From assembly GCF_035658495.1 (NCBI RefSeq), contig NZ_CP141944.1, positions 310,001-374,000 of the forward strand: a stretch of DNA of 64,000 nucleotides. The letters are read 5' to 3'. Position numbers and translations under genes: made by a program. The first letter of the stretch is position 1. Every line of letters begins with the position of its first letter. The DNA is from Novosphingobium sp. RL4. Its GTDB lineage: Bacteria; Pseudomonadota; Alphaproteobacteria; Sphingomonadales; Sphingomonadaceae. Positions 1 to 64,000 of this stretch are shown here, piece by piece. The notes under the pieces are model-generated. The model saw only the letters and a list, made by a program, of their open reading frames with translations, did not search any database and had not been told where the DNA came from.

Positions 1-1075
1 GGGCCGGGTCTTCGGTGGCGATCAGGGCGTGGCCGAACAGCGTGGCGATCAGCGGCTGGTAGCCGGTCAGTTCGGTCGCCTTGCGCAGCGGCACCAGGGC
101 CTCCGCCGCCTGGCCCGATTCGAGCAGCACCTGCCCCTTCAGTTCCAGGAAATAGGGATCGTCGGGATCGACCATCAGCAAGGCATCGGTCTCGGCGCGG
201 GCGCGATCGAGCTGCGACTGGCGGTGATAGGCATAGGCGCGGGCGTAATGCGCGGGCACCGAATTGTCCGTCTCGGGATAGACGCGCAGCACGTCGCGCG
301 GCTCGGCCAGATAGCCGAACAGCTTGGCCTTCATCCGCACGAAGCGCTGTTGCAGCTTGGCATCGTCCGGCTTGGACCAGGCCGGGTCCTTTTCGTAGAC
401 GTCCTGCAAGGTCTGGATGCGGTCGCCGGTGAGGGGGTGCGTGGAGTAGAACTCGTCACCGTCCTGCGCCCGGTAGCCGTAGCGGAACTCGAGGTTCTGG
501 AGCTTCTTGAAGAATTCCACCGAACCGCGCCCGCTGATGCCCGCCGTGGACAGGTATTGCGCGCCCGCCGCATCCGCCGAGGCCTCCTGCGAGCGGCTAT
601 AGGCGAGGTACTTGCCCATGGCCGCCTGCTGGCCCGCCATGATGACGCCCATCGCCGCTTCGCCGCCGCCCACGGCCGCGGCCGCCGCGCCCAGCAGGAG
701 CGAGAGAATCGAGATATTGGTGGCCGGCTGCGCGCCCTGGTTCAGCACGGCGTGGCCGCCGGTGACATGGCCCAGTTCGTGCGCGATCACGCCCTGCACT
801 TCGGCGGCGGTATCGGCCTGGTTGATGAGCCCGCTGTTGACGTAGACCGCCTGCCCGCCCGCCACGAAGGCGTTCACCGAGGAATCGTTGACGAGGACGA
901 TATCGACATGGCCGGGATCGAGCCCCGCCGCCGTGATGAGCGGTCGCGACATGTCCTTGAGCAGGGCTTCTGTTTCCGCGTCGCGCAGGATCGACTGTGC
1001 GCTTGCCGGCGCGGCGGACCAGCCGAGCAGCGCCAGGGAACTCAGGACGAGTGCGGCAATTCGCGCGAAGGGCAT
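1..1075 (-). CDS. M48-family zinc metalloprotease with TPR-like tail (3' end cut by window edge)
   Basis: Reads leftward from ATG at 1075 and runs off the window, so the C-terminus is missing (about 358 codons visible). An N-terminal signal peptide with an A-S-A/Q cleavage site near residue 26 predicts export to the periplasm. The zinc motif HELGH is at about residues 99-103, and a downstream E within SRSQEASAD could be the third ligand. The C-terminal part (RAYAYHRQSQLDRA..., LKGQVLLESGQAAEAL) looks like TPR repeats. This is the architecture of BepA/YfgC-type outer-membrane quality-control proteases; that role is inferred from the family. It lies upstream, on the same strand, of no visible partner. 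Confidence 0.88.
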   Translation of the reverse strand, partial: MPFARIAALVLSSLALLGWSAAPASAQSILRDAETEALLKDMSRPLITAAGLDPGHVDIVLVNDSSVNAFVAGGQAVYVNSGLINQADTAAEVQGVIAHELGHVTGGHAVLNQGAQPATNISILSLLLGAAAAAVGGGEAAMGVIMAGQQAAMGKYLAYSRSQEASADAAGAQYLSTAGISGRGSVEFFKKLQNLEFRYGYRAQDGDEFYSTHPLTGDRIQTLQDVYEKDPAWSKPDDAKLQQRFVRMKAKLFGYLAEPRDVLRVYPETDNSVPAHYARAYAYHRQSQLDRARAETDALLMVDPDDPYFLELKGQVLLESGQAAEALVPLRKATELTGYQPLIATLFGHALIATEDPA

Positions 1076-1184
1076 GCTCTCTCTTGGGGCTTTGCGGCCT
1101 GAACCGGTGCTGAAGCGGCGCGTCTCGCGCTTGGCCGCAGCCTAGCGGCGCGCCTCGCCGTTGCAAGGCGCGATCGCGCGCCGT

Positions 1185-2615
1185 TCAACCGAGCAGGTGG
1201 CGGGCGGCCCGGCGAAGAAGGGCCTCGTCATCGCTCACTTCGCCAAGGAAGCGCAGTTCGCCATGCTCGTCCCGGCGCGCGACCAATACGGTGAATTCGC
1301 TGGACCGGCCGATTTCCTCCTCCGCGCGCGGCGAAAGCCCGCGAAGGCCGCGAACAAGCCGCTCATGCCGGGAAAGGCTCGGAGACTCCTTCTCCCCCTC
1401 CGCGCGGCGAAGGCGGCGCTCGTCGCGCACCAGCGCCTTGATGCCGCCTTCCGTCCCGGCGATATGCGCAGCAAGCCTGCCGCATTCGAGGCCGAGCCGC
1501 ATGCCGTGGGCGATCACGGCGGCAAATTCGGTCAGGCGGGTCTTGTCGTAGTCCGTCCCGAAGACGAGCTTGACCAGCGGAACCAGCGGCGCGCGGTCCT
1601 GCACCTTGAGACCGGCATCCTCGACAAGCGCGGCAAGGTCCTGCGGTGCATCGGCAGCGGCCAGCGCAAAATCGTAGGCCCTGCCCAGCGCCGCATAAAG
1701 CGCCTGCCGCGAACGATCCTCGCTGCCCATGGCAGCCCGCGCCAGTTCGCGCGCGGAAGCCAGCCAGTCCGCCAGTTCCATATCCGCCGTGAGTTCGAGC
1801 ACATCGGCATCTAACCGGTCCAGATCGAGCACACCGCTGCCGAGCGTGATCGGCGATTCCAGAATTCCTTCCCCGCCGAACGCCACCTGAGGCAGCCGGT
1901 CCGTCAGCGACAGCACCTGCTCCACCGGCCCGTCGGCCCATTCCCCCAGCAACGCTTCCCGGCGCGGCGGCAGGTCGAGCGGCCCGAGTTCGGCACCGGG
2001 TTCGCCCAGCGTCTCGTCCACCGCGCGCATCAGCATGTCCGTGCTCGACTGGTCGGCGAGCTGCTTCCAGTTGATGACGCCGTAGATGCAGTCGATGGCG
2101 TCATGCCCGCGCGAAAAGGGCAGCAGGATGCCGCGATAGAGGATCGTCGCCCCGCGCTGGTTGACGAATTCGGCCTCGAACCCGATCGGCGCCTGATTCG
2201 CGAGGATCTGCATGTAGTGATCGGTAATGCGCGACAGCAGCGACCGACTCGGCACGTCGTCCAGCCGGTGAATCGCGCCCAGGGCGCCGCATTCCCCGGC
2301 GAGTTCGGCGCCGAGCCAGGCCACCGCCGGATTCTCGATCCCCGCCGAGAAATCGAGCAGGACGCTGTTGGGGCCGAAATCGGGAAGCGTTTCGGGATGA
2401 AGCTGGGCGATATCGGGGAACGGTCGGTCCTCGAGCAGGCTGGCCCAGAAATTGTAGGCCCGCACCTGCATGCGGCGCTCGTCCTGGCCGACCGGCGCAA
2501 CGATCCGGTCGCGCGCGTCGTCGTCGTCGCCGGAGAATCCCGTCGTCGCCCCGTCCGGATCGGAAAACTGGCCGCGCAACGTATCCATCGAAAGCCCCCG
2601 CACATTCAACGGCAT
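1185..2615 (-). CDS. PAS-domain (PAS_5-like) protein of unknown function
   Basis: 476 residues, no signal peptide, no clear membrane segment. Residues about 45-190 (QVRAYNFWASLLEDR...FPDIAQLHPETL...) resemble the PAS_5 family of alphaproteobacterial regulators: the Y-W-x-x-L-x-x-R-x-x-P opening and a long helical bridge. The remainder is mostly helical, acidic and charged, with no kinase, GGDEF or HTH motif that I can see. A sensory or regulatory role is therefore inference. A single gene between the M48 protease and an MFS transporter, all on the minus strand with short gaps. Confidence 0.72.
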   Translation of the reverse strand: MPLNVRGLSMDTLRGQFSDPDGATTGFSGDDDDARDRIVAPVGQDERRMQVRAYNFWASLLEDRPFPDIAQLHPETLPDFGPNSVLLDFSAGIENPAVAWLGAELAGECGALGAIHRLDDVPSRSLLSRITDHYMQILANQAPIGFEAEFVNQRGATILYRGILLPFSRGHDAIDCIYGVINWKQLADQSSTDMLMRAVDETLGEPGAELGPLDLPPRREALLGEWADGPVEQVLSLTDRLPQVAFGGEGILESPITLGSGVLDLDRLDADVLELTADMELADWLASARELARAAMGSEDRSRQALYAALGRAYDFALAAADAPQDLAALVEDAGLKVQDRAPLVPLVKLVFGTDYDKTRLTEFAAVIAHGMRLGLECGRLAAHIAGTEGGIKALVRDERRLRRAEGEKESPSLSRHERLVRGLRGLSPRAEEEIGRSSEFTVLVARRDEHGELRFLGEVSDDEALLRRAARHLLG

Positions 2616-2674
2616 CGCTTGTCGCGCAACATGGTGAATTAAAGGTTTAGGCCCGGCCGCGTTGCCCTACGCGA

Positions 2675-3964
2675 TCAGGTCGGACGCAGGACACCTTCAC
2701 CGAGCCGGGGCAGCGGGGCCAGGAAGCGCAGCACCACGAAAGAAACGATGAGGAAGATCGAGGCGGCGTGCAGCGCGAAGGCAAGGTCGCGCCAGTCCGC
2801 CAGCGCGCCCCAGGTCCATGCGCCGAGCGCCATGCCGCCGAACGTCACCGCCTGGTAGATCGACAGGCAGCGGCCGAGGATATCGTCGGGAGAACGCAGC
2901 TGGACCGCCGTGTTGAGCGTGGTCAGGATCAGCACCCATGCCATGCCCGCCACGAAAGCGGCCGGGAGCGCGTAGATCAGTTCATGCGCGACCGCGACGA
3001 GCGAGAACGAGAAGACGAACATCGCCGATCCGAGGGCCAGAATTCCCTCCAGTCCCAGCATCCGGCGAATCTTGCCGATGAACGGCGCGGTTACGATCGA
3101 GCCTATGCCGAACAGGCCGAGCATGATCCCGAAGTCGATCTCGGTGCCGTGCATCGAATCGTTGATGACGGCGGGCAGCAGCCCCTGGTAGGCGGCAAGG
3201 CTGAAGCCCAGCGCAAAGCCGCGAATGAGCAGGCGGCGCAGCGGCCGGTTGCCGAAACAGAACCGCAGGCCGGTGGCCACCGCAGGCAGGATCGGGCGGC
3301 GGTTTATCTGGCGGGCTTCCGGCTTCCACCAGAGCAGCACGCAGATCAGGCCGACATAGCTGACCGCATTGATCGCAAAGGCGAAAGACACGTTCCACAG
3401 GGAGATCAGCAGGCCGCCCACCGCAGGGCCGATCGAGCGCGCGATGTTGAACGATATCGAATTCAGCGCGATCGCCTGCGGCAGCTTGTCATGATCCACC
3501 TGCTGGCGCACCGAAGCCTGCCAGGCCGGTGAATTGAGCGCGGTTCCCGTTCCCACGCTGAGCGTGAAGGCAAGCAGCAGGAACGGGGTCAGCCAGCCCG
3601 CATAGGCCATGATGGCCAGTGCCGCCGAAACCACCAGCATGCCGATCTGCGCTGCCAGCATGACGATGCGGCGATCGAAGTTGTCGGCGATGGCCCCGGC
3701 AAAGACGCCGAACAGCATGATCGGCACCGTGGCGGAGGCCTGCACCAGCGCCACGAGCTGGTGCGAAGGGGTCAGTTCCGTCATCAGCCAGGCCGCGCCC
3801 ACGCCTTGCAGGGTGGAACCGAGGTTGGAGAACAGGTTGGCGATCCAGATCGCGCGGAACACCGGATACCGGAACGGCGAGAACGTGCCGTGTACGGGCG
3901 GCGGAACCAGGTCCGCGGTGGCCGTTTCAACCACCTCCTCGACGATGTCCTCTTCCCTGCTCAC
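2675..3964 (-). CDS. MFS transporter (MFS_3/EntS-like)
   Basis: 429 residues with about 12 hydrophobic segments. The opening FSPFRYPVFRAIWIANLFSN and the loop GAIADNFDRRIVML between TM2 and TM3 are typical of the MFS_3 (transmembrane secretion effector, EntS-like) branch, which includes enterobactin and drug exporters. An inner-membrane efflux role is likely; the substrate cannot be read from sequence. A cytoplasmic N-terminal acidic stretch (SREEDIVEEVVETA) precedes TM1. No siderophore biosynthesis gene is nearby. Confidence 0.85.
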   Translation of the reverse strand: MSREEDIVEEVVETATADLVPPPVHGTFSPFRYPVFRAIWIANLFSNLGSTLQGVGAAWLMTELTPSHQLVALVQASATVPIMLFGVFAGAIADNFDRRIVMLAAQIGMLVVSAALAIMAYAGWLTPFLLLAFTLSVGTGTALNSPAWQASVRQQVDHDKLPQAIALNSISFNIARSIGPAVGGLLISLWNVSFAFAINAVSYVGLICVLLWWKPEARQINRRPILPAVATGLRFCFGNRPLRRLLIRGFALGFSLAAYQGLLPAVINDSMHGTEIDFGIMLGLFGIGSIVTAPFIGKIRRMLGLEGILALGSAMFVFSFSLVAVAHELIYALPAAFVAGMAWVLILTTLNTAVQLRSPDDILGRCLSIYQAVTFGGMALGAWTWGALADWRDLAFALHAASIFLIVSFVVLRFLAPLPRLGEGVLRPT

Positions 3965-4045
3965 CGCTCCGGGGTAAGCGGCAGGATCGGGAGCGGCAAG
4001 CGCTTTAAATACTGCGCTGTGGCTGCCGCAAATTATCCATGCAGA

Positions 4046-4534
4046 CTACAGGAGATAGCGCATCCTGATCGCGAGGCGGACGTCGGCCCCGCCCACGTCG
4101 AACGCGGCCTTCTCGAAGCTGGGCGGCCCCATCCGCACCGGCGCATCCCGGGAAAACCCGAATCCCTCGCGCGGCATCATCAGCGCGGTGTCGAGCTTGC
4201 CATTGCCGTTCTCGTCATGAATCAGCGAGATGGCATAGCGCCCCTCGGGAACCCTGCCGAAATCCAGCGTGACCGGCCCCGTCACGGCAACGGTAAGCTT
4301 GCGCGCGGCGGGATCCTTCTCGCAATTGGGGAAAGCCTTGGGATTGGTGGTGAGACAGGCCAGTACCTGCCCCTTCTGCGAGCGCAGCGCGGTGACCGCC
4401 ACGCTCACATCCACTCCCGGTGCTGCGGCCCCACCGGCCAGCGGCGCGCAAAGCAGCAGGATCAGGGCGCCGAAACGCCCCGGTCGGTTCCGCACAGATG
4501 ATCCCAGAAGCGAAAATAGAGGCCGTAATTGCAT
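4046..4534 (-). CDS. DUF2141 exported protein
   Basis: 162 residues from ATG at 4534. Residues about 20-38 form a signal peptide (ALILLLCAPLAGGAAA). The mature part carries the DUF2141 signature: a G-x-V-x-x-x-L strand, a CLTTNPKAFPNCEKD cysteine segment and the HDENGNGKLD loop, followed by EGFGFS. Family function is unknown. The start overlaps the hydroxylase gene upstream by 73 bp; GTG at 4494 would shorten the overlap to 33 bp and leave a cleaner signal peptide, so the true start is uncertain. Pairing with a sterol-desaturase-family gene suggests translational coupling and perhaps a shared lipid or carotenoid role (inference). Confidence 0.75.
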   Translation of the reverse strand: MQLRPLFSLLGSSVRNRPGRFGALILLLCAPLAGGAAAPGVDVSVAVTALRSQKGQVLACLTTNPKAFPNCEKDPAARKLTVAVTGPVTLDFGRVPEGRYAISLIHDENGNGKLDTALMMPREGFGFSRDAPVRMGPPSFEKAAFDVGGADVRLAIRMRYLL

Positions 4535-5196
4535 CGGTATAGCTCGTGATGGCGGTGATGATGGCTCGCCGTTATCAGCCAGTGGCCGATGCGCGAATAG
4601 ACGAGGGCGCGGGGGAACATCTCCCAACCCATGTGATTGGCGATTCCCATCACCGTCATGATCGTCAGCACCAGCGCGAGCATGCCGACGTGGATCGGCA
4701 CGACGAACACGAGCGCGGGAACCACCACGGCGCCGGTCACGGCCTCCAGCGGGTGAAAGCTCATCGCTGCCCAGGCGGTGGGCGGCTTGCTGGCGTGATG
4801 GACGGCATGCATCGCCCGGAACACCTTCGGCCGGTGCATCCAGCGATGGGTCCAGTAGAACCAGGTGTCGTGAAGGAAGAGATAGAGCAGCAGCGAAAGC
4901 GGCATCCACCACAAGGGGCGGGCCAGCGGATCGGTGTAGATCAGGGTCCAGCCATGGGCCTGCCAGCCCCAGGCGACCACGCCTGCCGGAATGCCGTAAA
5001 TCGCCGAGGAGGCCAGCGACCAGCCGATCTCGGCCCTGATCTGGCGGTCCATGCCCCGATAGAGGCCCGGGCGCACCCGCGCGGTAACCCATGCGAAGAG
5101 ACCCGAGGTCCCGAGATAGCGCAATCCCACGATCGCCGTCATCGTGACGGCTGAAACGCAGAGCGCCCAGAGGCCGGGACCGGAAATCGATGGCAT
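4462..5196 (-). CDS. Sterol desaturase / fatty acid hydroxylase family di-iron membrane enzyme
   Basis: 244 residues with 4-5 hydrophobic segments. The eight-histidine di-iron motif set is complete: HD at 109 with HRWMH at 117-121, HAVHH at 130-134, and a HHHRHH cluster at 212-217. It therefore most likely oxidises a lipid substrate (fatty acid, sterol or carotenoid) at the inner membrane. Sphingomonads use relatives for carotenoid or lipid hydroxylation, but the substrate is not readable here. The 3' end overlaps the DUF2141 gene. Confidence 0.85.
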   Translation of the reverse strand: MPSISGPGLWALCVSAVTMTAIVGLRYLGTSGLFAWVTARVRPGLYRGMDRQIRAEIGWSLASSAIYGIPAGVVAWGWQAHGWTLIYTDPLARPLWWMPLSLLLYLFLHDTWFYWTHRWMHRPKVFRAMHAVHHASKPPTAWAAMSFHPLEAVTGAVVVPALVFVVPIHVGMLALVLTIMTVMGIANHMGWEMFPRALVYSRIGHWLITASHHHRHHELYRCNYGLYFRFWDHLCGTDRGVSAP

Positions 5197-5243
5197 GGCC
5201 GGGGCTTATGCGCCCGCGCCCGGCCCGTGGCTAGGGCGGCCCC

Positions 5244-5282
5244 AAAAGAAAAGGATGCAGAAAGGCCCGAGCCCCTGCATCC
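5244..5282 (-). terminator. Intrinsic terminator of the RhlE-type helicase gene
   Basis: On the minus strand an 8-bp perfect stem GGATGCAG/CTGCATCC (5275-5282 with 5253-5260) closes a 14-nt loop and is followed by TTTTCTTTTG (5252-5243). It lies 36 bp past the helicase stop codon. Confidence 0.85.
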
Positions 5283-5317
5283 CTTCCCTTACGATCCGGT
5301 GCGATCCGGGTCGGCGA

Positions 5318-6817
5318 TCAGCTCGCGCGGCGGACGGCGCCCTTGTGCGTGCCGACGGTCTTGGCGCCGCGCGGACGGAAACGACGCTTGCGCTCGCCCT
5401 GGTCCTCGGCGCCATGCTCACGGCGTTCGCCGCGCGGGGCATCGCTGCGCGGACGGTCGTCCCGGCGACGGTCGTCGCCACGGCGCTCGCCGGTACGCTC
5501 GCCCTGCGGACGATCGCTGCGATCGCGGCGCGGCTGCTGGCTGCGGTTGCGATCGCCGCCGCGTTCGTTGCGGTTGCCACCGCGACCGGCACCCTGCGGG
5601 GCGGCGGGAGCCTGGCGCGACGGCGCGGGCAGGCGGGCCGCCTGCTTCTGGAAATCCTCGGGCAGGCCAAGGGCAGCCAGCTTGACGCGGGTCAGCTTCT
5701 CGATGTCGCGGATATAGGGCTTCTCGTCCGGCGCGACGTAGCTGATCGCAACGCCATCGGCGCCGGCACGCGCGGTGCGGCCGATGCGGTGGACGTACTG
5801 TTCGGCAACGTTCGGGATTTCGAAGTTGTAGACGTGGCTGACGCCGCTGACATCGATGCCGCGTGCGGCGATGTCGGTGGCCACGAGGACGCGCACCGTA
5901 CCCTGGCGGAAGCCGCCGAGCGCTGCGGTGCGCTGGGCCTGGCTCTTGTTGCCATGGATCGCGGCAGCCGGGATGCCGGCGGCGACAAGGTGGCGGACGA
6001 CGCGGTCGGCGCCGTGCTTGGTGCGGGTGAAGACCAGCGCACGGTCGATCGCGCCGTGCTCCGCCTTTTCGGCGGCGTCTTCGGCCAGGCCGTCACGCAG
6101 GCTGAGGGTAAGCAGCGCCTGCTTCTCGGCCTGGTTGATGAAGGTGGCGTACTGTTCGACGCGCTCGGCCGTGGTCGACTGCGGGGCGACTTCGACCTTG
6201 ACCGGGTTGTTGATGAACTGCTTGCCCAGTTCGGCAATCGCCTGCGGCATGGTGGCCGAGAAGAACAGGCTCTGGCGCTGCTTGGGCAGGAGCGCGGCAA
6301 CGCGCTTGAGCGGGACGATGAAGCCGAGGTCCATCATCTGGTCGGCTTCGTCGAGCACGAAGATCTCGACATGGCGCAGGGTCAGCGCGCGGCTGTCGAT
6401 CAGGTCGAGCAGGCGGCCGGGCGTGGCAACGAGGATGTCGGTGCCGCGCTCAAGCGCACGGGCCTGCTTGCCGGCGGGCACGCCGCCGAAGATGCACTGG
6501 ACCGAAAGGTTCAGGAACTTGGCATAGCCGCGCATGTTGTCGGCGATCTGCGCCGCCAGTTCACGGGTCGGCGAAAGCACCAGCATGCGGCAGCCGGCGT
6601 TCTGGCGCGGCTTGGGATCGCTGGCGAGGCGGTGCAGCGAAGGCAGCGAGAACGCGGCGGTCTTGCCGGTACCGGTCTGCGCGATGCCGAGAATGTCGCG
6701 GCCCTCGAGCAGCGCGGGAATCGACTGGCGCTGGATCGGCGAGGGATCAGTGTAGCCCTTGGCCGCGAGCGCACGGAGAATCGGCTCGGCCAGACCAAGT
6801 TCGGAGAAATAGGACAT
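5318..6817 (-). CDS. rhlE: DEAD-box RNA helicase, RhlE type
   Basis: 499 residues. Motifs run in order: Q motif (DPSPIQRQSIP, about 24-34), Walker A AQTGTGKT (about 47-54), PTRELAAQI, DEAD (VLDEADQMMD), SAT (FFSATMP), and HRIGRTARAG near residue 345. About 100 residues of R/G/D-rich tail (from about 395) follow, a feature of RhlE/DeaD relatives that aids RNA binding. Expected to remodel rRNA or mRNA structure in the cytoplasm, often at low temperature. It is monocistronic, with an unusually long leader and its own terminator. The symbol is by family resemblance. Confidence 0.9.
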   Translation of the reverse strand: MSYFSELGLAEPILRALAAKGYTDPSPIQRQSIPALLEGRDILGIAQTGTGKTAAFSLPSLHRLASDPKPRQNAGCRMLVLSPTRELAAQIADNMRGYAKFLNLSVQCIFGGVPAGKQARALERGTDILVATPGRLLDLIDSRALTLRHVEIFVLDEADQMMDLGFIVPLKRVAALLPKQRQSLFFSATMPQAIAELGKQFINNPVKVEVAPQSTTAERVEQYATFINQAEKQALLTLSLRDGLAEDAAEKAEHGAIDRALVFTRTKHGADRVVRHLVAAGIPAAAIHGNKSQAQRTAALGGFRQGTVRVLVATDIAARGIDVSGVSHVYNFEIPNVAEQYVHRIGRTARAGADGVAISYVAPDEKPYIRDIEKLTRVKLAALGLPEDFQKQAARLPAPSRQAPAAPQGAGRGGNRNERGGDRNRSQQPRRDRSDRPQGERTGERRGDDRRRDDRPRSDAPRGERREHGAEDQGERKRRFRPRGAKTVGTHKGAVRRAS

Positions 6818-7015
6818 GTGTCACTTTCACAAGGTGCGGGGCACGCGGAAGGTTCTTGGCCCGCGCACACAGCAAGGTGTCGTTACGGGCGACCCTGCGT
6901 GAAGAAGGAAGCTTGTTCAAAAGGACAACCGCTCGTCCGGGCCGGTCCGCATCGGGACGTCACGCTGCTCTCGGATTGCGGCAGGGAAGTACCCTACGCG
7001 CCGGTCGTCGGGGGC

Positions 7016-7044
7016 CATTTAGTGTGCACTTCGATAAAACGCAA
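7016..7044 (-). promoter_or_regulatory. Candidate sigma70-type promoter of the RhlE helicase with long 5' leader
   Basis: On the minus strand: -35 TTGCGT (7044-7039), 17-bp spacer, -10 TAAATG (7021-7016). This would give a leader of roughly 190 nt before the start codon at 6817. The 6818-7091 gap contains no gene. Long leaders are common on cold-inducible DEAD-box helicase mRNAs; regulation here is inference. Confidence 0.35.
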
Positions 7045-7091
7045 GATAATTGCGTAAGTCGGCAGAGACGTTGCCGGCAAGCCCCGCCGGC

Positions 7092-7886
7092 TCAGGCCGA
7101 GAATCGGCGGGCGCGGTCTGCCAGGCGTTCCACCGCGGCCTCGTGGATCGCGGGCGAGCTGACCAGCACGCCAAAGGCGCGGGGGTCGTGCTTGTTGTAA
7201 TTGAGAGGCTTGCCGAAAGCATCGGTCACGGCGGCGCCTGCCTCGCGTGCGATCAATCCGGCAGCGGCGATGTCCCACTCGTAACCCCAGCGCAGGGTCG
7301 CCAGCAGATCGGCCTCGTTCGCCGCGATCAACGCCATGCGCAGCGCGATCGAGTTCGGCTGGCTCACGAGCGTGAGATCGGCATCCTCGCTCGCCAGCTT
7401 CTTCGCCGGAACGCGTGCACCGGCCAGCGTCTCGCGGTGGCTGGCGCGCAGCGGCACGCCGTTGCGGCTGCTGCCCTTGCCCGCCTCGCCGTACCAGAAT
7501 TCGCCGCCCGCATCGCGGCAACGCGCCGGAGCATACAGCAGGCCCAGCAACGGGCGGCGGGTGTTCACCAGCGCTACCGAGATGGCCCAGCCGTCCCTGC
7601 CGGCGATGAAATCGCGGGTTCCGTCGATCGGATCGACCAGCCAGACCAGTTCGTGCCCCTGCCGCGCGGGAGAATCGGCAGTTTCCTCGGAAAGCCAGCC
7701 CGCCGAAGGCAGCAGGCTGGAAAGTTCGCGCTTGAGAAAGGAATCGACCTCGATATCCGCAGCGCTCACGGGGCTTCCGGGCGTTTTTTCCCAGTGCTCA
7801 AGGACATGGCCGTCCCCCGGCCATCCGGCCATGGCGATACGTCCGGCTTCACGGACAATGGCTTCAAGTCTGTCGCGATCGATCAT
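7092..7886 (-). CDS. cysQ: 3'(2'),5'-bisphosphate nucleotidase (inositol monophosphatase superfamily)
   Basis: 264 residues. The metal-binding motifs of the superfamily are present: GWLSEE (about 63-68), DPIDGT (85-90) with W-A-I-S downstream, and the C-terminal WDIAAAGLIAREAGA. Length and motif spacing fit CysQ, which removes 3'-phosphoadenosine 5'-phosphate from sulfate assimilation; an inositol monophosphatase activity cannot be excluded. Cytoplasmic. Starts at ATG 7886, divergent from sucC. Confidence 0.85.
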   Translation of the reverse strand: MIDRDRLEAIVREAGRIAMAGWPGDGHVLEHWEKTPGSPVSAADIEVDSFLKRELSSLLPSAGWLSEETADSPARQGHELVWLVDPIDGTRDFIAGRDGWAISVALVNTRRPLLGLLYAPARCRDAGGEFWYGEAGKGSSRNGVPLRASHRETLAGARVPAKKLASEDADLTLVSQPNSIALRMALIAANEADLLATLRWGYEWDIAAAGLIAREAGAAVTDAFGKPLNYNKHDPRAFGVLVSSPAIHEAAVERLADRARRFSA

Positions 7887-8051
7887 GCGCGAGTCGTTCT
7901 GGCTATCCGGACGATCTGGAGGGGTCAGGTGATCCCATTGCGCAGGGAACGGGACTTTTCAAGCGCGCAGGGATGTGCTTATGCGGCGCGGTAAAAATCG
8001 GGGCCCTCCCGCGCCTTTCCTCTGACACTCCAGCAGAAAGCGATTTCAGCA

Positions 8052-9251
<1,200 letters not shown>

Positions 9252-9289
9252 TCCTTGGATCACACGCGATCCCATATCGGATAATGCAG

Positions 9290-9324
9290 CGGCGGGGGTT
9301 TACGAGCCCCCGCCGTTTGCGTTT
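9290..9324 (+). terminator. Intrinsic terminator after sucC
   Basis: Perfect 9-bp stem CGGCGGGGG (9290-9298) / CCCCCGCCG (9307-9315), 8-nt loop, then TTTGCGTTT. It separates sucC from etfBA transcription. The rest of the 9252-9562 gap holds no gene; its notable content is the palindrome at 9468. Confidence 0.82.
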
Positions 9325-9467
9325 GAAGCCGGGGTCCAAGCCTGCCTTTTCGAACTCAAAGTTATTCTGGGCCCGCCGTTTCTGCCGGGGCGATGCCACT
9401 TTTCGCGGATTTGCGATATGGCGCCCATTGTGATCCCTCGAAGGGCTCATCTCGCCGCCGGCAGGAC

Positions 9468-9483
9468 TTGACGTATACGTCAA
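9468..9483. promoter_or_regulatory. 16-bp perfect palindrome upstream of etfBA (probable operator)
   Basis: TTGACGTATACGTCAA is perfectly palindromic and lies 80 bp upstream of the etfB start. Its left half (TTGACG) could itself be a -35 element. The TTGACGT...ACGTCAA form resembles sites I associate with the MerR-family regulator LiuR of branched-chain amino acid and acyl-CoA catabolism in proteobacteria. That regulon can include electron-transfer flavoprotein genes. The identity of the regulator is inference from memory. Confidence 0.6.
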
Positions 9484-9562
9484 TTGCCTATTAGGCGTGC
9501 CTTGAGTGGATTTAATCGAGCGGCTAAACAGTGCCGTGCCTGAAATGAGAGGACCCGATCAG

Positions 9563-10309
9563 ATGAAGATCCTCGTGCCCGTAAAGCGGGTGATCGACTA
9601 TAACGTGAAGCCGCGCGTGAAAGCTGACGGCACCGGCGTTGACCTTGCCAACGTCAAGATGAGCATGAACCCGTTCGACGAGATCGCGGTCGAGGAAGCC
9701 ATCCGCCTCAAGGAAGCGGGCAAGGCTGAAGAGATCGTCGCTGTCTCGGTCGGCCCGGCCAAGGCACAGGACACGCTGCGCACCGCACTCGCCATGGGTG
9801 CCGACCGCGCGATCCTGATCGAAACCGATGCCGAAGTGGAACCGCTGGCCGTCGCCAAGATCCTCAAGGCGATCGTCGCCGAAGAGAATCCGGGCCTCGT
9901 GATCCTCGGCAAGCAGGCGATCGACGACGATTCGAACCAGACCGGCCAGATGCTCGCCGCGCTGCTGGGTCGCCCGCAGGGCACCTTCGCCAGCAAGGTC
10001 GAGATCGAGGGCGATCACGTTGCCGTGACCCGCGAAGTCGATGGCGGCCTTGAAACCGTCAAGCTCGCGCTTCCCGCGATCGTCACCACCGACCTTCGCC
10101 TGAACGAGCCGCGCTATGCTTCGCTGCCCAACATCATGAAGGCAAAGAAGAAGCAGCTCGATGTGAAGACCGCCGCCGATTACGGCGTCGACATCACCCC
10201 GCGCCTCAAGACCCTCAAGGTCTCCGAGCCGCCCGTCCGCTCGGCGGGCGTGAAGGTCGCCGACGTCGATGCGCTGGTCGCGAAGCTCAAGGAACTGGGC
10301 GTCGCCTGA
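9563..10309 (+). CDS. etfB: Electron transfer flavoprotein beta subunit
   Basis: 248 residues from ATG 9563, preceded by GAGAGGA. A longer in-frame start at 9506 is rejected because the family begins [17 protein letters not shown]. The AMP-binding region ([27 protein letters not shown]) is intact. With EtfA it accepts electrons from acyl-CoA and other dehydrogenases and passes them to ETF:quinone oxidoreductase. First gene of etfBA, 28 bp before etfA. Confidence 0.96.
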
Positions 10310-10337
10310 GGGCACAGCCCGGGAAGGATTTGAAACG

Positions 10338-11267
10338 ATGAAGACGCTCGTTTGGGTCGAACACGACAACGCGTCGGTCAAGGACGCGACGCTCCATACC
10401 GTCACCGCTGCCGCCAAGCTCGGTGAAGTCCATCTGCTGGTCGCCGGCTCCGGCTGCCGCGCCGTTGCCGAACAGGCCGCGAAGATCGCCGGTGTCGCCA
10501 AGGTCCACCTGGCCGACAACGCCGCCTATGAGCACGCCCTGGCCGAAAACCTCGCGCCGCTGATCGTCGAACTCATGGGCCACCACGATGCGTTCCTGGT
10601 GCCCGCCACGACCACCGGCAAGAACGTCGCCCCGCGCGTTGCCGCGCTGCTCGACGTGATGCAGCTTTCGGACATCCTCTCGGTCGAAGGCGAAAAGACC
10701 TTCACCCGTCCGATCTACGCCGGCAACGCCATCGCCACCGTCGAATCGAGCGACGCCAAGCTGGTCATCACCGTGCGCGGCACCGCGTTTGAAAAGGCCG
10801 CCGCCGAAGGCGGTTCGGCCGCCATCGAAGACGTGGCTGGTGCCGGTGACGCCGGTCTTTCCAGCTTCGTGGGTGCCGAACTCGCCAAGTCGGAACGCCC
10901 GGAACTGACCAGCGCCAAGGTGATCGTCTCCGGCGGCCGCGCGCTCAAGGATTCGGAAACCTTCGAACAGGTCATCCTGCCGCTCGCCGACAAGCTCGGC
11001 GCAGCTGTCGGCGCCTCGCGCGCGGCGGTCGATGCGGGCTATGTGCCCAACGACTACCAGGTAGGCCAGACCGGCAAGATCGTGGCTCCCGAAGTCTACA
11101 TCGCGGTCGGCATCTCGGGCGCGATCCAGCACCTTGCGGGCATGAAGGATTCGAAGACCATCATCGCCATCAACAAGGACGAGGACGCCCCGATCTTCCA
11201 GGTCGCGGATGTCGGCTTGGTGGCCGACCTGTTCACCGCCGTGCCGGAGCTTACCGGCAAGCTCTGA
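10338..11267 (+). CDS. etfA: Electron transfer flavoprotein alpha subunit
   Basis: 309 residues from ATG 10338, with GGGAAGGA upstream. The C-terminal FAD-binding domain is clear: SGGRALKD, then [19 protein letters not shown] and QHLAGMKDS, then [10 protein letters not shown]. Forms the FAD-containing heterodimer with EtfB. Followed by a strong terminator, so etfBA is a two-gene operon. Confidence 0.96.
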
Positions 11268-11293
11268 GCGGCGCTGAAGGACTGAAACAACGG

Positions 11294-11325
11294 AACCCCG
11301 GCCAGATAATGGCCGGGGTTTTCGT
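11294..11325 (+). terminator. Intrinsic terminator after etfA
   Basis: Ten-bp perfect stem AACCCCGGCC / GGCCGGGGTT (11294-11303, 11311-11320), 7-nt loop, then TTCGTTT. Confidence 0.9.
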
Positions 11326-11378
11326 TTAAGTGCAACAGTTTCCCTATATCGCCCTGGTCGGGCATCGGGGGATTCTGC

Positions 11379-12212
11379 ATGAGATGGGTACCGAAACGGC
11401 GGGCAAGTTGGCTTGCTGCCGCCGCGTTGTTGTCGCCGGTTTCGCCAGCGCAGGCCGCTCAAGCAATCGACCTCCCGCGGAGCAGTCCATGGACTTTCCG
11501 CTACGACGCCGATTCCTGCGACATGGCCGCCGTTTTCGGGGCCGACAACCGCTCTCTCGTCATCACCTTCTCGGGATTCGCTCCGGACGAGCCTTTCCAG
11601 ATCACGCTGGCCGGTGAGGGAATGGATTGGCACCTTCCCGAAGCCGAGGGCTGGATCGATCTTGGCAATGGCGCGCAACCGCGGCGCGTTACAGTTCTGA
11701 GCGCGTCGGGCGCCCATCAGGCATCCATGCTGCTCGTCACCGAAGTCGAACTGGAACCGGGGATCTCCGAAGGTGGAAACAGCACGAATTCCACGCTGAC
11801 CTTCACTGCACCTTCGCGCATATCGTACAGGCTGGGAGTCAGCGGGTTCCACGATGCGATGCGCGTCATGCGGCAATGCACGGAAAATCTCGAACTCCAA
11901 TGGGGCTTCAAGCCGTGGGAACAGCGTACACGCTCCCACCCCGAACCCACGCCCGGTTTCAAGGCCTGGATGCGCAAGGGCGACCATCCGGAATTCACGG
12001 TGCCTGAAGGTATCGGCGGCTTCCTGCGGTTCCGTCTCGGTGTGGATGCCGAGGGCCAGGTCACGGATTGCCATATTCAACGCGCGATCGGACCCGACAG
12101 CTTCGGCGAGCAGGTCTGCCGCCAGTTCGTCCTGCGGGGTCGTTTCATCCCCGCTCACGATGCCAAGGGCGCTCCGGTCGCGTCTTACTTCGCCGGAGCG
12201 GCCCTGTTCTGA
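11379..12212 (+). CDS. Secreted protein with TonB-like C-terminal domain
   Basis: 277 residues. A signal peptide ends near SPAQA (about residue 26). The last 80 residues ([19 protein letters not shown]...C...[12 protein letters not shown]) match the TonB_C fold pattern: a strand, V-D-x-x-G-x-V-x-x-C, then R-F-x-P-A-x-D-x-x-G-x-P. There is no N-terminal membrane anchor or proline-rich linker as in a true TonB, so it is probably a soluble periplasmic protein. The N-terminal 190 residues are not recognised. Likely transcribed alone. Confidence 0.7.
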
Positions 12213-12236
12213 AAATCCTGGAAGCGTGCCGCCCGG

Positions 12237-12788
12237 TCAGGAAACCCGCTCGAACAGATTAACGATAACCGTCTCTCCGTTTTCGCCGAGGTCGTGATTT
12301 CCGCAAGGAATGAAGCCCAGTGCTCCGGCCACCCGCTCGGAGGCTGTATTGCCCTCCTCGATCATGCAGGCAATGCGGCGTGGTCCGTGAGTCACGTCGA
12401 ACCAATCCAGTACGGCGCGCATGACCTCCTTTGCCAGGCCGATTCCCCAGTGATCGTACCGGACGATCCAGCCTGCCTCGGGTACATCGTCCATGCCTTT
12501 TCCAAAGCCCCGCCAGCTATGGAACACACCGCAGTTGGCAACGATCTCGCCATTCCCGCCACGCCTGCGCACCGGGAAGGTCCCATAGCCGTGCAGCGCC
12601 CAGGACCCGCCGTTGCGCTGGAGGCGCTCGAAAACGCCCTTCTTCTCGGCTTGCGTAAGGCCGAGGAACCGCCGCGTCTCCTCATCGGCCAGCAGGCGGA
12701 CCATATCGTCGAGATCGCTTGCCTGCGGCTTCCAGAGTTCGAAACGCTCGGTGACGAGCAGCGGGCCATCCAGCACGGCAAGGCTCAC
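12237..12788 (-). CDS. GNAT-family N-acetyltransferase (RimJ/RimL-like)
   Basis: 183 residues from GTG 12788, which overlaps the DUF445 stop as GTGA (translational coupling). The RimJ/RimL-like pattern is visible: LLVTERFELWKPQASDLDDM at the N-terminus, EAGWIVRYDHWGIGLAKEVM as the acetyl-CoA-binding helix region, and NTASERVAGALGF. Likely acetylates an N-terminal amine of a protein or small molecule; substrate unknown. Last gene of the RND-DUF445-GNAT operon. Confidence 0.82.
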   Translation of the reverse strand: MSLAVLDGPLLVTERFELWKPQASDLDDMVRLLADEETRRFLGLTQAEKKGVFERLQRNGGSWALHGYGTFPVRRRGGNGEIVANCGVFHSWRGFGKGMDDVPEAGWIVRYDHWGIGLAKEVMRAVLDWFDVTHGPRRIACMIEEGNTASERVAGALGFIPCGNHDLGENGETVIVNLFERVS

Positions 12789-14089
12789 AGCAACTGGTCC
12801 GCAACGTGGATGCATACGCCGAACAGGCCGCCGACCAGCGTGCCGTTGATGCGGATGAACTGAAGGTCGCGGCCCACGGCGCCCTCTATGCGGTCCGTCA
12901 CGGTGCGCGCATCCCAGCGCTTGACGGTTTCGGATACCAGCCTCACGATTTCCCCCCCATAGCGCGACACGATCCCGACGAGCGTGCGGCGCGCGAAACG
13001 ATTGACCATGTACTGCAACCGCGCGTCGTCGCCCAGTGCCTGACCCAGTTGCGCAAGGCTTTCCCCCAGCGCACCGGACAACGCCTTGTCGGGATTGCGC
13101 ACGGCCTTGAGCAAGGCCGCGCGGGTGCGTTCCCACATGCCGTCGAGCCAGGCGGCGACTGCGGGGTTTTCGATCAGTTCGTTCTTGATGCGCTCCACCT
13201 TCGCCTGCGTCTCGGGCTTGCTGCGCAAGTCCTCTGCAAGGTTGGCGAGCGCCTCGTCGATCCTGGCGCGTAGGGGATGGTCGGGCTGGACGATCACTTC
13301 GGCCAGCAGCCGGTAGGCGCCGTCGAGCACGCCGTTTGCCAGCCGCTCGTCCAGCCCGGTCCAGCGCATGATGCTGTTGGCGCGCTGATGGATCATCTCG
13401 CGGATCAGCGGCTCGTTGCTCTCGATAGCCTCGCCGATCTTGCGCAGCACGCTTTCGAGCACCGGCAGGTGCCTGCGGTCGGCAATCGCACTGGTCAGCA
13501 TCTGGCCGAGCAGGGGCGCCGCATCGATCTTCTCGAGCTGACGGCGCAGGCCGGTCTTGACCATGCCGCCCATCTGCTCGGGATCCAGCGATTCGAGCAC
13601 GTCGGCCAGCAGGTTGGCCGCGCCGGCACGAATGCGGGATTGCTCGTCACGCGCGGGATCGGAAAGGAACGCCCCGGTGGCGGCCGCAAGGTTGAAGCCC
13701 TTCAGACGCCGGGCGACGACTTGCGGCGTGAGGAAATTGTCCCTCAGGAACATCGCCATCGAATCGGCGATACGGTCCTTGTTGTCGGGAATGATCGCGG
13801 TGTGCGGGATCGGCAGGCCCAGCGGATGGCGGAACAGCGCGGTCACAGCGAACCAGTCTGCCAGACCGCCGACCATGGCCGCTTCGGTAAAGGAGATCGC
13901 GTATCCGAGCGGCCCGCTCCATTCCGGGTGCAGCACCGCCAGCCGTTTGAGAACGATGAAGGCCGCCGCCATGAACAGCAGCAGCCCCGTCGCGAACAGG
14001 CGCATGTGCCGGGCCCGGTCGTTCACGACCGGGCCGAGCCGGAAAAAGTCTTGCCGTGCCACGGAGATGCTACGCTTGGGGGCCGGCAA
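12785..14089 (-). CDS. DUF445 membrane-associated protein (YjiN-like)
   Basis: 434 residues. An N-terminal membrane segment (LFATGLLLFMAAAFIVL), then the family hallmark AAMVGGLADWFAVTALFRHPLGLPIPHT, long helices, and a C-terminal hydrophobic anchor ending near VHVADQLL. Function unknown. I keep the TTG start at 14089 because AGGAGG sits just upstream, within the 17-bp gap after the RND gene; ATG at 14005 would fall at the first membrane segment and has no ribosome site. Confidence 0.85.
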   Translation of the reverse strand: MPAPKRSISVARQDFFRLGPVVNDRARHMRLFATGLLLFMAAAFIVLKRLAVLHPEWSGPLGYAISFTEAAMVGGLADWFAVTALFRHPLGLPIPHTAIIPDNKDRIADSMAMFLRDNFLTPQVVARRLKGFNLAAATGAFLSDPARDEQSRIRAGAANLLADVLESLDPEQMGGMVKTGLRRQLEKIDAAPLLGQMLTSAIADRRHLPVLESVLRKIGEAIESNEPLIREMIHQRANSIMRWTGLDERLANGVLDGAYRLLAEVIVQPDHPLRARIDEALANLAEDLRSKPETQAKVERIKNELIENPAVAAWLDGMWERTRAALLKAVRNPDKALSGALGESLAQLGQALGDDARLQYMVNRFARRTLVGIVSRYGGEIVRLVSETVKRWDARTVTDRIEGAVGRDLQFIRINGTLVGGLFGVCIHVADQLL

Positions 14090-14106
14090 TGTTCCTCCTG
14101 CTCTTG

Positions 14107-17100
14107 CTATTCGGCCGCGATCGGCTGGGGAAGTGCGATTCCACCCTGGCTGGCGGCATCCTCATGGGCGTGGTGCGGCTCGAACGTGAGCAGCTTGCGG
14201 CGCAGCCACGGACCCACCCGCTTTTCGAAGCCATCAGCCAGGCTGAAGGCAGCCGGCACGATCACCAGAGTCAGCATGGTGGACACCAGCAGGCCGCCGA
14301 TCACGGTGATGCCCATCGGCGCGCGCCATGCCGCATCGCCCGAAAGCGAGATCGCGGTCGGCACCATGCCCGCCGTCATGGCCACGGTGGTCATGATGAT
14401 CGGCTGGGCGCGCTTGTGCCCGGCGTCCATGATGGCCGTGAGCTTGTCGACACCCTTCTCCATTTCCTCGATCGCGAAGTCGATCAGCAGGATGGAGTTC
14501 TTGGCAACGATGCCCAGCAGCATCAGGATGCCGATGTAGACCGGCATCGAGATCGGCTGGCCGACGATCACCAGCGCCAGGAGACCGCCCAGCGGTGCCA
14601 GCAGCAGCGAGGCCATATTCACCAGCGGCGAGACGAAGCGCTTGTAGAGCAGCACCAGCACCGCGAAGACCAGGAAGATACCGCTGATCACCGCGATCAC
14701 GAAGCTGTTGACCATCTCGGCCTGCCACTTGTCCTCGCCGACGGGGGCGTTCGACACGCCGGTCGGCAGGTTCTTCATGATCGGCAGGTTCTGGATCTGC
14801 TCCATGATCGGACCCTTGACCTGCCCTTCGCCAAGGTCGGCGCCGACGAAGATGCGGCGCGACTGGTTGTAGCGCTGGATCTGGGTCGGACCGGCACCGA
14901 AGCGAATCTCGGCCACGCGCTTGAGCGGCACCGAGCCGCCGGTTGCGGTGGTCACGGGAAGATTCTCGATCGTGGAATAGTCCCGGCGCGAGGCGCGGGC
15001 GAGAATGACCCGGATCGGGACCTGCCGGTCGCTCAGCGAGAACTTGGCAGCGTTCTGGTCGATCTCGCCAAGCGTGGCGATGCGGATGGTCTGGCTGAGC
15101 GCCGCCGTCGTCACGCCGAGCTGCGCCGCGAGGTCGAGGCGCGGCACGATCACCAGTTCCGGTCGCTGCAGGTCGGCGGCGATACGGGGTGCAATCACGC
15201 CCGGAATCGTACGCATCTGTTCAGCCAGTGTCTGCGCGGTCTTGTTGAGCAGTTCCGAATCGCTGCCCGAGAGCATCACCGAAATATCGCGGCCACTGCC
15301 GAATCCGCCCGACTGCGTGGCAAATGTCACGCGGGCATCAGCGATGTTCTGCAGTTCGGGCGCCATGCGGCGTTCGAACTCGATGCTCGTGGCCTTGCGC
15401 TGGTCGGCCGGCTTGAGCGCGATGTAGAGCGACCCCCTGCCCTCGCGCGAAGCCTCGAGGATGTGCTGCACTTCAGGCTGCCGTTCGAGCAGGTGCGTGA
15501 CCTTGTCGGCCACCACCACGGTCTGCTCGATGGTGGTGCCGGGCACCATCTCGATGTTGACGGTGCTGGTGTCGTTGTTGGTGTTGGGCTGGAACTGCGA
15601 GGGCAGCCCCGCCAGCAACGCGAACGTCACGACGAGCGCATAGATGCCCGCACAGAATGCGTAGAACCGGTGGTCGTGCATCCGCGCGCTGATCCGCGCC
15701 GAGAAATAACGGTACCAGGTGCCCATGCGTCCGGCGAAGTGAGCCAGCCACCGCAGCGCCTTGCCGAGCACATAGATCGCCACGGGAATGCCGAGAGGTG
15801 CGATCGCCGAGGCCAGCACGAAGGCCGCCTTGCCCAGCCCCATCTTGCCGAGCACGAAGTTCGCGCCCTGGAAGATCATGTAGGCCGCGCCGATGCCCCC
15901 ACCCAGCATGAGCAGGATCGCCACCATCGCGATGAGATAGTACCACCAGCGCGACGGCGCCTTGACCAGCCGGGACTTGAGACGAAGCGCCTCACGCGAA
16001 TCCAGCGTCCAGGCCAGAACCTTGAGATAAAGGTCCATGCCCTTGCCGCCGCCGTGTTCGGCATGGCCGTGAGCCTTGAGGAAGTAGGCCGCGACCATCG
16101 GCGTGATAAGGCGCGCCACGGCAAGGCTCATCAGCACCGCCGCAACGACCGTCAGGCCGAAGGCCTTGAAGAATTGCCCCGGAATGCCCGGCATGAGCCC
16201 GACCGGCAGGAACACCGCGACGATCGAGAACGTGGTGGCGACGACCGCGAGGCCGATTTCGTCTGCCGCGTCGATCGATGCCTGATAGGCCGATTTGCCC
16301 ATGCGCATGTGGCGCACGATATTCTCGATCTCGACGATGGCGTCATCGACCAGCACCCCCGCCACGAGGCTGAGCGCCAGCAGCGAGAGGAAGTTCAGCG
16401 TGAAGCCGAGCATGTCCATGAACCAGAACGTCGGGATCGCCGAAAGCGGGATCGCGATCGCCGAGATCATCGTCGCGCGCCAGTCACGCAGGAACAGGTA
16501 GACGATGACGATGGCCAGCACCGCACCCTCGACCAGCGCTTCCATCGAGCTGGTGTACTGTCCCTTCGTGTAGTCCACGTCGGAGAACAGGCGCGTGATG
16601 TGGATGTTGGGGTTTTCCTTGCGGATCTTGTCCAACGCCTTGGCGGCGCCGTCATAGACCGCCACGTCCGAAGCCCCGAGAGCCCGCGTGAAGCCGAAAG
16701 TCACGACCTCGCGGCCGCGCAGCTTGGCGATGCGGGTCTGTTCGGAATAGCCGTCGTAGACCTTGGCGATATCCGAAAGCTTGACCTGCCTGCCGCCGCC
16801 CAGGTTGATGCGGGTCTGTGAAAGTTGGTACGCATCCTGCGCATTGCCCAGAACGCGGACCGACTGGCGCGATCCGGCGATTTCCGCCTGGCCGCCGGCA
16901 GCGTCGGTGTTGACCTGCCGCAACACGCCGTTGATGTCGTTCGCGGTAAGGCCCAGCGCGATCATCCGCTGCGGGTCGACGACGACGCGGATTTCACGGT
17001 CCACGCCGCCGTTGCGTTCAACCGAGGCGAGGCCTTCGATCGAGAGCAGGGTCTTCGAGATCGTATCGTCGACGAACCAGCTGAGCTGCTCCATCGTCAT

Positions 17101-17550
17101 GTCGTCGGCACTGACGGCGTAATAGGCCAGATTGTCGCCGTTGGCCTCGATCTTGGTGACCATCGGTTCGAGAATGCCGTCCGGCAGCTGCCCGCGCACC
17201 TGATCGACGGCGTTCTTGACCTGGTTCGTCGCGACGTCCGGATTGGTGCCGACCGTGAAGAACACCAGCGTGGTCGACGTGCCTTCCGAGGCGGTAGACT
17301 GGATTTCCTCGATCCCGGGAACGGACCGGACCGCGCCCTCGATGATCTGGGTGATCTGCGTCTCGATCTCGGTCGGGGCGGCGCCCGGCTGCGAGATCAT
17401 GACGTGAACGCCCGGGAATTCCACGTCCGGCATGTTGTTCACGTCCATGCGCATGAACGAGACCACGCCGGCGATCATCACGCCGATGAAGAAGACGATC
17501 GGAATGATCGGATTGCGGATCGACCAGGCCGAGATGTTGCGTAGGCTCAT
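14107..17550 (-). CDS. RND-family efflux permease with an enlarged central region
   Basis: 1147 residues from ATG 17550; a TTG 18 bp upstream overlaps the adaptor gene and was rejected. Standard HAE1/MdtB-like features: N-terminal NPIIPIVFFIGVMIAGVVSF, porter domains, GVLVDDAIVEIEN in TM4 with the proton-relay acidic pair, and C-terminal GIVAKNSILLIDF. It drives proton-coupled export with the adjacent adaptor; no outer-membrane partner is adjacent (the tolC gene at 46.4 kb may serve). Odd: about 90 extra residues (roughly 530-620) with two additional hydrophobic segments between TM6 and TM7. Confidence 0.93.
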   Translation of the reverse strand: MSLRNISAWSIRNPIIPIVFFIGVMIAGVVSFMRMDVNNMPDVEFPGVHVMISQPGAAPTEIETQITQIIEGAVRSVPGIEEIQSTASEGTSTTLVFFTVGTNPDVATNQVKNAVDQVRGQLPDGILEPMVTKIEANGDNLAYYAVSADDMTMEQLSWFVDDTISKTLLSIEGLASVERNGGVDREIRVVVDPQRMIALGLTANDINGVLRQVNTDAAGGQAEIAGSRQSVRVLGNAQDAYQLSQTRINLGGGRQVKLSDIAKVYDGYSEQTRIAKLRGREVVTFGFTRALGASDVAVYDGAAKALDKIRKENPNIHITRLFSDVDYTKGQYTSSMEALVEGAVLAIVIVYLFLRDWRATMISAIAIPLSAIPTFWFMDMLGFTLNFLSLLALSLVAGVLVDDAIVEIENIVRHMRMGKSAYQASIDAADEIGLAVVATTFSIVAVFLPVGLMPGIPGQFFKAFGLTVVAAVLMSLAVARLITPMVAAYFLKAHGHAEHGGGKGMDLYLKVLAWTLDSREALRLKSRLVKAPSRWWYYLIAMVAILLMLGGGIGAAYMIFQGANFVLGKMGLGKAAFVLASAIAPLGIPVAIYVLGKALRWLAHFAGRMGTWYRYFSARISARMHDHRFYAFCAGIYALVVTFALLAGLPSQFQPNTNNDTSTVNIEMVPGTTIEQTVVVADKVTHLLERQPEVQHILEASREGRGSLYIALKPADQRKATSIEFERRMAPELQNIADARVTFATQSGGFGSGRDISVMLSGSDSELLNKTAQTLAEQMRTIPGVIAPRIAADLQRPELVIVPRLDLAAQLGVTTAALSQTIRIATLGEIDQNAAKFSLSDRQVPIRVILARASRRDYSTIENLPVTTATGGSVPLKRVAEIRFGAGPTQIQRYNQSRRIFVGADLGEGQVKGPIMEQIQNLPIMKNLPTGVSNAPVGEDKWQAEMVNSFVIAVISGIFLVFAVLVLLYKRFVSPLVNMASLLLAPLGGLLALVIVGQPISMPVYIGILMLLGIVAKNSILLIDFAIEEMEKGVDKLTAIMDAGHKRAQPIIMTTVAMTAGMVPTAISLSGDAAWRAPMGITVIGGLLVSTMLTLVIVPAAFSLADGFEKRVGPWLRRKLLTFEPHHAHEDAASQGGIALPQPIAAE

Positions 17551-17564
17551 CGCGCTATGTCCGA

Positions 17565-18764
17565 TCAATCGGCCTTGGCGGCAAGCTGGGGCTTGACCTT
17601 GTCGCCGTCGTTGAGGAACCCGCCGGCACGCAGCACGATCTTCTCGTTACCGTCGATGCCGGACTTCACGACGATGCCCTTGCCCGTCACCAGACCGGTC
17701 TGGACGGCGCGGCGATGCACCACGTTCTTGGCGTCCACGACGTAGACGAACGAGCCCTTGTCGTCGTTCTGGATGGCCGATTCCGGCAGCACCGGAGCAA
17801 CCGTCTGGCCGCTGTTGATCACCACGCTGGCAAACCCGCCCGGACGCAGGGCGTCATTATAGGCGAGCGCGATACGGGCGATGCCCTGGCGGTTTGTGGA
17901 ATCGATGATCGGGGCGATCTGCCAGACCTGGCCGGTGAAGCTCTGGTTCGAGCCGGTCGGCGTCACGGTGGCTTCCACGCCGACGCTCAGCCGGGCGAGA
18001 TCGTCCTCGCTAAGCTGGGCGAGCAGTTCCATCTCGCCGCCCTTGGCGAGGCGGAACAGCACGGCACTGCCGCCGCCCACGACCTGGCCAAGCTCGACAT
18101 TGCGTTCGAGCACGAGGCCGGCCGCCGGAGCAACGATGTTGAGGCGGGCGGTCTGTGCCTGAAGCTGGCCGAGCGTGGCGCGCGCGACCCTGACCTGGGC
18201 GACGGCAGCGTCACGCGTCGCCTTCAGCCGGTCGACGTCGGCAGCGGAGATGAAGCCGCGGTCCACCAGTTTGAGCGCACGGTCGAGATTGGCCTGCGCA
18301 AGGCGCGCGTCTGCTTCTGCGACGGAGATCTGCGCGGACTGGCCTGCCTGCTGCTGGGCCTGCACCGAGCGGTCGATCACGGCCAGCACCTGCCCCTGCG
18401 ACACCCAGTCTCCCGCTTCGACGAGCACGGAGCGGACCTGCCCGCCCTCGCCCACCGAACCGACCGGCATCGGGCGGCGTGCCGCCAGCGAACCGGTTGC
18501 GCTGATTTCGCCAACAACGGAGGCGCGGCCAGGCACGACCACGGTTACGGCGGGGGTCTGAACGTCGTTTTCGCCGGCGGCGCTGGCTTCACCTCCGCCG
18601 CGCGTGGCGAACCAGATGCCGATCGCGAGCACGACGGCGCCCACTATGGCGATCCACAGCCATCGGCGGGATGCACGATCCCGTTCGACATCCCCTTCAA
18701 GCGGGTTGCCCGGCGCGGTGAAACCTTCGTTCTCGCTCACATCGATCCTGCTGTCGTAATTCAT
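17565..18764 (-). CDS. RND efflux periplasmic adaptor (HlyD/MFP family)
   Basis: 399 residues. A single N-terminal membrane anchor (WLWIAIVGAVVLAIGIWFA) follows a cytoplasmic tail of about 35 residues. Then come lipoyl halves (GEGGQVRSVLVEAGDWVSQGQ and IVAPAAGLVLERNVELGQVV) around a coiled-coil hairpin rich in A/Q/R, and beta-barrel plus membrane-proximal domains. It bridges the downstream RND permease to an outer-membrane channel. First gene of the operon, 14 bp before the permease start. Confidence 0.93.
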   Translation of the reverse strand: MNYDSRIDVSENEGFTAPGNPLEGDVERDRASRRWLWIAIVGAVVLAIGIWFATRGGGEASAAGENDVQTPAVTVVVPGRASVVGEISATGSLAARRPMPVGSVGEGGQVRSVLVEAGDWVSQGQVLAVIDRSVQAQQQAGQSAQISVAEADARLAQANLDRALKLVDRGFISAADVDRLKATRDAAVAQVRVARATLGQLQAQTARLNIVAPAAGLVLERNVELGQVVGGGSAVLFRLAKGGEMELLAQLSEDDLARLSVGVEATVTPTGSNQSFTGQVWQIAPIIDSTNRQGIARIALAYNDALRPGGFASVVINSGQTVAPVLPESAIQNDDKGSFVYVVDAKNVVHRRAVQTGLVTGKGIVVKSGIDGNEKIVLRAGGFLNDGDKVKPQLAAKAD

Positions 18765-19022
18765 CTTGTCACCGCAAAAACTGCGATTGCCCCCAATCCC
18801 GATGCCCGAACCGATTGCCTGATCCCGGAGGCGTCACCACCCGCGGGCCCGCCCGGCACCGGGGAGCACGATCCGCCGTCGGGGCGCGGGCACACGGGTC
18901 CGCGCCGCTGCAACGGCAAAATTTCCTGCGAACGGACATATACCTGCGACAAGCGAGTGGCAATCAGCAGTCGGCCTGTAGCCGACGGGGATCGACAAGC
19001 GTCGAGCGCAGGTAATCGGCGG

Positions 19023-19053
19023 GGCGTAATCCTTGGGTCCTCAAGGATTCGCC
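19023..19053. other. Strong hairpin in the 366-bp gap between the adaptor gene and sciP
   Basis: GGCG-T-AATCCTTG pairs with CAAGGATT-CGCC around a 6-nt loop (12 bp, one bulge), with no T tract on either strand. A smaller GGGTC-TTTC-GACCC hairpin is at 19100-19113. I see no gene in 18765-19130; it should hold the sciP 3' end and the RND operon promoter. Confidence 0.4.
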
Positions 19054-19130
19054 GGCCAAATACGGAAACGGCGCCGAACCGAGGTTCGCCGCCGTCTTCC
19101 GGGTCTTTCGACCCTCAACAAATTCGAGGC

Positions 19131-19430
19131 TCAGTACTTCTGCTGGCGCTCGTAAAGATCGCGGTAATGCTGGATTCGCGTGACGCGCAGGCCCTGCATT
19201 CCAGAACGGTCCACCGCGCGCTGCCATCCCGCGAATTCTTCCAGCGTGAGCTGATAGCGATCGCAGACTTCGTCGATCGTCAGCAGGCCGCCGTTCACGG
19301 CCGCAACGACTTCCGCCTTGCGGCGCACGACCCAGCGCGTGGTGTTCGGCGGCGGCAACGAATCAAGCGTCAACGGCTCGCCGAGCGGCCCGATCACCTG
19401 GGCAGGACGGATTTTCTGGTTCTCGATCAT
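19131..19430 (-). CDS. sciP: SciP, small CtrA-inhibitory protein (DUF1153)
   Basis: 99 residues, start chosen at ATG 19430 with GAGG six bases upstream (GTG and ATG codons lie just 5'). The conserved block SLPPPNTTRWVVRRKAEVV, followed by GGLLTIDEVCDRYQLTLEEF and GLRVTRIQHYRD, matches Caulobacter SciP closely. In Caulobacter, SciP binds DNA and CtrA and blocks CtrA-dependent transcription in G1; the same target here is inferred. Monocistronic, with about 500 bp of non-coding DNA upstream. Confidence 0.93.
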   Translation of the reverse strand: MIENQKIRPAQVIGPLGEPLTLDSLPPPNTTRWVVRRKAEVVAAVNGGLLTIDEVCDRYQLTLEEFAGWQRAVDRSGMQGLRVTRIQHYRDLYERQQKY

Positions 19431-19538
19431 CATCACCCTCGTACGCCGGTGCTTCGATTGCCGGCGACAGAAGCGACATTGGCCTCCGCTGGCTTGCGAT
19501 TGGCTGAAGCATTTGGGTTAACAGGTATTGAGACTGGC

Positions 19539-19550
19539 TCATACGTATGA
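19539..19550. promoter_or_regulatory. 12-bp palindrome upstream of sciP
   Basis: TCATACGTATGA is a perfect palindrome 109 bp upstream of the sciP start. A GTTAAC half-site lies at 19517-19522 between it and the gene. A second small hairpin, GCCTGAT-GGA-ATCAGGC, is at 19609-19625. The 19431-19939 interval contains no convincing gene and must carry both the sciP and mnmA promoters. Confidence 0.4.
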
Positions 19551-19835
19551 ATAACGAATGCGGCCGAGCCGGCGAAACTGCCAAAGCGGTGAAGCCTGAC
19601 AGATTCGGGCCTGATGGAATCAGGCTCTGCCCACGCGGCGCGCAGATCGTGCGCCGCAAACAGTCGGGAACGCAGGGAAAACCAGTCGATCGGCGATGGG
19701 TCCGAGATGAACTCCTCGCTGTCGCGACCAGACGCATGCCCTGCTTTGCAGGTTTCATGATCAAAAGCGATGTTCATGGACAAGGCTTTTAGCGCCGCTT
19801 GGTCAAGGGACGGTAAAGGCGATGTTTACACTTTT

Positions 19836-19849
19836 TTAACGATTGTTAA
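19836..19849. promoter_or_regulatory. Paired TTAAC half-sites (CtrA-box-like) upstream of mnmA
   Basis: TTAAC-GATTG-TTAAC lies about 100 bp before mnmA. The canonical Caulobacter CtrA box is TTAA-N7-TTAA; here the TTAA cores are separated by 6, so this is a near match only. Confidence 0.3.
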
Positions 19850-19939
19850 CGCGCTTGCGAAGCACGCCTTGGCCGCCCTTTGCGGTTAGATACGGCCCCC
19901 TCCTCTCGACAAAGGTAGGAATTCCGTGCGTTCGCCTGT

Positions 19940-21127
19940 ATGGGGCGGCGCATGACCGCCCTTTCCGACCTTGAAGGACTGGTGGCCGGCCTCGATCCCG
20001 CCGCGCTGTTCCAGTTGCCCGCGCCGCTTTCCGCGCGCCGTATCGTCGTTGCCATGTCCGGCGGCGTCGACAGTTCGGTCGTCGCCGCGCTTGCCGCCGC
20101 GACCGGAGCCGAGACCATCGGCGTCACGCTCCAGCTTTACGATTACGGCGCCGCGACCGGCCGCAAGGGCGCCTGCTGCGCCGGCGACGACATTCGCGAT
20201 GCCCGCGCCGTGGCCGATCGCCTCGGCATCGCCCATTATGTCTTCGATCATGAGAGCGCCTTCCGCGAGGAAGTGGTCGAGCGCTTCGCGGACGATTACA
20301 TGGCAGGCCGGACCCCGATTCCCTGCATCCGCTGCAACATGGGGCCCAAGTTCACCGACCTGCTGACGATGGCGCGGGATCTTGGCGCGGATTGCCTTGC
20401 CACCGGCCATTACGTGCGCCGCGTCGAAGGCCCCGCCGGTTCGGAACTGCACCGCGCTTTCGATCCCGCGCGCGACCAGAGCTACTTCCTTTACGGCACC
20501 ACTGAAACGCAGCTCGATTTCCTGCGCTTCCCGCTCGGCGGCCTGCCCAAGAGCGAGACCCGACGCCTTGCCGAAGCCGCCGGACTGCGCGTTGCCGACA
20601 AGCCCGACAGCCAGGACATCTGCTTCGTGCCCGACGGCGACTATGCGAAGATCGTCCGCGCCGTCCGCCCCGAGGGCGAGGCGCCGGGCGATATCGTTCA
20701 CGCCCTTACCGGCGACGTGCTCGGCACCCATCGCGGCATCATTCATTACACCGTCGGCCAGCGCCGCGGCCTCGAGATCGGCGGCCAGCCGGAACCGCTT
20801 TACGTCGTGCGGATCGAGGCGGAGGGGCGCCGCGTGCTCGTCGGCCCGCGCAGCCTGCTGGGCGTCGCCGCTGCCACGATCACCGAATCCAACCGAATCG
20901 GCCCGCTCCCGGACGCGCCGCTGACCGCCAAGGTGCGCTCGCTGGCAAAGCCGGTGCCGATCACGCTCGAAGGGCCGCTTGGCGACGGGACGACGGCGAG
21001 GATCCGCTTCGAGAATCCCGAATACGGCGTCGCCCCGGGCCAGGCGGCAGTGATCTACGCGGGAGATCGCGTCGTCGGCGGCGGCTGGATCGACGGCACC
21101 GAAGCCGCCATTCCGCTGGACGGCTGA
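19940..21127 (+). CDS. mnmA: tRNA-specific 2-thiouridylase MnmA
   Basis: 395 residues. The PP-loop ATP site SGGVDSS is at 40-46. [12 protein letters not shown] carries the first catalytic cysteine region, and C-I-R-C-N near 130 holds the conserved cysteine pair. DQSYFLYG and the C-terminal [10 protein letters not shown] segment are also typical. Catalyses sulfur transfer to U34 of Lys, Glu and Gln tRNAs in the cytoplasm. ATG 19940 or 19952 are both possible starts; neither has a clear ribosome site. Confidence 0.95.
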
Positions 21128-21128
21128 G

Positions 21129-21515
21129 TCAGTTCGCCCAGGGTTCGAGCTGGCAGCCGCGATCGGGCGCGAAAGTCGCGGTCTGGCTGGCCAGCAGCGG
21201 AACGCTGGCCTTTACGGCGTGCGCCTCCGTATCCTCGGACAGCATCATCAGGCCGGCGGTACGGCCAAGGCCGGCAACCGCGATATCGCCCTTGCAGGTC
21301 TTGAGTTCGCGTTCGGAAACAAAGCGGCAGGCACAGGCCACCCGCGCGCCATAGGCGGTGCTGACCAGCGCCTGTTCGCGCAGGCCCTTCCACGAGAAGC
21401 CCAGCACGATCGCCAGTACGACCACGGCAAGCAGCACGCCGTTCCTGAGCCAGCGGGACGGTTGTCGTTCGCCGCGGCGGCTGTCCCCCATCCCGTGTGT
21501 CCCCACTGTTGCCAT
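21129..21515 (-). CDS. Small membrane-anchored protein resembling the N-terminal domain of serine hydrolases
   Basis: 128 residues with one N-terminal membrane helix (NGVLLAVVVLAIVLGFSW). The exterior part (AYGARVACACRFVSERELKTCKGDI...FAPDRGCQLEP) looks like the small N-terminal domain that precedes the catalytic domain in many sphingomonad 6-aminohexanoate-dimer-hydrolase-type serine hydrolases (A-x-x-x-C-S-x-x-F-V-x-x-R ... P-G-x-G-C-x-L). Here it is a separate gene, divergent from a serine-hydrolase-like gene that begins 32 bp away. Function unknown; the similarity is my pattern recall. Confidence 0.6.
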   Translation of the reverse strand: MATVGTHGMGDSRRGERQPSRWLRNGVLLAVVVLAIVLGFSWKGLREQALVSTAYGARVACACRFVSERELKTCKGDIAVAGLGRTAGLMMLSEDTEAHAVKASVPLLASQTATFAPDRGCQLEPWAN

Positions 21516-21547
21516 CTTCCCGCGCCTCGCACATCACACCCCGCGTC

Positions 21548-22729
21548 ATGCCGGTGCGCCGCCCTTCCCTTATCCTTGCCCTCTCCGTCCTGCCAGCCCT
21601 CGGCCTCCTGAGCGGCTGTGGACAGGACGCGCAGCAGGGCCCGCCGCCGCCCAGCGCGGAATCGCAAGCCGCGATCAAGGATGACGGCGGTGCCCCCCGC
21701 GAATCGCTCGGCCGCGCCATCGACGGCCTGTTCGGCGATGAAGAGGTAGGCCGCACCGATGCGCTGGTGGTGATGAAGCGCGGCTCGGTCATCGCCGAAC
21801 GCTACGGTGCTGGGATCAAGCCCGAAACCCGGCTGCACGGCTGGGGCATGGGCCAATGCGTGACCGCGCTGATGATCGGGCAGCTCGTCAGCGACGGCCG
21901 CCTGCGCCTGAACGAATCGGCGCCGATTCCCGCCTGGCAGCGCCCGGGCGACCCGCGCGGCGAAATCACGCTGAAGCAGCTCCTGCAGATGCGCTCGGGC
22001 CTGCGCCATTCGGAATCGGGCCCGCCCGCCGCCAACGGCAACCCGGAAGCCGGGCTCGCCCGGCAATCCGACCGTATGCGGATGCTCTATCTCGACGGGC
22101 GCGACGACATGGCCGCCTACGCCGAGGCCCAGCCGCTGGAGGCCCCTGCAGGCGCGCGCTTCGTGAACAGCGCGGCGACGCCGGTGATTCTCTCCGACCT
22201 TGCGGCGCGCGTCCTTTCGCCCGACCGCAATCCCGACCGCCGCCGCAGAGCCGTGGGCGACTATTTGCGCAACCGCGTCCTGCTTCCGCTCGGCATGGAT
22301 TCCGGCATGGCGGGGTTCGACCGCGCCGGAACGATGATCGGTTCGGCCATGATCCACGCCGATGCCCGCGACTGGGCCAAGCTCGGCGAATTCCTGCGCC
22401 ACACCGGATCGATCCAGGGCGCCCAGATCCTGCCCCGACGCTGGGTGCAGTTCATGCTGGAGCCTTCGCCCCGCAATCCCGGCTACGGCGCGGGAGTCTG
22501 GCTCAACCGGGGGCGCGGCAAGAACGGCGGCGGTGACGAGGCCGTGTTGTTTCCCGGCATGGCCCCCGCCAATGTCTTCGCCTGCGTCGGCGAGCATGGC
22601 CAATACGTGATCGGATCACCCGACCAGCTTCTCACCATCGTCCGCCTGGGCGAGAGCGACCCGCAGCAGGAACGCCTCCTGCACGACCGGCTGGGCAAGC
22701 TGATGGCGATGTTCCCCGGCGGCATCTGA
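21548..22729 (+). CDS. Degenerate serine hydrolase (beta-lactamase fold) lipoprotein, catalytic residues lost
   Basis: 393 residues from ATG 21548. A lipobox L-S-G-C at 21-24 predicts a lipoprotein. The body follows the class-C beta-lactamase / 6-aminohexanoate-hydrolase fold (DGRLRLNESAPIPAW, KQLLQMRSGL, LLPLGMDSGM, GYGAGVWLN, GQYVIGSPDQLLTIVRLG). But the S-x-x-K motif, normally G-W-S-M-x-K, reads GWGMGQ, giving Gly100 for the nucleophile and Gln103 for the lysine. The Y-x-N motif is also lost (FVNSAAT). It is therefore probably not a hydrolase; a binding role is inference. Confidence 0.8.
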   Translation: MPVRRPSLILALSVLPALGLLSGCGQDAQQGPPPPSAESQAAIKDDGGAPRESLGRAIDGLFGDEEVGRTDALVVMKRGSVIAERYGAGIKPETRLHGWGMGQCVTALMIGQLVSDGRLRLNESAPIPAWQRPGDPRGEITLKQLLQMRSGLRHSESGPPAANGNPEAGLARQSDRMRMLYLDGRDDMAAYAEAQPLEAPAGARFVNSAATPVILSDLAARVLSPDRNPDRRRRAVGDYLRNRVLLPLGMDSGMAGFDRAGTMIGSAMIHADARDWAKLGEFLRHTGSIQGAQILPRRWVQFMLEPSPRNPGYGAGVWLNRGRGKNGGGDEAVLFPGMAPANVFACVGEHGQYVIGSPDQLLTIVRLGESDPQQERLLHDRLGKLMAMFPGGI

Positions 22730-22745
22730 AAGCCCTTTTTGGCGC

Positions 22746-23684
22746 TTAAGAGGACTGATCGAGGTTCACGCGGATTGGCGGCAATACGTCCAGCCCCGCC
22801 TGCCCTGCTTCGTCCACCAGGCCTTCCGGATCGGGATGGATGAGGATTTCCGTGCCGGGGAACTCGACGGCGAGCCGGTGCTCCAGTTCGTCCATCACAC
22901 GGTGCGCCTCGCGAACGGTCATGTTCGGGTCTACCCAGACATGAAACTGCACGAAATCCTTGTTTCCCGAAGTGCGCGTGCGCAGGTCGTGAACGCCGGT
23001 GATGTCGGGATGGCGGGCAAGTACCTGGAGGAAACGGTCCTTCTTCTCCTCGGGCCACTCATGGTCCATCAACTGGTCCAGCACGTCCTGCGAGGCCCTC
23101 CAGGCGCCCCAGCCCAGCCATGCGGCAATGCCGATCCCGAACAGCGGGTCCGCCCCCCTCAGCCCCGCATAATGGTCGAGCACGAGCGCCACGATCACAG
23201 CAAGGTTGAGCATCAGATCCGACTGATAGTGGACGCTGTCGGTCTGGATGGCGATGCTGCCGGTCTTTCGGATGACATGGCGCTGCCAGGCCACCAGCAT
23301 CAGCGTCAACACGATGGCGGCCGCGGATACGGCAATGCCGCCTTCCGCCTTTTCGACCGTGCTCCCTGCCAGAAACTCCTCGACGGCGCGGCTGGCGATG
23401 GCGAGCGCGGAGATCGAAATCAGCACGATCTGGAACATCGCCGCGATCGCCTCCGCCTTGCCATGGCCGAAACGGTGCTTGTCGTCCGCCGGTTGCGAGG
23501 CGATCCAGACGCCGAGCAAGGTGGCGATACTGGCCACAAGGTCCAGCGCGGTGTCGGCCAGGCTGCCCAGCATCGCCGTCGAGCCGGTCGACCATGCCGC
23601 CCAGCCCTTGAGCGCGAGCAGGAACACCGCCGTGCCTATGCTGGCGATGGCGGCGCTGCGGTTCAGGGAGGCATGTTGATGCAA
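22746..23684 (-). CDS. Cation diffusion facilitator (CDF) transporter
   Basis: 312 residues with six predicted membrane segments. TM2 carries SLADTALDLVAS and TM5 carries IQTDSVHYQSDLMLN, the metal-binding D-x-x-x-D / H-x-x-x-D pattern of FieF-like transporters. A cytoplasmic domain (GVHDLRTRTSGNKDFVQFHVWVD) follows. Exports divalent cations (Zn, Fe, Co or Mn) in exchange for protons; the ion cannot be assigned. Lies 19 bp after pdxH on the same strand. Confidence 0.9.
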   Translation of the reverse strand: MHQHASLNRSAAIASIGTAVFLLALKGWAAWSTGSTAMLGSLADTALDLVASIATLLGVWIASQPADDKHRFGHGKAEAIAAMFQIVLISISALAIASRAVEEFLAGSTVEKAEGGIAVSAAAIVLTLMLVAWQRHVIRKTGSIAIQTDSVHYQSDLMLNLAVIVALVLDHYAGLRGADPLFGIGIAAWLGWGAWRASQDVLDQLMDHEWPEEKKDRFLQVLARHPDITGVHDLRTRTSGNKDFVQFHVWVDPNMTVREAHRVMDELEHRLAVEFPGTEILIHPDPEGLVDEAGQAGLDVLPPIRVNLDQSS

Positions 23685-23703
23685 GGAAACGCTCCGGCAG
23701 GGC

Positions 23704-24315
23704 TCAGGGATAAAGCAGCGTGCTGGCCCAGCCGCCTTCGGCGTTCCGCACGAAACGGCGGCGTTCGTGAAGCCGGTAGGGACGGTCGTGCCAGAACTCT
23801 ATCGCAGCGGGAACCACGCGGAATCCGCCCCAATGCGCGGGGCGCTCGATCTCGCCATCGCCGAAGCGGGCGCGAACTTCCTCGTAGCGGGCCAGGAACG
23901 TTTCGCGGCTATCGAGCGAAGCCGACTGGTCGGACGCGACTGCGCCAAGCTGCGAATCGCGGGCGCGCGAGTGGAAATAGGCATCGGCCTCTTCCGTGCT
24001 GACCGGCTCGAGCCGGCCCTCGATACGAATCTGGCGGCGCAGGCTCTTCCAGTGGAACAGCAGCGCCACGTGCGGATTGGCGGCTATTTCCTGGCCTTTG
24101 CGGCTGTGTCCATTGGTATAGAACACGAAGCCGTCCGGGCCGTAGCCCTTGAGCAGGACCATCCTGACCGAAGGCAGCCCGTCCGGCGTTGCCGTGGCCA
24201 GTGCCATGGCGTTTGAATCATTCGGCTCCGCTTCGCGGGCCTCGTCGTACCAGGCCTTGAACAGGGCGAACGGATCGCCGTGGGGAATGACTTCGCGGGC
24301 CTGTTCAGCTTCCAT
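23704..24315 (-). CDS. pdxH: Pyridoxamine 5'-phosphate oxidase
   Basis: 203 residues; ATG 24315 is chosen because AGGAAG lies five bases upstream. FMN-binding and substrate motifs are present: PSVRMVLLKGYGPDGFVFYTN, SRKGQEIAANPHVALLFHW, QIRIEGRLE and the C-terminal HWGGFRVVP...LHERRRF...LLYP. It makes the active cofactor pyridoxal phosphate from PNP or PMP. Probably co-transcribed with the CDF transporter downstream. The 24316-24533 gap holds no gene. Confidence 0.95.
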   Translation of the reverse strand: MEAEQAREVIPHGDPFALFKAWYDEAREAEPNDSNAMALATATPDGLPSVRMVLLKGYGPDGFVFYTNGHSRKGQEIAANPHVALLFHWKSLRRQIRIEGRLEPVSTEEADAYFHSRARDSQLGAVASDQSASLDSRETFLARYEEVRARFGDGEIERPAHWGGFRVVPAAIEFWHDRPYRLHERRRFVRNAEGGWASTLLYP

Positions 24316-24533
24316 CTTCACTTCCTGACGAAATTATGTGCGGTCTTTGCCGGCGGGCAAGATAACCCTCCGGCTCCCCCCCGCTCCCCGCGCCTACAAA
24401 AGCACCGCGGTTGCGGCAATTCCTGATGGCCCAGAGGGACATGGGCAAGAACATGGCCGGTGCAATAGACGCACGGCCGGATCTAGGAAAGCACCGCTTG
24501 CCGTGCGGCTCGTCCCCACCTAGCTAGGATGCC

Positions 24534-25502
24534 ATGGCAGCAGACCCTTATTCGACCCTTGGCGTATCGCGCACAGCCAGCGAGAAGGACATCAAGTCCG
24601 CCTATCGCAAGCTGGCGAAAGAACTTCATCCCGATACCAACAAGGACAATCCAAAGGCTTCGGAACGCTTCTCCGAGGTGACATCGGCTTACGACCTGCT
24701 TTCCGACAAGGACAAGCGGGCCAGGTTCGATCGCGGCGAGATCGACGCGGACGGCAACCCGATGGGCTTCGGCGGCATGGGCGGCGGCGGCGGATTCGGC
24801 GGCGGCGGTTTTGGCGGCGGGCCGGGCGGGCAGCGCGGATTCGGCGGCGGATTCGGCGGCAATGACGGGATCGACCTTGAAGACCTGTTCGGCGGCATCT
24901 TCGGCGGCTCCGGCCAGCGCGGACCCGGCGGCTTCGGGGGAGCCGGAATGGGCGGAGGCGGAGGACGCGGCCGTGCGGCACCGCGCGGCGCCAACGTGAA
25001 TTACCGCCTTTCCGTGCCTTTGCCCGACGCAGCAGAGCTGAAACCGCAGCGCATCACCCTGTCGGATGGCAAGACCATCGATCTCAAGCTCCCTGCCGGA
25101 CTTGAGGACGGCACCCAGATGCGCCTTGCCGGGAAGGGCGAAGCCGGCCCCGGGGGCATGGGCGACGCCATCGTCACCCTGAACATCCAGCCGCATGCCT
25201 TCTTCCGCCAGGATGGCGACGATTTGCGGGTGGATCTGCCGATCACCCTCGACGAGGCGCTGAATGGCGGCAAGGTCAAGGCGCCCACTGCCTCCGGCGC
25301 GGTGATGCTTTCGGTTCCGGTCGGTGCAAGTTCCGGCAAGGTGCTTCGCCTCAAGGGACGCGGCATGACCCGCAAGGACAGCAGCCGAGGCGATCTGCTC
25401 ATCACCCTCCAGATCGTCCTTCCCGAACACGACGCCGACTTGGCCAAGCGTCTGGAAGGCTGGAAGGACAACCGCGACGTCCGGGCGAAACTCGGAATCT
25501 GA
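24534..25502 (+). CDS. DnaJ C-terminal domain co-chaperone (CbpA-like)
   Basis: 322 residues. J domain at 1-70 with HPD at 32-34, then a very glycine-rich linker (about 75-150, GGGFGGG-type repeats), then the two C-terminal substrate-binding domains (LPAGLEDGTQMRLAGKGEAGPGG; RLKGRGMTRKD). It lacks the zinc-finger CxxCxGxG repeats, so it is CbpA/DjlA-like rather than DnaJ itself. Stimulates DnaK. No heat-shock promoter was identified. Confidence 0.9.
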   Translation: MAADPYSTLGVSRTASEKDIKSAYRKLAKELHPDTNKDNPKASERFSEVTSAYDLLSDKDKRARFDRGEIDADGNPMGFGGMGGGGGFGGGGFGGGPGGQRGFGGGFGGNDGIDLEDLFGGIFGGSGQRGPGGFGGAGMGGGGGRGRAAPRGANVNYRLSVPLPDAAELKPQRITLSDGKTIDLKLPAGLEDGTQMRLAGKGEAGPGGMGDAIVTLNIQPHAFFRQDGDDLRVDLPITLDEALNGGKVKAPTASGAVMLSVPVGASSGKVLRLKGRGMTRKDSSRGDLLITLQIVLPEHDADLAKRLEGWKDNRDVRAKLGI

Positions 25503-25613
25503 CCCGGCATCGGCGGCGCGGCGCGGGACGGTTGAGCACCCCTGTGCCGCCCCGCCCTTGGCCAAGCCCCTGCCGGATTTGAATATCCGGCCCCGACCGC
25601 CTATGTCGGCAGG

Positions 25614-26633
25614 GTGAAAGGCGATCCGTCGACAGAACTGGCGACTACGGCCGCGATCTCGCCCGAGGCGCGTCGCCGCGCCGCCTTGCGCTGGCGGGAA
25701 ATGCAGGAGCGGATTTCGCGCCCCCGGCCCAACAACCGGCCCTACACCGTCATTTCGCGCGTTGTCGCCGGCACCTGGGAAGATGGCTTCATTCACGCGG
25801 GCAATTTCGCGTACATGTCGATCGTCGCGCTGTTCCCCTTCTTCATCGCGCTGGCGGCAATCTACGCGGCGCTGGGGGAGCAGGGACAACTCGAAAGCTC
25901 GATCAATGCCGTGCTCGCCGCCCTTCCCCCGCGCGTGGAGGAAGCGCTGGCGCCGGTCGCACGCGATGCCGCAACCGCACGCCACGGCTGGCTGCTGTGG
26001 ATCGGCGGCGCGCTGGGCCTGTGGACCACGACCAGCCTGATCGAGACTATCCGCGATATCCTCCATCGTGCCTACGGCATGACCAAGGGACTGAAATTCT
26101 GGAGAAACCGCCTGGCGTCGAGCGGGCTGATCTTCGGTTCGGTGCTGATGCTGCTGCTTTCGCTGTCCTCGCAAGTGATGATTTCCGTGATCGAGGAAGT
26201 ACTGCTGACGCTGTTTCCGGGGCTCGGACGCTTCGATTACCAGATCACGATTTCGCGCGGGATCACTGCGATCACGCTGTTCGGATCGCTCTACGTCCTG
26301 TTTTTCCTGCTGACTCCCACGCGATATCAGGCCCGGCGTTACCCGAAATGGCCCGGCGCCCTGCTCGTCGCCAGCTGGTGGTTCGGCACGGCCTGGCTCC
26401 TTCCCAGAGTGTTGCGCAATTTCATCGCTTACGATTTGACGTACGGAAGTCTCGCCGGAGTGATGATCGCGCTTTTCTTTTTCTGGCTTGTCGGACTAGG
26501 GATGGTCGCAGGCGCGGAACTCAATGCCGCCCTCACCGTCAGTCCCGAGGAGCAGGAAATGCTCGCCGGCGGCGCAGGCGGGAGAAGCAGCACGACTGCA
26601 CAGAACAACGAAGTACAGGAAGAACACGAATGA
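25614..26633 (+). CDS. YihY/BrkB-family inner-membrane protein
   Basis: 339 residues from GTG 25614. About six membrane segments; family markers AGNFAYMSIVALFPFFIAL, LWTTTSLIETIRDILHRAYG and YDLTYGSLAGVMIALFFFWL. Earlier annotated as RNase BN, which is incorrect for this family; a transport or envelope role is likely. The stop overlaps the fabI start as ATGA, so translation is coupled. Confidence 0.88.
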   Translation: MKGDPSTELATTAAISPEARRRAALRWREMQERISRPRPNNRPYTVISRVVAGTWEDGFIHAGNFAYMSIVALFPFFIALAAIYAALGEQGQLESSINAVLAALPPRVEEALAPVARDAATARHGWLLWIGGALGLWTTTSLIETIRDILHRAYGMTKGLKFWRNRLASSGLIFGSVLMLLLSLSSQVMISVIEEVLLTLFPGLGRFDYQITISRGITAITLFGSLYVLFFLLTPTRYQARRYPKWPGALLVASWWFGTAWLLPRVLRNFIAYDLTYGSLAGVMIALFFFWLVGLGMVAGAELNAALTVSPEEQEMLAGGAGGRSSTTAQNNEVQEEHE

Positions 26634-27433
26634 CCGGTCTGATGCAGGGTAAACGCGGCCTGATCATGGGCCTTGCCAACGACAAGTCCCTGGCCTGGGG
26701 CATCGCGAAGAAGCTGCACGAACAGGGCGCGGAACTGGCCTTCTCCTATCAGGGCGAAGCGCTGGCCAAGCGCGTGAAGCCGCTGGCGGAAAGCCTGGGC
26801 AGCGATTTCCTCATCGATTGCGACGTTTCGGACATGGCAGCCCTCGACACCGCCTTCGAAACGCTGGCCGAACGCTGGCCCACGATCGACTTCATCGTCC
26901 ACGCCATCGGCTTCTCGGACAAGAACGAGCTGCGCGGCAAGTACGTCAACACCAGCCTCGACAACTTCCTGATGACGATGAACATCTCGGCCTACAGCCT
27001 CGTCGCCGTCACCAAGCGCGCAGCGCCGATGATGCCCGAAGGCGGTTCGATCCTCACGCTGACTTATTACGGCGCCGAAAAGGTCGTGCCGCACTACAAC
27101 GTGATGGGCGTGGCCAAGGCGGCGCTCGAAGCCTCGGTCATGTACCTTGCCAACGATCTCGGCCCGCAGAACATCCGCGTGAACGCGATCTCGGCCGGTC
27201 CGATCAAGACCCTGGCCGCCAGCGGCATCGGCGATTTCCGCTACATCCTCAAGTGGAACGAACTGAACTCGCCGCTGCGCCGCAACGTCACCATCGACGA
27301 TGTGGGCGGTTCGGGCCTCTACTTCCTTTCCGACCTGTCCTCAGGCGTGACCGGCGAAACGCATCACGTCGACGCGGGCTACCACGTGGTGGGCATGAAG
27401 CAGGAAGACGCACCGGATATCGCGCTGAGCTGA
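26630..27433 (+). CDS. fabI: Enoyl-ACP reductase [NADH]
   Basis: 267 residues from ATG 26630. Residues match E. coli FabI numbering: Tyr146, Tyr156, Met159 and Lys163 in the TYYGAEKVVPHYNVMGVAK stretch, and the Gly-rich GLANDKSLAWGIAK nucleotide motif at 14-27. It performs the last reduction of each fatty-acid elongation cycle and is the target of triclosan-type inhibitors. Overlaps yihY by 4 bp; followed by a bidirectional terminator. Confidence 0.97.
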   Translation: MTGLMQGKRGLIMGLANDKSLAWGIAKKLHEQGAELAFSYQGEALAKRVKPLAESLGSDFLIDCDVSDMAALDTAFETLAERWPTIDFIVHAIGFSDKNELRGKYVNTSLDNFLMTMNISAYSLVAVTKRAAPMMPEGGSILTLTYYGAEKVVPHYNVMGVAKAALEASVMYLANDLGPQNIRVNAISAGPIKTLAASGIGDFRYILKWNELNSPLRRNVTIDDVGGSGLYFLSDLSSGVTGETHHVDAGYHVVGMKQEDAPDIALS

Positions 27434-27456
27434 TCGGCGCTTTTGCCAGGCAAACG

Positions 27457-27490
27457 AAAAGGGGCCGGGAAGCGATTCCCGGCCCCTTTT
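27457..27490. terminator. Bidirectional intrinsic terminator between fabI and a convergent gene
   Basis: AAAA, an 11-bp perfect stem GGGGCCGGGAA / TTCCCGGCCCC around GCGA, then TTTT. It can serve fabI (plus) and the exported protein gene (minus). Confidence 0.93.
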
Positions 27491-27510
27491 CGCGAGGTAT
27501 CGGCAAGAAC

Positions 27511-28113
27511 TTACGGCTTGGGCTTGGGCAGCGGAGCAGCGGGCTGCCCAGCGGCGGCGGCGGCCTTGGCATCCTCTTCCGCTTCCTGGCGCTGGCGCTG
27601 GTCGAAATAGGCCTTCTCGGCTTCCTCGACCCGCTTCTGCTGCTCGGCGGCATCCGCATCAATGGTGGACAGGCGCTTCTCGCGTTCGGCCTGGATCAGT
27701 TCGCTGAACTTAACGTCCGAACCGTTCTTCTTTTCGGCATAGGCACGGTCGATCAGCTTCTGGGTGCACCCTGAAGCACCGCCCGCACCGACCGGCGAAC
27801 AGCTCATGTTGCCGAAAGCACCCACTGTTTCATAAGCCTGGACCTTGTTGGTCCAGGCATCGGACTTGGGCGAATCGATACCGCGCAGCGGTTCGGGAAT
27901 ACGGTAGCGCTCGGCTTCCGCCTTGCGGGCGCAGACGGTGATTTCGCCGCTGGCCGAGGCCGGGCAAGGATCGTCGCCATAGATGATGAGCTGGTTGACC
28001 TTCTCGTCACCGGCCCCGAGGCTGTCTTCCTGCGCCGCAGCCGGAAGCGCGCCGAGGGTCAGCCCAAGCCCGAACGTGGCGATGGCTGCTGCTGTGGTCA
28101 GGAGGCGCGTCAT
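27511..28113 (-). CDS. Exported sphingomonad-type protein of unknown function
   Basis: 200 residues from ATG 28113, with a signal peptide ending GALPAAAQ (about residue 29). The mature N-terminal part has DDPCPASASGEITVCARK and AERYRIPEPLRG, a pattern I recognise from uncharacterised Sphingomonadales proteins. The second half is a charged helix (FSELIQAEREKRLSTIDADAAEQQKRVEEAE) with coiled-coil character, and the tail is proline/alanine-rich. Function unknown, periplasmic. In-frame upstream codons lack a signal sequence and were rejected. Confidence 0.75.
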   Translation of the reverse strand: MTRLLTTAAAIATFGLGLTLGALPAAAQEDSLGAGDEKVNQLIIYGDDPCPASASGEITVCARKAEAERYRIPEPLRGIDSPKSDAWTNKVQAYETVGAFGNMSCSPVGAGGASGCTQKLIDRAYAEKKNGSDVKFSELIQAEREKRLSTIDADAAEQQKRVEEAEKAYFDQRQRQEAEEDAKAAAAAGQPAAPLPKPKP

Positions 28114-28229
28114 GGGAAACTCCAGCTTGGTCGAGAACGTCGCGTGACCCGATATAGGGTCTGACGGCCTTGAACGGTACCTTAAGGTAACATGGCACCC
28201 CTCTTGGGCGCCAATATAACGCCCGGATT

Positions 28230-28745
28230 TCAGATTCTTTCCGAGAGCTTGATCGCTACGCGGCATCCGAGTCGGATCGCATTGAACAGGAGCGGATAGG
28301 CAGGCGCCTCTTCAGCCCCGGCCGCCAGGGCAGCGTCGCGGTGTTCGCGCTCCTCATCCCGGAACTTGAGGATGGCCTCGCCCAGTTCTGGATCCTCGTC
28401 GCCAAGGTCCTCAAGCTGCTCGGTGTAGTGGCGGTCGATCTCGGTCTCGATCGCGGCGGTGCACGCCATCGCCGCCTTAGGGCCGATCAGCGCCGTTGCC
28501 GCGCCGAGCGCATAGCCCGCCACCGACCATACCGGCTGAAGCAATGTCGGGCGCACGCCGCGTTCCGCGATCATCGCATCGAAGCGCGCCTTATGCTCGG
28601 CCTCCTGCTCGGCCATGCCGGCGATCTCGGTGGAGTGCGGCGCGCGCGCGCCCATCACCGCAAGCTGGCCCGCATAGATCCGCGTCGCCCCATATTCGCC
28701 GGCCTGGTCGACGCGCAGCATCCGCGCGGCCTTGGGTGACGTCAT
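28230..28745 (-). CDS. coq7: Demethoxyubiquinone hydroxylase (Coq7 family)
   Basis: 171 residues from ATG 28745. Di-iron ligands are visible as EYGATRIY, EQEAEHKARF, ETEIDRHY and DEEREHRDAAL (E-x-x-H pairs in a four-helix bundle). Hydroxylates demethoxyubiquinone in the penultimate ring hydroxylation of ubiquinone synthesis. The ATGA overlap with dsbB shows coupling in the ctpA-dsbB-coq7 operon. Confidence 0.93.
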   Translation of the reverse strand: MTSPKAARMLRVDQAGEYGATRIYAGQLAVMGARAPHSTEIAGMAEQEAEHKARFDAMIAERGVRPTLLQPVWSVAGYALGAATALIGPKAAMACTAAIETEIDRHYTEQLEDLGDEDPELGEAILKFRDEEREHRDAALAAGAEEAPAYPLLFNAIRLGCRVAIKLSERI

Positions 28746-29230
28746 GGCTGGACCTTCAGACTGCGGGCGACGAAGCCGAACACGGCCAGCGCGCCCAGGG
28801 TGGAGATGAGGAAGTTGAATCCGGCGAGCGAAATTCCCCCAAGCGTCCAGGGCGCAACGTCGCACCGGATCACCGGCGCGTTCATGATCGCATCCATCGG
28901 GTCGACACCGGCCGCGAACGGGCTGGACGTGCAGGCGGTCATGCCTTCCCACCAGCCGTATTCGACTCCGGCATGGAAACCGCCGATGAGGCCCGAAACC
29001 AGCACGCCCAGCGCCGCCACCGCCACCAGCGGGCGGACCGGACGCCAGAAAAAGGCGAGCGCGGCAAAGACGATCGCGAACATGTGCGGATAGCGCTGCC
29101 ACCAGCACATTTCGCAAGGATGCAGGCCGAAGGCATACTGGCTGACATAGGCCCCGCCGAGCAGGACCACGGGAATGGCGAAAGCCAGCGCGCGGGCGGC
29201 GCGCAAGGGTGCGGCAACGGCAACGGTCAT
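28742..29230 (-). CDS. dsbB: Disulfide bond formation protein B family
   Basis: 162 residues from ATG 29230, four hydrophobic segments. The quinone-linked C-E-M-C motif is at 39-42 (HPCEMCWWQRYPH); the second periplasmic pair is in TACTSS and VIRCDV. Reoxidises a DsbA-like thiol oxidase using quinone. Short DsbI-like form. No dsbA is nearby. Coupled by 4-bp overlap to coq7, which makes the quinone it needs. Confidence 0.88.
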   Translation of the reverse strand: MTVAVAAPLRAARALAFAIPVVLLGGAYVSQYAFGLHPCEMCWWQRYPHMFAIVFAALAFFWRPVRPLVAVAALGVLVSGLIGGFHAGVEYGWWEGMTACTSSPFAAGVDPMDAIMNAPVIRCDVAPWTLGGISLAGFNFLISTLGALAVFGFVARSLKVQP

Positions 29231-29240
29231 CGCGGCGGCC

Positions 29241-30635
29241 TCAGTCCTTCTGCGCGGTCTTGGGCGCGACCTGCCCGCTTGCGGCGGGCGCCGTATAGCG
29301 TGCCAGCGCGGGCTTTCCGGCGGTGCGACGCAGCGTGTCGATCGCATACGTGAGCTGGAAATCGTCGATTCCCTGCTTCTTCAGTTCATCGGCGGAGATC
29401 TTGAAACGCGGATCGTCCATCTTGTCGGTTTCCAGATCCTTGTCGCCCATCGCCGCCTCGTTGATGAGGTGACCGCGGAGATCGGATTCGCGCACCGCGC
29501 GTTCGGCACGGACCCGCGCGTCGGGATCGGAAAGCTGCGGCACCTTGATGTCGGGAACGATGCCGCCCTCCTGCACCGAGTGTCCCGAAGGCGTGAAGTA
29601 ACGTGCCGTGGTGAGCTTCACCGCGCTGTTCTTGTCGAGCTGGATGAACGACTGGACCGAGCCCTTGCCGAAAGTGCGTTCGCCCATGATGACGGCGCGG
29701 TGCTGGTCCTGAAGCGCACCCGCCACGATTTCGGAAGCCGAAGCCGAACCGGCATCGACCAGCACGACGATCGGCATGCCTTTCACGGTATCGCCCTTGA
29801 ACATCGATTCTGCGCGGTAATACTGGTTCTCGCTGGCGATGCGGCCGCGCTGGGAAACGATCACGCCCTTGTCGAGGAACAGGTCGGACAGCGCCACCGC
29901 CTCGTCAAGCGAGCCACCCGGGTTGGAGCGCAGGTCAAGTACGAGCCCGTCCAGCTTCACGCCCTTGGTGGCGGCCTGTTTCTTCAGGTCGGCGATGCCC
30001 TTGTTCACGAAGTTGCCGACATCGCGCGAAAACTCGTTCACCGAGATCACGCCCACGTCGTTCTTCAGTTCCCAGGTCACCGGTTCCAGTTCGATCACGC
30101 CGCGCGTTACCGTCACGTCGAAAGGTTCGTCACGGCCGGGGCGGTAGATCGTCAGGCGGATCGAGGTGCCGGCCTGGCCGCGCATCTTGGAGACCGCCTC
30201 GTCCAGGTCGCGCTCGTAATAGAGCACGCCGTCGAGATGCGTGATGTAGTCGCCCGCCTTGATGCCGGCCTTTTCCGCGGGGCTGCCCTTGAACGGAGAA
30301 ACGACCTTCACGGCGCCGTCATCCTCGACCACCGAGAGACCGAGGCCGGTGTAATTGCCGTCGATCATGGTCTCCAGCCGCTGGAGCGAGGGACCGTCGA
30401 GATAGTTGGAATGCGGATCGAGGCTGGCCAGCATCCCGTCGATCGCGCCCTTGATCAGCTTGTCGTCGTCCACCTGGTCGACATAGTTCGCCTTCACCAG
30501 TTCGTAGATGGTGAAGAGCTTGCTGAATTCGGGATTCACGCGGCTGTCCACCGCGGAAAGACCGGACGTCGCCACGGGAAGGACGGCCACGGCCGACACC
30601 AGCAGGGCAGCGCGCATCAGGGGAGCGAATTTCAT
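29241..30635 (-). CDS. ctpA: S41-family carboxy-terminal processing peptidase
   Basis: 464 residues with an N-terminal signal/anchor (ALLVSAVAVLPVATSGLSAV). A PDZ domain (about 85-160, GLGLSVVEDDGAVKVVSPFKGSPAEKAGIKAGDYI) precedes the peptidase domain with LRSNPGGSLDEAV, the serine in GSASASEIVAGALQD and the lysine in GERTFGKGSVQ. Cleaves C-termini of periplasmic or membrane proteins. Sits directly upstream of dsbB (10 bp gap). Confidence 0.93.
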   Translation of the reverse strand: MKFAPLMRAALLVSAVAVLPVATSGLSAVDSRVNPEFSKLFTIYELVKANYVDQVDDDKLIKGAIDGMLASLDPHSNYLDGPSLQRLETMIDGNYTGLGLSVVEDDGAVKVVSPFKGSPAEKAGIKAGDYITHLDGVLYYERDLDEAVSKMRGQAGTSIRLTIYRPGRDEPFDVTVTRGVIELEPVTWELKNDVGVISVNEFSRDVGNFVNKGIADLKKQAATKGVKLDGLVLDLRSNPGGSLDEAVALSDLFLDKGVIVSQRGRIASENQYYRAESMFKGDTVKGMPIVVLVDAGSASASEIVAGALQDQHRAVIMGERTFGKGSVQSFIQLDKNSAVKLTTARYFTPSGHSVQEGGIVPDIKVPQLSDPDARVRAERAVRESDLRGHLINEAAMGDKDLETDKMDDPRFKISADELKKQGIDDFQLTYAIDTLRRTAGKPALARYTAPAASGQVAPKTAQKD

Positions 30636-30796
30636 CTGGCTGGAATGCCTTTTCGTACGTCACGTCCGGCCGGGACCGGCGGGGATTTCTGACTGTAATC
30701 CTACCGGGGCACGGGCACAATTGCCAGCAGTGCGGTGCATGTTCCGAAGGATTTAGGGTTTCGAAGATGAACGGGGCGCAAACGGGTAAGCGCCTC

Positions 30797-32044
30797 TCAG
30801 AGAGAACGGATATATTGCAGGGGATTCACGGTCTCTCCGCCCCGCCTCAGTTCAACCATCACGCGTGGATCGCGCGGCCCGGTCATGCCGATCGGCGCCC
30901 CCGCCACGACCTGCCTGCCGACTTGTGCGTCGAGCCGGGCCAGACCCGTCACCAGCGAGGTCCAGCCGCCGGCATGTTCGATGATGACGATGCGTCCGTA
31001 GCCGGGATAGGGCCCGGCGAAAGCGACGCGCCCGGCTGCGGGGGCGACGACTTGCGCATTCGCGCGCGGAGCCAGCGAAAGCCCGCGCGAAGGGGCCTGC
31101 CCCGGCAGGACCTCGCCATATCCCGTGACCAGCCGTCCCGTGACCGGCAGCATGTAGCTGGCCAGACCCTCGGGCGTGGCCACGAACTGCGATGCCTCGA
31201 TCACGCGTGACTCTTCGGGACGGGGCGGGCGCATGATCGGTCCGGGCAGGGCTGCGAGCTGTTCGCGCAGAACGCCCTGTTCGCCCATCCGGTCAACAAG
31301 ATCGCCAAGATCCCGCGCCTTTTCGGCGAGCGCCAGCGCCCGCTCGCCTTCCCGGGCCGCGATGCCGCTTGCCTGCCTGCCGGCAAGGCGCTGATTCGAT
31401 TCCAGCACGGCGAGCGCCTTGCGCCGCTGCCGCATCTCGCCTTCCATTTCGGTGAGTTCATGTCCGGCGGCGAGCGCCTGCTGTTCCAGTGCGCGTCCGC
31501 GCTCGATCTCCGCCCGCAGGCCTGCGGTGCGCCGCTCGACCTGGGGAAGCATCGTGTCCAGCATCGCCCGGAGATAGACCGCATCCCGCACCGATCCCGG
31601 CCGCAGGAGCGCGAGAAGCGGCGGTCTTCGCGACAGGCGCTGCAACGATCCGGTCAGGCGCGAGAGGGGGGCCTGCCGCTCCGCCAACCTCTCCCGCAGC
31701 CCTACGCGCTGCAAGGCGATCAGCCTGACCTTGGCCTGCTGTGCGGCGATCCCGGCCTCCGTTTCCTGGATGCGCGCGGCAACGGCCGCAGTCTCTCTCG
31801 CGGTCTTCTCGGCCTGTTCGGTGACTTCGCGGGCCTTTCCCTCAAGCTTTTCGGCGCGCTTGCGGGCGGCATCGCTTTCACGGCGCGCCGCGAGCATGTC
31901 CTGCTGTGCCTGGGTCGCGTCTGCCGCCGGGTCCAGCACCGCGAGCGCACCCGTCTGGGTAAGGCCATTCCCTGCGACGACAGCCACGCCAAGTCCCAGC
32001 GCAATGACGGTGACGACGGGCAGGGGGCGCGGGAAGAGCTTCAC
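30797..32044 (-). CDS. EnvC-like murein hydrolase activator (degenerate LytM/M23 domain)
   Basis: About 415 residues from GTG 32044; no ATG is available, and a GTG at 32119 is also possible. A signal segment (PVVTVIALGLGVAVVAG) leads to long coiled coils (roughly 35-260) and a C-terminal M23-like fold (GRLVTGYGEV, VVAPAAGRVAFAG, GYGRIVIIEHAGGWTSL). The zinc ligands are lost: no H-x-x-x-D in the first motif, and the final H-x-H is RVMVE. That is the EnvC pattern, which activates amidases rather than cutting peptidoglycan. Followed by ctpA 161 bp downstream. Confidence 0.82.
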   Translation of the reverse strand: MKLFPRPLPVVTVIALGLGVAVVAGNGLTQTGALAVLDPAADATQAQQDMLAARRESDAARKRAEKLEGKAREVTEQAEKTARETAAVAARIQETEAGIAAQQAKVRLIALQRVGLRERLAERQAPLSRLTGSLQRLSRRPPLLALLRPGSVRDAVYLRAMLDTMLPQVERRTAGLRAEIERGRALEQQALAAGHELTEMEGEMRQRRKALAVLESNQRLAGRQASGIAAREGERALALAEKARDLGDLVDRMGEQGVLREQLAALPGPIMRPPRPEESRVIEASQFVATPEGLASYMLPVTGRLVTGYGEVLPGQAPSRGLSLAPRANAQVVAPAAGRVAFAGPYPGYGRIVIIEHAGGWTSLVTGLARLDAQVGRQVVAGAPIGMTGPRDPRVMVELRRGGETVNPLQYIRSL

Positions 32045-32143
32045 GCCGCCGTGATTAGGGCAGCATGAGTCCGGCGGGAAGAGGAGAAAAGCGGGCGTCC
32101 CGCAACGGAGACGCCCCACTGGAGTTTCGTGCGGCGGTTCGGC

Positions 32144-32671
32144 TCAGGCGGCTTCCTTCTCGATCCATTCGGGATAGAAGCTGGGTTCGCGTTCCGACCA
32201 CCCGTGCGCGGTTGCAGCGGCTTCGCTGATCGAATGGAGCAGCGTGCGGCGGCGATCCGGCCTGATCTGGGGAAGCGCGGCGGCCCCGCAGAACGCGCCC
32301 GGAAGCCAGGGGCGAACCCAGGCGCCCAGCAGCCGCTCATAGAGGAAGCGGAAAGCCGGGAAGGATTCGATGCGTTCCTGCGCCAGGTCGAAGGCGGCGA
32401 TCCGCACCATCCGGCCCACGAAAGTCTCGATATCGTCGAAACCGAACTCGTCCGGACGCATTTCGCGCAGCGACGCGAGATCGGCATAAGCCTCATACTG
32501 CTTGCGGATCGAGGAAGCTTCGGCGGCATCGCGCGCCCAGAGCCCGAGGGCATCCTGCCGACCGAGGCCCACGTCGAGGCTGCGCCGGATGTAGCGCTGC
32601 TCGCAGGACGTGAAGCTTGCAAACTCGCGGAGTTCGCCGATCGTGATGGTGGCCTTGCCCGTGTGAGTCAT
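32144..32671 (-). CDS. Hypothetical cytoplasmic protein
   Basis: 175 residues from ATG 32671 (GAGGA about ten bases upstream); a TTG ten codons earlier is possible. Predicted all-helical and soluble: ITIGELREFASFTSCEQRYIRRSLD, then GRQDALGLWARDAAEASSI, then a tryptophan-rich C-terminus. I do not recognise a family. Codon use matches neighbours. The region 32702-32895 upstream has no gene; a hairpin (GTGTCCGGC/GCCGGACAC, 32850-32882) follows thiG. Confidence 0.6.
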   Translation of the reverse strand: MTHTGKATITIGELREFASFTSCEQRYIRRSLDVGLGRQDALGLWARDAAEASSIRKQYEAYADLASLREMRPDEFGFDDIETFVGRMVRIAAFDLAQERIESFPAFRFLYERLLGAWVRPWLPGAFCGAAALPQIRPDRRRTLLHSISEAAATAHGWSEREPSFYPEWIEKEAA

Positions 32672-32895
32672 GATCGTGATCCTCGTGCCACGGAAGGACA
32701 ATCCTTCCTGTCACAAAAACCAATTTCGGCCTCTTCGGTTGCTACAGCCTTAACCGCGCAAAGGTTTGTACACGATATTTGCGGTAAGATTCGTGCAAGA
32801 TTCAATTCGGGACAGTTTGAAAGATGCCCTTTCGGGTATTTTTCAGTTCGTGTCCGGCCTTCCTTCGCGAACTGCCGGACACTAGGAAAGGCCGT

Positions 32896-33693
32896 TCAGA
32901 TCAGCCCGGCGAGCGGGCTCGACGGATCGGCATATCGGCGCTGCGCCATGCGCCCGGCGAGATAGGCATCACGCCCCGCTTCGACCGCCAGCTTCATCGC
33001 GCGGGCCATGCGGATCGGATCGCGCGCTTCGGCGATGGCGGTGTTCATCAGCACGCCATCGCAGCCCAGTTCCATCGCCACGGCGGCTTCCGAGGCCGTG
33101 CCCACGCCCGCATCGACGAGCACCGGCACTTTGGCCCCTTCCACGATCAGGCGGACCGTGACCTTGTTCTGGATGCCCAGACCCGATCCGATCGGCGCAC
33201 CGAGAGGCATCACCGCCACCGCGCCGCAGTCCTCGAGCTGCTTTGCAGCGATCGGATCGTCCACGCAGTAGACCATCGGCAGGAAACCTTCCTTCGCGAG
33301 GATTTCCGTAGCCTTCAGCGTCTCGCGCATGTCGGGGTAGAGCGTGCGCGCCTCGCCCAGCACTTCCAGCTTCACCAGATCCCAGCCGCCCGCCTCGCGC
33401 GCCAGGCGCAGGGTGCGGATGGCTTCGTCGGCAGTGAAACAACCGGCGGTGTTCGGAAGATAGGTGATCTTCTTCGGATCGATGAAGTCGGTCAGCATCG
33501 GCGCCTTGGGGTCCGAGACATTGACCCGGCGCACCGCCACCGTAACGATTTCCGCGCCGGAAGCCTCTACCGCTGCCGCGTTCTGCTCGAAATCCTTGTA
33601 CTTGCCGGTGCCCACGATCAGGCGCGAACGGAAAGTACGACCAGCGACAGTCCAGGAATCTGCGGTCGAGGAATCAGATACGGTATCGGTCAA
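32896..33693 (-). CDS. thiG: Thiazole synthase
   Basis: 265 residues. TIM-barrel markers: [51 protein letters not shown] (with the Schiff-base lysine), [12 protein letters not shown] and [28 protein letters not shown]. Builds the thiazole phosphate of thiamine from DXP, dehydroglycine and ThiS-thiocarboxylate. The start is TTG 33693 with AAGGA upstream; no ATG exists near the N-terminus. Follows thiS by 53 bp. No TPP riboswitch is visible upstream. Confidence 0.95.
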
Positions 33694-33746
33694 GGTTCTC
33701 GTCCTTTCGGGGAACGGTATGTCAGGATTCGGGCCGTTGCGCTTGC

Positions 33747-33959
33747 TCAGCCGCCGCCGACGAAGTGCACGATCTCCAGCACGTCGCCATCGGAGAGCAG
33801 CACATCGGCCAGGGTCGAGCGCGGGGCGATCTCGCCGTTATGCTCGACAGCGACCTTCTTCGGATCGAGGCCGATGCCGGCAACGAGATCGGCAATCGAT
33901 GAGCCGGGCGCCGCGCGCCGCGGTTCGCCGTTCACGGTGAGGGAGAGTTCTGCAGCCAT
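33747..33959 (-). CDS. thiS: Sulfur carrier protein ThiS
   Basis: 70 residues, a ubiquitin-like fold ([22 protein letters not shown]...[13 protein letters not shown]...[12 protein letters not shown]). The C-terminal Gly-Gly is where the thiocarboxylate forms and donates sulfur to ThiG. Normal length. First gene of thiS-thiG; the 60-bp gap upstream is too small for a TPP riboswitch. Confidence 0.93.
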
Positions 33960-34019
33960 GGGCCGCAGATAGCGCGGAGAATGGATTTGGAAAGTGCCCA
34001 GGGTCCGGTCCCGGCACTT

Positions 34020-34424
34020 TCAGTGCGCGCGGTGCAGGTTCCGGATGTGCGCGAAGGCCACAAGCGCGACGCCGATGATCGTCAGGATCGATTCAGCAAG
34101 CCCGTGGCCAACCGCGATCGCCGTGGCCATGAAAGCAAGGCCCACCCCGCCGATCACCAGCGGGGCGATGCGGCCATGGCGCATGACGCCAAATCCCAGC
34201 GAAACCAAACCGACGACCAGCGCCAGCGCCAGTCCGACGCGATGAACTGCCGGCGAAAGCAGAACCTCGCCGCCAAGCCCTAGGAATCCCACGAGAACCA
34301 CACCCAGAACGCAGTGCAGGGCACACAGTCCACTAAGGACGATGCCTGCCCGGTCCAGCCGGTTTCGAATCGCGTTGAAGGCGGTGCGCATGCGTGACCA
34401 TGTATGTGACGTTGTAACATTCAT
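34020..34424 (-). CDS. MerC-domain membrane protein
   Basis: 134 residues from ATG 34424 (ATG 34391 is an alternative). Four hydrophobic segments; the first contains SGLCALHCVLG, the C-x-x-H-C metal-contact motif of MerC-family proteins. MerC proteins import Hg(II), but chromosomal sphingomonad copies occur without mer operons, as here, so a different metal (possibly zinc) or role is plausible. Divergent from ctaA. Confidence 0.78.
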   Translation of the reverse strand: MNVTTSHTWSRMRTAFNAIRNRLDRAGIVLSGLCALHCVLGVVLVGFLGLGGEVLLSPAVHRVGLALALVVGLVSLGFGVMRHGRIAPLVIGGVGLAFMATAIAVGHGLAESILTIIGVALVAFAHIRNLHRAH

Positions 34425-34503
34425 CAAGTCCCGACCTTGACGCGCAACATTCGGTCGACGCGCCTCTTGCGCATTTCGTCGCAAGATCGCAGGGATTTGC
34501 GCC

Positions 34504-35592
34504 ATGAGAGTCTCTGACGGTCGCCCCATCCTCGGTACAGCCGACGATATCGCCCCCATGGTTCGCTGGCTGCTGTTCGTAGCCGCGCTGGTTGTCCTTA
34601 TCGTTGCAGTCGGAGGCATTACCCGGCTGACCGAGTCCGGGCTCTCCATCACCCAGTGGAAACCGCTCACCGGCGCGATCCCGCCGCTGACCGACGCCCA
34701 GTGGCAGGCAGAGTTCGCCCGCTACAAGCAGATCCCGCAGTACATCGACGTCAACGGCCCGGCGGGCATGACGCTGGCGCAGTACAAGTTCATCTACTTC
34801 TGGGAATGGGTCCACCGCCTGCTGGCACGGGTGATCGGGCTGGCCTTCGCGCTGCCGCTGGCGTGGTTCTGGTACAAGCGGACGATTCCGCTGGGCTACA
34901 AGACCCGCCTTGTCGCACTGCTGGCGCTGGGCGGACTTCAGGGCGTGGTGGGCTGGTGGATGGTCTCCTCGGGCCTCAGCGCCGAAGCAGCCGACCGGGT
35001 GAGCCACTTCCGCCTCGCCGCGCACCTGCTGGTCGCGTTGACGACGCTCGGCGGCCTCGTATGGACCGCGCTCGACCTTCGCGAGTTGCGACGCGGGCAG
35101 GCGCCGGCCCGCCTGACCCGATTCAGCGCGCTGGCATTGGGCATGTTGTTCTTCCAGCTGTTCATGGGCGCGATGGTGGCCGGCCTGCGTGCCGGTTACG
35201 TCGCGGGGATGGGCTGGTTCAGCATGGACGCCTGGCCGCTCATGCAGGGCACGTTCTTCCCGGAGGGCGTGGAATGGGCGGGCGGCGCGCTCCATGCGCT
35301 CGTCAACGACCCGTTCCTGACTCACTTCATTCACCGCTGGTGGGCCTGGGCCGTGGTGGCCGCGCTGATCGTGATGGGCCGCCGCCTCAAGGCCCGGCAT
35401 GCGCGTCTGGCCTCGATCGCGGTGCATTCGGCATTCGGCACGCAAGTGCTGCTGGGCATCTTCACCGTCTGGTCGGGCGTGGCCCTCTGGCTTGCGGTAG
35501 CGCACCAGCTCTGCGGCGCGCTTCTCGTCGCCGCCACGGTCTGGGGCGCCCACTGCCTCGGCCGGCGTGATCAGGTCGGGCTGGGGATGTGA
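34504..35592 (+). CDS. ctaA: Heme A synthase (COX15/CtaA type 2)
   Basis: 362 residues, eight membrane segments. Heme-ligand histidines occur in EWVHRLLARVIG, HFRLAAHLLVAL, HFIHRWWAWA and VAHQLCGALL; the GGITRLTESGLSITQW signature starts TM1. Converts heme O to heme A for cytochrome oxidase in the inner membrane. The stop overlaps the cutA start (GTGA). Confidence 0.95.
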   Translation: MRVSDGRPILGTADDIAPMVRWLLFVAALVVLIVAVGGITRLTESGLSITQWKPLTGAIPPLTDAQWQAEFARYKQIPQYIDVNGPAGMTLAQYKFIYFWEWVHRLLARVIGLAFALPLAWFWYKRTIPLGYKTRLVALLALGGLQGVVGWWMVSSGLSAEAADRVSHFRLAAHLLVALTTLGGLVWTALDLRELRRGQAPARLTRFSALALGMLFFQLFMGAMVAGLRAGYVAGMGWFSMDAWPLMQGTFFPEGVEWAGGALHALVNDPFLTHFIHRWWAWAVVAALIVMGRRLKARHARLASIAVHSAFGTQVLLGIFTVWSGVALWLAVAHQLCGALLVAATVWGAHCLGRRDQVGLGM

Positions 35593-35927
35593 GCGGGGAT
35601 TCCGCGATTCCCGCCCTCATCTGGTGCCCCTTCCCGGACGAGGAAAGCGCCCTCGCGTCAGCAAATATTCTGCTCGACGAGGGACTCGTGGCTTGTGCGA
35701 ACCTGCTGCCGGGCATGACCTCAATCTTCGTCTGGAACGGCAGGAAGGATAGCGCCCGCGAACACGGGCTGCTGCTGAAGACCAACGCGGGCCTGCTCGA
35801 TGCGGCAACGGCGCGTCTCGCCGATATCCATCCTTACGATGAACCTGCCGTGCTGGGCTGGCGGTGCGATGCAGCGGCGACCGGAACCGTGGCCTGGTTG
35901 GCCGCAACAGGGCTCCATCAAGCATAG
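35589..35927 (+). CDS. cutA: CutA divalent-cation tolerance protein
   Basis: 112 residues from GTG 35589. Characteristic ferredoxin-like trimer features: PDEESALASANILLDEGLVACANLLPGMTSIFVWNG, LLLKTNAGLLDA and the HPYDEPAVLGW motif. Role in metal tolerance is known from the family but mechanistically unclear. Translationally coupled to ctaA. Confidence 0.92.
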   Translation: MSGDSAIPALIWCPFPDEESALASANILLDEGLVACANLLPGMTSIFVWNGRKDSAREHGLLLKTNAGLLDAATARLADIHPYDEPAVLGWRCDAAATGTVAWLAATGLHQA

Positions 35928-35948
35928 AGGTATCATTTTACCTCTATG
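35923..35948. repeat. Perfect 10-bp inverted repeat at the end of cutA
   Basis: CATAGAGGTA (35923-35932) and TACCTCTATG (35939-35948) flank a 6-nt loop; the left arm contains the cutA stop codon. GAAAACC follows rather than a T tract, so it is either a weak terminator or an operator upstream of rplM. Confidence 0.55.
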
Positions 35949-35964
35949 GAAAACCGCGCTCTGC

Positions 35965-35993
35965 TTGACTTGCGCGCCCTTTTCGACGATTTG
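35965..35993 (+). promoter_or_regulatory. Candidate promoter of rplM-rpsI
   Basis: -35 TTGACT (35965-35970), 17-bp spacer, weak -10 GATTTG (35988-35993), about 80 bp before rplM. Confidence 0.4.
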
Positions 35994-36072
35994 GCCGCCT
36001 TCCCGCGGTGCCCGAGATTCGTGAAAGCGAAAGATTCGGCCTCGCGAACTGAACATTAGGGATAGACCAGCC

Positions 36073-36552
36073 ATGAAGGCGCTTACGAAGGTCACCCGGT
36101 CGATCAAGCCGGCCGAGGTGGAAAAGAAGTGGCATCTGATCGATGCCGAGGGTCTGGTGGTTGGCCGTCTCGCGGTCGTCATCGCCGACCTCCTGCGCGG
36201 CAAGCACAAGCCGAGCTTCACCCCGCACGTCGATTGCGGCGACCACGTCGTCGTGATCAACGCCGAGAAGGTGAAGTTCACCGGCAAGAAGCTGGGCGAC
36301 AAGACCTATTACAAGCACACCGGCTATGCCGGCGGCATCAAGGAAGTGACCGCGGACAAGGTTCTCGCCGGTCGTTTCCCCGAGCGTGTCCTGGAAAAGG
36401 CCGTTGAGCGCATGATCCCCCGTGGTCCGCTCGGCCGCGACCAGATGCGCGCCCTGCACCTCTACGCAGGCACCGAGCACCCGCACGGTGGTACCCAGCC
36501 CGAAGCGCTCGACGTCGCTTCCATGAACCGCAAGAACAAGGTGGGCGCGTAA
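36073..36552 (+). CDS. rplM: 50S ribosomal protein L13
   Basis: 159 residues (about 15 more than E. coli L13, usual in alphaproteobacteria). Signature [23 protein letters not shown] near the N-terminus, [18 protein letters not shown], and [21 protein letters not shown]. An early assembly protein of the large subunit. Its stop (TAATG) shares one base with the rpsI start. Confidence 0.98.
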
Positions 36553-37076
36553 TGTCCGATACCGAAACCGTTCAGAGCCTGTCCGACCTCAAGGACCTCG
36601 GCGAAGTCGCAACCGCCGTTGAAACGTCGGAAGAGACCTTCACGCCCGTCGTGTCGAACGCTCCCCTGCGCGAGCAGCAGCTCGACGCATACGGCCGCGC
36701 CTACGCCACCGGCCGCCGCAAGGACGCCGTGGCCCGCGTGTGGGTGAAGCCCGGCACCGGCAAGGTCATCATCAACGGCCGCGACCAGGAAGTGTACTTT
36801 GCACGTCCGACCCTGCGTCTCGTCATCAACCAGCCCTTCCAGGTTGCTGGCCGCGACGGCGCATACGACGTGATCGCCACCGTCAAGGGCGGCGGTCTCT
36901 CGGGTCAGGCCGGCGCCGTGAAGCACGGTATCGCCCAGGCTCTCTCCAAGTACGAGCCCGCCCTGCGCGCGTCCGTCAAGGCTGCCGGCTTCCTTACCCG
37001 CGACCCGCGCGTCGTCGAGCGTAAGAAGTACGGCCGTGCCAAGGCACGTCGTAGCTTCCAGTTCTCGAAGCGCTAA
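36552..37076 (+). CDS. rpsI: 30S ribosomal protein S9
   Basis: 174 residues. The S9 core starts near residue 52 ([19 protein letters not shown]) and ends in the tRNA-contacting RSFQFSKR tail. An N-terminal extension of about 45 residues is acidic and typical of alphaproteobacteria. Second gene of rplM-rpsI, followed by an intrinsic terminator. Confidence 0.98.
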
Positions 37077-37100
37077 GCTTCTCGAGAGCTTCGTCTTACG

Positions 37101-37134
37101 AAAAAGGGTCGCGGGAAACCGCGGCCCTTTTTTG
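37101..37134 (+). terminator. Intrinsic terminator after rpsI
   Basis: AAAAAGGG-T-CGCGG / CCGCG-G-CCCTTTTTT around a GAAA loop: a strong stem with a six-T tract. Confidence 0.95.
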
Positions 37135-37237
37135 TTGCCTTCGGCAGGCGGCCAGTTTGCCAGGAGGCATCTCGGCCGGGTGCTTCCCGGCGCCCGAAAT
37201 CGCGGCTGCCGGACTTCTCCAAACCGTCAGCAGATAG

Positions 37238-37327
37238 CAAGGTACCTGTCATTGGATAGGTACCTTGCCCTGCGTTATATCAACTACAACAAGGTACCTT
37301 GCGTTACACAATAGCTTGCGATATACA
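37238..37327 (+). promoter_or_regulatory. PadR-operon control region: three AGGTACCT operators and two overlapping promoters
   Basis: Three copies of an AGGTACCT core lie at 37240-37247, 37258-37265 and 37292-37299. The first two, as CAAGGTACCT and AGGTACCTTG, form a perfect 10-bp inverted repeat 10 bp apart; the third is the full palindrome CAAGGTACCTTG (37290-37301). Promoter A: -35 TTGGAT (37252-37257), 17 bp, -10 TTATAT (37275-37280), with the second operator in the spacer. Promoter B: -35 TTGCGT (37299-37304), 17 bp, -10 TATACA (37322-37327), with the third operator on its -35. Bound PadR would block both; autoregulation is inference. Confidence 0.75.
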
Positions 37328-37352
37328 CTGGTCATCCGCAGGAGATGATTCG

Positions 37353-37712
37353 ATGTCCGAAATCGAAATCCAGTTGAAGAAGGGAGTGCTCGGCCTGTGC
37401 GTGCTCGCCCTGCTTTCCCGGGGCGACAGTTACGCCTACGAGATCGCCAGCCGCATGGCTGACGCGGTCGACATGGGGGAAGGCACGATCTACCCGCTCA
37501 TGCGCCGCATGCAGTCGGACGGCCTCGTCGCGACCTACCTTGAGGAATCGCCCTCGGGTCCGCCGCGCAAGTACTACCGCATCACCGATACCGGCCGCAG
37601 CCGCCTTGCCGATCAGGTCGAGGAATGGCGCGGCTTCACCGCCGCCGTCGATGGACTGATCCAGGACATCGCACCGGCCCAGGAAGCAGGAGGACCGAGC
37701 CATGAAGCGTAA
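37353..37712 (+). CDS. PadR-family transcriptional regulator
   Basis: 119 residues from ATG 37353 with AGGAG upstream. The winged-helix pattern is clear (KKGVLGLCVLALLSRGDSYAYEIASR, GEGTIYPLMRRMQSDGLVATY, GPPRKYYRITDTGRSRL). Small PadR-s2 type, dimerising through the C-terminal helix. Heads the padR-DUF1700-GIN operon and overlaps the next gene by 11 bp. Most likely represses its own operon through the AGGTACCT palindromes; the inducer is unknown (envelope stress or a small molecule are guesses). Confidence 0.92.
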   Translation: MSEIEIQLKKGVLGLCVLALLSRGDSYAYEIASRMADAVDMGEGTIYPLMRRMQSDGLVATYLEESPSGPPRKYYRITDTGRSRLADQVEEWRGFTAAVDGLIQDIAPAQEAGGPSHEA

Positions 37713-38268
37713 CGAGTTCATCAAGCGCCTGAAGGCCGGCCTCAAGGGCATGCCGCAGGACGACATCGCCGAGATCGTGGCCGACTACGAAGCCCACTTC
37801 GAAGCCGGCGTCGCCGAAGGCCGCAGCGAGGAGGAAGTCGCCGAGGCTCTTGGCAATCCGGCGCGCCTCGCCCGCGAACTGCGCTTCGAGGCCGGCTTCC
37901 GGAACTGGGAAAGCGGCCGCTCGCCGTCCTCGGCCTGGGGGGCGATCCTTGCCTTCATGGGCCTTGCCACGATCGACATCCTGATCCTGCTGCCGATCGT
38001 CCTGCCCGTGCTGGGCGTGATGTTCGGGCTGTTCGTGGCCGCCATCGCGATCTTCATCGCTGGTGGCTTCATCCTGATCGCCGGGCCGTTCAGCGGGTTC
38101 CCCGGCGGCATCCTGGTCGCGATCCTCGCAGGGCTCGGAACCATGAGCGCCGCCGTGGCGATGGCCGCGCTGCTGACACTGGTCAGCATCTGGATCATCA
38201 ATGCCCTCATGTGGTTCGGCCGCCTGCATTATCGCGTGATCGAACCCGCCATCCATCCCGAAAACTGA
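37702..38268 (+). CDS. DUF1700 (HAAS-domain) membrane protein
   Basis: 188 residues. N-terminal HAAS helices (RNEFIKRLKAGLKGMPQDDIAEIVADYEAHF ... EEVAEALGNPARLARELR) are followed by about four membrane segments from residue 85 onward. DUF1700 proteins are regularly encoded after PadR regulators. The family role is unknown, possibly sensing at the membrane. Overlaps padR, and the next gene starts 26 bp later. Confidence 0.88.
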   Translation: MKRNEFIKRLKAGLKGMPQDDIAEIVADYEAHFEAGVAEGRSEEEVAEALGNPARLARELRFEAGFRNWESGRSPSSAWGAILAFMGLATIDILILLPIVLPVLGVMFGLFVAAIAIFIAGGFILIAGPFSGFPGGILVAILAGLGTMSAAVAMAALLTLVSIWIINALMWFGRLHYRVIEPAIHPEN

Positions 38269-38294
38269 AAAGTTCGAACGAAAGGAACCCAGTG

Positions 38295-39008
38295 ATGTTC
38301 AGGAAACTGCTCATCGTATTCGCCAGCGGCCTGATCCTTACGATCGTCGCATTCAGCGCGGCATGGCTCGTCGGCGGCGAAAAGCTCCGCGAAGACATCA
38401 ACAAGGGCGACGTGAACTGGTCCTTCAGCGATGATGACGACGACGAAAGCCCCCGCATCACCCGCAACTTCCAGATCGAGCCCGGCGCACGCCTGACCAT
38501 GGACGTTCCCGTGCAGCTCGTCTTCACGCGCGGCGACAAGGCCGGAATGGTCGTCAGCGGCCCCCAGAAGCTGGTCGACCGCCTGACATGGGAAAATGGC
38601 CGCCTGGGCGTCAAGGGCAGCTGGCATGGCCGCAAGAGCCTCCGCGTGGAGATCACGGCACCCGAGATCGAAGGCCTCGATTTCGACGCGCCGGGTGACG
38701 TCACGCTTACCGGCCTCGATCAGGACAGCCTGATCCTGAACGGCAATGGCGCACTCAGCCTCGAAGCTTCGGGCAAGGTCGGCAAGCTCGCCGTCACCAC
38801 GGACGGCGCCGGCAACCTCGATTTCGGCAAGGTCGAAGCCAGGGACGCCACCATCCGCGTGAACGGCGCCGGAAACGTGACGATCGGCGCAACCGGCAAT
38901 GTCGACGTCGAGATCAACGGCATCGGCAACGTCAGCCTCGTTCGCAAGCCGGTTAATCTCAAGACCCGGATCAACGGCATCGGCAACGTCGATCACGACT
39001 ACAAGTAG
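38295..39008 (+). CDS. GIN-domain (DUF2807) anchored beta-helix protein
   Basis: 237 residues from ATG 38295. One N-terminal membrane helix (LLIVFASGLILTIVAFSAAWLVGG), an acidic linker (SDDDDDES), then a right-handed beta-helix-like repeat region (GLDFDAPGDVTLTGL, LILNGNGALSLEA, IRVNGAGNVTIGA, VEINGIGNVSLV, TRINGIGNVDH). The N-G-x-G-N ladders are typical of GIN/DUF4097 proteins. Extracytoplasmic, function unknown. Last gene of the PadR operon, ended by a strong terminator. Confidence 0.85.
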   Translation: MFRKLLIVFASGLILTIVAFSAAWLVGGEKLREDINKGDVNWSFSDDDDDESPRITRNFQIEPGARLTMDVPVQLVFTRGDKAGMVVSGPQKLVDRLTWENGRLGVKGSWHGRKSLRVEITAPEIEGLDFDAPGDVTLTGLDQDSLILNGNGALSLEASGKVGKLAVTTDGAGNLDFGKVEARDATIRVNGAGNVTIGATGNVDVEINGIGNVSLVRKPVNLKTRINGIGNVDHDYK

Positions 39009-39060
39009 GAATTCCCTACAGGAACCAGACCGCCGCGAACCCTTTCGCGACGGCTGAACG

Positions 39061-39099
39061 AAAAAATGGCCGCACCGTTTCGACGGTGCGGCCATTTCT
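39061..39099. terminator. Terminator between the PadR operon and the convergent phosphoesterase gene
   Basis: A 13-bp perfect stem ATGGCCGCACCGT / ACGGTGCGGCCAT with a stable TTCG loop, AAAAA on the left and TTCTC on the right; usable from both strands. Confidence 0.9.
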
Positions 39100-39123
39100 C
39101 GTTTCCGGCTGTCTCGACCTGAA

Positions 39124-40002
39124 TCAGTGGACCGGCGGATCGACGGGCGGAACGGCACCGACCGGCGCCACCGGCTCACCCGGAGTGCGCGGGGGCAGGG
39201 CGTTCTCAGGCACTTCGTCGATCTGCATCGCCGGGGTGGGCACTTGCTCAAGGTTGCGGGCAACCACGCGAATCTCGTTCCCGTCGACGGTGATTTCGTT
39301 GAAGCTGGGCGGGGTCGAGCGGATGCGCTTCGACAGCGTTCCCGCCCCGATCATGCGCAGTGGGCCTGCCGGAGTCTCTGCGGTCAGGTCGAAGGCGTCA
39401 TGGATGTGGCCGGACAGGATCGCCATGACCTTGCGCCCCGCAAGCACTTCCATCGCATGCGTTCCGTTGATCGTCAGCAGCTTCCCATCGGCGCGCCGTT
39501 CCGGCAGCGGATGATGCGCCGCCACCAATACGCGGGTTCCGGCGGGAAGAGCGTCGATCGCGGCCACCGTTTCGGCCAGCGCCTTTTCGGTGACGCAGCC
39601 GTTCGACCAGGGGAAGCGCTGCCATTGCGCCCGCGTCGTCGTCTTGAGCGGAACGATCGCCAGATTCGGCAGATCGAGCTGCGCCTCGACCATCCGCTCA
39701 ATCGCGTGGAACCGCTTGTAAGGCGTGAAGAACCGTTCGAAGAGATTGAAATAGGGCAGATCGTGATTGCCGACTTCCACCGTGACCGGCACGTTCAGTC
39801 CCTTGATCCAGTTCGTGGCCGCCTCGAATTCGGGATGGCGCGCGCGCATCGTCAGGTCGCCGGTAATCGCGACGGCATGCGGATTTTCGCGCGCGATGCA
39901 AGCTTTAGCCCAATTTATGGCCCGCTGGTCCTCCAGGCCGAAGTGAATGTCGCTCAGGTGGAAGAGGCGGATCGGATCGCGGGGTGAATCGTCAGGAAGC
40001 AT
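39124..40002 (-). CDS. Calcineurin-like metallophosphoesterase (CpdA-like)
   Basis: 292 residues. The full metal-site set is present: HLSDIHFG (about 14-21), ITGDLTMRARH, VGNHDLPY, AAHHPLPE and LSGHIHDAF. Class III cyclic-nucleotide phosphodiesterases (CpdA) share this arrangement, but lipid or nucleotide substrates are equally possible. Proline-rich C-terminal tail. Overlaps the lipid-kinase gene by 11 bp, so the two are coupled and may act on linked phospho-lipid metabolism (inference). Confidence 0.85.
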   Translation of the reverse strand: MLPDDSPRDPIRLFHLSDIHFGLEDQRAINWAKACIARENPHAVAITGDLTMRARHPEFEAATNWIKGLNVPVTVEVGNHDLPYFNLFERFFTPYKRFHAIERMVEAQLDLPNLAIVPLKTTTRAQWQRFPWSNGCVTEKALAETVAAIDALPAGTRVLVAAHHPLPERRADGKLLTINGTHAMEVLAGRKVMAILSGHIHDAFDLTAETPAGPLRMIGAGTLSKRIRSTPPSFNEITVDGNEIRVVARNLEQVPTPAMQIDEVPENALPPRTPGEPVAPVGAVPPVDPPVH

Positions 40003-40861
40003 CGAGCGTCGTTACCAGATCGACTTCGCAAGTCGCGAGGTAAAACTCCTCCTCCGTGCCGCCATCGAAAGGTTCGCCGTCGATCAGCAGCCCCATCGGC
40101 TCGCCCTCGGGGCAGACCAGCTTCAGCCGTTCGTGCTTTCCGAGCGGATCGTGCGGACCGTCGCGGAAATTGCGGTTGAGGAGAGCGATTCCCTGTCCGG
40201 CATAGTCGGCCAGCGATTCGGCATAGAATCCGTTCGCTTCGAGACCGTCGTCGCGTGGATTGACGGTGATCGCGGCGTAGCCGTCCTCGCGCCCACAATC
40301 GGCCTGGGCACAGAACACTCTCGGGCCATTGGCCGATTGCGAGATCGCCTCTCGCGTCGTCGCCACGAATTCGAGGATGTTCACCGCGCGCATGGCTTCG
40401 CGCACTTCGTTCCACACGGTGCCGGGCCCGGCCAGCACCCCCGTCAGCCCGATGCCGTGACGGCTGCGGATCACGGTCGGCCGCCGGGTACGCAAATCCG
40501 CGCCTTCGAGGCGGCCGACGATATCCGCCACCGGAACATCGCCATGCATGCGCTTCGCCAGGAGATTCATGGTTCCTCCCGGCAGCACGAGCACCGGTCC
40601 GTTCCAGCCCTCGGCCCGCGCCACCACCGAATGGGTGGTTCCGTCCCCGCCGAAAGTGACCAGCAGGGTCACTCCCGCTTCATCTAGCGCTTCAGGGGCC
40701 GGGGCATCCTCGTCGGGAAACCGGATCGTGCGTTCCACGTGAAAACCGGCCTGCTCCAATGCCTCTTTCAGTTCGGCGACCGAGGCGTCGTCATTGCTGC
40801 CGCTGGCCGCATTGCACACCAGCCAGGTCTTGCGGGGTTCGGGAATATCTCTGTTTGCCAT
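39992..40861 (-). CDS. Diacylglycerol/sphingosine-kinase-type lipid kinase
   Basis: 289 residues. N-terminal TWLVCNAASGSND, the catalytic nucleotide motif GGDGTTHSVV at 71-80 and LPGGTMNLLAKRMHGD identify the DAGK catalytic family (YegS/BmrU/LCB5-like). Expected to phosphorylate a lipid hydroxyl at the membrane. In a sphingolipid-making bacterium, a sphingoid substrate is an attractive but unproven option. Upstream of, and coupled to, the phosphoesterase gene. Confidence 0.87.
   Translation of the reverse strand: MANRDIPEPRKTWLVCNAASGSNDDASVAELKEALEQAGFHVERTIRFPDEDAPAPEALDEAGVTLLVTFGGDGTTHSVVARAEGWNGPVLVLPGGTMNLLAKRMHGDVPVADIVGRLEGADLRTRRPTVIRSRHGIGLTGVLAGPGTVWNEVREAMRAVNILEFVATTREAISQSANGPRVFCAQADCGREDGYAAITVNPRDDGLEANGFYAESLADYAGQGIALLNRNFRDGPHDPLGKHERLKLVCPEGEPMGLLIDGEPFDGGTEEEFYLATCEVDLVTTLDAS
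40732..40745. promoter_or_regulatory. Weak parS-like site inside the lipid-kinase gene
   Basis: GTTCCACGTGAAAA matches 13 of 14 positions of the ParB site GTTNCACGTGAAAC (the last base differs). About 17.5 kb from oriC. Confidence 0.45.
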
Positions 40862-40898
40862 GTCGCCAGAAACCGGCGCCGCCGAAACGGGTTCCCGC

Positions 40899-41186
40899 CT
40901 AAAGTCGGCGGTTGGCGACTAGCCAGGCAGAAAGACCGTTGAGCCCGCTATAGAGCAGGTAGATCCACGCCCAGCCCGACGATCCCGCCGCCACCATGAC
41001 CATCGCGCCGAGCAGCATCGCGAATTCCACCAGCAGGCTCAATCGCCCGCCGAGCGGCCGGAAAAACCACGGGATCTGAGAAAGCATCGGGTGCCCGCTT
41101 TCGAGCACCGCCTTGTGAGCGGCGAAGTTGAAAATTCCAAGAAGGAAGACGACGGCCAGTCCCATAAGTACATACAAATCGTACAT
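40899..41186 (-). CDS. Small multi-spanning membrane protein, unknown
   Basis: 95 residues from ATG 41186 (MYDLYVLMGLAVVFLLGIFNFAAHKAVLESGHP). Three hydrophobic segments; no recognised domain. Reading could begin upstream (to 41294) but that extension is polar and poorly supported. The N-terminal helix followed by an H-x-A-V-L-E-S-G-H loop suggests an inner-membrane protein. Divergent from the UrcA gene; 41187-41448 holds no other gene. Confidence 0.6.
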   Translation of the reverse strand: MYDLYVLMGLAVVFLLGIFNFAAHKAVLESGHPMLSQIPWFFRPLGGRLSLLVEFAMLLGAMVMVAAGSSGWAWIYLLYSGLNGLSAWLVANRRL

Positions 41187-41448
41187 CGAAAGCACTGCTG
41201 CGACCAGTGCTCCAGAATAGTCATCTAATCGGCTGCGTGATTCGCAGTTGTCGTTTGCCGAATGGCAATCAGCGGCAAGTCGTTCGTCGGCCACGGACGT
41301 CGTTCATCCCCCGATCCGCCCCTTCGTCGAAGTTGGACAGCCAGCAGTCGACCCTCGCGCGATGCCGTGCCGATTCGGCGGCACAAGGAACTCACAGAGC
41401 CGGAAGCGATCAACCGCAACATACGGCTCACCTTTGGAGGAAGAGACG

Positions 41449-41778
41449 ATGTTCAAGACCAACATGATCGCCGCCGCTGCAATTGGCCTGGCTCTGGGTG
41501 CAGCTGCCGCCACCGCAACTCCCGCTGCTGCCAAGACCACCAAGGTCTACTACAGCGACCTGAATCTCTCCAGCCCGGAAGGTCAGCGCAAGCTGGACCA
41601 CCGCATCGAGATCGCCGCTCGCGAAGTCTGCGACTACAACCGCACCGCCACCGGGACGCGCATCCGCAGCGCCGAAGCGACCGAGTGCTACGTCCAGGCC
41701 CGCGCCAATGTGCGTGAACAGGTCGCCAGCGCCGTCACCAGATCGAATTCCGCCCAGCACTTCGCGATCAGTCAGTAA
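41449..41778 (+). CDS. UrcA-family exported protein
   Basis: 109 residues from ATG 41449 with a strong TTTGGAGGAAG ribosome site. Signal peptide 1-28 (AAAIGLALGAAAATATPAAA). The mature part has the UrcA pattern YYSDLNLSSPEGQRKLDHRIEIAAREVC and the two conserved cysteines 61 and 80, likely a disulfide. UrcA proteins are small periplasmic proteins abundant in sphingomonads; function unknown. Ended by a terminator that overlaps the convergent regulator gene. Confidence 0.88.
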   Translation: MFKTNMIAAAAIGLALGAAAATATPAAAKTTKVYYSDLNLSSPEGQRKLDHRIEIAAREVCDYNRTATGTRIRSAEATECYVQARANVREQVASAVTRSNSAQHFAISQ

Positions 41779-41830
41779 GACCGCGCGAAGGGCGTCACGA
41801 AGTCCCTAAAAAATAATCTGGATGCTACCT

Positions 41831-41858
41831 GGCGGGCCCTAGCGGCCCGCCATCTTTT
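41831..41858 (+). terminator. UrcA-gene terminator overlapping the 3' end of the convergent response-regulator gene
   Basis: GGCGGGCC (41831-41838), loop CTAGC, GGCCCGCC (41844-41851), then ATCTTTTTG. The loop contains the regulator's stop codon and the right arm encodes its last residues. Confidence 0.88.
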
Positions 41859-42594
41859 TGACGGTCGGTAAATAGGTTCGGCCGATCCGCAGGGCATCGC
41901 CGCCCGCCGTTTCGACCGACCAGACGCCGAGACCCTCGTGGCGCAGCCCGGTCACATGATCGCGGCGCAGGATGCAGCTGCGATGGATGCGGATGAAGTG
42001 TTCCGGATCGAGCCGCTCCTCAAGGCTGGTGATGGTCTGGAGCAGCAGGTAGCTCTGTCCGCGCACATGAAGGCGCACGTAGTCGCGCTCGGCGTCGATC
42101 CGCTCGACGTCGGCGGCCGGAACACGCACGAGTTCCGAGCGATGCGGCACCCAGAATTCATCGAGCCACTGGCTGGCCGGCTCGGTCCGCTGCGTTCCGC
42201 GCCTGGACATGACGCGCCCGACGGCGCGCTCCAGCCGATCGGGCGCGACCGGCTTCAGCACATAGTCGATCGCGTCGAGATCGAACGCCTCCACCGCGAA
42301 TTCGTCATGCGCGGTGACGAAGATCACCGCCGGCGCATCTTGCTTGCCGGAAAGCCGACGCGCGACGGTAAGGCCGTCAGTCTCTGGCATGGTCAGGTCC
42401 AGCAGGACGAGATCGGGCGTCAGTGCCTCGATCAGGCGTAGCGCCGCCTGACCGTCGCTCGCCGTGCCGATCACCGACACCCCCTCTATCCGGGAGCAGA
42501 TGACCTGCATGCGCTCAACCGCGAGCGGTTCATCGTCGACGATCAGCGCGCGCAGCGGCGCGGCGCTTGAAACTTCAGGACTGTTTTCAGGCAA
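41839..42594 (-). CDS. LytTR-family response regulator
   Basis: About 251 residues. Receiver domain with acidic pair D20-D21, phospho-acceptor D66 (LVLLDLTMPETDG) and K in DYVLKPV; then a LytTR DNA-binding domain (WVPHRSELVRVPAADVERIDAERDYVRLH ... FIRIHRSCILRRDHV). No ATG fits. TTG 42594, overlapping the kinase stop by 8 bp, is my best start; ATG 42678 would extend 92 bp into the kinase. Controls promoters carrying paired LytTR sites; targets unknown. Partner of the upstream kinase. Confidence 0.88.
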   Translation of the reverse strand: MPENSPEVSSAAPLRALIVDDEPLAVERMQVICSRIEGVSVIGTASDGQAALRLIEALTPDLVLLDLTMPETDGLTVARRLSGKQDAPAVIFVTAHDEFAVEAFDLDAIDYVLKPVAPDRLERAVGRVMSRRGTQRTEPASQWLDEFWVPHRSELVRVPAADVERIDAERDYVRLHVRGQSYLLLQTITSLEERLDPEHFIRIHRSCILRRDHVTGLRHEGLGVWSVETAGGDALRIGRTYLPTVKKMAGR

Positions 42595-43879
42595 AACCGC
42601 GCTCCAGGGGCAAGCGTAGCGTCGTGGCGAAGCCGCCCTCTGGGCGCTTGCCGGATTCGATGGTGGCAGCCTCGCCATAACGGGCGCGCAGGCGGTCCCG
42701 CACATTGCCGAGGCCGATCCCGAAACCGCCGCTGTTGTCCGGGCAGCCCGGACCGTCATCACTGACGGCGATTGCCAGCATGTCGCCATCCCGCCTTGCA
42801 TGAATGGCGATCGTCACCGGCCGCTGGGTAGCAGCGACGGCGTACTTCACCGAGTTCTCTACAATCGGCTGGAGGATCATGCCCGGCACCATCGCACCGA
42901 GAACGGCATCGTCAACATCAATCGTCGTGACCAGGCGATTCGGGAAGCGCACGGCTTCTATTTCGAAATAGAGCTTCTGCATCTCGATCTCGTCGATCAG
43001 CGCGAGGTCGTTGGTCGGATCGTCGGACAAGGTTCGGCGGTAGAACGTCGAAAGGTTCTGGATCATCTTCTCGGCATCGTCCTGCCGGCCGATCATGACC
43101 AGCGCGGAAAGCGAGTTGAGCGTGTTGAACAGGAAGTGCGGGTTCACCTGGTAGCGCAGCGACCGCAGCTCCGCGGCGGCGGCGGCGCGGCGATATTCGC
43201 CCTCGCGCCATTCGGCGGCGCGGGCCTCCTCCGCCTTCACGAGCGCGAAATAGAGCGCCGCCCAGGCGAGGACCAGGAAATAGCGACCGAACGTGATATC
43301 CGCGAAAGCCGCCCAGTGCGCATAGCTTTCCCCGAACACCTTGTTGGTGTGAATGGTGATCGCGGAATCGGACGTCTGCGTGTCCGTGGTCGCCGAGGCG
43401 TTTCCGCTTGGATCGTCCGAAGGCGCTGCCTCGCTCGCGCTGCCGTCCGGCATGACCGACTTGGGCAGGTCGACAAGGATGTTCCCGGCTTCGTCGCGGC
43501 TGATCCGCACCTTGCCCGCAGCCACGGCCGCGGCTTCTTCCTCGTTGCCGTAAGCCTGGGTCGTCACGATGTCGGAGAAGATCGCATCGTTGATGAGCGT
43601 CAGCGCCAGCGACAGCGGCAAAGCCCCCACCAGCACCACGACCAGTCGCATCCCCGCCGACTTGCGGTCCAGCAATTGCAGCAGCGGCCAGACCGCCGCC
43701 ATGAGCAGCATGGAGAGGATACAGATCGTCAGGCGCCGGGAGATGATCGGCCAGACCAGTTCGTATCCGACCACCGCCCCCCGCAGGGTGGCGACGAGGA
43801 AGAAACAGGCCCAGAGGGCGGCAAGCGATAGCAGGACGAGCCGCGCTGGCACGCGCGGCTGATTGGCGACAGTCGTCAT
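42587..43879 (-). CDS. LytS/AlgZ-type sensor histidine kinase
   Basis: 430 residues. Membrane segments at about 14-30, 48-68, 77-97 and 192-213. The kinase core is His_kinase-type: LRYQVNPHFLFNTLNSLSAL with phospho-His248, then an ATPase lid with IAVSDDGPGCPDN and GFGIGLGNVRDRL. Between TM3 and TM4 sits an unusual loop of about 90 residues (101-190), acidic and Ser/Thr-rich, likely periplasmic and the probable sensor. Phosphorylates the LytTR regulator encoded just downstream. Confidence 0.9.
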   Translation of the reverse strand: MTTVANQPRVPARLVLLSLAALWACFFLVATLRGAVVGYELVWPIISRRLTICILSMLLMAAVWPLLQLLDRKSAGMRLVVVLVGALPLSLALTLINDAIFSDIVTTQAYGNEEEAAAVAAGKVRISRDEAGNILVDLPKSVMPDGSASEAAPSDDPSGNASATTDTQTSDSAITIHTNKVFGESYAHWAAFADITFGRYFLVLAWAALYFALVKAEEARAAEWREGEYRRAAAAAELRSLRYQVNPHFLFNTLNSLSALVMIGRQDDAEKMIQNLSTFYRRTLSDDPTNDLALIDEIEMQKLYFEIEAVRFPNRLVTTIDVDDAVLGAMVPGMILQPIVENSVKYAVAATQRPVTIAIHARRDGDMLAIAVSDDGPGCPDNSGGFGIGLGNVRDRLRARYGEAATIESGKRPEGGFATTLRLPLERGFA

Positions 43880-43966
43880 CCCGGAGGGATAGCGCGAAAT
43901 ATCCCGTCCGCGCCAGCTCCCTGATCGAAGCGGAACCGACGTTCGTCGAACCGGCCCGACCGGAAG

Positions 43967-44000
43967 GGTCGATCCGGCGAAGCGCTCCGCCGGATCGACC
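43967..44000 (-). terminator. Strong hairpin just after the fumarase gene
   Basis: A perfect 13-bp inverted repeat GGTCGATCCGGCG / CGCCGGATCGACC with an 8-nt loop, 5 bp past the fumarase stop. No T tract follows on the minus strand, so termination efficiency is uncertain. Confidence 0.5.
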
Positions 44001-44005
44001 TGAAC

Positions 44006-45529
44006 TTACGCCGGAAGCAGATGCTCCCTGGCGATCTTTTCCTTCCACACCAGCGGGGCGAGCTGGTGGACGTTCTTGCCTTCGGAATCGACCGCCACGG
44101 TCACCGGCATGTCCTTGACGGTGAATTCGTAGATCGCCTCCATGCCAAGGTCCGCAAAGCCGACGACCTTGGCTTCCTTGATCGCGCGGGCGACGAGGTA
44201 GGCGGCGCCGCCAACGGCCATCAGATAGGCCGACTTGTGCTTGGCGATGGACTCGGTAGCGGCAGGGCCGCGTTCCGACTTGCCGATGCTGGCCAGCAGA
44301 CCAAGGTCGAGCATGGTGTCCGAGAACTTGTCCATGCGGGTGGCGGTGGTCGGGCCGGCGGGGCCGACGACTTCCTCGCGCACCGGATCGACGGGGCCGA
44401 CGTAGTAGATCACGCGGCCCTTGAAATCGACCGGCAGCTCTTCACCCTTGGCGAGCATGTCGGCGATGCGCTTGTGCGCGGCATCGCGGCCGGTGAGCAT
44501 CTTGCCGTTGAGCAGCAGGCGGTCGCCCTGCTTCCAGCTCTGGACGATCTCGGGGGTGAGGGTGTCGAGGTCGACGCGCTTGGCGCCGGCATCGGGGGCC
44601 CATTCCACCTGCGGCCATTCATCGAGGTTGGGCGTTTCGAGGAAGGTCGGGCCCGAACCGTCCAGCGTGAAGTGCGCGTGGCGGGTGGCGGCGCAGTTCG
44701 GGATCATGGCGACAGGCTTGCCGGCGGCATGGCACGGCCAGTCCATGATCTTGACGTCAAGGATGGTGGCCAGGCCGCCAAGGCCCTGCGCGCCGATGCC
44801 AAGGGCGTTCACCTTGTCGAAGATCTCGATGCGCAGCGCCTCGATATCGTTCCGGGGGCCGCGCTGCTTGAGTTGGGCCATGTCGATCGGCTCCATCAGG
44901 CTCTGCTTGGCAAGCTTGACGCAGTGTTCGGCGGTGCCGCCGATGCCGATGCCCAGCATGCCCGGCGGGCACCAGCCGGCGCCCATCTGGGGCAGCATCT
45001 CGATCACCCAGTCGACAATGGAATCGCTGGGATTCATCATCTTGAACTTCGACTTGTTCTCGCTGCCACCGCCCTTGGCCGCGACGTCCACCGAGACCTT
45101 CGATCCGGGGACCATGCTGACCGAGAGCACCGAAGGCGTATTGTCCTTGGTGTTGCGGCGGGTGAAGGCGGGGTCCGCCAGCACCGAGGCGCGCAGCTTG
45201 TTCTCGGCATTGTTGTAGGCGCGGCGGACGCCTTCATCGACCACTTCCTGCAGCGACTTCTCGGATTCGAGGCGGCAGTTCTGGCCCCATTCGATGAAGA
45301 CGTTGACGATTCCGGTGTCCTGGCAGATCGGGCGATGCCCTTCCGCGCACATGCGGCTGTTGGTCAGAATCTGCGCGATGGCGTCCTTGGCCGCCGGGCC
45401 CTGCTCCGCCTCGTAGGCATCGCCCAGCGCGCGGATATAGTCCATCGGGTGGAAGTAGCTGATATACTGGAGGGCGTCGGCGACACTGTCGATCAGGTCG
45501 TCTTCGCGGATCGTCACCATCTGCGTCAT
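44006..45529 (-). CDS. Class I (iron-sulfur) fumarate hydratase
   Basis: 507 residues. Cluster cysteines are in GHRPICQDTGIVNVFIEWG, in GWCPPGMLGIGIGG and in IPNCAATRHAHF; the C-terminal beta domain has TGRDAAHKRIADML, YYVGPVDPV and GPTTATRMD. Interconverts fumarate and malate in the TCA cycle; class I enzymes are [4Fe-4S] and oxygen sensitive. Single gene. The 45530-45815 gap upstream contains no gene I can support. Confidence 0.95.
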   Translation of the reverse strand: MTQMVTIREDDLIDSVADALQYISYFHPMDYIRALGDAYEAEQGPAAKDAIAQILTNSRMCAEGHRPICQDTGIVNVFIEWGQNCRLESEKSLQEVVDEGVRRAYNNAENKLRASVLADPAFTRRNTKDNTPSVLSVSMVPGSKVSVDVAAKGGGSENKSKFKMMNPSDSIVDWVIEMLPQMGAGWCPPGMLGIGIGGTAEHCVKLAKQSLMEPIDMAQLKQRGPRNDIEALRIEIFDKVNALGIGAQGLGGLATILDVKIMDWPCHAAGKPVAMIPNCAATRHAHFTLDGSGPTFLETPNLDEWPQVEWAPDAGAKRVDLDTLTPEIVQSWKQGDRLLLNGKMLTGRDAAHKRIADMLAKGEELPVDFKGRVIYYVGPVDPVREEVVGPAGPTTATRMDKFSDTMLDLGLLASIGKSERGPAATESIAKHKSAYLMAVGGAAYLVARAIKEAKVVGFADLGMEAIYEFTVKDMPVTVAVDSEGKNVHQLAPLVWKEKIAREHLLPA

Positions 45530-45815
45530 GGAAAAATGCTCCCGTTTTTCGGATCGCGTGATTTTGCCGGCTCCTTAGACCCGGATTGGATTTTGCGCAA
45601 AAGCGCATTTCACGCGTCGATTCTTGTGTTCCACGCGCCAGTGGTTGCGTCTCGGGGAACGGTATCGTCAAAGCGTCACGATTGATCGACCAAGGTATTT
45701 CAAACCGCTTGGCCTCAATCGCCGCTTCGCCTAGAAGGCCGGGCATAAAGTCCGTATTTGCGGGGGTACAGGCGTCTGCCGTCCTTTCCCGCGACAGCAT
45801 GAGGAATAGGCCGCA

Positions 45816-46409
45816 ATGACCCTGACCGAGGATCGGTCCGCCACCGAAGCACGTCACGCGATGATCGTCAGCCAGCTGCGTACCAGCGGCGTCAACGAAC
45901 ATTGGGTGCTGAACGCAATGGCCGGTATCGCCCGCGAGGACTTCGTTCCCGCCACCATGCGCGATGCCGCCTATATCGACCGTGCGATCCCGCTCGGGAA
46001 CGGCCGCTTCCTGGCCGCGCCGCTCGTGCACGGCAAGATGCTGGCCGAAGCCGCTCCGACCAAGGAGGACAAAGTCCTGCTGGTGGGCGAAGTGAACGGC
46101 TATCTCGCCGCTTTGCTGCGCCCGCTGGTCGGCTCGCTCGAAGTCGTCGATCCCGCCGAGGTCGCCGGTCTGGCGGGTGAGGGCGGCTATTCGCTCGTGG
46201 TGATCGACGGTGCCGTCGAGGAACTGCCTGCGGCCGTTGTGGCCCAGCTTGCCGAAGGCGGCCGCGTGGTCACCGGGATCATCGTGCGCGGCGTCGCTCG
46301 CCTCGCCACCGGTCTCAAGACCGCGGGAGCCGTCTCGCTCCTGCCGCTGATCGAAATGGGTATCCCGGCCCTGCCGGAGTTTGCCGCTCCCAAACCCTGG
46401 AGCTTCTGA
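45816..46409 (+). CDS. Shortened PCMT-like protein (degenerate protein-L-isoaspartate methyltransferase)
   Basis: 197 residues. The N-terminal PCMT segment is recognisable (MIVSQLRTSGVNEHWVLNAMAGIAREDFVPATMRDAAYID and FLAAPLVHGKML). The S-adenosylmethionine loop, normally G-x-G-S-G-Y, reads LLVGEVNGYLAALL, and about 40 residues between it and the next strand (YSLVVIDGAVEELP) are missing. Methyl transfer is therefore doubtful. It lies 2 bp before tolC, so probably co-transcribed. A related short gene precedes tolC in other alphaproteobacteria, to my recollection. Confidence 0.78.
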   Translation: MTLTEDRSATEARHAMIVSQLRTSGVNEHWVLNAMAGIAREDFVPATMRDAAYIDRAIPLGNGRFLAAPLVHGKMLAEAAPTKEDKVLLVGEVNGYLAALLRPLVGSLEVVDPAEVAGLAGEGGYSLVVIDGAVEELPAAVVAQLAEGGRVVTGIIVRGVARLATGLKTAGAVSLLPLIEMGIPALPEFAAPKPWSF

Positions 46410-46411
46410 AC

Positions 46412-47866
46412 GTGGCCCGGTTCGCAAGGCGCGCCGGGCTGCTCGTGGGGGGATGTCTGATACTGGCGATGCCGGGCGCGCCTGCGCTGGCCGACACCCT
46501 GCGCGACGCGCTCATTGCCGCATACCAGACAAACCCCACGCTTGAATCGGCGCGCGCCCAGCAGCGCGCGACCGACGAGGGCGTGCCGATCGCACGGGCA
46601 GCAGGCCTGCCCAGCGTCAGCACGACGGAAACGTTCGTCAGGAACGTGAAGCAGAGCGAAAATTCGCTGACTGCGCCGTCGAAGATATTCACCGCGGATG
46701 GGCAGCTTGGCGTGCCGATCTATTCGGGCGGCGCGGTGAAGAACCGCATCAAGGCCGCGAAGATCCGCGTCGAGGCCGGACAGGCGGACTTGCGCGCGAC
46801 GGAAGCCTCGATCTTCTCGCAAGTGGTCGCCGCCTACATGGACGTGATCCGCACCGAGGCGATCGTCGGTCTCAACCGCAAGAACGTCAGCGTGCTGGAA
46901 ACCAACCTCCAGGCCACCAGCGATCGTTTCCAGATCGGCGATCTCACCCGCACCGACGTTGCCCAGTCGCAATCACGCCTGGCCGTCGCCCAGAGCGACT
47001 TGCTCACCGCCGAAGCGAACCTCGCCGCCGCGCGGGAGACTTATATCCGCTTCGTCGGCAGGGCACCCGAAACGCTGGAAGCCCCGCCGCCGCTGCCCAA
47101 CCTGCCCACCACGGCCGACGATGCCGCCGCGATCGCACTCGATTCCAACCCCGACCTGATCGGCGCGCGCGAGCGCACCAAGGCGGCGGACAAGGATATT
47201 GACGTCGCCGGGGCCAGCCGCCTGCCCACCTTGCGACTGTTTGGCCAGGGCACCTACAACAATTACTTCAACACGCTGGCGCGCGGCGCTGTGAACGCGA
47301 ACATTTCGCAGAGCGATTCATCCGCGCAGGCCGGGGCGCAGCTGTCGATCCCGATCTTCCAGGGCGGCCTTCCCGCCGCCCAGCGCCGCCAGGCCCAGGC
47401 AACCGCCTCGGCGACGCTGGAACAGGAGATCGCCACCGAGCGTGACGTCATCGCGCAAGTCCGTTCGGCCTATACCTCGTGGAACGCGTCGAACGACCTG
47501 ATCCGATCCTCGCAAGTGGCAGTGGATGCGGCCGCGCTCAGCCTCGAGGGCGTTCGGGCCGAGAACTCGGTGGGCAACCGTACGATTCTCGACATTCTCA
47601 ATGCCGAGCAGGAGCTCCTGAACGCACAGGTCACGCTCGTGACCGCGCGGCGCAATGCCTATGTCGCCGGCTTCACGCTGCTGGCCGCCATGGGCAAGGC
47701 CGAGGCCCGCGATCTCAATCTCGATGGCGGGATTCTCTACGATCCGCAGCTCAACTATGACCGGGTGAAGGGCAAGTTCCTGGATTGGAGCAACGATCCG
47801 GCACCCGTCGCAAAGTCCACCCGCACCGTTGACACGCCGGTGCAGGATGGGAACATTCAGGAATAG
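46412..47866 (+). CDS. tolC: TolC-family outer-membrane channel
   Basis: 484 residues from GTG 46412. Signal peptide ends MPGAPALA. Two OEP repeats with the DTLRDALIAAYQTNPTLESARAQ start, LRATEASIFSQVVAAYMDVIRTEA, DLTRTDVAQSQSRLAVAQ, and ENSVGNRTILDILNAEQELLNAQV; long coiled coils form the periplasmic barrel. Serves type I secretion and RND efflux, and could be the outer-membrane partner of the pump at 14-19 kb (inference). Confidence 0.93.
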   Translation: MARFARRAGLLVGGCLILAMPGAPALADTLRDALIAAYQTNPTLESARAQQRATDEGVPIARAAGLPSVSTTETFVRNVKQSENSLTAPSKIFTADGQLGVPIYSGGAVKNRIKAAKIRVEAGQADLRATEASIFSQVVAAYMDVIRTEAIVGLNRKNVSVLETNLQATSDRFQIGDLTRTDVAQSQSRLAVAQSDLLTAEANLAAARETYIRFVGRAPETLEAPPPLPNLPTTADDAAAIALDSNPDLIGARERTKAADKDIDVAGASRLPTLRLFGQGTYNNYFNTLARGAVNANISQSDSSAQAGAQLSIPIFQGGLPAAQRRQAQATASATLEQEIATERDVIAQVRSAYTSWNASNDLIRSSQVAVDAAALSLEGVRAENSVGNRTILDILNAEQELLNAQVTLVTARRNAYVAGFTLLAAMGKAEARDLNLDGGILYDPQLNYDRVKGKFLDWSNDPAPVAKSTRTVDTPVQDGNIQE

Positions 47867-47872
47867 TGATGT

Positions 47873-47896
47873 CCCGCCTCGAATCGAGGCGGGATT
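47873..47896 (+). terminator. Hairpin between tolC and popZ
   Basis: CCCGCCTCGA / TCGAGGCGGG (47873-47882, 47884-47893) followed by ATTT; a compact G/C stem with a short T run. Confidence 0.6.
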
Positions 47897-47938
47897 TCGC
47901 CGCGTCCGATGGGCGCGCGATCAACAGGGGCTAGAGTC

Positions 47939-48391
47939 ATGCGTCAGAGCGGTGAACCTTCGGTCGAGGAGATTCTCCAGTCGATCAAGCAGGTGATCGC
48001 GCGCGACAATCGCACGGCCGCCAAAGTCGAACGGCAGCGCCGTTCGAACGAAGGCGTCACTGCCGTCATGATCGATGACGAGGATGACGATGTGCTGGAA
48101 CTGGGCGAAACCGCGCAGCTCGCGGCAGATGCCCCCGGCATCGAGGATGAACCCGGCCTGCTGCCGGACCAGGCCCGCAACTCCATGCGGGAATCGCTGG
48201 CCGCGCTTGCCATGCTGTCCGAACCGGGCGTACCCCCGCAGATCGTCCGTTCGGGAGAGACTTCGCTGGAATCGCTCACGCGCGAACTGCTGCGCCCGGC
48301 ATTGGCCGAATGGTTGGACAAGAACCTGCCGCCGATGGTCGAACGCCTCGTCGCCGCCGAAATCGCGCGGATCGTCGGCAAGAAGGGCTGA
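47939..48391 (+). CDS. popZ: PopZ-like pole-organising protein (DUF2497)
   Basis: 150 residues from ATG 47939. N-terminal helix EPSVEEILQSIKQVIARD (7-23), an acidic low-complexity linker (about 44-75), and the C-terminal assembly region LTRELLRPALAEWLDKNLPPMVERLV (113-138) match Caulobacter PopZ. PopZ polymerises at the pole and tethers ParB-parS near the origin. The linker is shorter than in Caulobacter. It follows tolC as in other alphaproteobacteria, but valS is not next to it. Confidence 0.9.
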   Translation: MRQSGEPSVEEILQSIKQVIARDNRTAAKVERQRRSNEGVTAVMIDDEDDDVLELGETAQLAADAPGIEDEPGLLPDQARNSMRESLAALAMLSEPGVPPQIVRSGETSLESLTRELLRPALAEWLDKNLPPMVERLVAAEIARIVGKKG

Positions 48392-48437
48392 GCGTTCGGG
48401 CTGGACCATCGGCCCGCGGCTTCCTACCTTCCGCTCC

Positions 48438-48869
48438 ATGGCAAAACCCGATCCCGCGCTGCTCGATCCCGCGCGTTACCCATTCTCCTGTCGGATCGAA
48501 CCGCGCTTCGGCGACCTCGATCTCAACATGCACATCAACAATGTGGCCATGGCCGGCATGCTGGAGGATGCGCGCGTGCGGTTCTTCCGGGAGGCGGGCG
48601 GTCACAAGCACCTCGCGGGCCTCTCTACGATGGTGGCCAGCATCTCGATCGATTATCTGGGCGAGACTCACTATCCCGATGCCGTGACCGTCCACGGTGC
48701 GATCGAAAAGCTTGGCCGCACCAGCCAGCAGGTCGTGCAAGTGGTGATGCAGGGGGATAGCCCCGTCGTCTTCGCCCGCACGGTGATCGTGATGGTCGGC
48801 CTGGAAGGTCCGGCTCCGCTTACGGACGGATATCTGGAAAATGCCGGACCGTGGATGTTCCGGGCGTGA
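48438..48869 (+). CDS. Hotdog-fold acyl-CoA thioesterase (YbgC-like)
   Basis: 143 residues from ATG 48438. 4HBT signature: [28 protein letters not shown] with the D-x-N-x-H-x-N-N catalytic loop. Hydrolyses an acyl-CoA of unknown chain. The stop overlaps the next start as GTGA. Confidence 0.85.
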
Positions 48870-49240
48870 GTACTTCCGCCGAGGACATCGCCAAGGCATC
48901 CGAAGCCCTCGCCAAGGCGGGCGGTAACGATATCCAGCGCCACATCTTCATCTGCGCCGAACCCCAGAAAGGCGAATGCTGTTCGCCGGAAAAAGGCGCG
49001 GCGGCCTGGAAATACCTCAAGAAGCGGCTCAAGCAACTCGGTCTCGACGGGCGGGGAGGGGTGGCACGCACCAAGGCGGACTGCCTGCGCATCTGCTTCG
49101 CCGGGCCGGTGTCGGTCGTCTGGCCCGACGGAGTCTGGTATCACTCCTGCACGGAAGAGGTGCTGGAGCGGATCATACAGGAGCATCTGATCGGCGGCCG
49201 GCCGGTGGAAGACTACCGTCTGCACCCCCCGCAGGACTGA
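48866..49240 (+). CDS. Thioredoxin-like (2Fe-2S) ferredoxin
   Basis: 124 residues from GTG 48866 (GTGA overlap). Pattern [16 protein letters not shown] ... [23 protein letters not shown] is that of the thioredoxin-like 2Fe-2S ferredoxin family, with cluster cysteines near 30, 39, 73 and 77. Electron carrier; partner unknown. Confidence 0.85.
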
Positions 49241-49264
49241 CTACCTGCAGACTGACCCTTTCCG

Positions 49265-49567
49265 TCAGGGCGTGTGATCGTCTTCCAGCGGATCAACGAC
49301 AGACTCGTCGTGGCCGGTCCCGCTCGACAGGAAAACCAGTCCCATCAAGGCGGAGGCGAGCAGCATCGTGAATCCGATGCCGAGCGCGGCGGCGATGTAG
49401 AAGTGGACCGAAACCATCCCGTTCGAACGATAGAGCAGGACGACCGAGGCGATCACGAGGGCCAGCGTGACGGTCATCATGTAGCGCATGATGCGAAGAT
49501 AGCGCGCCCAGGCATGAGCGGCCTTTTCCGGGTCATCGAGAGGCGAGCGGGGTATCATCGGCTCCAT
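49265..49567 (-). CDS. Small two-helix membrane protein, unknown
   Basis: 100 residues. Two hydrophobic segments (MMTVTLALVIASVVLLY and FYIAAALGIGFTMLLASALMGLVFL) with acidic ends. It resembles uncharacterised sphingomonad inner-membrane proteins. Convergent with the ferredoxin gene. The 49568-49741 gap has no gene. Confidence 0.65.
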   Translation of the reverse strand: MEPMIPRSPLDDPEKAAHAWARYLRIMRYMMTVTLALVIASVVLLYRSNGMVSVHFYIAAALGIGFTMLLASALMGLVFLSSGTGHDESVVDPLEDDHTP

Positions 49568-49741
49568 GTGAGGCTTCCGGCCGCACCGGGCAAGAGCCTG
49601 TCTGCACCCTTTCGGGAATCCGCCCGGGCATGGCCGAAGTGGCAGAGCGCCAAGGCCTGTGTTATTCTGCCTGCGAAGACCTCGTCCGAACGAGGCTTCA
49701 CGCCTTAACAGGGGCCAGATTCACGAAGGGAGATTGCGACG

Positions 49742-50167
49742 ATGACGATCGGGCATATCATCGAAGGCCGTGAAACCGTTCTAACCTGCCAAGTGACATG
49801 CACCGTCAGTGAGGCGGCGGGAATACTCGCCGATCGCCGGATAGGTGCGCTACCGATTCTCGACGGCGAGAAGCTCGTCGGCATCTTTTCCGAACGCGAC
49901 GTGATCTACCGCCTGCGGGAATTCGGACCGCGCATGCTGGAAATGACGGTCGGCGATGTCATGACCACGCCGCCCTTGACCGTGGAACCTTCCGGCTCGG
50001 CTCTCGCCGCTCTCGCCCTCATGACCCGGCGCCGCATCCGCCATCTGCCGGTGATGGAAGGCGATCGCATGGTCGGCTTCGTTTCGATCGGCGACATCGT
50101 GAAGTACAGGATAGACAAGGTGGAATCCGAAGCCGCGGCCATGCGCGACTATATCCAGATGGCATAG
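49742..50167 (+). CDS. CBS-domain protein
   Basis: 141 residues made of one tandem CBS pair (GRETVLTCQVTCTVSEAAGILADRRIGALPI; TVGDVMTTPPLTVEPSGSALAALALMTRRRIRHLPVM). CBS pairs bind adenine nucleotides and regulate partner proteins; no catalytic domain is attached. Monocistronic. Confidence 0.88.
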   Translation: MTIGHIIEGRETVLTCQVTCTVSEAAGILADRRIGALPILDGEKLVGIFSERDVIYRLREFGPRMLEMTVGDVMTTPPLTVEPSGSALAALALMTRRRIRHLPVMEGDRMVGFVSIGDIVKYRIDKVESEAAAMRDYIQMA

Positions 50168-50249
50168 CCCCTGACGGGCCAGGCCGGATTCCTTCACGCG
50201 GCGTACCGCGAACCTTGCCGGGCAGGGCGGGGAGGCCTACATCCGGGCC

Positions 50250-50582
50250 ATGGATCAGCAAACCGTCACACTCAGCCCTTCGGCGGCCTCGCGCGTCGCC
50301 ACGATTGCCGAAAAGCAAGGCAAGCCGGCGATTCTTCGCCTCTCGGTAGAAGGCGGCGGCTGCTCGGGGTTCCAATACAAGTTCGGCCTCGCCGAAGCCC
50401 CCGAAGCCGACGACACCGTGGCCGAGACCGATGGCGTGCGCCTGCTGGTGGATTCGGTTAGTCTGGATCTCGTCAGCGGCTGCGTGGTGGACTACGTCGA
50501 ATCGCTTGGCGGCGCGGCATTCCGGGTCGAAAACCCCAATGCCGCCGCAGGCTGCGGATGCGGATCAAGCTTCTCCGTATGA
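50250..50582 (+). CDS. erpA: A-type Fe-S carrier (ErpA/IscA family)
   Basis: 110 residues. Conserved cysteines at 38 (GGGCSGFQYKF) and in the C-terminal C-G-C-G (102 and 104). Delivers Fe-S clusters to apoproteins. No isc or suf genes are adjacent. Its stop overlaps the xthA start (ATGA), an arrangement common in alphaproteobacteria. Confidence 0.92.
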   Translation: MDQQTVTLSPSAASRVATIAEKQGKPAILRLSVEGGGCSGFQYKFGLAEAPEADDTVAETDGVRLLVDSVSLDLVSGCVVDYVESLGGAAFRVENPNAAAGCGCGSSFSV

Positions 50583-51355
50583 AGAAGATCGCCACGTTCA
50601 ACATCAACGGCGTCAAGGCGCGCCTGCCCCGTCTGCTCGAATGGCTGGAGGAAACCCGGCCCGCGGTCGCCTGCCTTCAGGAGATCAAGAGCCAGGACGA
50701 AGGCTTCCCGATCGCCGAGTTCGAGAAGATCGGCTACAAGGGCATCTGGCACGGCCAGAAGGGTTTCAACGGCGTCGCCATTCTTGCCGATGGCGAAATG
50801 CCGGTCGAAGTGCAGCGCGGCCTGGCGGGAGAGCCCGAGGACGAGCATTCGCGCTACCTGGAAGCGGACGTGTTCGGCCTCAGGGTGGTGTGCATCTACC
50901 TTCCCAACGGCAATCCGGTGCCCGGTCCCAAGTTCGACTACAAGCTGCGCTGGATGGAGCGCCTGCGCCGCCGCATGGACGCGATCCGGGCCGAGGAAGT
51001 CCCGGCAATCGTAACCGGCGACTTTAACGTAATTCCCACGGACCAGGATGTCTGGTCTCCGCCGGCCATGGCAGCCGATGCCCTGATGCAGCCGGAATCG
51101 CGCGATGCCTATTTCCGCCTGCTCGGCGATGGCTGGACCGATGCCATTGCCACCCATTACCCGCGCGGCGGGGTCTGGACCTTCTGGGACTATCAGGCCG
51201 GGGCCTGGCAGCGCGACCATGGCTTCCGCATCGACCATGCGCTGCTTTCGCCCGAACTGGCGGACCGCCTCGTCTCCTGCGGTGTCGACAAGGCCTATCG
51301 CGGCCGGGAGAAGGCCAGCGACCACACGCCGGTATGGGTACAGCTCAGGGACTGA
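50579..51355 (+). CDS. xthA: Exodeoxyribonuclease III (AP endonuclease)
   Basis: 258 residues from ATG 50579. Motifs FNINGVKARLPRLLEWL, LQEIKSQDEGFP (catalytic Glu), VTGDFNVIP, GVWTFWDYQAGAWQRDHGFRIDHALLS and KASDHTPVWVQL are all in place. Repairs abasic sites and trims 3' ends. Cytoplasmic; coupled with erpA. Confidence 0.96.
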   Translation: MKKIATFNINGVKARLPRLLEWLEETRPAVACLQEIKSQDEGFPIAEFEKIGYKGIWHGQKGFNGVAILADGEMPVEVQRGLAGEPEDEHSRYLEADVFGLRVVCIYLPNGNPVPGPKFDYKLRWMERLRRRMDAIRAEEVPAIVTGDFNVIPTDQDVWSPPAMAADALMQPESRDAYFRLLGDGWTDAIATHYPRGGVWTFWDYQAGAWQRDHGFRIDHALLSPELADRLVSCGVDKAYRGREKASDHTPVWVQLRD

Positions 51356-51379
51356 GCTTCCCGCCAGCCCGCCAGATAC

Positions 51380-51430
51380 GACGAGGGGAGCGAAAGCGGT
51401 GCCTGTTGCACCGGTTTCGCTCCCCTCGTC
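51380..51430. terminator. Very long hairpin shared by xthA and the cell-wall hydrolase gene
   Basis: A 23-bp stem (51380-51402 with 51408-51430) with a single mismatch and a 5-nt loop, located between the convergent xthA and SleB-like genes. ATTTC follows on the plus strand. It is exceptionally stable; bidirectional termination is the likely role. Confidence 0.65.
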
Positions 51431-51477
51431 ATTTCAGCGATAGGGCCTGCGGGGCCCTGGAGCCTCGTGCCGGACGA

Positions 51478-52134
51478 TCAACGATAGAAGATGTGATTGT
51501 CCACGCGCGCCAGCTTGGTGAGGCGCCAGTTCGGCTCGACACGGGCCGCGTGGAAGAACAGCGCGCCGCTGACCGGGCTCTTCCAGCTCTTCTCGACAGC
51601 GATCTTGGCCACTGCCACCGCTTCACGCCAGCCCGAGGACTTCTCGCGAACCTTGGGCATCTTCTTGCCCTGCACGAAGGAGAACTGCGAAGGCTGATAG
51701 ACCACGCCGCAGTAGCTGGCGGGAAAACGGCCGGACTCAGAGCGATCGATGATCACGCGGCCAACTGCAAGCTGGCCTTCGAGCGTTTCACCGCGCGCTT
51801 CGAAATAGATCGCGCTTGCAAGGCAGCGCATCTCGCGGCTCAGCGTACCGGGCACCGACTGCTGCGCAACGAGCTGCGCAAGCGTTTCGGCGTCGACGGG
51901 CGAATCCTGGGTGTCGTCTTCGTCGGCAACGCTTGCCGTTTCGGCATCGGCGCCTTCCGCGGAGGGGAGGGGCTGGACGACCGGCTGCGATACGAAGATC
52001 GGGTCGAGGTTCGATTGAGCCTGGACCAGAACCGGTGCCAAAGCCGCGGCGCCCGAACCCTGCGCGCCGAATAGGGTTGTCAAAACCGTAGCGGCCAGCG
52101 CAACCGCGCTAGCCCACTGAACTTTGCTTCGCAT
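51478..52134 (-). CDS. SleB-family cell-wall hydrolase
   Basis: 218 residues; ATG 52134 preferred over a TTG one codon upstream. A signal segment at 10-30, then a linker, then the Hydrolase_2 domain: MRCLASAIYFEARGETLEGQLAVGRVIIDR with the catalytic Glu, SYCGVVYQPSQFSFV, GALFFHAARVEPNW. Related to the spore-cortex enzyme SleB; in Gram-negative bacteria it acts as a lytic enzyme on peptidoglycan. Probably periplasmic. Confidence 0.88.
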   Translation of the reverse strand: MRSKVQWASAVALAATVLTTLFGAQGSGAAALAPVLVQAQSNLDPIFVSQPVVQPLPSAEGADAETASVADEDDTQDSPVDAETLAQLVAQQSVPGTLSREMRCLASAIYFEARGETLEGQLAVGRVIIDRSESGRFPASYCGVVYQPSQFSFVQGKKMPKVREKSSGWREAVAVAKIAVEKSWKSPVSGALFFHAARVEPNWRLTKLARVDNHIFYR

Positions 52135-52326
52135 CAAATCTAGTCAAAGGCGGTGAACCAGTCCGACGCAGGCGGGAACCGAATGCCTCAAGAGGCGTTC
52201 ACTTCCAGACGAACCTGCCGACGATTCCCCGTCTGCGTGCTAGCCGGGCTGGCCGAAATGCTGCCCGAGCCGCTTCCGCGTGTGCGAAAGGGCAATTAGC
52301 TTGCATGGCCTGCAAGTCAACACAGT

Positions 52327-52659
52327 TTATTCACCATGCCCGATGAAGCGTTCGGGCTTCGCGACGTCCAGTTCAACGACCCAAAGATCGGGGTCCTGTT
52401 CTCCGCGGTGTGCGACATACTCCGAAAATGCGAGTCTTTCGGCGGGATCCTCCCGGCGCGTGCAGTGCCAGGCGCGGGTTCCGTCCAGTTGCGGCATGCG
52501 TTCATAAGCCCGCGCGTCCCGTCCATTCTCGAGCAGGACGAGCATGATCGTCCCGGCGTCGCGCTCACCCTTGCTCAGGACCATGCCAAAGCCGCCCGCA
52601 GCCTCCACGCTGCGAATGAGGCCCGATACTTCGAGATGGGCGGGAAGGCGGGCGTCCAT
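52327..52659 (-). CDS. DUF1491 family protein
   Basis: 110 residues: LPAHLEVSGLIRSVEAAGGFGMVLSKGERDAGTIMLVL and DPDLWVVELDVAKPERFI are the family's signature segments. Function unknown; conserved in Sphingomonadales and Rhizobiales. Follows the thioesterase gene by 3 bp, so they are co-transcribed. Confidence 0.87.
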   Translation of the reverse strand: MDARLPAHLEVSGLIRSVEAAGGFGMVLSKGERDAGTIMLVLLENGRDARAYERMPQLDGTRAWHCTRREDPAERLAFSEYVAHRGEQDPDLWVVELDVAKPERFIGHGE

Positions 52660-52662
52660 CGC

Positions 52663-53148
52663 TCAGGCCGTTCCCGAATAGCCGGGCAACCCCGAAAGCG
52701 CGATCCGCGAGCGCATGAAGGTACCGGTTCCCCGGCCAACCTCGTCGCCTTCTTCATCGATCAATCGCGATTCCGCCACCAGTACCCGGCGACGGCCGCT
52801 GACCCAGCGTCCCTCCGCCACGATGGTACCGCCCTTGATGGGCTTGCTGAGCAGCAGGTTGAAGGACGTTGTCAGCAGGAAGCGATCCGTGACCAGGGTG
52901 TTGGCGGCGTAGAAGGCCGCATCGTCCAGCATCTTGAAGTAGATCGTTCCATGCGCGGCCCCGGCTGCATGGAAGCAGTCCGGTTCCACGTGAAACGTGA
53001 TGCGGGCAAGGCCCTCTCCGGGAACGTCCAGACGTGACCGGAACATGCTGTTGATCGGCGCCGAGGCGTAGAGACCTTCCAGCGCCCGCCAGTGAAGACC
53101 GGCGCCGGACACGTCCGAGGCGCCGGCATCCAATTCCTCAGGCGGCAT
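52663..53148 (-). CDS. PaaI-type hotdog thioesterase
   Basis: 161 residues from ATG 53148, overlapping the ptsN stop by 11 bp. The hotdog core is visible (HGTIYFKMLDDAAFYAANTLVTDRFLLTTSFNLLLSKPIKGGTIVAEGRWVSG). Likely cleaves a thioester of unknown acyl group. The gene carries a parS site in its coding sequence. Confidence 0.82.
   Translation of the reverse strand: MPPEELDAGASDVSGAGLHWRALEGLYASAPINSMFRSRLDVPGEGLARITFHVEPDCFHAAGAAHGTIYFKMLDDAAFYAANTLVTDRFLLTTSFNLLLSKPIKGGTIVAEGRWVSGRRRVLVAESRLIDEEGDEVGRGTGTFMRSRIALSGLPGYSGTA
52983..52996. promoter_or_regulatory. parS site (ParB-binding centromere)
   Basis: GTTCCACGTGAAAC matches GTTNCACGTGAAAC at every position (13 of 14 to the strict GTTTCACGTGAAAC). 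It lies about 5.1 kb from oriC, within the thioesterase gene. parS sites cluster within about 10 kb of the origin in many bacteria, including Caulobacter. Confidence 0.82.
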
Positions 53149-53599
53149 CGCGGTCGATGACGTTGCTGAGCAGGCTGTAGAGCGCTTCCGGTCCCGGTGC
53201 GTCGATAAGCGCCTCGTGCATGCGTTCGTCACGCATCATGCGCGAGATCGCGGCGAGGGCATGAAGGTGCGTGGCACCGGCATTCTCGGGCGAGAGCAGG
53301 CCGAAGACGAGATCGACCGGCACACCATCGGCGGAATCGAATTCCACCGGCGCGCCGAGCCGCATCACCACGGCAACGGGACGGCCGAGGCCCGAAATAC
53401 GGGCATGGGGAATGGCGACACGACGACCGAAGCCGGTGCTGCCCAGTTCCTCACGCTCGATGATTCGCGCAAGAACGGTTTCGCGATCGAGGTGATAGAC
53501 CTCGGCGAAAAGATCGGCGAGCGCGCCGAGAATGACTTGCTTGCTGTCTGCGCTGGAAGTGACGACTGCGTCAGGCAACAGGGTAAAAAGACTGCTCAT
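53138..53599 (-). CDS. ptsN: PTS IIA-like nitrogen regulatory protein
   Basis: 153 residues from ATG 53599; a TTG 12 codons upstream is less likely. EIIA-Ntr fold with phospho-His65 (RRVAIPHARISGL) and a C-terminal helix region (GATHLHALAAISRMMRDERMH). Accepts phosphate from NPr in the nitrogen PTS and regulates carbon/nitrogen and potassium homeostasis. Lies 128 bp after hpf, the usual neighbour. Confidence 0.93.
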   Translation of the reverse strand: MSSLFTLLPDAVVTSSADSKQVILGALADLFAEVYHLDRETVLARIIEREELGSTGFGRRVAIPHARISGLGRPVAVVMRLGAPVEFDSADGVPVDLVFGLLSPENAGATHLHALAAISRMMRDERMHEALIDAPGPEALYSLLSNVIDRDAA

Positions 53600-53649
53600 C
53601 TGCGTTTCTGATTCTGGCCCAAAATCGGTTGCCAATACTTAAACGTCCA

Positions 53650-53698
53650 TAACCCCCGGAAAACCGGGGGTTACTTCCTTCTTCTTCAATAAGAAGTA
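53650..53698. other. Tandem hairpins between hpf and ptsN
   Basis: A perfect 10-bp stem TAACCCCCGG / CCGGGGGTTA with an AAAA loop (53650-53673), followed by CTTCTT-CAAT-AAGAAG (53681-53696). Possible processing or partial termination sites within the hpf-ptsN transcript. Confidence 0.5.
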
Positions 53699-53727
53699 TA
53701 GACGCCGGATCGGTGTGGCGGTCGGCG

Positions 53728-54297
53728 TCAGTGCGGTTCGACCCAGCCAATCGAACCGTCGCCGCGGCGGTAAACCATATTATGGCGTCCGGTGCCAGCG
53801 TTTTTGAACAGAAGCGCGGTCGTATTGCGCAAGTCCAGCATCATCACCGCATCCGAAACGGTAGCTTCGGGAACGTCCACGCGGGTTTCGGCGATCACCA
53901 CGGGTGCGTCCGCGTCGAAATCATCTTCGACTTCAACGGTAGGCTCTTCGAAGATGGTGTAGGCCGCTTCCTCGATCGCCACGGCGTGCGCGATCTGCTC
54001 GTGCCGATCCTTGAGACGACGCTTGTAGCGACGAAGCTGCTTGTCGATCTTCTCCGCCGCCTGATCGAAGGAGAGGTGGGCATCCTGCGCAAGGCCGGTG
54101 CCCTTGAGTACGAGATTCTGCATCACATGCATGATGATATCGCAGCGGAACGATCCGGCAGGTGCTCGACCGAAAGTGACCTGCGACGACAAGGCGCGAT
54201 TGAAATACTTGTCGATGATGGCGGTCAATCGCTCCTCGGTGTGGATCTGCAGGGCTTCACCGGTGTCGACCTGATGGCCGGAAACGCGGATGTCCAT
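53728..54297 (-). CDS. hpf: Long-form hibernation-promoting factor
   Basis: 189 residues. The N-terminal RaiA domain (SGHQVDTGEALQIHTEERLTAIIDKYFNRAL ... DAHLSFDQAAEKIDKQLRRYKRRLKDRHE) and C-terminal domain (MLDLRNTTALLFKNAGTGRHNMVYRRGDGSIGWVEPH) make the long HPF that dimerises ribosomes into 100S particles in stationary phase. Followed by ptsN. Confidence 0.95.
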   Translation of the reverse strand: MDIRVSGHQVDTGEALQIHTEERLTAIIDKYFNRALSSQVTFGRAPAGSFRCDIIMHVMQNLVLKGTGLAQDAHLSFDQAAEKIDKQLRRYKRRLKDRHEQIAHAVAIEEAAYTIFEEPTVEVEDDFDADAPVVIAETRVDVPEATVSDAVMMLDLRNTTALLFKNAGTGRHNMVYRRGDGSIGWVEPH

Positions 54298-54322
54298 GGG
54301 CGATTACTCCTCTGCTGTGAAT

Positions 54323-55006
54323 TCAGGCGCCCCAGAGCGGGGCATCGACCGACTTCAGGAATTCGGCGTGGATGCTGAGTTCCTCCTCGGTCGCCGCGTG
54401 GGGCCGCGGTTGACGGAAGGGTCGGTCCTTGCGAACAAGAATCCTTGCTTCCGACACGATATCGGCGGTTTCCGCGACGAGTTCGAGACCGATCTGGCGA
54501 CCGCCGCGAAGCTCGACATAGACCTGCGCGAGCAGCTCGGCGTCTAGCAAGGCGCCGTGCTTGGTACGATGACTTCGATCAATTCCGTAGCGCGTGCAAA
54601 GCGCATCGAGCGACAGCTTGGCGCCCGGATGGCGGACTTTGGCCAGGGCCACGGTATCCACCATGCGCGCGCGGCTCACCTCGGGATGCCCGCAGAGCGC
54701 CAGTTCGGCGTTGATGAAGTTGAAGTCGAACGCGGCATTGTGCGCGATCATCGGGCTGTCCTCGATGAAAGCGAGGAATTCCTCTGCGCACTGGGCGAAA
54801 AGCGGCTTGTCGGACAGGAAAGCGTCCGACAGGCCATGAACGGCTTCCGCCTCTGCAGGCATGCCGCGTTCTGGATTGAAATAGGCGTGATAGCTTTGAC
54901 CGGTAGGCACCCGGTTGACCATCTCGATGCAGCCGATCTCCACCATCCGGTCCCCGCTCTTGGGGTCGAAACCTGTGGTTTCGGTATCGAAGATGATCTC
55001 TCTCAT
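54323..55006 (-). CDS. dnaQ: DNA polymerase III epsilon subunit (3'-5' exonuclease)
   Basis: 227 residues from ATG 55006. DEDDh motifs: FDTETTGFD (6-14), HNAAFDFNFI, and HGALLDAELLAQVY with the H-x(4)-D. Proofreads replication as part of the Pol III core. Last gene of the minus-strand run ppsR-maf-aroE-coaE-dnaQ next to oriC. Confidence 0.95.
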   Translation of the reverse strand: MREIIFDTETTGFDPKSGDRMVEIGCIEMVNRVPTGQSYHAYFNPERGMPAEAEAVHGLSDAFLSDKPLFAQCAEEFLAFIEDSPMIAHNAAFDFNFINAELALCGHPEVSRARMVDTVALAKVRHPGAKLSLDALCTRYGIDRSHRTKHGALLDAELLAQVYVELRGGRQIGLELVAETADIVSEARILVRKDRPFRQPRPHAATEEELSIHAEFLKSVDAPLWGA

Positions 55007-55056
55007 CCCTCTCCATATCTGCCTGCCGGACCCACTTCGCAAGGCCCTGAAGGCGA

Positions 55057-55650
55057 TTATTCTGACTCGGTCAACGCATGTACGATGCGCTCCACCTGAT
55101 CGCGGGTTTCCGCCAGCGACGTGCCGGTATCGATGATAAAGTCGGCGCGCGCCCGCTTCTCGGCATCGGGAACCTGAAGGCCGAGAATCTGCTCGAACCT
55201 GTCTTCCGTCATGCCCGGCCGTGCCAGCACGCGCTCGCGTTGAGTCTCCGCCGGGGCCGACACGACCGCCACCGCGCCAAGGCCTCGATGGCCGCCTTTT
55301 TCGTAGAGCAGCGGAATGTCGAAGACGATCAGCGGACTCGCGCCGTGATCGCTCATGAACTGCTCGCGCATCGCCGCAACGGCAGGGTGGACGACGCCTT
55401 CCAGCCGGGAAAGAGCATCCTTGTTTCCGAAAACGGCAGCGCCCAGCTTCTGCCGCTCCACCCCGCCGGGGCCGGTCGTTCCGGGAAACGCCGCCTCGAT
55501 CGCGGGCAGGAGCGCGCCGTCCGGTCCCTGAAGCTCATGAACGGCGGCATCGGCATCGAAGACCGGCACTCCCAGTTCACGAAACATCGCTGCCACGGTC
55601 GACTTTCCCATGCCGATCGACCCGGTGAGCCCAAGGACCATCCGAGTCAT
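55057..55650 (-). CDS. coaE: Dephospho-CoA kinase
   Basis: 197 residues. P-loop GLTGSIGMGKST at 7-18, then GVPVFDADAAVHELQG and PLLYEKGGHRGL, with RVLARPGMTEDRFEQIL as the lid. Final step of coenzyme A synthesis. Start overlaps the aroE stop (ATGA). Confidence 0.96.
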   Translation of the reverse strand: MTRMVLGLTGSIGMGKSTVAAMFRELGVPVFDADAAVHELQGPDGALLPAIEAAFPGTTGPGGVERQKLGAAVFGNKDALSRLEGVVHPAVAAMREQFMSDHGASPLIVFDIPLLYEKGGHRGLGAVAVVSAPAETQRERVLARPGMTEDRFEQILGLQVPDAEKRARADFIIDTGTSLAETRDQVERIVHALTESE

Positions 55651-56504
55651 GTCAGCAGGCGCCCGCGCAATTCGGAATCATGCTCGCGCGGCGGTGTCTC
55701 ACCGAAGAAATGGGTGAAGGCGATATCGGCCTGGCCGATCAACATCGCCAGACCGTCCACGGTATCGAAGCCCGCTTCGCGCGCGGCTTTCAGGAACGGC
55801 GTATCGAGGGGGCTGGTGACGATATCGTAGGCAACGCTGCGCGGCGGAGCATGCGACAGGTCGAAGGCGAGCGGCGGCTGTCCGGTCATGCCCAGCGGGC
55901 TGGCGTTGACGATCACGTCGAAACACCGTTCGCGATCATCGAAGGCAAAATCGGTGGGTTCGGCGAAGTGGGAGAGATCGATGGCGTGATGATCGCTCTG
56001 CGTGGTGAGTTCGTCGAGCATCGTCTGCGCCTTGGCCGGATCGCGGCCGGCGAGCACGATGACGAATCCCTTTTCCGCCAGCGCCGCAACGATCGCGCGC
56101 GAGGCACCGCCCGTGCCGAGAATCCGCGCCATGCGGAACAGGTGCGTTTCTTCGAGACGCTCCCGCAGGGGCTCGAGGAAGCCCGGAGCATCGGTGTTAT
56201 AGCCGGTCAGAGTCCCGTCCTGCTCCCGCACGACGGTGTTCACCGCGCCGATCTTCGCGGCGAGGGGATCGAGCCGGTCCAGCAGCGGCAGAATCGCCAG
56301 CTTGTGCGGCATGGTGACATTGCAGCCGCGCCAGTCGGTATCGAGACGACGCTCGGCCAGATAGGCGGCAAGCCCGTCGGCGGGCACGCGATGACGATCG
56401 TAGCGTCCTTCGATTCCCAGCTTTTCGAGCCAGAATCCGTGAATCATCGGCGACTTCGACTGGACAATGGGGTCGCCGATCACTTCGGCATAAGGCAGGC
56501 TCAT
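55647..56504 (-). CDS. aroE: Shikimate dehydrogenase (NADP+)
   Basis: 285 residues. Substrate motif [12 protein letters not shown] (13-24), catalytic Lys in [13 protein letters not shown], the nucleotide motif [13 protein letters not shown], and [13 protein letters not shown]. Reduces dehydroshikimate in aromatic amino acid synthesis. Overlaps both maf and coaE by 4 bp. Confidence 0.96.
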
Positions 56505-57085
56505 TTCGCGATTTCTCCCAGGCGGCGCAGCGCCGCCTGCACCTTGAGCAGCGGCATGCCGAGAATGGTGAAATAGTCCCCCTCAACCGCTTCGAAAAGC
56601 TGCACGCCGCGCGCCTCGATGCGGAATACGCCGACACAGCCGGCAACTTCGGGCCATTCGGCATCGAGATATTCGGCGATGAAGGGCTCCGACATCTCGA
56701 CCACATGCAGCGAAGCAACCGCATCCTCCGCCCAGATCACTTCGCCGTCACGCGCGAGTGCGGCCGCACTGTGGAGATTCATGATCTTGCCCGAAAAGTA
56801 GCGCAGGTGCTCCGCCGCAGATTCGCGGCTTTCCGGCTTGTCGAACCGGCGGCCGCCACATTCGACGAGGGAATCACTGCCGAGCACAAGCTGGCCGGGC
56901 GCGCCCGCCGAAACCGCGAGCGCCTTGGCCTTGGCAAGGGCGAGGGCGATCTCGGCCGGCGCCGCGCCGGACAGCTCCGCTTCGAGCGCCCGCTCATCGA
57001 CGTGAGCGGGTTGCGCGCGGAAAGGAATGGCGGCGGCTTCAAGCATGGCGCGCCGCGAGGCGCTCTGGGACGCGAGGACGATCAT
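56501..57085 (-). CDS. maf: Maf-family nucleotide pyrophosphatase
   Basis: 194 residues from ATG 57085; a TTG two codons upstream was rejected. Maf signature [56 protein letters not shown] and [12 protein letters not shown]. Hydrolyses dTTP/UTP and modified nucleotides. Between ppsR and aroE. Confidence 0.93.
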
Positions 57086-57117
57086 CGACAATTTCCTGAG
57101 ATTCGGATTCGGCGGAT

Positions 57118-57963
57118 TCAGATGGGCTTGGGGCCAAGCGGGCCTTGCAGGCCCGAAGCCCTGCGCTCGTTATAGAGATTGATGATCGCCGCCGCCGTTT
57201 CCTCGATGGAACGGCGGGTCACGTCGATCACCGGCCAGGAATTGTCGGCGAACATGCGCCGCGCATATTTCAGCTCATCCTCGACCCTATCGGTCTTCAC
57301 GTAGTCGGTATCGGGAGACTGGCTGAGCGAGAGCAGGCGGTTGCGACGGATTTGAATCAGCCGATCAGGCGCGGTGGTAAGCCCGACCACCATGGGCCGC
57401 TTGAGCCCGAACAGGGCCGCAGGCGGCGGACTTTCGACCACGATCGGGATATTGGCGACCTTGTATCCGCGATTGGCAAGATAGATCGAAGTGGGCGTCT
57501 TGCTGGTGCGCGATACGCCCGCCAGCAGGATATCCGCTTCTTCCCATTCCTCCCAGGCGATCCCGTCGTCATGGGCGATGGTGAACTGAATCGCATCGAC
57601 ACGCGCGAAATAGGCATCGTCCAGCCGATGCTGGCGGCCGGGCCGCCCCTTGGCTTCCTGGCCGAGCAGGGCTTCCAGCGCATCCGTCACGCCATCCAGC
57701 ACGGCAATCGCCGGCAGGCCGAGAATCTGACAGCGTTCTTCCAGCTTTCCCCGCGTTTCCTCGTTCACCAGGGTGAAGAAGACGAGTCCGGGATTGGCGG
57801 CGATCTCGCCCATGATCCTGTCTAGGTGCTGCTGTGAACGGACCATCGGCCAGAAATGTCGCAGGACGTCTGAATCGTCGAACTGGGCGAGGGCCGCCTT
57901 CGCGATCATCTCGAGCGTTTCGCCGGTGGAATCCGAGAGCAAATGAAGGTGAAATCGCGCCAT
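57118..57963 (-). CDS. ppsR: Pyruvate,phosphate/water dikinase regulatory protein (DUF299)
   Basis: 281 residues. Start [28 protein letters not shown] and the P-loop-like [25 protein letters not shown] (about 148-172) define the family, a bifunctional ADP-dependent kinase and Pi-dependent phosphatase that switches PEP synthase or pyruvate phosphate dikinase. Which target is used is unknown. First gene left of oriC; Caulobacter has the same neighbour. Confidence 0.92.
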
Positions 57964-58016
57964 GCGAGGCTTTTCCAGGGTCTTTCACGGAAGGCGGCCG
58001 GCAGGGCGCCGGGGCC

Positions 58017-58025
58017 TGTGGATAC
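58017..58025 (-). promoter_or_regulatory. DnaA box 1
   Basis: TGTGGATAC; reverse complement GTATCCACA, one mismatch to TTATCCACA. Confidence 0.75.
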
Positions 58026-58139
58026 GTCCGGGCATAAACCACGGGACTGGTCGGTGACAACTCGGATCCCGGGTTTCCTCCCCATTGAACCGATTCAACG
58101 GGCAGACTTGCGAACATGATTCAAATCCAAATCACACCC

Positions 58140-58148
58140 TGTGGGTAA
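58140..58148 (-). promoter_or_regulatory. DnaA box 2
   Basis: TGTGGGTAA; reverse complement TTACCCACA, one mismatch to TTATCCACA. Followed by a further partial box (TTATCCCTG on the minus strand, 58149-58157). Confidence 0.65.
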
Positions 58149-58248
58149 CAGGGATAAAGAGTCTTTGACTCAGACTCCATCGAGAGTCGCTTCGCAGATT
58201 TGAACCTGTTCACCGTGGAATAATTCGGGCAAGATTCAATCGTCCCCG

Positions 58249-58257
58249 ATATCCACA
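58249..58257 (+). promoter_or_regulatory. DnaA box 3
   Basis: ATATCCACA, one mismatch to TTATCCACA. It lies 26 bp before the AT-rich tract, on the opposite strand to boxes 1 and 2. Confidence 0.75.
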
Positions 58258-58319
58258 GGACCAACAGACTCCATCATCCTTCTAAGAATCTTTATTTTTT
58301 TGATCGGACCTGAATCTCG

Positions 58320-59345
58320 ATGCCTGGCCTCCTTCTCGAAAACCTGCGCGGAACGAACACGAGCAAGCGCCCGATCTGGCTGATGCGCCAGGCCGGAAGA
58401 TACCTTCCCGAATACCGCGCCCTTCGCGCCGAAAAGGGCGGATTCCTCGCGCTCGTCTATGATACCGACGCTGCGGCCGAAATTACGCTCCAGCCCATCC
58501 GCCGCTTCGGATTCGACGGCGCGATCCTCTTCTCGGACATCCTCATCGTCCCTTACGCGATGGGACAGGATCTGCAGTTCCTTGCCGGTGAAGGCCCAAA
58601 GCTGACTCCACGCCTGGTCGATCACGCGCTGGTGAATCTCACCGCCGTTCCCGAGCGCCTGACTCCCATCTACGAAACCGTCCGCAAAGTCCGCGCCGGA
58701 CTCGAATCCGACAAGACCATGCTCGGCTTCGCCGGAAGTCCGTGGACTGTCGCAACCTACATGTGCGCAGGCGAAGGCAGCCGGGATCAGCATGAGACGC
58801 GGGCAATGGCCTATCGCGACCCTGCGGCGTTCGAGGCGATCATCCAGGCTATCGTGGGGGTGACTGTCGAATATCTCAGTGGCCAGATCGAAGCCGGAGC
58901 GGAAGCCGTCCAGCTCTTCGATTCATGGGCCGGATCACTCTCTCCCGCCCAATTCGAACGTTGGGTCATTGCCCCCAATGCGAAGATCGTATCCGAGATG
59001 AAAGCACGCCATCCCGAGACTCCGGTCATCGGATTCCCAAAGGGGGCCGGCGAAAAATTACCGGCATACGCCCGTGAAACCGGAGTCGACGCGGTTGGAA
59101 TCGATGAAACGATAGACCCGGTCTGGGCGGCGAGAGAGCTTCCCGCCGGGCTTCCGGTGCAAGGGAATCTCGATCCGCTTCTCCTGCTTTCGGGTGGGAA
59201 CGATCTCGAGATTCAGACTCACCGCGTGCTCGATGCTTTCGCCGACCGGCCGCATGTCTTCAATCTCGGACACGGCATCGGCCAGTTCACGCCGATCGAA
59301 AATGTCGAGCGACTGCTAGGCATCGTGCGCGCCTGGTCGCGGTAG
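58320..59345 (+). CDS. hemE: Uroporphyrinogen decarboxylase
   Basis: 341 residues. MRQAGRYLPEYRALRAEKG (22-40), GFAGSPWTVATYM and HGIGQFTPIENVERLL are diagnostic. Converts uroporphyrinogen III to coproporphyrinogen III in heme synthesis. The start codon has no clear ribosome site. The gene is loaded with GANTC sites (15 in 1026 bp). Adjacent to oriC as in Caulobacter, where hemE transcription reaches from the origin. Confidence 0.97.
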   Translation: MPGLLLENLRGTNTSKRPIWLMRQAGRYLPEYRALRAEKGGFLALVYDTDAAAEITLQPIRRFGFDGAILFSDILIVPYAMGQDLQFLAGEGPKLTPRLVDHALVNLTAVPERLTPIYETVRKVRAGLESDKTMLGFAGSPWTVATYMCAGEGSRDQHETRAMAYRDPAAFEAIIQAIVGVTVEYLSGQIEAGAEAVQLFDSWAGSLSPAQFERWVIAPNAKIVSEMKARHPETPVIGFPKGAGEKLPAYARETGVDAVGIDETIDPVWAARELPAGLPVQGNLDPLLLLSGGNDLEIQTHRVLDAFADRPHVFNLGHGIGQFTPIENVERLLGIVRAWSR

Positions 59346-59473
59346 AATCCGCGCCAAAACGACCAACCGCCTGACTCGCCCCGGAATCGGCTTGCCCGAA
59401 TCCGGGCGAGCGTGCAGGAGGTCGCCTTCCGGATTCATCGAGACTCGTGCTGCCCATGCAGGAAGTGCTTTCC

Positions 59474-59899
59474 ATGCTTTATCTCTGGCTCAAGGCCGGA
59501 CACGTCATTTTCGTGATCTTCTGGATGGCCGGCCTGTTCATGCTGCCGCGCTATTTCGTCTACCATCAGGAATCAGAGCCCGGCTCGGCCGAAGAAGCGC
59601 GCTGGATCGATCGCGAATCCAAGCTTCGCAAGATCATCCTCACCCCGTCGCTGGTCCTGGTATGGGTGCTCGGCATCGCTACCGCCTCTGCGATGGGGGC
59701 ATGGAGCGAAGGCTGGCTTCATACCAAGCTGCTCTTCGTACTGGGCCTGTCGGGCTACCATGGGTGGTTGGTCGGTTACGGCAAGAAGCTGGCAAAGGGC
59801 GAACGGCCGCTAACGGGCCGGAAACTGCGCCTGCTCAATGAAATTCCCGGACTTGCAGCAGTAGTGATCGTTATTCTGGTGGTCGTGAAGCCGTTCTGA
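59474..59899 (+). CDS. hemJ: Protoporphyrinogen IX oxidase HemJ (CopD-like)
   Basis: 141 residues from ATG 59474, chosen because AGGAAG lies eight bases upstream; GTG 59447 and ATG 59456 are alternatives. Four membrane helices; conserved LKAGHVIFVIFWMAGLFMLPRYFVYH with heme-ligand histidine, and ESKLRKIILTPSLVLVW. Oxidises protoporphyrinogen IX, a later step of the pathway that hemE serves. Confidence 0.9.
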   Translation: MLYLWLKAGHVIFVIFWMAGLFMLPRYFVYHQESEPGSAEEARWIDRESKLRKIILTPSLVLVWVLGIATASAMGAWSEGWLHTKLLFVLGLSGYHGWLVGYGKKLAKGERPLTGRKLRLLNEIPGLAAVVIVILVVVKPF

Positions 59900-60136
59900 C
59901 GATCGGGCGATTCATCGTCCAAAAGCATCACTTGCCGCTCGGGCACTGCGGGAATCTCGATTCAGCCCGGCCACACGCCGTCCCGCAGATGACTCGTTGA
60001 CCCAAAGCTGCCCAGAGCTTATCTGAGCCTTGTTCCGGCACAGGGCGGCGAGCCCTTTCGCTTGCCCGGATCCGCTTTCCCCAAGCCCAACGATCCCGCC
60101 GGCCGACACCCATTTTCCATCCGGAATCCAGACAAG

Positions 60137-61393
60137 ATGCACCTTAAAGAACTCAAGAAGAAAACGTCGGCCGATCTGGTCGAAATGGCCGAGGAACTCG
60201 GCGTGGAAGGCGCGTCGACGCTGCGCCGCCAGGACCTCATGTTCGCCATCCTCAAGGAAGTGGCTGAAGACGGTGAGGAAATCATCGGGCAGGGCACCAT
60301 AGAGGTTCTCACCGATGGCTTCGGCTTCCTGCGCAGCCCCGAGGCGAATTATCTTGCCGGTCCTGACGATATCTACGTCTCGCCCAACCAGGTCCGTAAA
60401 TGGGGCCTGCGCACCGGCGATACCGTCGAAGGCGAGATCCGTGCTCCCCGCGACGGCGAGCGTTACTTCGCCATCACCAAGCTCATCAGCGTCAACTTCG
60501 ACGATCCCGACGTGGTGCGCCACCGCGTCAACTTCGACAACCTGACACCGCTCTACCCCGATCAGCGCCTGAAGCTCGACAGCCTCGACCCCACGGTCAA
60601 GGACAAGTCGGCCCGCGTGATCGATCTCATTTCGCCGCAGGGCAAGGGCCAGCGCGCCCTGATCGTGGCCCCGCCGCGCACCGGCAAAACCGTGCTGTTG
60701 CAGAACATGGCCAAGGCCATCACTGACAACCATCCGGAAGTCTTCCTTCTCGTGCTGCTCGTCGACGAGCGCCCGGAAGAAGTCACCGACATGCAGCGCT
60801 CGGTGAAGGGCGAGGTCATCTCCTCCACCTTCGACGAACCCGCCCAGCGCCACGTCCAGGTCGCCGAAATGGTGATCGAGAAGGCCAAGCGCCTCGTCGA
60901 GCACAAGCGCGACGTCGTGATCCTGCTGGACTCGATCACCCGTCTCGGCCGCGCCTACAACACCGTGGTGCCCAGCTCGGGGAAGGTGCTGACCGGTGGT
61001 GTCGACGCCAACGCCCTGCAGCGCCCCAAGCGCTTCTTCGGCGCCGCGCGCAACATCGAGGAGGGCGGTTCGCTCTCGATCATCGCTACGGCCCTGATCG
61101 ACACCGGCAGCCGCATGGACGAAGTCATCTTCGAAGAGTTCAAGGGCACCGGTAACTCGGAAATCGTCCTTGATCGCAAGGTGGCGGACAAGCGCATCTT
61201 CCCGGCGCTCGATGTCGGCAAGTCGGGCACCCGCAAGGAAGAGCTGCTGGTTCCCAAGGACCAGCTCACCAAGATGTGGGTCCTTCGCCGTATTCTCATG
61301 CAGATGGGCACCGTCGATGCGATGGAGTTCCTGCTCGACAAGATGAAGGACTCGAAGACCAACGAGGACTTCTTCTCGACGATGAACCAGTAA
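60137..61393 (+). CDS. rho: Transcription termination factor Rho
   Basis: 418 residues from ATG 60137 ([22 protein letters not shown]); a longer start at 60062 is rejected. RNA-binding domain ([29 protein letters not shown] form), Walker [13 protein letters not shown] near 178, Walker [18 protein letters not shown], and the Q/R loops. Hexameric helicase that ends transcripts. The 237-bp leader (59900-60136) holds no gene and may allow Rho autoregulation. Confidence 0.98.
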
Positions 61394-61408
61394 GCGGGGA
61401 GTCCCGGC

Positions 61409-62122
61409 TTGAGCATCCTGCAGACACTTGTCGCTACCTCCTCGATGGGAGGTCCGGCGGAGATCTGGCAGCATATCGTCAACGATTTCTCGAACCTTGG
61501 GACGCCGGCAGCCATGTCGGCGTTCCTTCAGGTGCTGATGATCGACGTGGTATTGGCGGGCGACAATGCCATCGTCGTCGGCGCCCTGGCAGCGGGGCTT
61601 CCTGCCGACCAGCGCAAGAAGGTCATCGCCATCGGCGTGATCGCAGCGTTGGTGCTGCGCATCGGTTTCGCGCTTGTCGTGACCTGGCTGCTCGGCCTTG
61701 TCGGGCTGATCTTCGCTGGCGGATTGCTGCTGCTCTGGGTCGCGTGGAAGATGTACCGCGAGCTTCACGGCGGTGAACATTCCCCCGGCTCACCGGAAAT
61801 CGAGGGTGACGAGAGTTCCGGCCTCAAGCCTGCCAAGAGCTTTGCCGGAGCGGCAATTTCGGTTGCGGTGGCGGACATCTCGATGTCGATCGACAACGTG
61901 CTCGGCGTAGCCGGCGCGGCGCGCGATCATCCCGGCATCCTGATCGTGGGCCTGGTCTTCGCAGTGGCCCTCATGGGCGTCGCCGCGAACTTCATTGCGC
62001 GCTACATCGAACGCTATCGCTGGATAGCCTGGATCGGCCTTGCGGTGATCCTCTATGTGGCGGCAAAGATGATCTATGAGGGGTGGGTAGACCCGCAGCT
62101 CGGGATCATCACGCTGATCTGA
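61409..62122 (+). CDS. TerC-family integral membrane protein
   Basis: 237 residues. TTG 61409 with GGGGAG upstream is the likely start; ATG 61445 is possible. Seven hydrophobic segments with the family's acidic motifs VVLAGDNAIVVGALAAGLP and SMSIDNVLGVAGAA. TerC relatives are linked to tellurite resistance, and the YceF/YkoY branch to manganese export that metalates secreted enzymes; the ion is unproven. 15 bp after rho. Confidence 0.87.
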   Translation: MSILQTLVATSSMGGPAEIWQHIVNDFSNLGTPAAMSAFLQVLMIDVVLAGDNAIVVGALAAGLPADQRKKVIAIGVIAALVLRIGFALVVTWLLGLVGLIFAGGLLLLWVAWKMYRELHGGEHSPGSPEIEGDESSGLKPAKSFAGAAISVAVADISMSIDNVLGVAGAARDHPGILIVGLVFAVALMGVAANFIARYIERYRWIAWIGLAVILYVAAKMIYEGWVDPQLGIITLI

Positions 62123-62128
62123 CGAATG

Positions 62129-62162
62129 AAAAGGGCCCGGATTTCCGGGCCCTTTTCTTTTT
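62129..62162 (+). terminator. Intrinsic terminator after the TerC-family gene
   Basis: AAAAGGGCCCGG / CCGGGCCCTTTT around an ATTT loop, then CTTTTT. Ends the hemE-side transcription block. Confidence 0.93.
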
Positions 62163-62209
62163 GATCGATGTTCCGGAGACGATTGCCCCTCACAGGCTCT
62201 CCAATTCGT

Positions 62210-63178
62210 TCAAGGCACCAGCACCGTGGACCCTGTGGTAGCCCGGCTCTCCAGCGCGCGGTGGGCCTCGGCGGCATCCTCCAACCGGTAGGTCTGGCCG
62301 ATATGGGGCCTGAGAATCCCGGCGGCGATCCGGTCGAACAGCTTCCCTGCGCTGACGGCGAGCTGCTCCGGCGTGGCGATGTAGTCGGCAAGGGTCGGGC
62401 GGGTGAGGTAGATCGATCCCGCTTTCATCAGGTCCAGCGGCGCAATCGCGGGAACCGGTCCCGAGGCATTTCCGTAAGTCACCATGAATCCGCGCTTGCG
62501 GAGCGAAGCGAGCGATGCGGACCAGGATGCCGCGCCGACGCCGTCATAGACCACATGGCACATCTCGCCCCTGGTGATCTCGCGGATGGCTTCGGGCAAT
62601 TCGCTGAAATCGCAATGGAGGGAGTGCTCGCCTGGAACCTGCGCCGCCTTTTCGGCGCTGCCCGAGTGGGCGATCACGGTTGCGCCTTTATCCAGCAGCC
62701 ATGGCACCAGTAGCGAACCGACTCCCCCGGCCGCCGAATGCACCAGTGCGACATCGCCCTTTCCGGCGGCATATGTCTCTTCCGCGAGATAGCAGGCGGT
62801 GAGTCCCTTGAGCATGACGGCTGCCGCAATCTCCGGAGCGATCGTGTCGGGGATGGGCATGGCCTGCGCCGCCTTCACAATGCGGTGCGTGGCATAGGCC
62901 CCGCCGGCATAAGTCGTGCCGACACGCTCACCCGGCGAAAAGCCGGCCACGTCGGTGCCAAGCGCGATGATCCTTCCGACGCTTTCCGATCCGAGCTTGA
63001 TCGGCAACGGGTCGGCATAGAGTCCCTTGCGGTAGTAAGTGTCGATGAAGTTGAGTCCGACCGCTTCGGTCTCGATCAGCAATTCGCCGGGACCGGGGCA
63101 GGGGACTTCGAAATCCTCCCGCTCGATCACTTCGGGGCCGCCATGGCTTCGGGCGATCATCCTGTATCCGGTGGTCAT
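62210..63178 (-). CDS. NADPH:quinone oxidoreductase (zinc-independent MDR family)
   Basis: 322 residues. GLNFIDTYYRKGLY, AAAVMLKGLTACYL and the nucleotide fold (VALVHSAAGGVGSLLVPWLLDKGATVIAHSGS) are typical of the quinone oxidoreductase branch, with no zinc-binding cysteine set. Reduces quinones or enones in the cytoplasm. Convergent with the TerC gene. Confidence 0.9.
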   Translation of the reverse strand: MTTGYRMIARSHGGPEVIEREDFEVPCPGPGELLIETEAVGLNFIDTYYRKGLYADPLPIKLGSESVGRIIALGTDVAGFSPGERVGTTYAGGAYATHRIVKAAQAMPIPDTIAPEIAAAVMLKGLTACYLAEETYAAGKGDVALVHSAAGGVGSLLVPWLLDKGATVIAHSGSAEKAAQVPGEHSLHCDFSELPEAIREITRGEMCHVVYDGVGAASWSASLASLRKRGFMVTYGNASGPVPAIAPLDLMKAGSIYLTRPTLADYIATPEQLAVSAGKLFDRIAAGILRPHIGQTYRLEDAAEAHRALESRATTGSTVLVP

Positions 63179-63203
63179 GTTGGCAAGTCCTTGGAATTTG
63201 CGT

Positions 63204-64000
63204 TCAGAACACGCGTCTGAACGTGTCCGCCCGGGCGACGTTCCAGGCGCGGGCGTAGGGGGTGGATTCGGGGTCGGCGAGCAGTTCGCCGGGTTTCAGG
63301 AAACGGTACACTTCGTCCAGTGGTCCGGCCTTGGCGCTGTCTATCCGCTGGTACATGTCGTGCTGGTTGAGGCCCCAGGGACTGTCATAGCCCATGGCGA
63401 CGACAATCTCGCGGAGGGATTTCAATGTTTCCTTCTGGAACCGGGCAACGCGTTCCGCCTTATCCTCGACCACGAGTCCGCGCTGGCGCCAGGCGACCTG
63501 GGTGGCAACGCCGGTTGGACATTCGCCGGTGTGGCATTTCATCGATTGCACGCAGCCGAGCGAGAACATGAAGGCGCGGGCGGCATTGCACCAGTCCGCC
63601 CCAAGCGCGAAGGCACGGGCCATGCCGGCACCGGAATGGACCTTGCCCGAAGCACCGAGGCGGATCCTGTCCTTCAGGTTGGCACCCACAAGGGCATTGC
63701 GCATCAGCGTCAGCCCTTCCCGCAGCGGCATGCCGACATTGTCGGTAAGTTCCTGCGGCGCGGCGCCGGTCCCGCCCTCGGCACCGTCCACGACGATGAA
63801 GTCCGGTGTGATTCCGGTTTCCAGCATGGCCTTGACCAGCGCCATGACTTCATGCGGCTGGCCGACACAGAGCTTCATGCCTGCAGGTTTGCCACCCGAA
63901 AGTTTGCGCAGCTGTTCGAGCCACTGGAGCAGTTCGATGGGCGTTGAAAATGCGGAATGGGCCGCGGGCGACAGGCAGTCCTCGCCGACTTCGACCTTGC
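63204..64000 (-). CDS. FMN-binding glutamate-synthase-domain protein (N-terminus outside window)
   Basis: Reads in from the right edge; 265 codons visible, ending at 63204. The FMN-barrel segments VGQPHEVMALVKAMLETGITPDFIVVDGAEGGTGAAPQEL, LGASGKVHSGAGMARAFALGADWCNAARAFMFSLGCVQSMKCH and TGECPTGVATQ match the glutamate synthase large-subunit family. The cysteines for a 3Fe-4S cluster are present. Standalone sphingomonad versions without the GltB amidotransferase domain are common; function uncertain. The upstream frame continues as a clear coding stretch to 64000. Confidence 0.85.
   Translation of the reverse strand, partial: KVEVGEDCLSPAAHSAFSTPIELLQWLEQLRKLSGGKPAGMKLCVGQPHEVMALVKAMLETGITPDFIVVDGAEGGTGAAPQELTDNVGMPLREGLTLMRNALVGANLKDRIRLGASGKVHSGAGMARAFALGADWCNAARAFMFSLGCVQSMKCHTGECPTGVATQVAWRQRGLVVEDKAERVARFQKETLKSLREIVVAMGYDSPWGLNQHDMYQRIDSAKAGPLDEVYRFLKPGELLADPESTPYARAWNVARADTFRRVF

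Follow-up and report, generated by a model that had tools for sequence, protein, structure and literature searches.

The gap between ppsR and hemE in Novosphingobium sp. RL4, which is probably the chromosomal origin of replication (oriC), is densely occupied by GANTC, the recognition word of the methylase CcrM. A core of these sites is widespread among sphingomonads, and in some lineages it is extended into neighbouring genes by silent codon choice. This much is firm. The methylation state of the sites may, in addition, act as a re-initiation switch.

A GANTC-dense stretch around hemE

The DNA analysed here, called the window, is 64 kb long. An exact recount found 38 GANTC starts in positions 58092–60129, approximately one per 54 bp (18.6/kb), the same number that a first-pass annotation had counted by eye over about 2.04 kb, and the dense stretch that it described is confirmed. 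The sites are divided between the ppsR-hemE gap (10), hemE (16), the hemE-hemJ gap (5), hemJ (2) and the hemJ-rho gap (5). Fifteen of the 16 in hemE lie within codons, and one (59345) begins at the last base of the stop codon. The low densities given for comparison were also correct, with two sites in rho, none in the TerC gene, eight in the 3.4 kb gene at 14107–17568 and six in ppsR. The features of the region are:

55057–55650, minus strand: coaE; 5 GANTC against 2.0 expected, a number reached in 3/200 shuffles
55647–56504, minus strand: aroE; best scores, to shikimate dehydrogenase models, somewhat below their cut-offs; 8 GANTC
57118–57963, minus strand: ppsR; 6 GANTC, no clear excess
57964–58319, no strand: putative oriC, the ppsR-hemE gap; 10 GANTC; GC skew is negative before the window and positive after it
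58320–59345, plus strand: hemE (uroporphyrinogen decarboxylase), TIGR01464 above cut-off; 15 GANTC in codons
59346–59446, no strand: hemE-hemJ gap; 5 GANTC; the hemJ start is taken as GTG at 59447 and may be later
59447–59899, plus strand: hemJ, TIGR00701 at 123.6 bits (cut-off 138); 2 GANTC, no excess
59900–60136, no strand: hemJ-rho gap; 5 GANTC; the cluster ends here on the right
60137–61393, plus strand: rho, TIGR00767 above cut-off; 2 GANTC in 1.26 kb, beyond the cluster

Local composition does not account for this density. In 1000 dinucleotide shuffles of 58092–60129 the mean was 14.6 sites (sd 3.5) and the maximum 25, against the 38 observed. Nor is the cluster driven by another word. 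When all 256 words of the form XYNZW were scored, with expected counts taken from the rest of the window, GANTC was the most over-represented in the stretch (38 versus 6.6 expected), followed by AANCT (15 versus 3.9), and it also ranks first of 256 in hemE and in the corresponding gaps of relatives. The window as a whole is poorer in GANTC than its own shuffles (240 versus 332 ± 20). Loss of a genome-wide avoidance is insufficient as an explanation, because 18.6/kb exceeds the random rate whether this is estimated from base composition (approximately 3.3/kb) or from the dinucleotides of 58092–60129 (7.2/kb). Repeats were rejected as a source, as those found in 57900–60140 are merely short (12–18 nt).

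The genome consists of two contigs, here C1 and C2, of 3.625 and 1.821 Mb (total 5.446 Mb), of which 23% was sampled as the window and 60 further stretches (1.19 Mb). The 60 stretches contain 1833 GANTC, a background of 1.54/kb. The densest 2038 bp windows in the sample hold 38 sites (58092–60129), 18 sites (C1:365185) and 17 sites (C1:16892), the second of these being window positions 55185–57222, which end less than 1 kb to the left of the cluster. The question of whether other 2 kb windows are equally dense, raised in the first-pass annotation, is thus answered in the negative for the 23% sampled. Around the cluster there is a broad but weak shoulder of raised density, with 2.83/kb within 60 kb (three stretches) and 2.40/kb at 60–130 kb (four stretches), compared with 1.61–1.68/kb farther than approximately 130 kb from the origin (30 stretches). 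Over 300 bp, oriC with its 10 sites is the second densest spot in the sample, after the array upstream of ccrM, where an eleventh site is included. No comparable cluster exists where the second replicon is presumed to have its origin, with only five GANTC in 300 bp. A RepA-type partition gene on C2 scored 288 bits against a cut-off of 348.

The ppsR-hemE gap as a putative origin

The assignment of the ppsR-hemE gap as the chromosomal oriC is probable, and is based on a change in the sign of GC skew, on gene order and on putative DnaA boxes. In 20 kb stretches, GC skew is negative before the window (C1:1–200000; −0.014 to −0.047) and positive past it (374001–560000; 0.020 to 0.041); in 4 kb bins the values are scattered. 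The ppsR-hemE arrangement is found here and in 153/160 relatives with a HemE at least 58% identical, and the nearest named HemE relatives are from Novosphingobium. No repABC genes are present at the site, where the genes are ppsR, hemE, hemJ and rho. Sites in the gap were scored against TTATCCACA, which we take to be the DnaA-box consensus, and three differ from it at one position:

58017–58025, minus strand: DnaA-box-like GTATCCACA, 1 mismatch to TTATCCACA
58140–58148, minus strand: DnaA-box-like TTACCCACA, 1 mismatch to TTATCCACA
58249–58257, plus strand: DnaA-box-like ATATCCACA, 1 mismatch; block kept in most aligned relatives
58092, 58118, 58159, 58167, 58173, 58184, 58233, 58267, 58286, 58312: starts of the GANTC in the gap
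58167–58171, no strand: GANTC at −153 from hemE (TTTGACTC), in 13/19 aligned loci
58184–58188, no strand: GANTC at −136 from hemE (AGAGTCG), in 18/19 aligned loci
58267–58271, no strand: GANTC at −53 from hemE (CCAACAGACTCCATC), in 16/19 aligned loci

The remaining seven GANTC in the gap are each found in 5–10 of the 19 aligned loci.

Codon choice extends the cluster in two directions

Codon-level excess was assessed in 65 mechanically picked open reading frames of the window, with 200 shuffles each under two nulls, one in which a gene's own codons were shuffled among like amino acids and one that used the codon usage of the other window genes. The 15 GANTC in hemE compare with 7.0 and 3.0 expected, respectively, and 0/200 shuffles attained 15 under either null, which bears out the earlier suggestion that codon choice in this gene is bent towards the motif. 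All 15 could be removed silently. The excess is specific to the word, as GANTC ranks first of 256 in hemE with a score of 8.4 and the next word scores 4.7.

To the left of the gap, aroE contains eight GANTC where codon shuffling predicts 2.2 (0/200), forming a left arm together with the weaker excess in coaE. The description of the cluster as one-sided is therefore not upheld. Between them and the gap, ppsR shows no clear excess (4.9 expected from its own codons, with 66/200 reaching six; 3.4 from window codon usage, with 15/200), and no codon-level excess was seen in maf, hemJ or rho in the same shuffles. The cluster had also been described as reaching to rho. This holds for the gaps leading up to rho, which are rich in GANTC; rho itself lies outside, and the coding sequence of hemJ has no excess. 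The left flank (55057–58091) carries 25 GANTC in 3.04 kb (8.2/kb) and as a whole shows no clear gain over 300 dinucleotide shuffles (mean 19.5, maximum 34). As aroE and coaE exceed their shuffles and ppsR and maf do not, we conclude that the field is two-armed and patchy, with approximately 2 kb on the right and a weaker arm of approximately 3 kb on the left. A mutation bias that declines smoothly with distance is disfavoured, because ppsR is closer to the core than aroE and has no clear excess.

Two genes of the window that are distant from the origin are also in excess, if less strongly. These are the genes at 1185–2615 (seven GANTC versus 3.2 shuffled; 0/200) and 28230–29117 (four versus 1.2; 2/200).

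The core is widespread and the extension into hemE is lineage-specific

A search of the order found hemE in 197/197 genomes, of which approximately 90 were examined, and a search of the genus found it in 145/149, of which the 30 best matches were made into loci. The tblastn matches comprised 196 hemE loci. In 192 of them the frame was closed and 400 bp of upstream sequence was available; HemE was at least 58% identical to that of the window in 157 of the 192 and below this threshold in 35. Removal of three duplicates left 154 distinct sphingomonad-type loci, and the 99 that were long enough supplied the background.

At least three GANTC were found in the 400 bp before hemE at 151/154 loci (median six); two of the others have two and one has none. 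The density there is 15.3/kb, compared with 1.98/kb in the outer parts of the 99 loci, and GANTC is the first of 256 words in these segments (observed/expected 4.2; next 2.7). The GANTC core is thus common to nearly all sphingomonad-type loci examined. The 35 loci with a more distant HemE have 0 to 9 GANTC in 400 bp. Among them are G045 and G133, genomes from the family of the window in which HemE is more divergent, with two and one, respectively. A further 12 of the 35, from other families in the same order (11 from f8, one from f4), have 0–2. Since ppsR is divergent before hemE in 11 of these 12, gene order alone does not create the core.

Unlike the core, the spill of sites into hemE is lineage-specific. 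The seven nearest relatives examined have retained the cluster, with 7–16 GANTC in hemE, so that the loss in close relatives that the first-pass annotation had raised is not seen among them. Across all 154 loci, only 21 have six or more sites in hemE. On a single FastTree HemE tree of 154 rows, the trait changed (gains or losses) at least seven times, and a stricter set of 13 loci requires six changes. In G188, from another genus, hemE contains 12 GANTC, of which one is shared with the window; this genome and the S. trueperi group, both far from the window, look like independent spills. An excess in coaE and aroE occurs in several relatives, that in coaE also in genomes without a hemE spill. 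Gap count and hemE excess are correlated over all loci (Spearman 0.39), and in independent pairs the relationship was not significant (median p 0.25). Two loci (L030 and L038) have 12–13 GANTC in the gap and no spill.

Site-level purifying selection was not found in hemE, where the rate at which the window's sites are retained is close to that of matched control words (10 versus 7.1 expected, 5 versus 6.0 and 4 versus 5.2). As old sites are kept at this control rate while new ones arise, it is the number of sites in hemE that persists and not their positions. This pattern fits selection on density, and also a bias that creates sites. One explanation is that a conserved functional core has been extended in some lineages by drift, or by a local mutation or recombination bias, and that the extension has no present function. 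It would account for the control-rate retention, for the absence of a general excess when hemE is pooled over all 154 loci (361 GANTC versus 414 expected from shuffles), for the 133/154 loci that have fewer than six hemE sites and for the excess in the two origin-distant genes. However, it does not sit easily with the specificity of the hemE excess for one word, with the repeated changes on the tree or with a density above the random rate, and none of ppsR, maf, hemJ and rho stands out, which speaks against a plain distance-dependent bias. We consider it improbable.

The persistence of number despite turnover of position would also be expected if the early-replicating field acted as a sink for CcrM, or for a protein that binds GANTC, thereby delaying or sharpening remethylation elsewhere. 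The shoulder of raised density out to approximately 130 kb is in keeping with this. The sink would be small, however, since a density of 1.54/kb implies roughly 8,400 sites genome-wide, of which 38 make up approximately 0.5%, and such titration appears very unlikely.

CcrM, GcrA and a phased array upstream of ccrM

The genome contains genes for CcrM and GcrA, and the earlier identification of GANTC as the CcrM word also stands:

C1:1986297–1987430: CcrM, 377 aa; RAMA match above cut-off; the best NCBIfam match is the CcrM model
C1:3397686–3398324: GcrA

The match to the NCBIfam CcrM model (E 2.3e-182) scores 606 bits, below the model's cut-off of 830, and the recognition word is taken from the family. 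CcrM was present in 30/30 relatives searched. A profile search for SeqA (PF03925) was negative in this genome; among 14 control genomes, E. coli alone was positive.

Ten GANTC lie directly before ccrM, at −193 to −45, and 28/30 relatives have at least seven within 300 bp of the gene. In most of 21 aligned ccrM upstream regions, two GANTC fall less than 30 bp after a conserved TTGAC, in a promoter-spacer-like position. The spacings in the array are mostly multiples of approximately 10 bp, and relatives gain and lose sites at these slots. Among 599 pair distances of up to 65 bp, none is 12–17, 23–26 or 34–37 bp. Taking pairs from related rows, which are not independent, the cosine at period 10 was 0.75 for the ccrM array (599 pairs), and no helical phasing was found for the GANTC of the origin (0.03; 578 pairs) or of hemE (−0.21; 99 pairs). 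The arrangement at ccrM points to a protein that may bind several GANTC lying on the same helical face, and the array could serve as bait for such a reader. Such phasing is absent at the origin, so one mode of reading need not apply to both arrays. There is a known parallel for a partner gene with many GANTC in its promoter, as six sites precede gcrA in Agrobacterium (PMC11514494).

With both GcrA and CcrM encoded, the sites at the origin may instead serve transcription, with any replication control a by-product. (Hemi)methylated GANTC would recruit GcrA and the housekeeping sigma factor, so that hemE, transcription at the origin and the hemE-hemJ-rho genes would be tied to fork passage. GcrA binding is reported to depend on methylation and to extend over more of ctrA P1 when this is fully methylated (PMC3667746). 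The TTGACTC and AGAGTCG elements in the gap, and the five GANTC in each of the two gaps up to rho, would suit such a role. Many of the extra sites, however, fall within hemE and aroE themselves, in coding sequence that would not be expected to contain promoters. We regard this explanation as somewhat unlikely.

A possible switch for re-initiation

The first-pass annotation had proposed that hemimethylation could gate initiation, hemE transcription or re-initiation, and its interpretation as a whole is supported in part. The reading that we tentatively prefer, and to which we give a little less than an even chance of being correct, is that this is an origin with a dense field of CcrM sites whose methylation state acts as a re-initiation switch, which would make it a CcrM counterpart of E. 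coli oriC with its GATC sites. In Caulobacter, CcrM is made late in the cell cycle. We infer the same timing in this genus, along with methylation of the field sites in vivo. Before firing, the field would be fully methylated. The departing forks would turn all of its sites hemimethylated first, and they would stay so until the late synthesis of CcrM. While hemimethylated, the field would make a second firing of that origin less likely. A protein with affinity for clusters of hemimethylated GANTC could bring this about, or else DnaA, RNA polymerase or GcrA may act better there when methylation is full. More sites would make for a sharper switch. The step to replication control, and with it the presumed effect of the field on re-initiation, is taken by analogy with the origin clusters of orphan methylases and with over-initiation at the second Agrobacterium origin. 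The widespread core suggests that the mark may help to decide when copying can restart.

Several observations count against such a switch. Retention of hemE sites at the control rate means that no single site is proven to be needed. No SeqA homologue was found, G045 and G133 have low counts, L030 and L038 are rich in gap sites without a spill, and the correlation of gap count with hemE excess loses significance in independent pairs. The excess in the genes at 1185–2615 and 28230–29117 is distant from the origin. Initiation in Caulobacter is reported not to require CcrM, although its overproduction leads to abnormal chromosome content (PMC6090056). Part of the gap core may also come from a general intergenic excess of GANTC in alphaproteobacteria, which is approximately 1.5-fold compared with the sevenfold seen here; CTNAG, a word outside the specificity of CcrM, is described as similarly biased (PMC3973325).

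A more specific version of the switch, which we think unlikely, is that sphingomonads have a hemimethylation reader of their own, either a new protein or GcrA in a new role. It would bind clustered GANTC cooperatively, hold the fired oriC inactive over 2–5 kb and act on the phased ccrM array too, so that one reader would set both origin release and CcrM synthesis. Selection would then have been strong enough in some lineages to bend the codons of hemE and aroE.

Comparison with known systems

The closest general parallel is with the clusters of orphan-methylase words at origins described by Blow et al. 2016 (PMC4752239), whose cases are GATC/Dam in Gammaproteobacteria, TTAA in Arthrobacter, CTCGAG in Nocardia and CTAG in Haloarchaea. 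As in those systems, the methylase word here is crowded into the non-coding origin, and relatives have kept it, with at least two sites in 400 bp at 153/154 loci. The four methylases named in the relevant passages do not include CcrM and its word GANTC. They are described as having no apparent nuclease partner, a property for which the information here is a list of the ORFs neighbouring ccrM. Unlike the clusters described there, the field here also crosses genes through silent codon choice.

The oriC of E. coli, with Dam and SeqA, is alike in that palindromes of an adenine methylase are packed into the origin and are the first to become hemimethylated. It differs in that the word here is GANTC (CcrM), no SeqA homologue was found and the field runs kilobases into genes. 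In Caulobacter the origin, Cori, likewise adjoins hemE. By description only, no such density is reported for Cori in the sections of PMC3973325 drawn on here.

Among other alphaproteobacteria, the repABC origins and ori2 of Agrobacterium tumefaciens are GANTC-rich (PMC11514494, PMC6090056), overproduction of CcrM leads to over-initiation at the second origin (PMC11514494), and the authors themselves draw the comparison with Dam and SeqA (PMC11514494, PMC6090056). CcrM words at an alphaproteobacterial origin are common to ori2 and the present case. However, the Agrobacterium origin is of the RepC type, with three sites over the putative ori2, whereas the origin described here is a putative DnaA-type chromosomal origin with tens of sites. 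The GANTC before ctrA have been counted (PMC8116508) and GANTC methylation has been reported in a Sphingomonas (PMC8067484), neither source treating oriC in the text available. In the available text of open-licence PubMed Central articles, we found neither a sphingomonad oriC with a GANTC cluster nor a phased GANTC array at ccrM described.

The wider question is whether, in alphaproteobacteria, a DnaA-type chromosomal origin is under the control of CcrM methylation. The two published cases differ, as a review describes CcrM as dispensable for initiation in Caulobacter (PMC6090056) whereas the second Agrobacterium origin responds to it (PMC11514494). With tens of GANTC in the origin region described here, some of them supplied by silent codons of hemE, the question can be tested by recoding.

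Core density and hemE in relatives

In Sphingomonas zeae (locus L038), the 400 bp origin gap contains 13 GANTC but hemE only 1, and in a Sphingomonas MAG (L030) the corresponding figures are 12 and only 2. Density in the core thus need not run on into hemE. In three further loci, coaE, near the origin, carries an excess of GANTC (5 against 1.6 expected in L304, 4 against 1.8 in L307 and 4 against 1.3 in L308) without an excess in the hemE of the same genome.

GANTC elsewhere in the genome

Three other places in the RL4 genome (contigs C1 and C2, the latter the second replicon) were recorded:

C1:16892-18930 (L138), GANTC-rich 2 kb
C2:1061192-1061491 (L271), GANTC group on the second replicon
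C1:1986104-1986256 (L149:6104-6256), GANTC array upstream of ccrM

The first, about 350 kb from the origin, has 17 GANTC in 2 kb and spans an ORF that by eye is acyltransferase-like, and its neighbour. Within the window, two genes far from the origin exceed their codon shuffles: 1185-2615 (7 GANTC against 3.2; 0/200 shuffles reach 7) and 28230-29117 (4 against 1.2; 2/200 reach 4).

The C2 group, five GANTC in 300 bp, lies close to the GC-skew flip of that replicon. Nearby are a ParB-like ORF, assigned by eye only, and a RepA-type partition gene, with an NCBIfam match scoring below the family cut-off; an NCBIfam search with the adjoining 477 aa ORF matched no family. On C1, GTTCCACGTGAAAC (window 52983-52996), approximately 5 kb left of the origin, is parS-like, and a second copy with one mismatch is at window 40732.

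The array upstream of ccrM

Approximately 150 bp upstream of ccrM contain ten GANTC, spaced on a roughly 10 bp grid. At least seven GANTC were found within 300 bp of ccrM in 28 of 30 sphingomonad relatives. This array is probably an operator through which ccrM is subject to methylation-sensing feedback.
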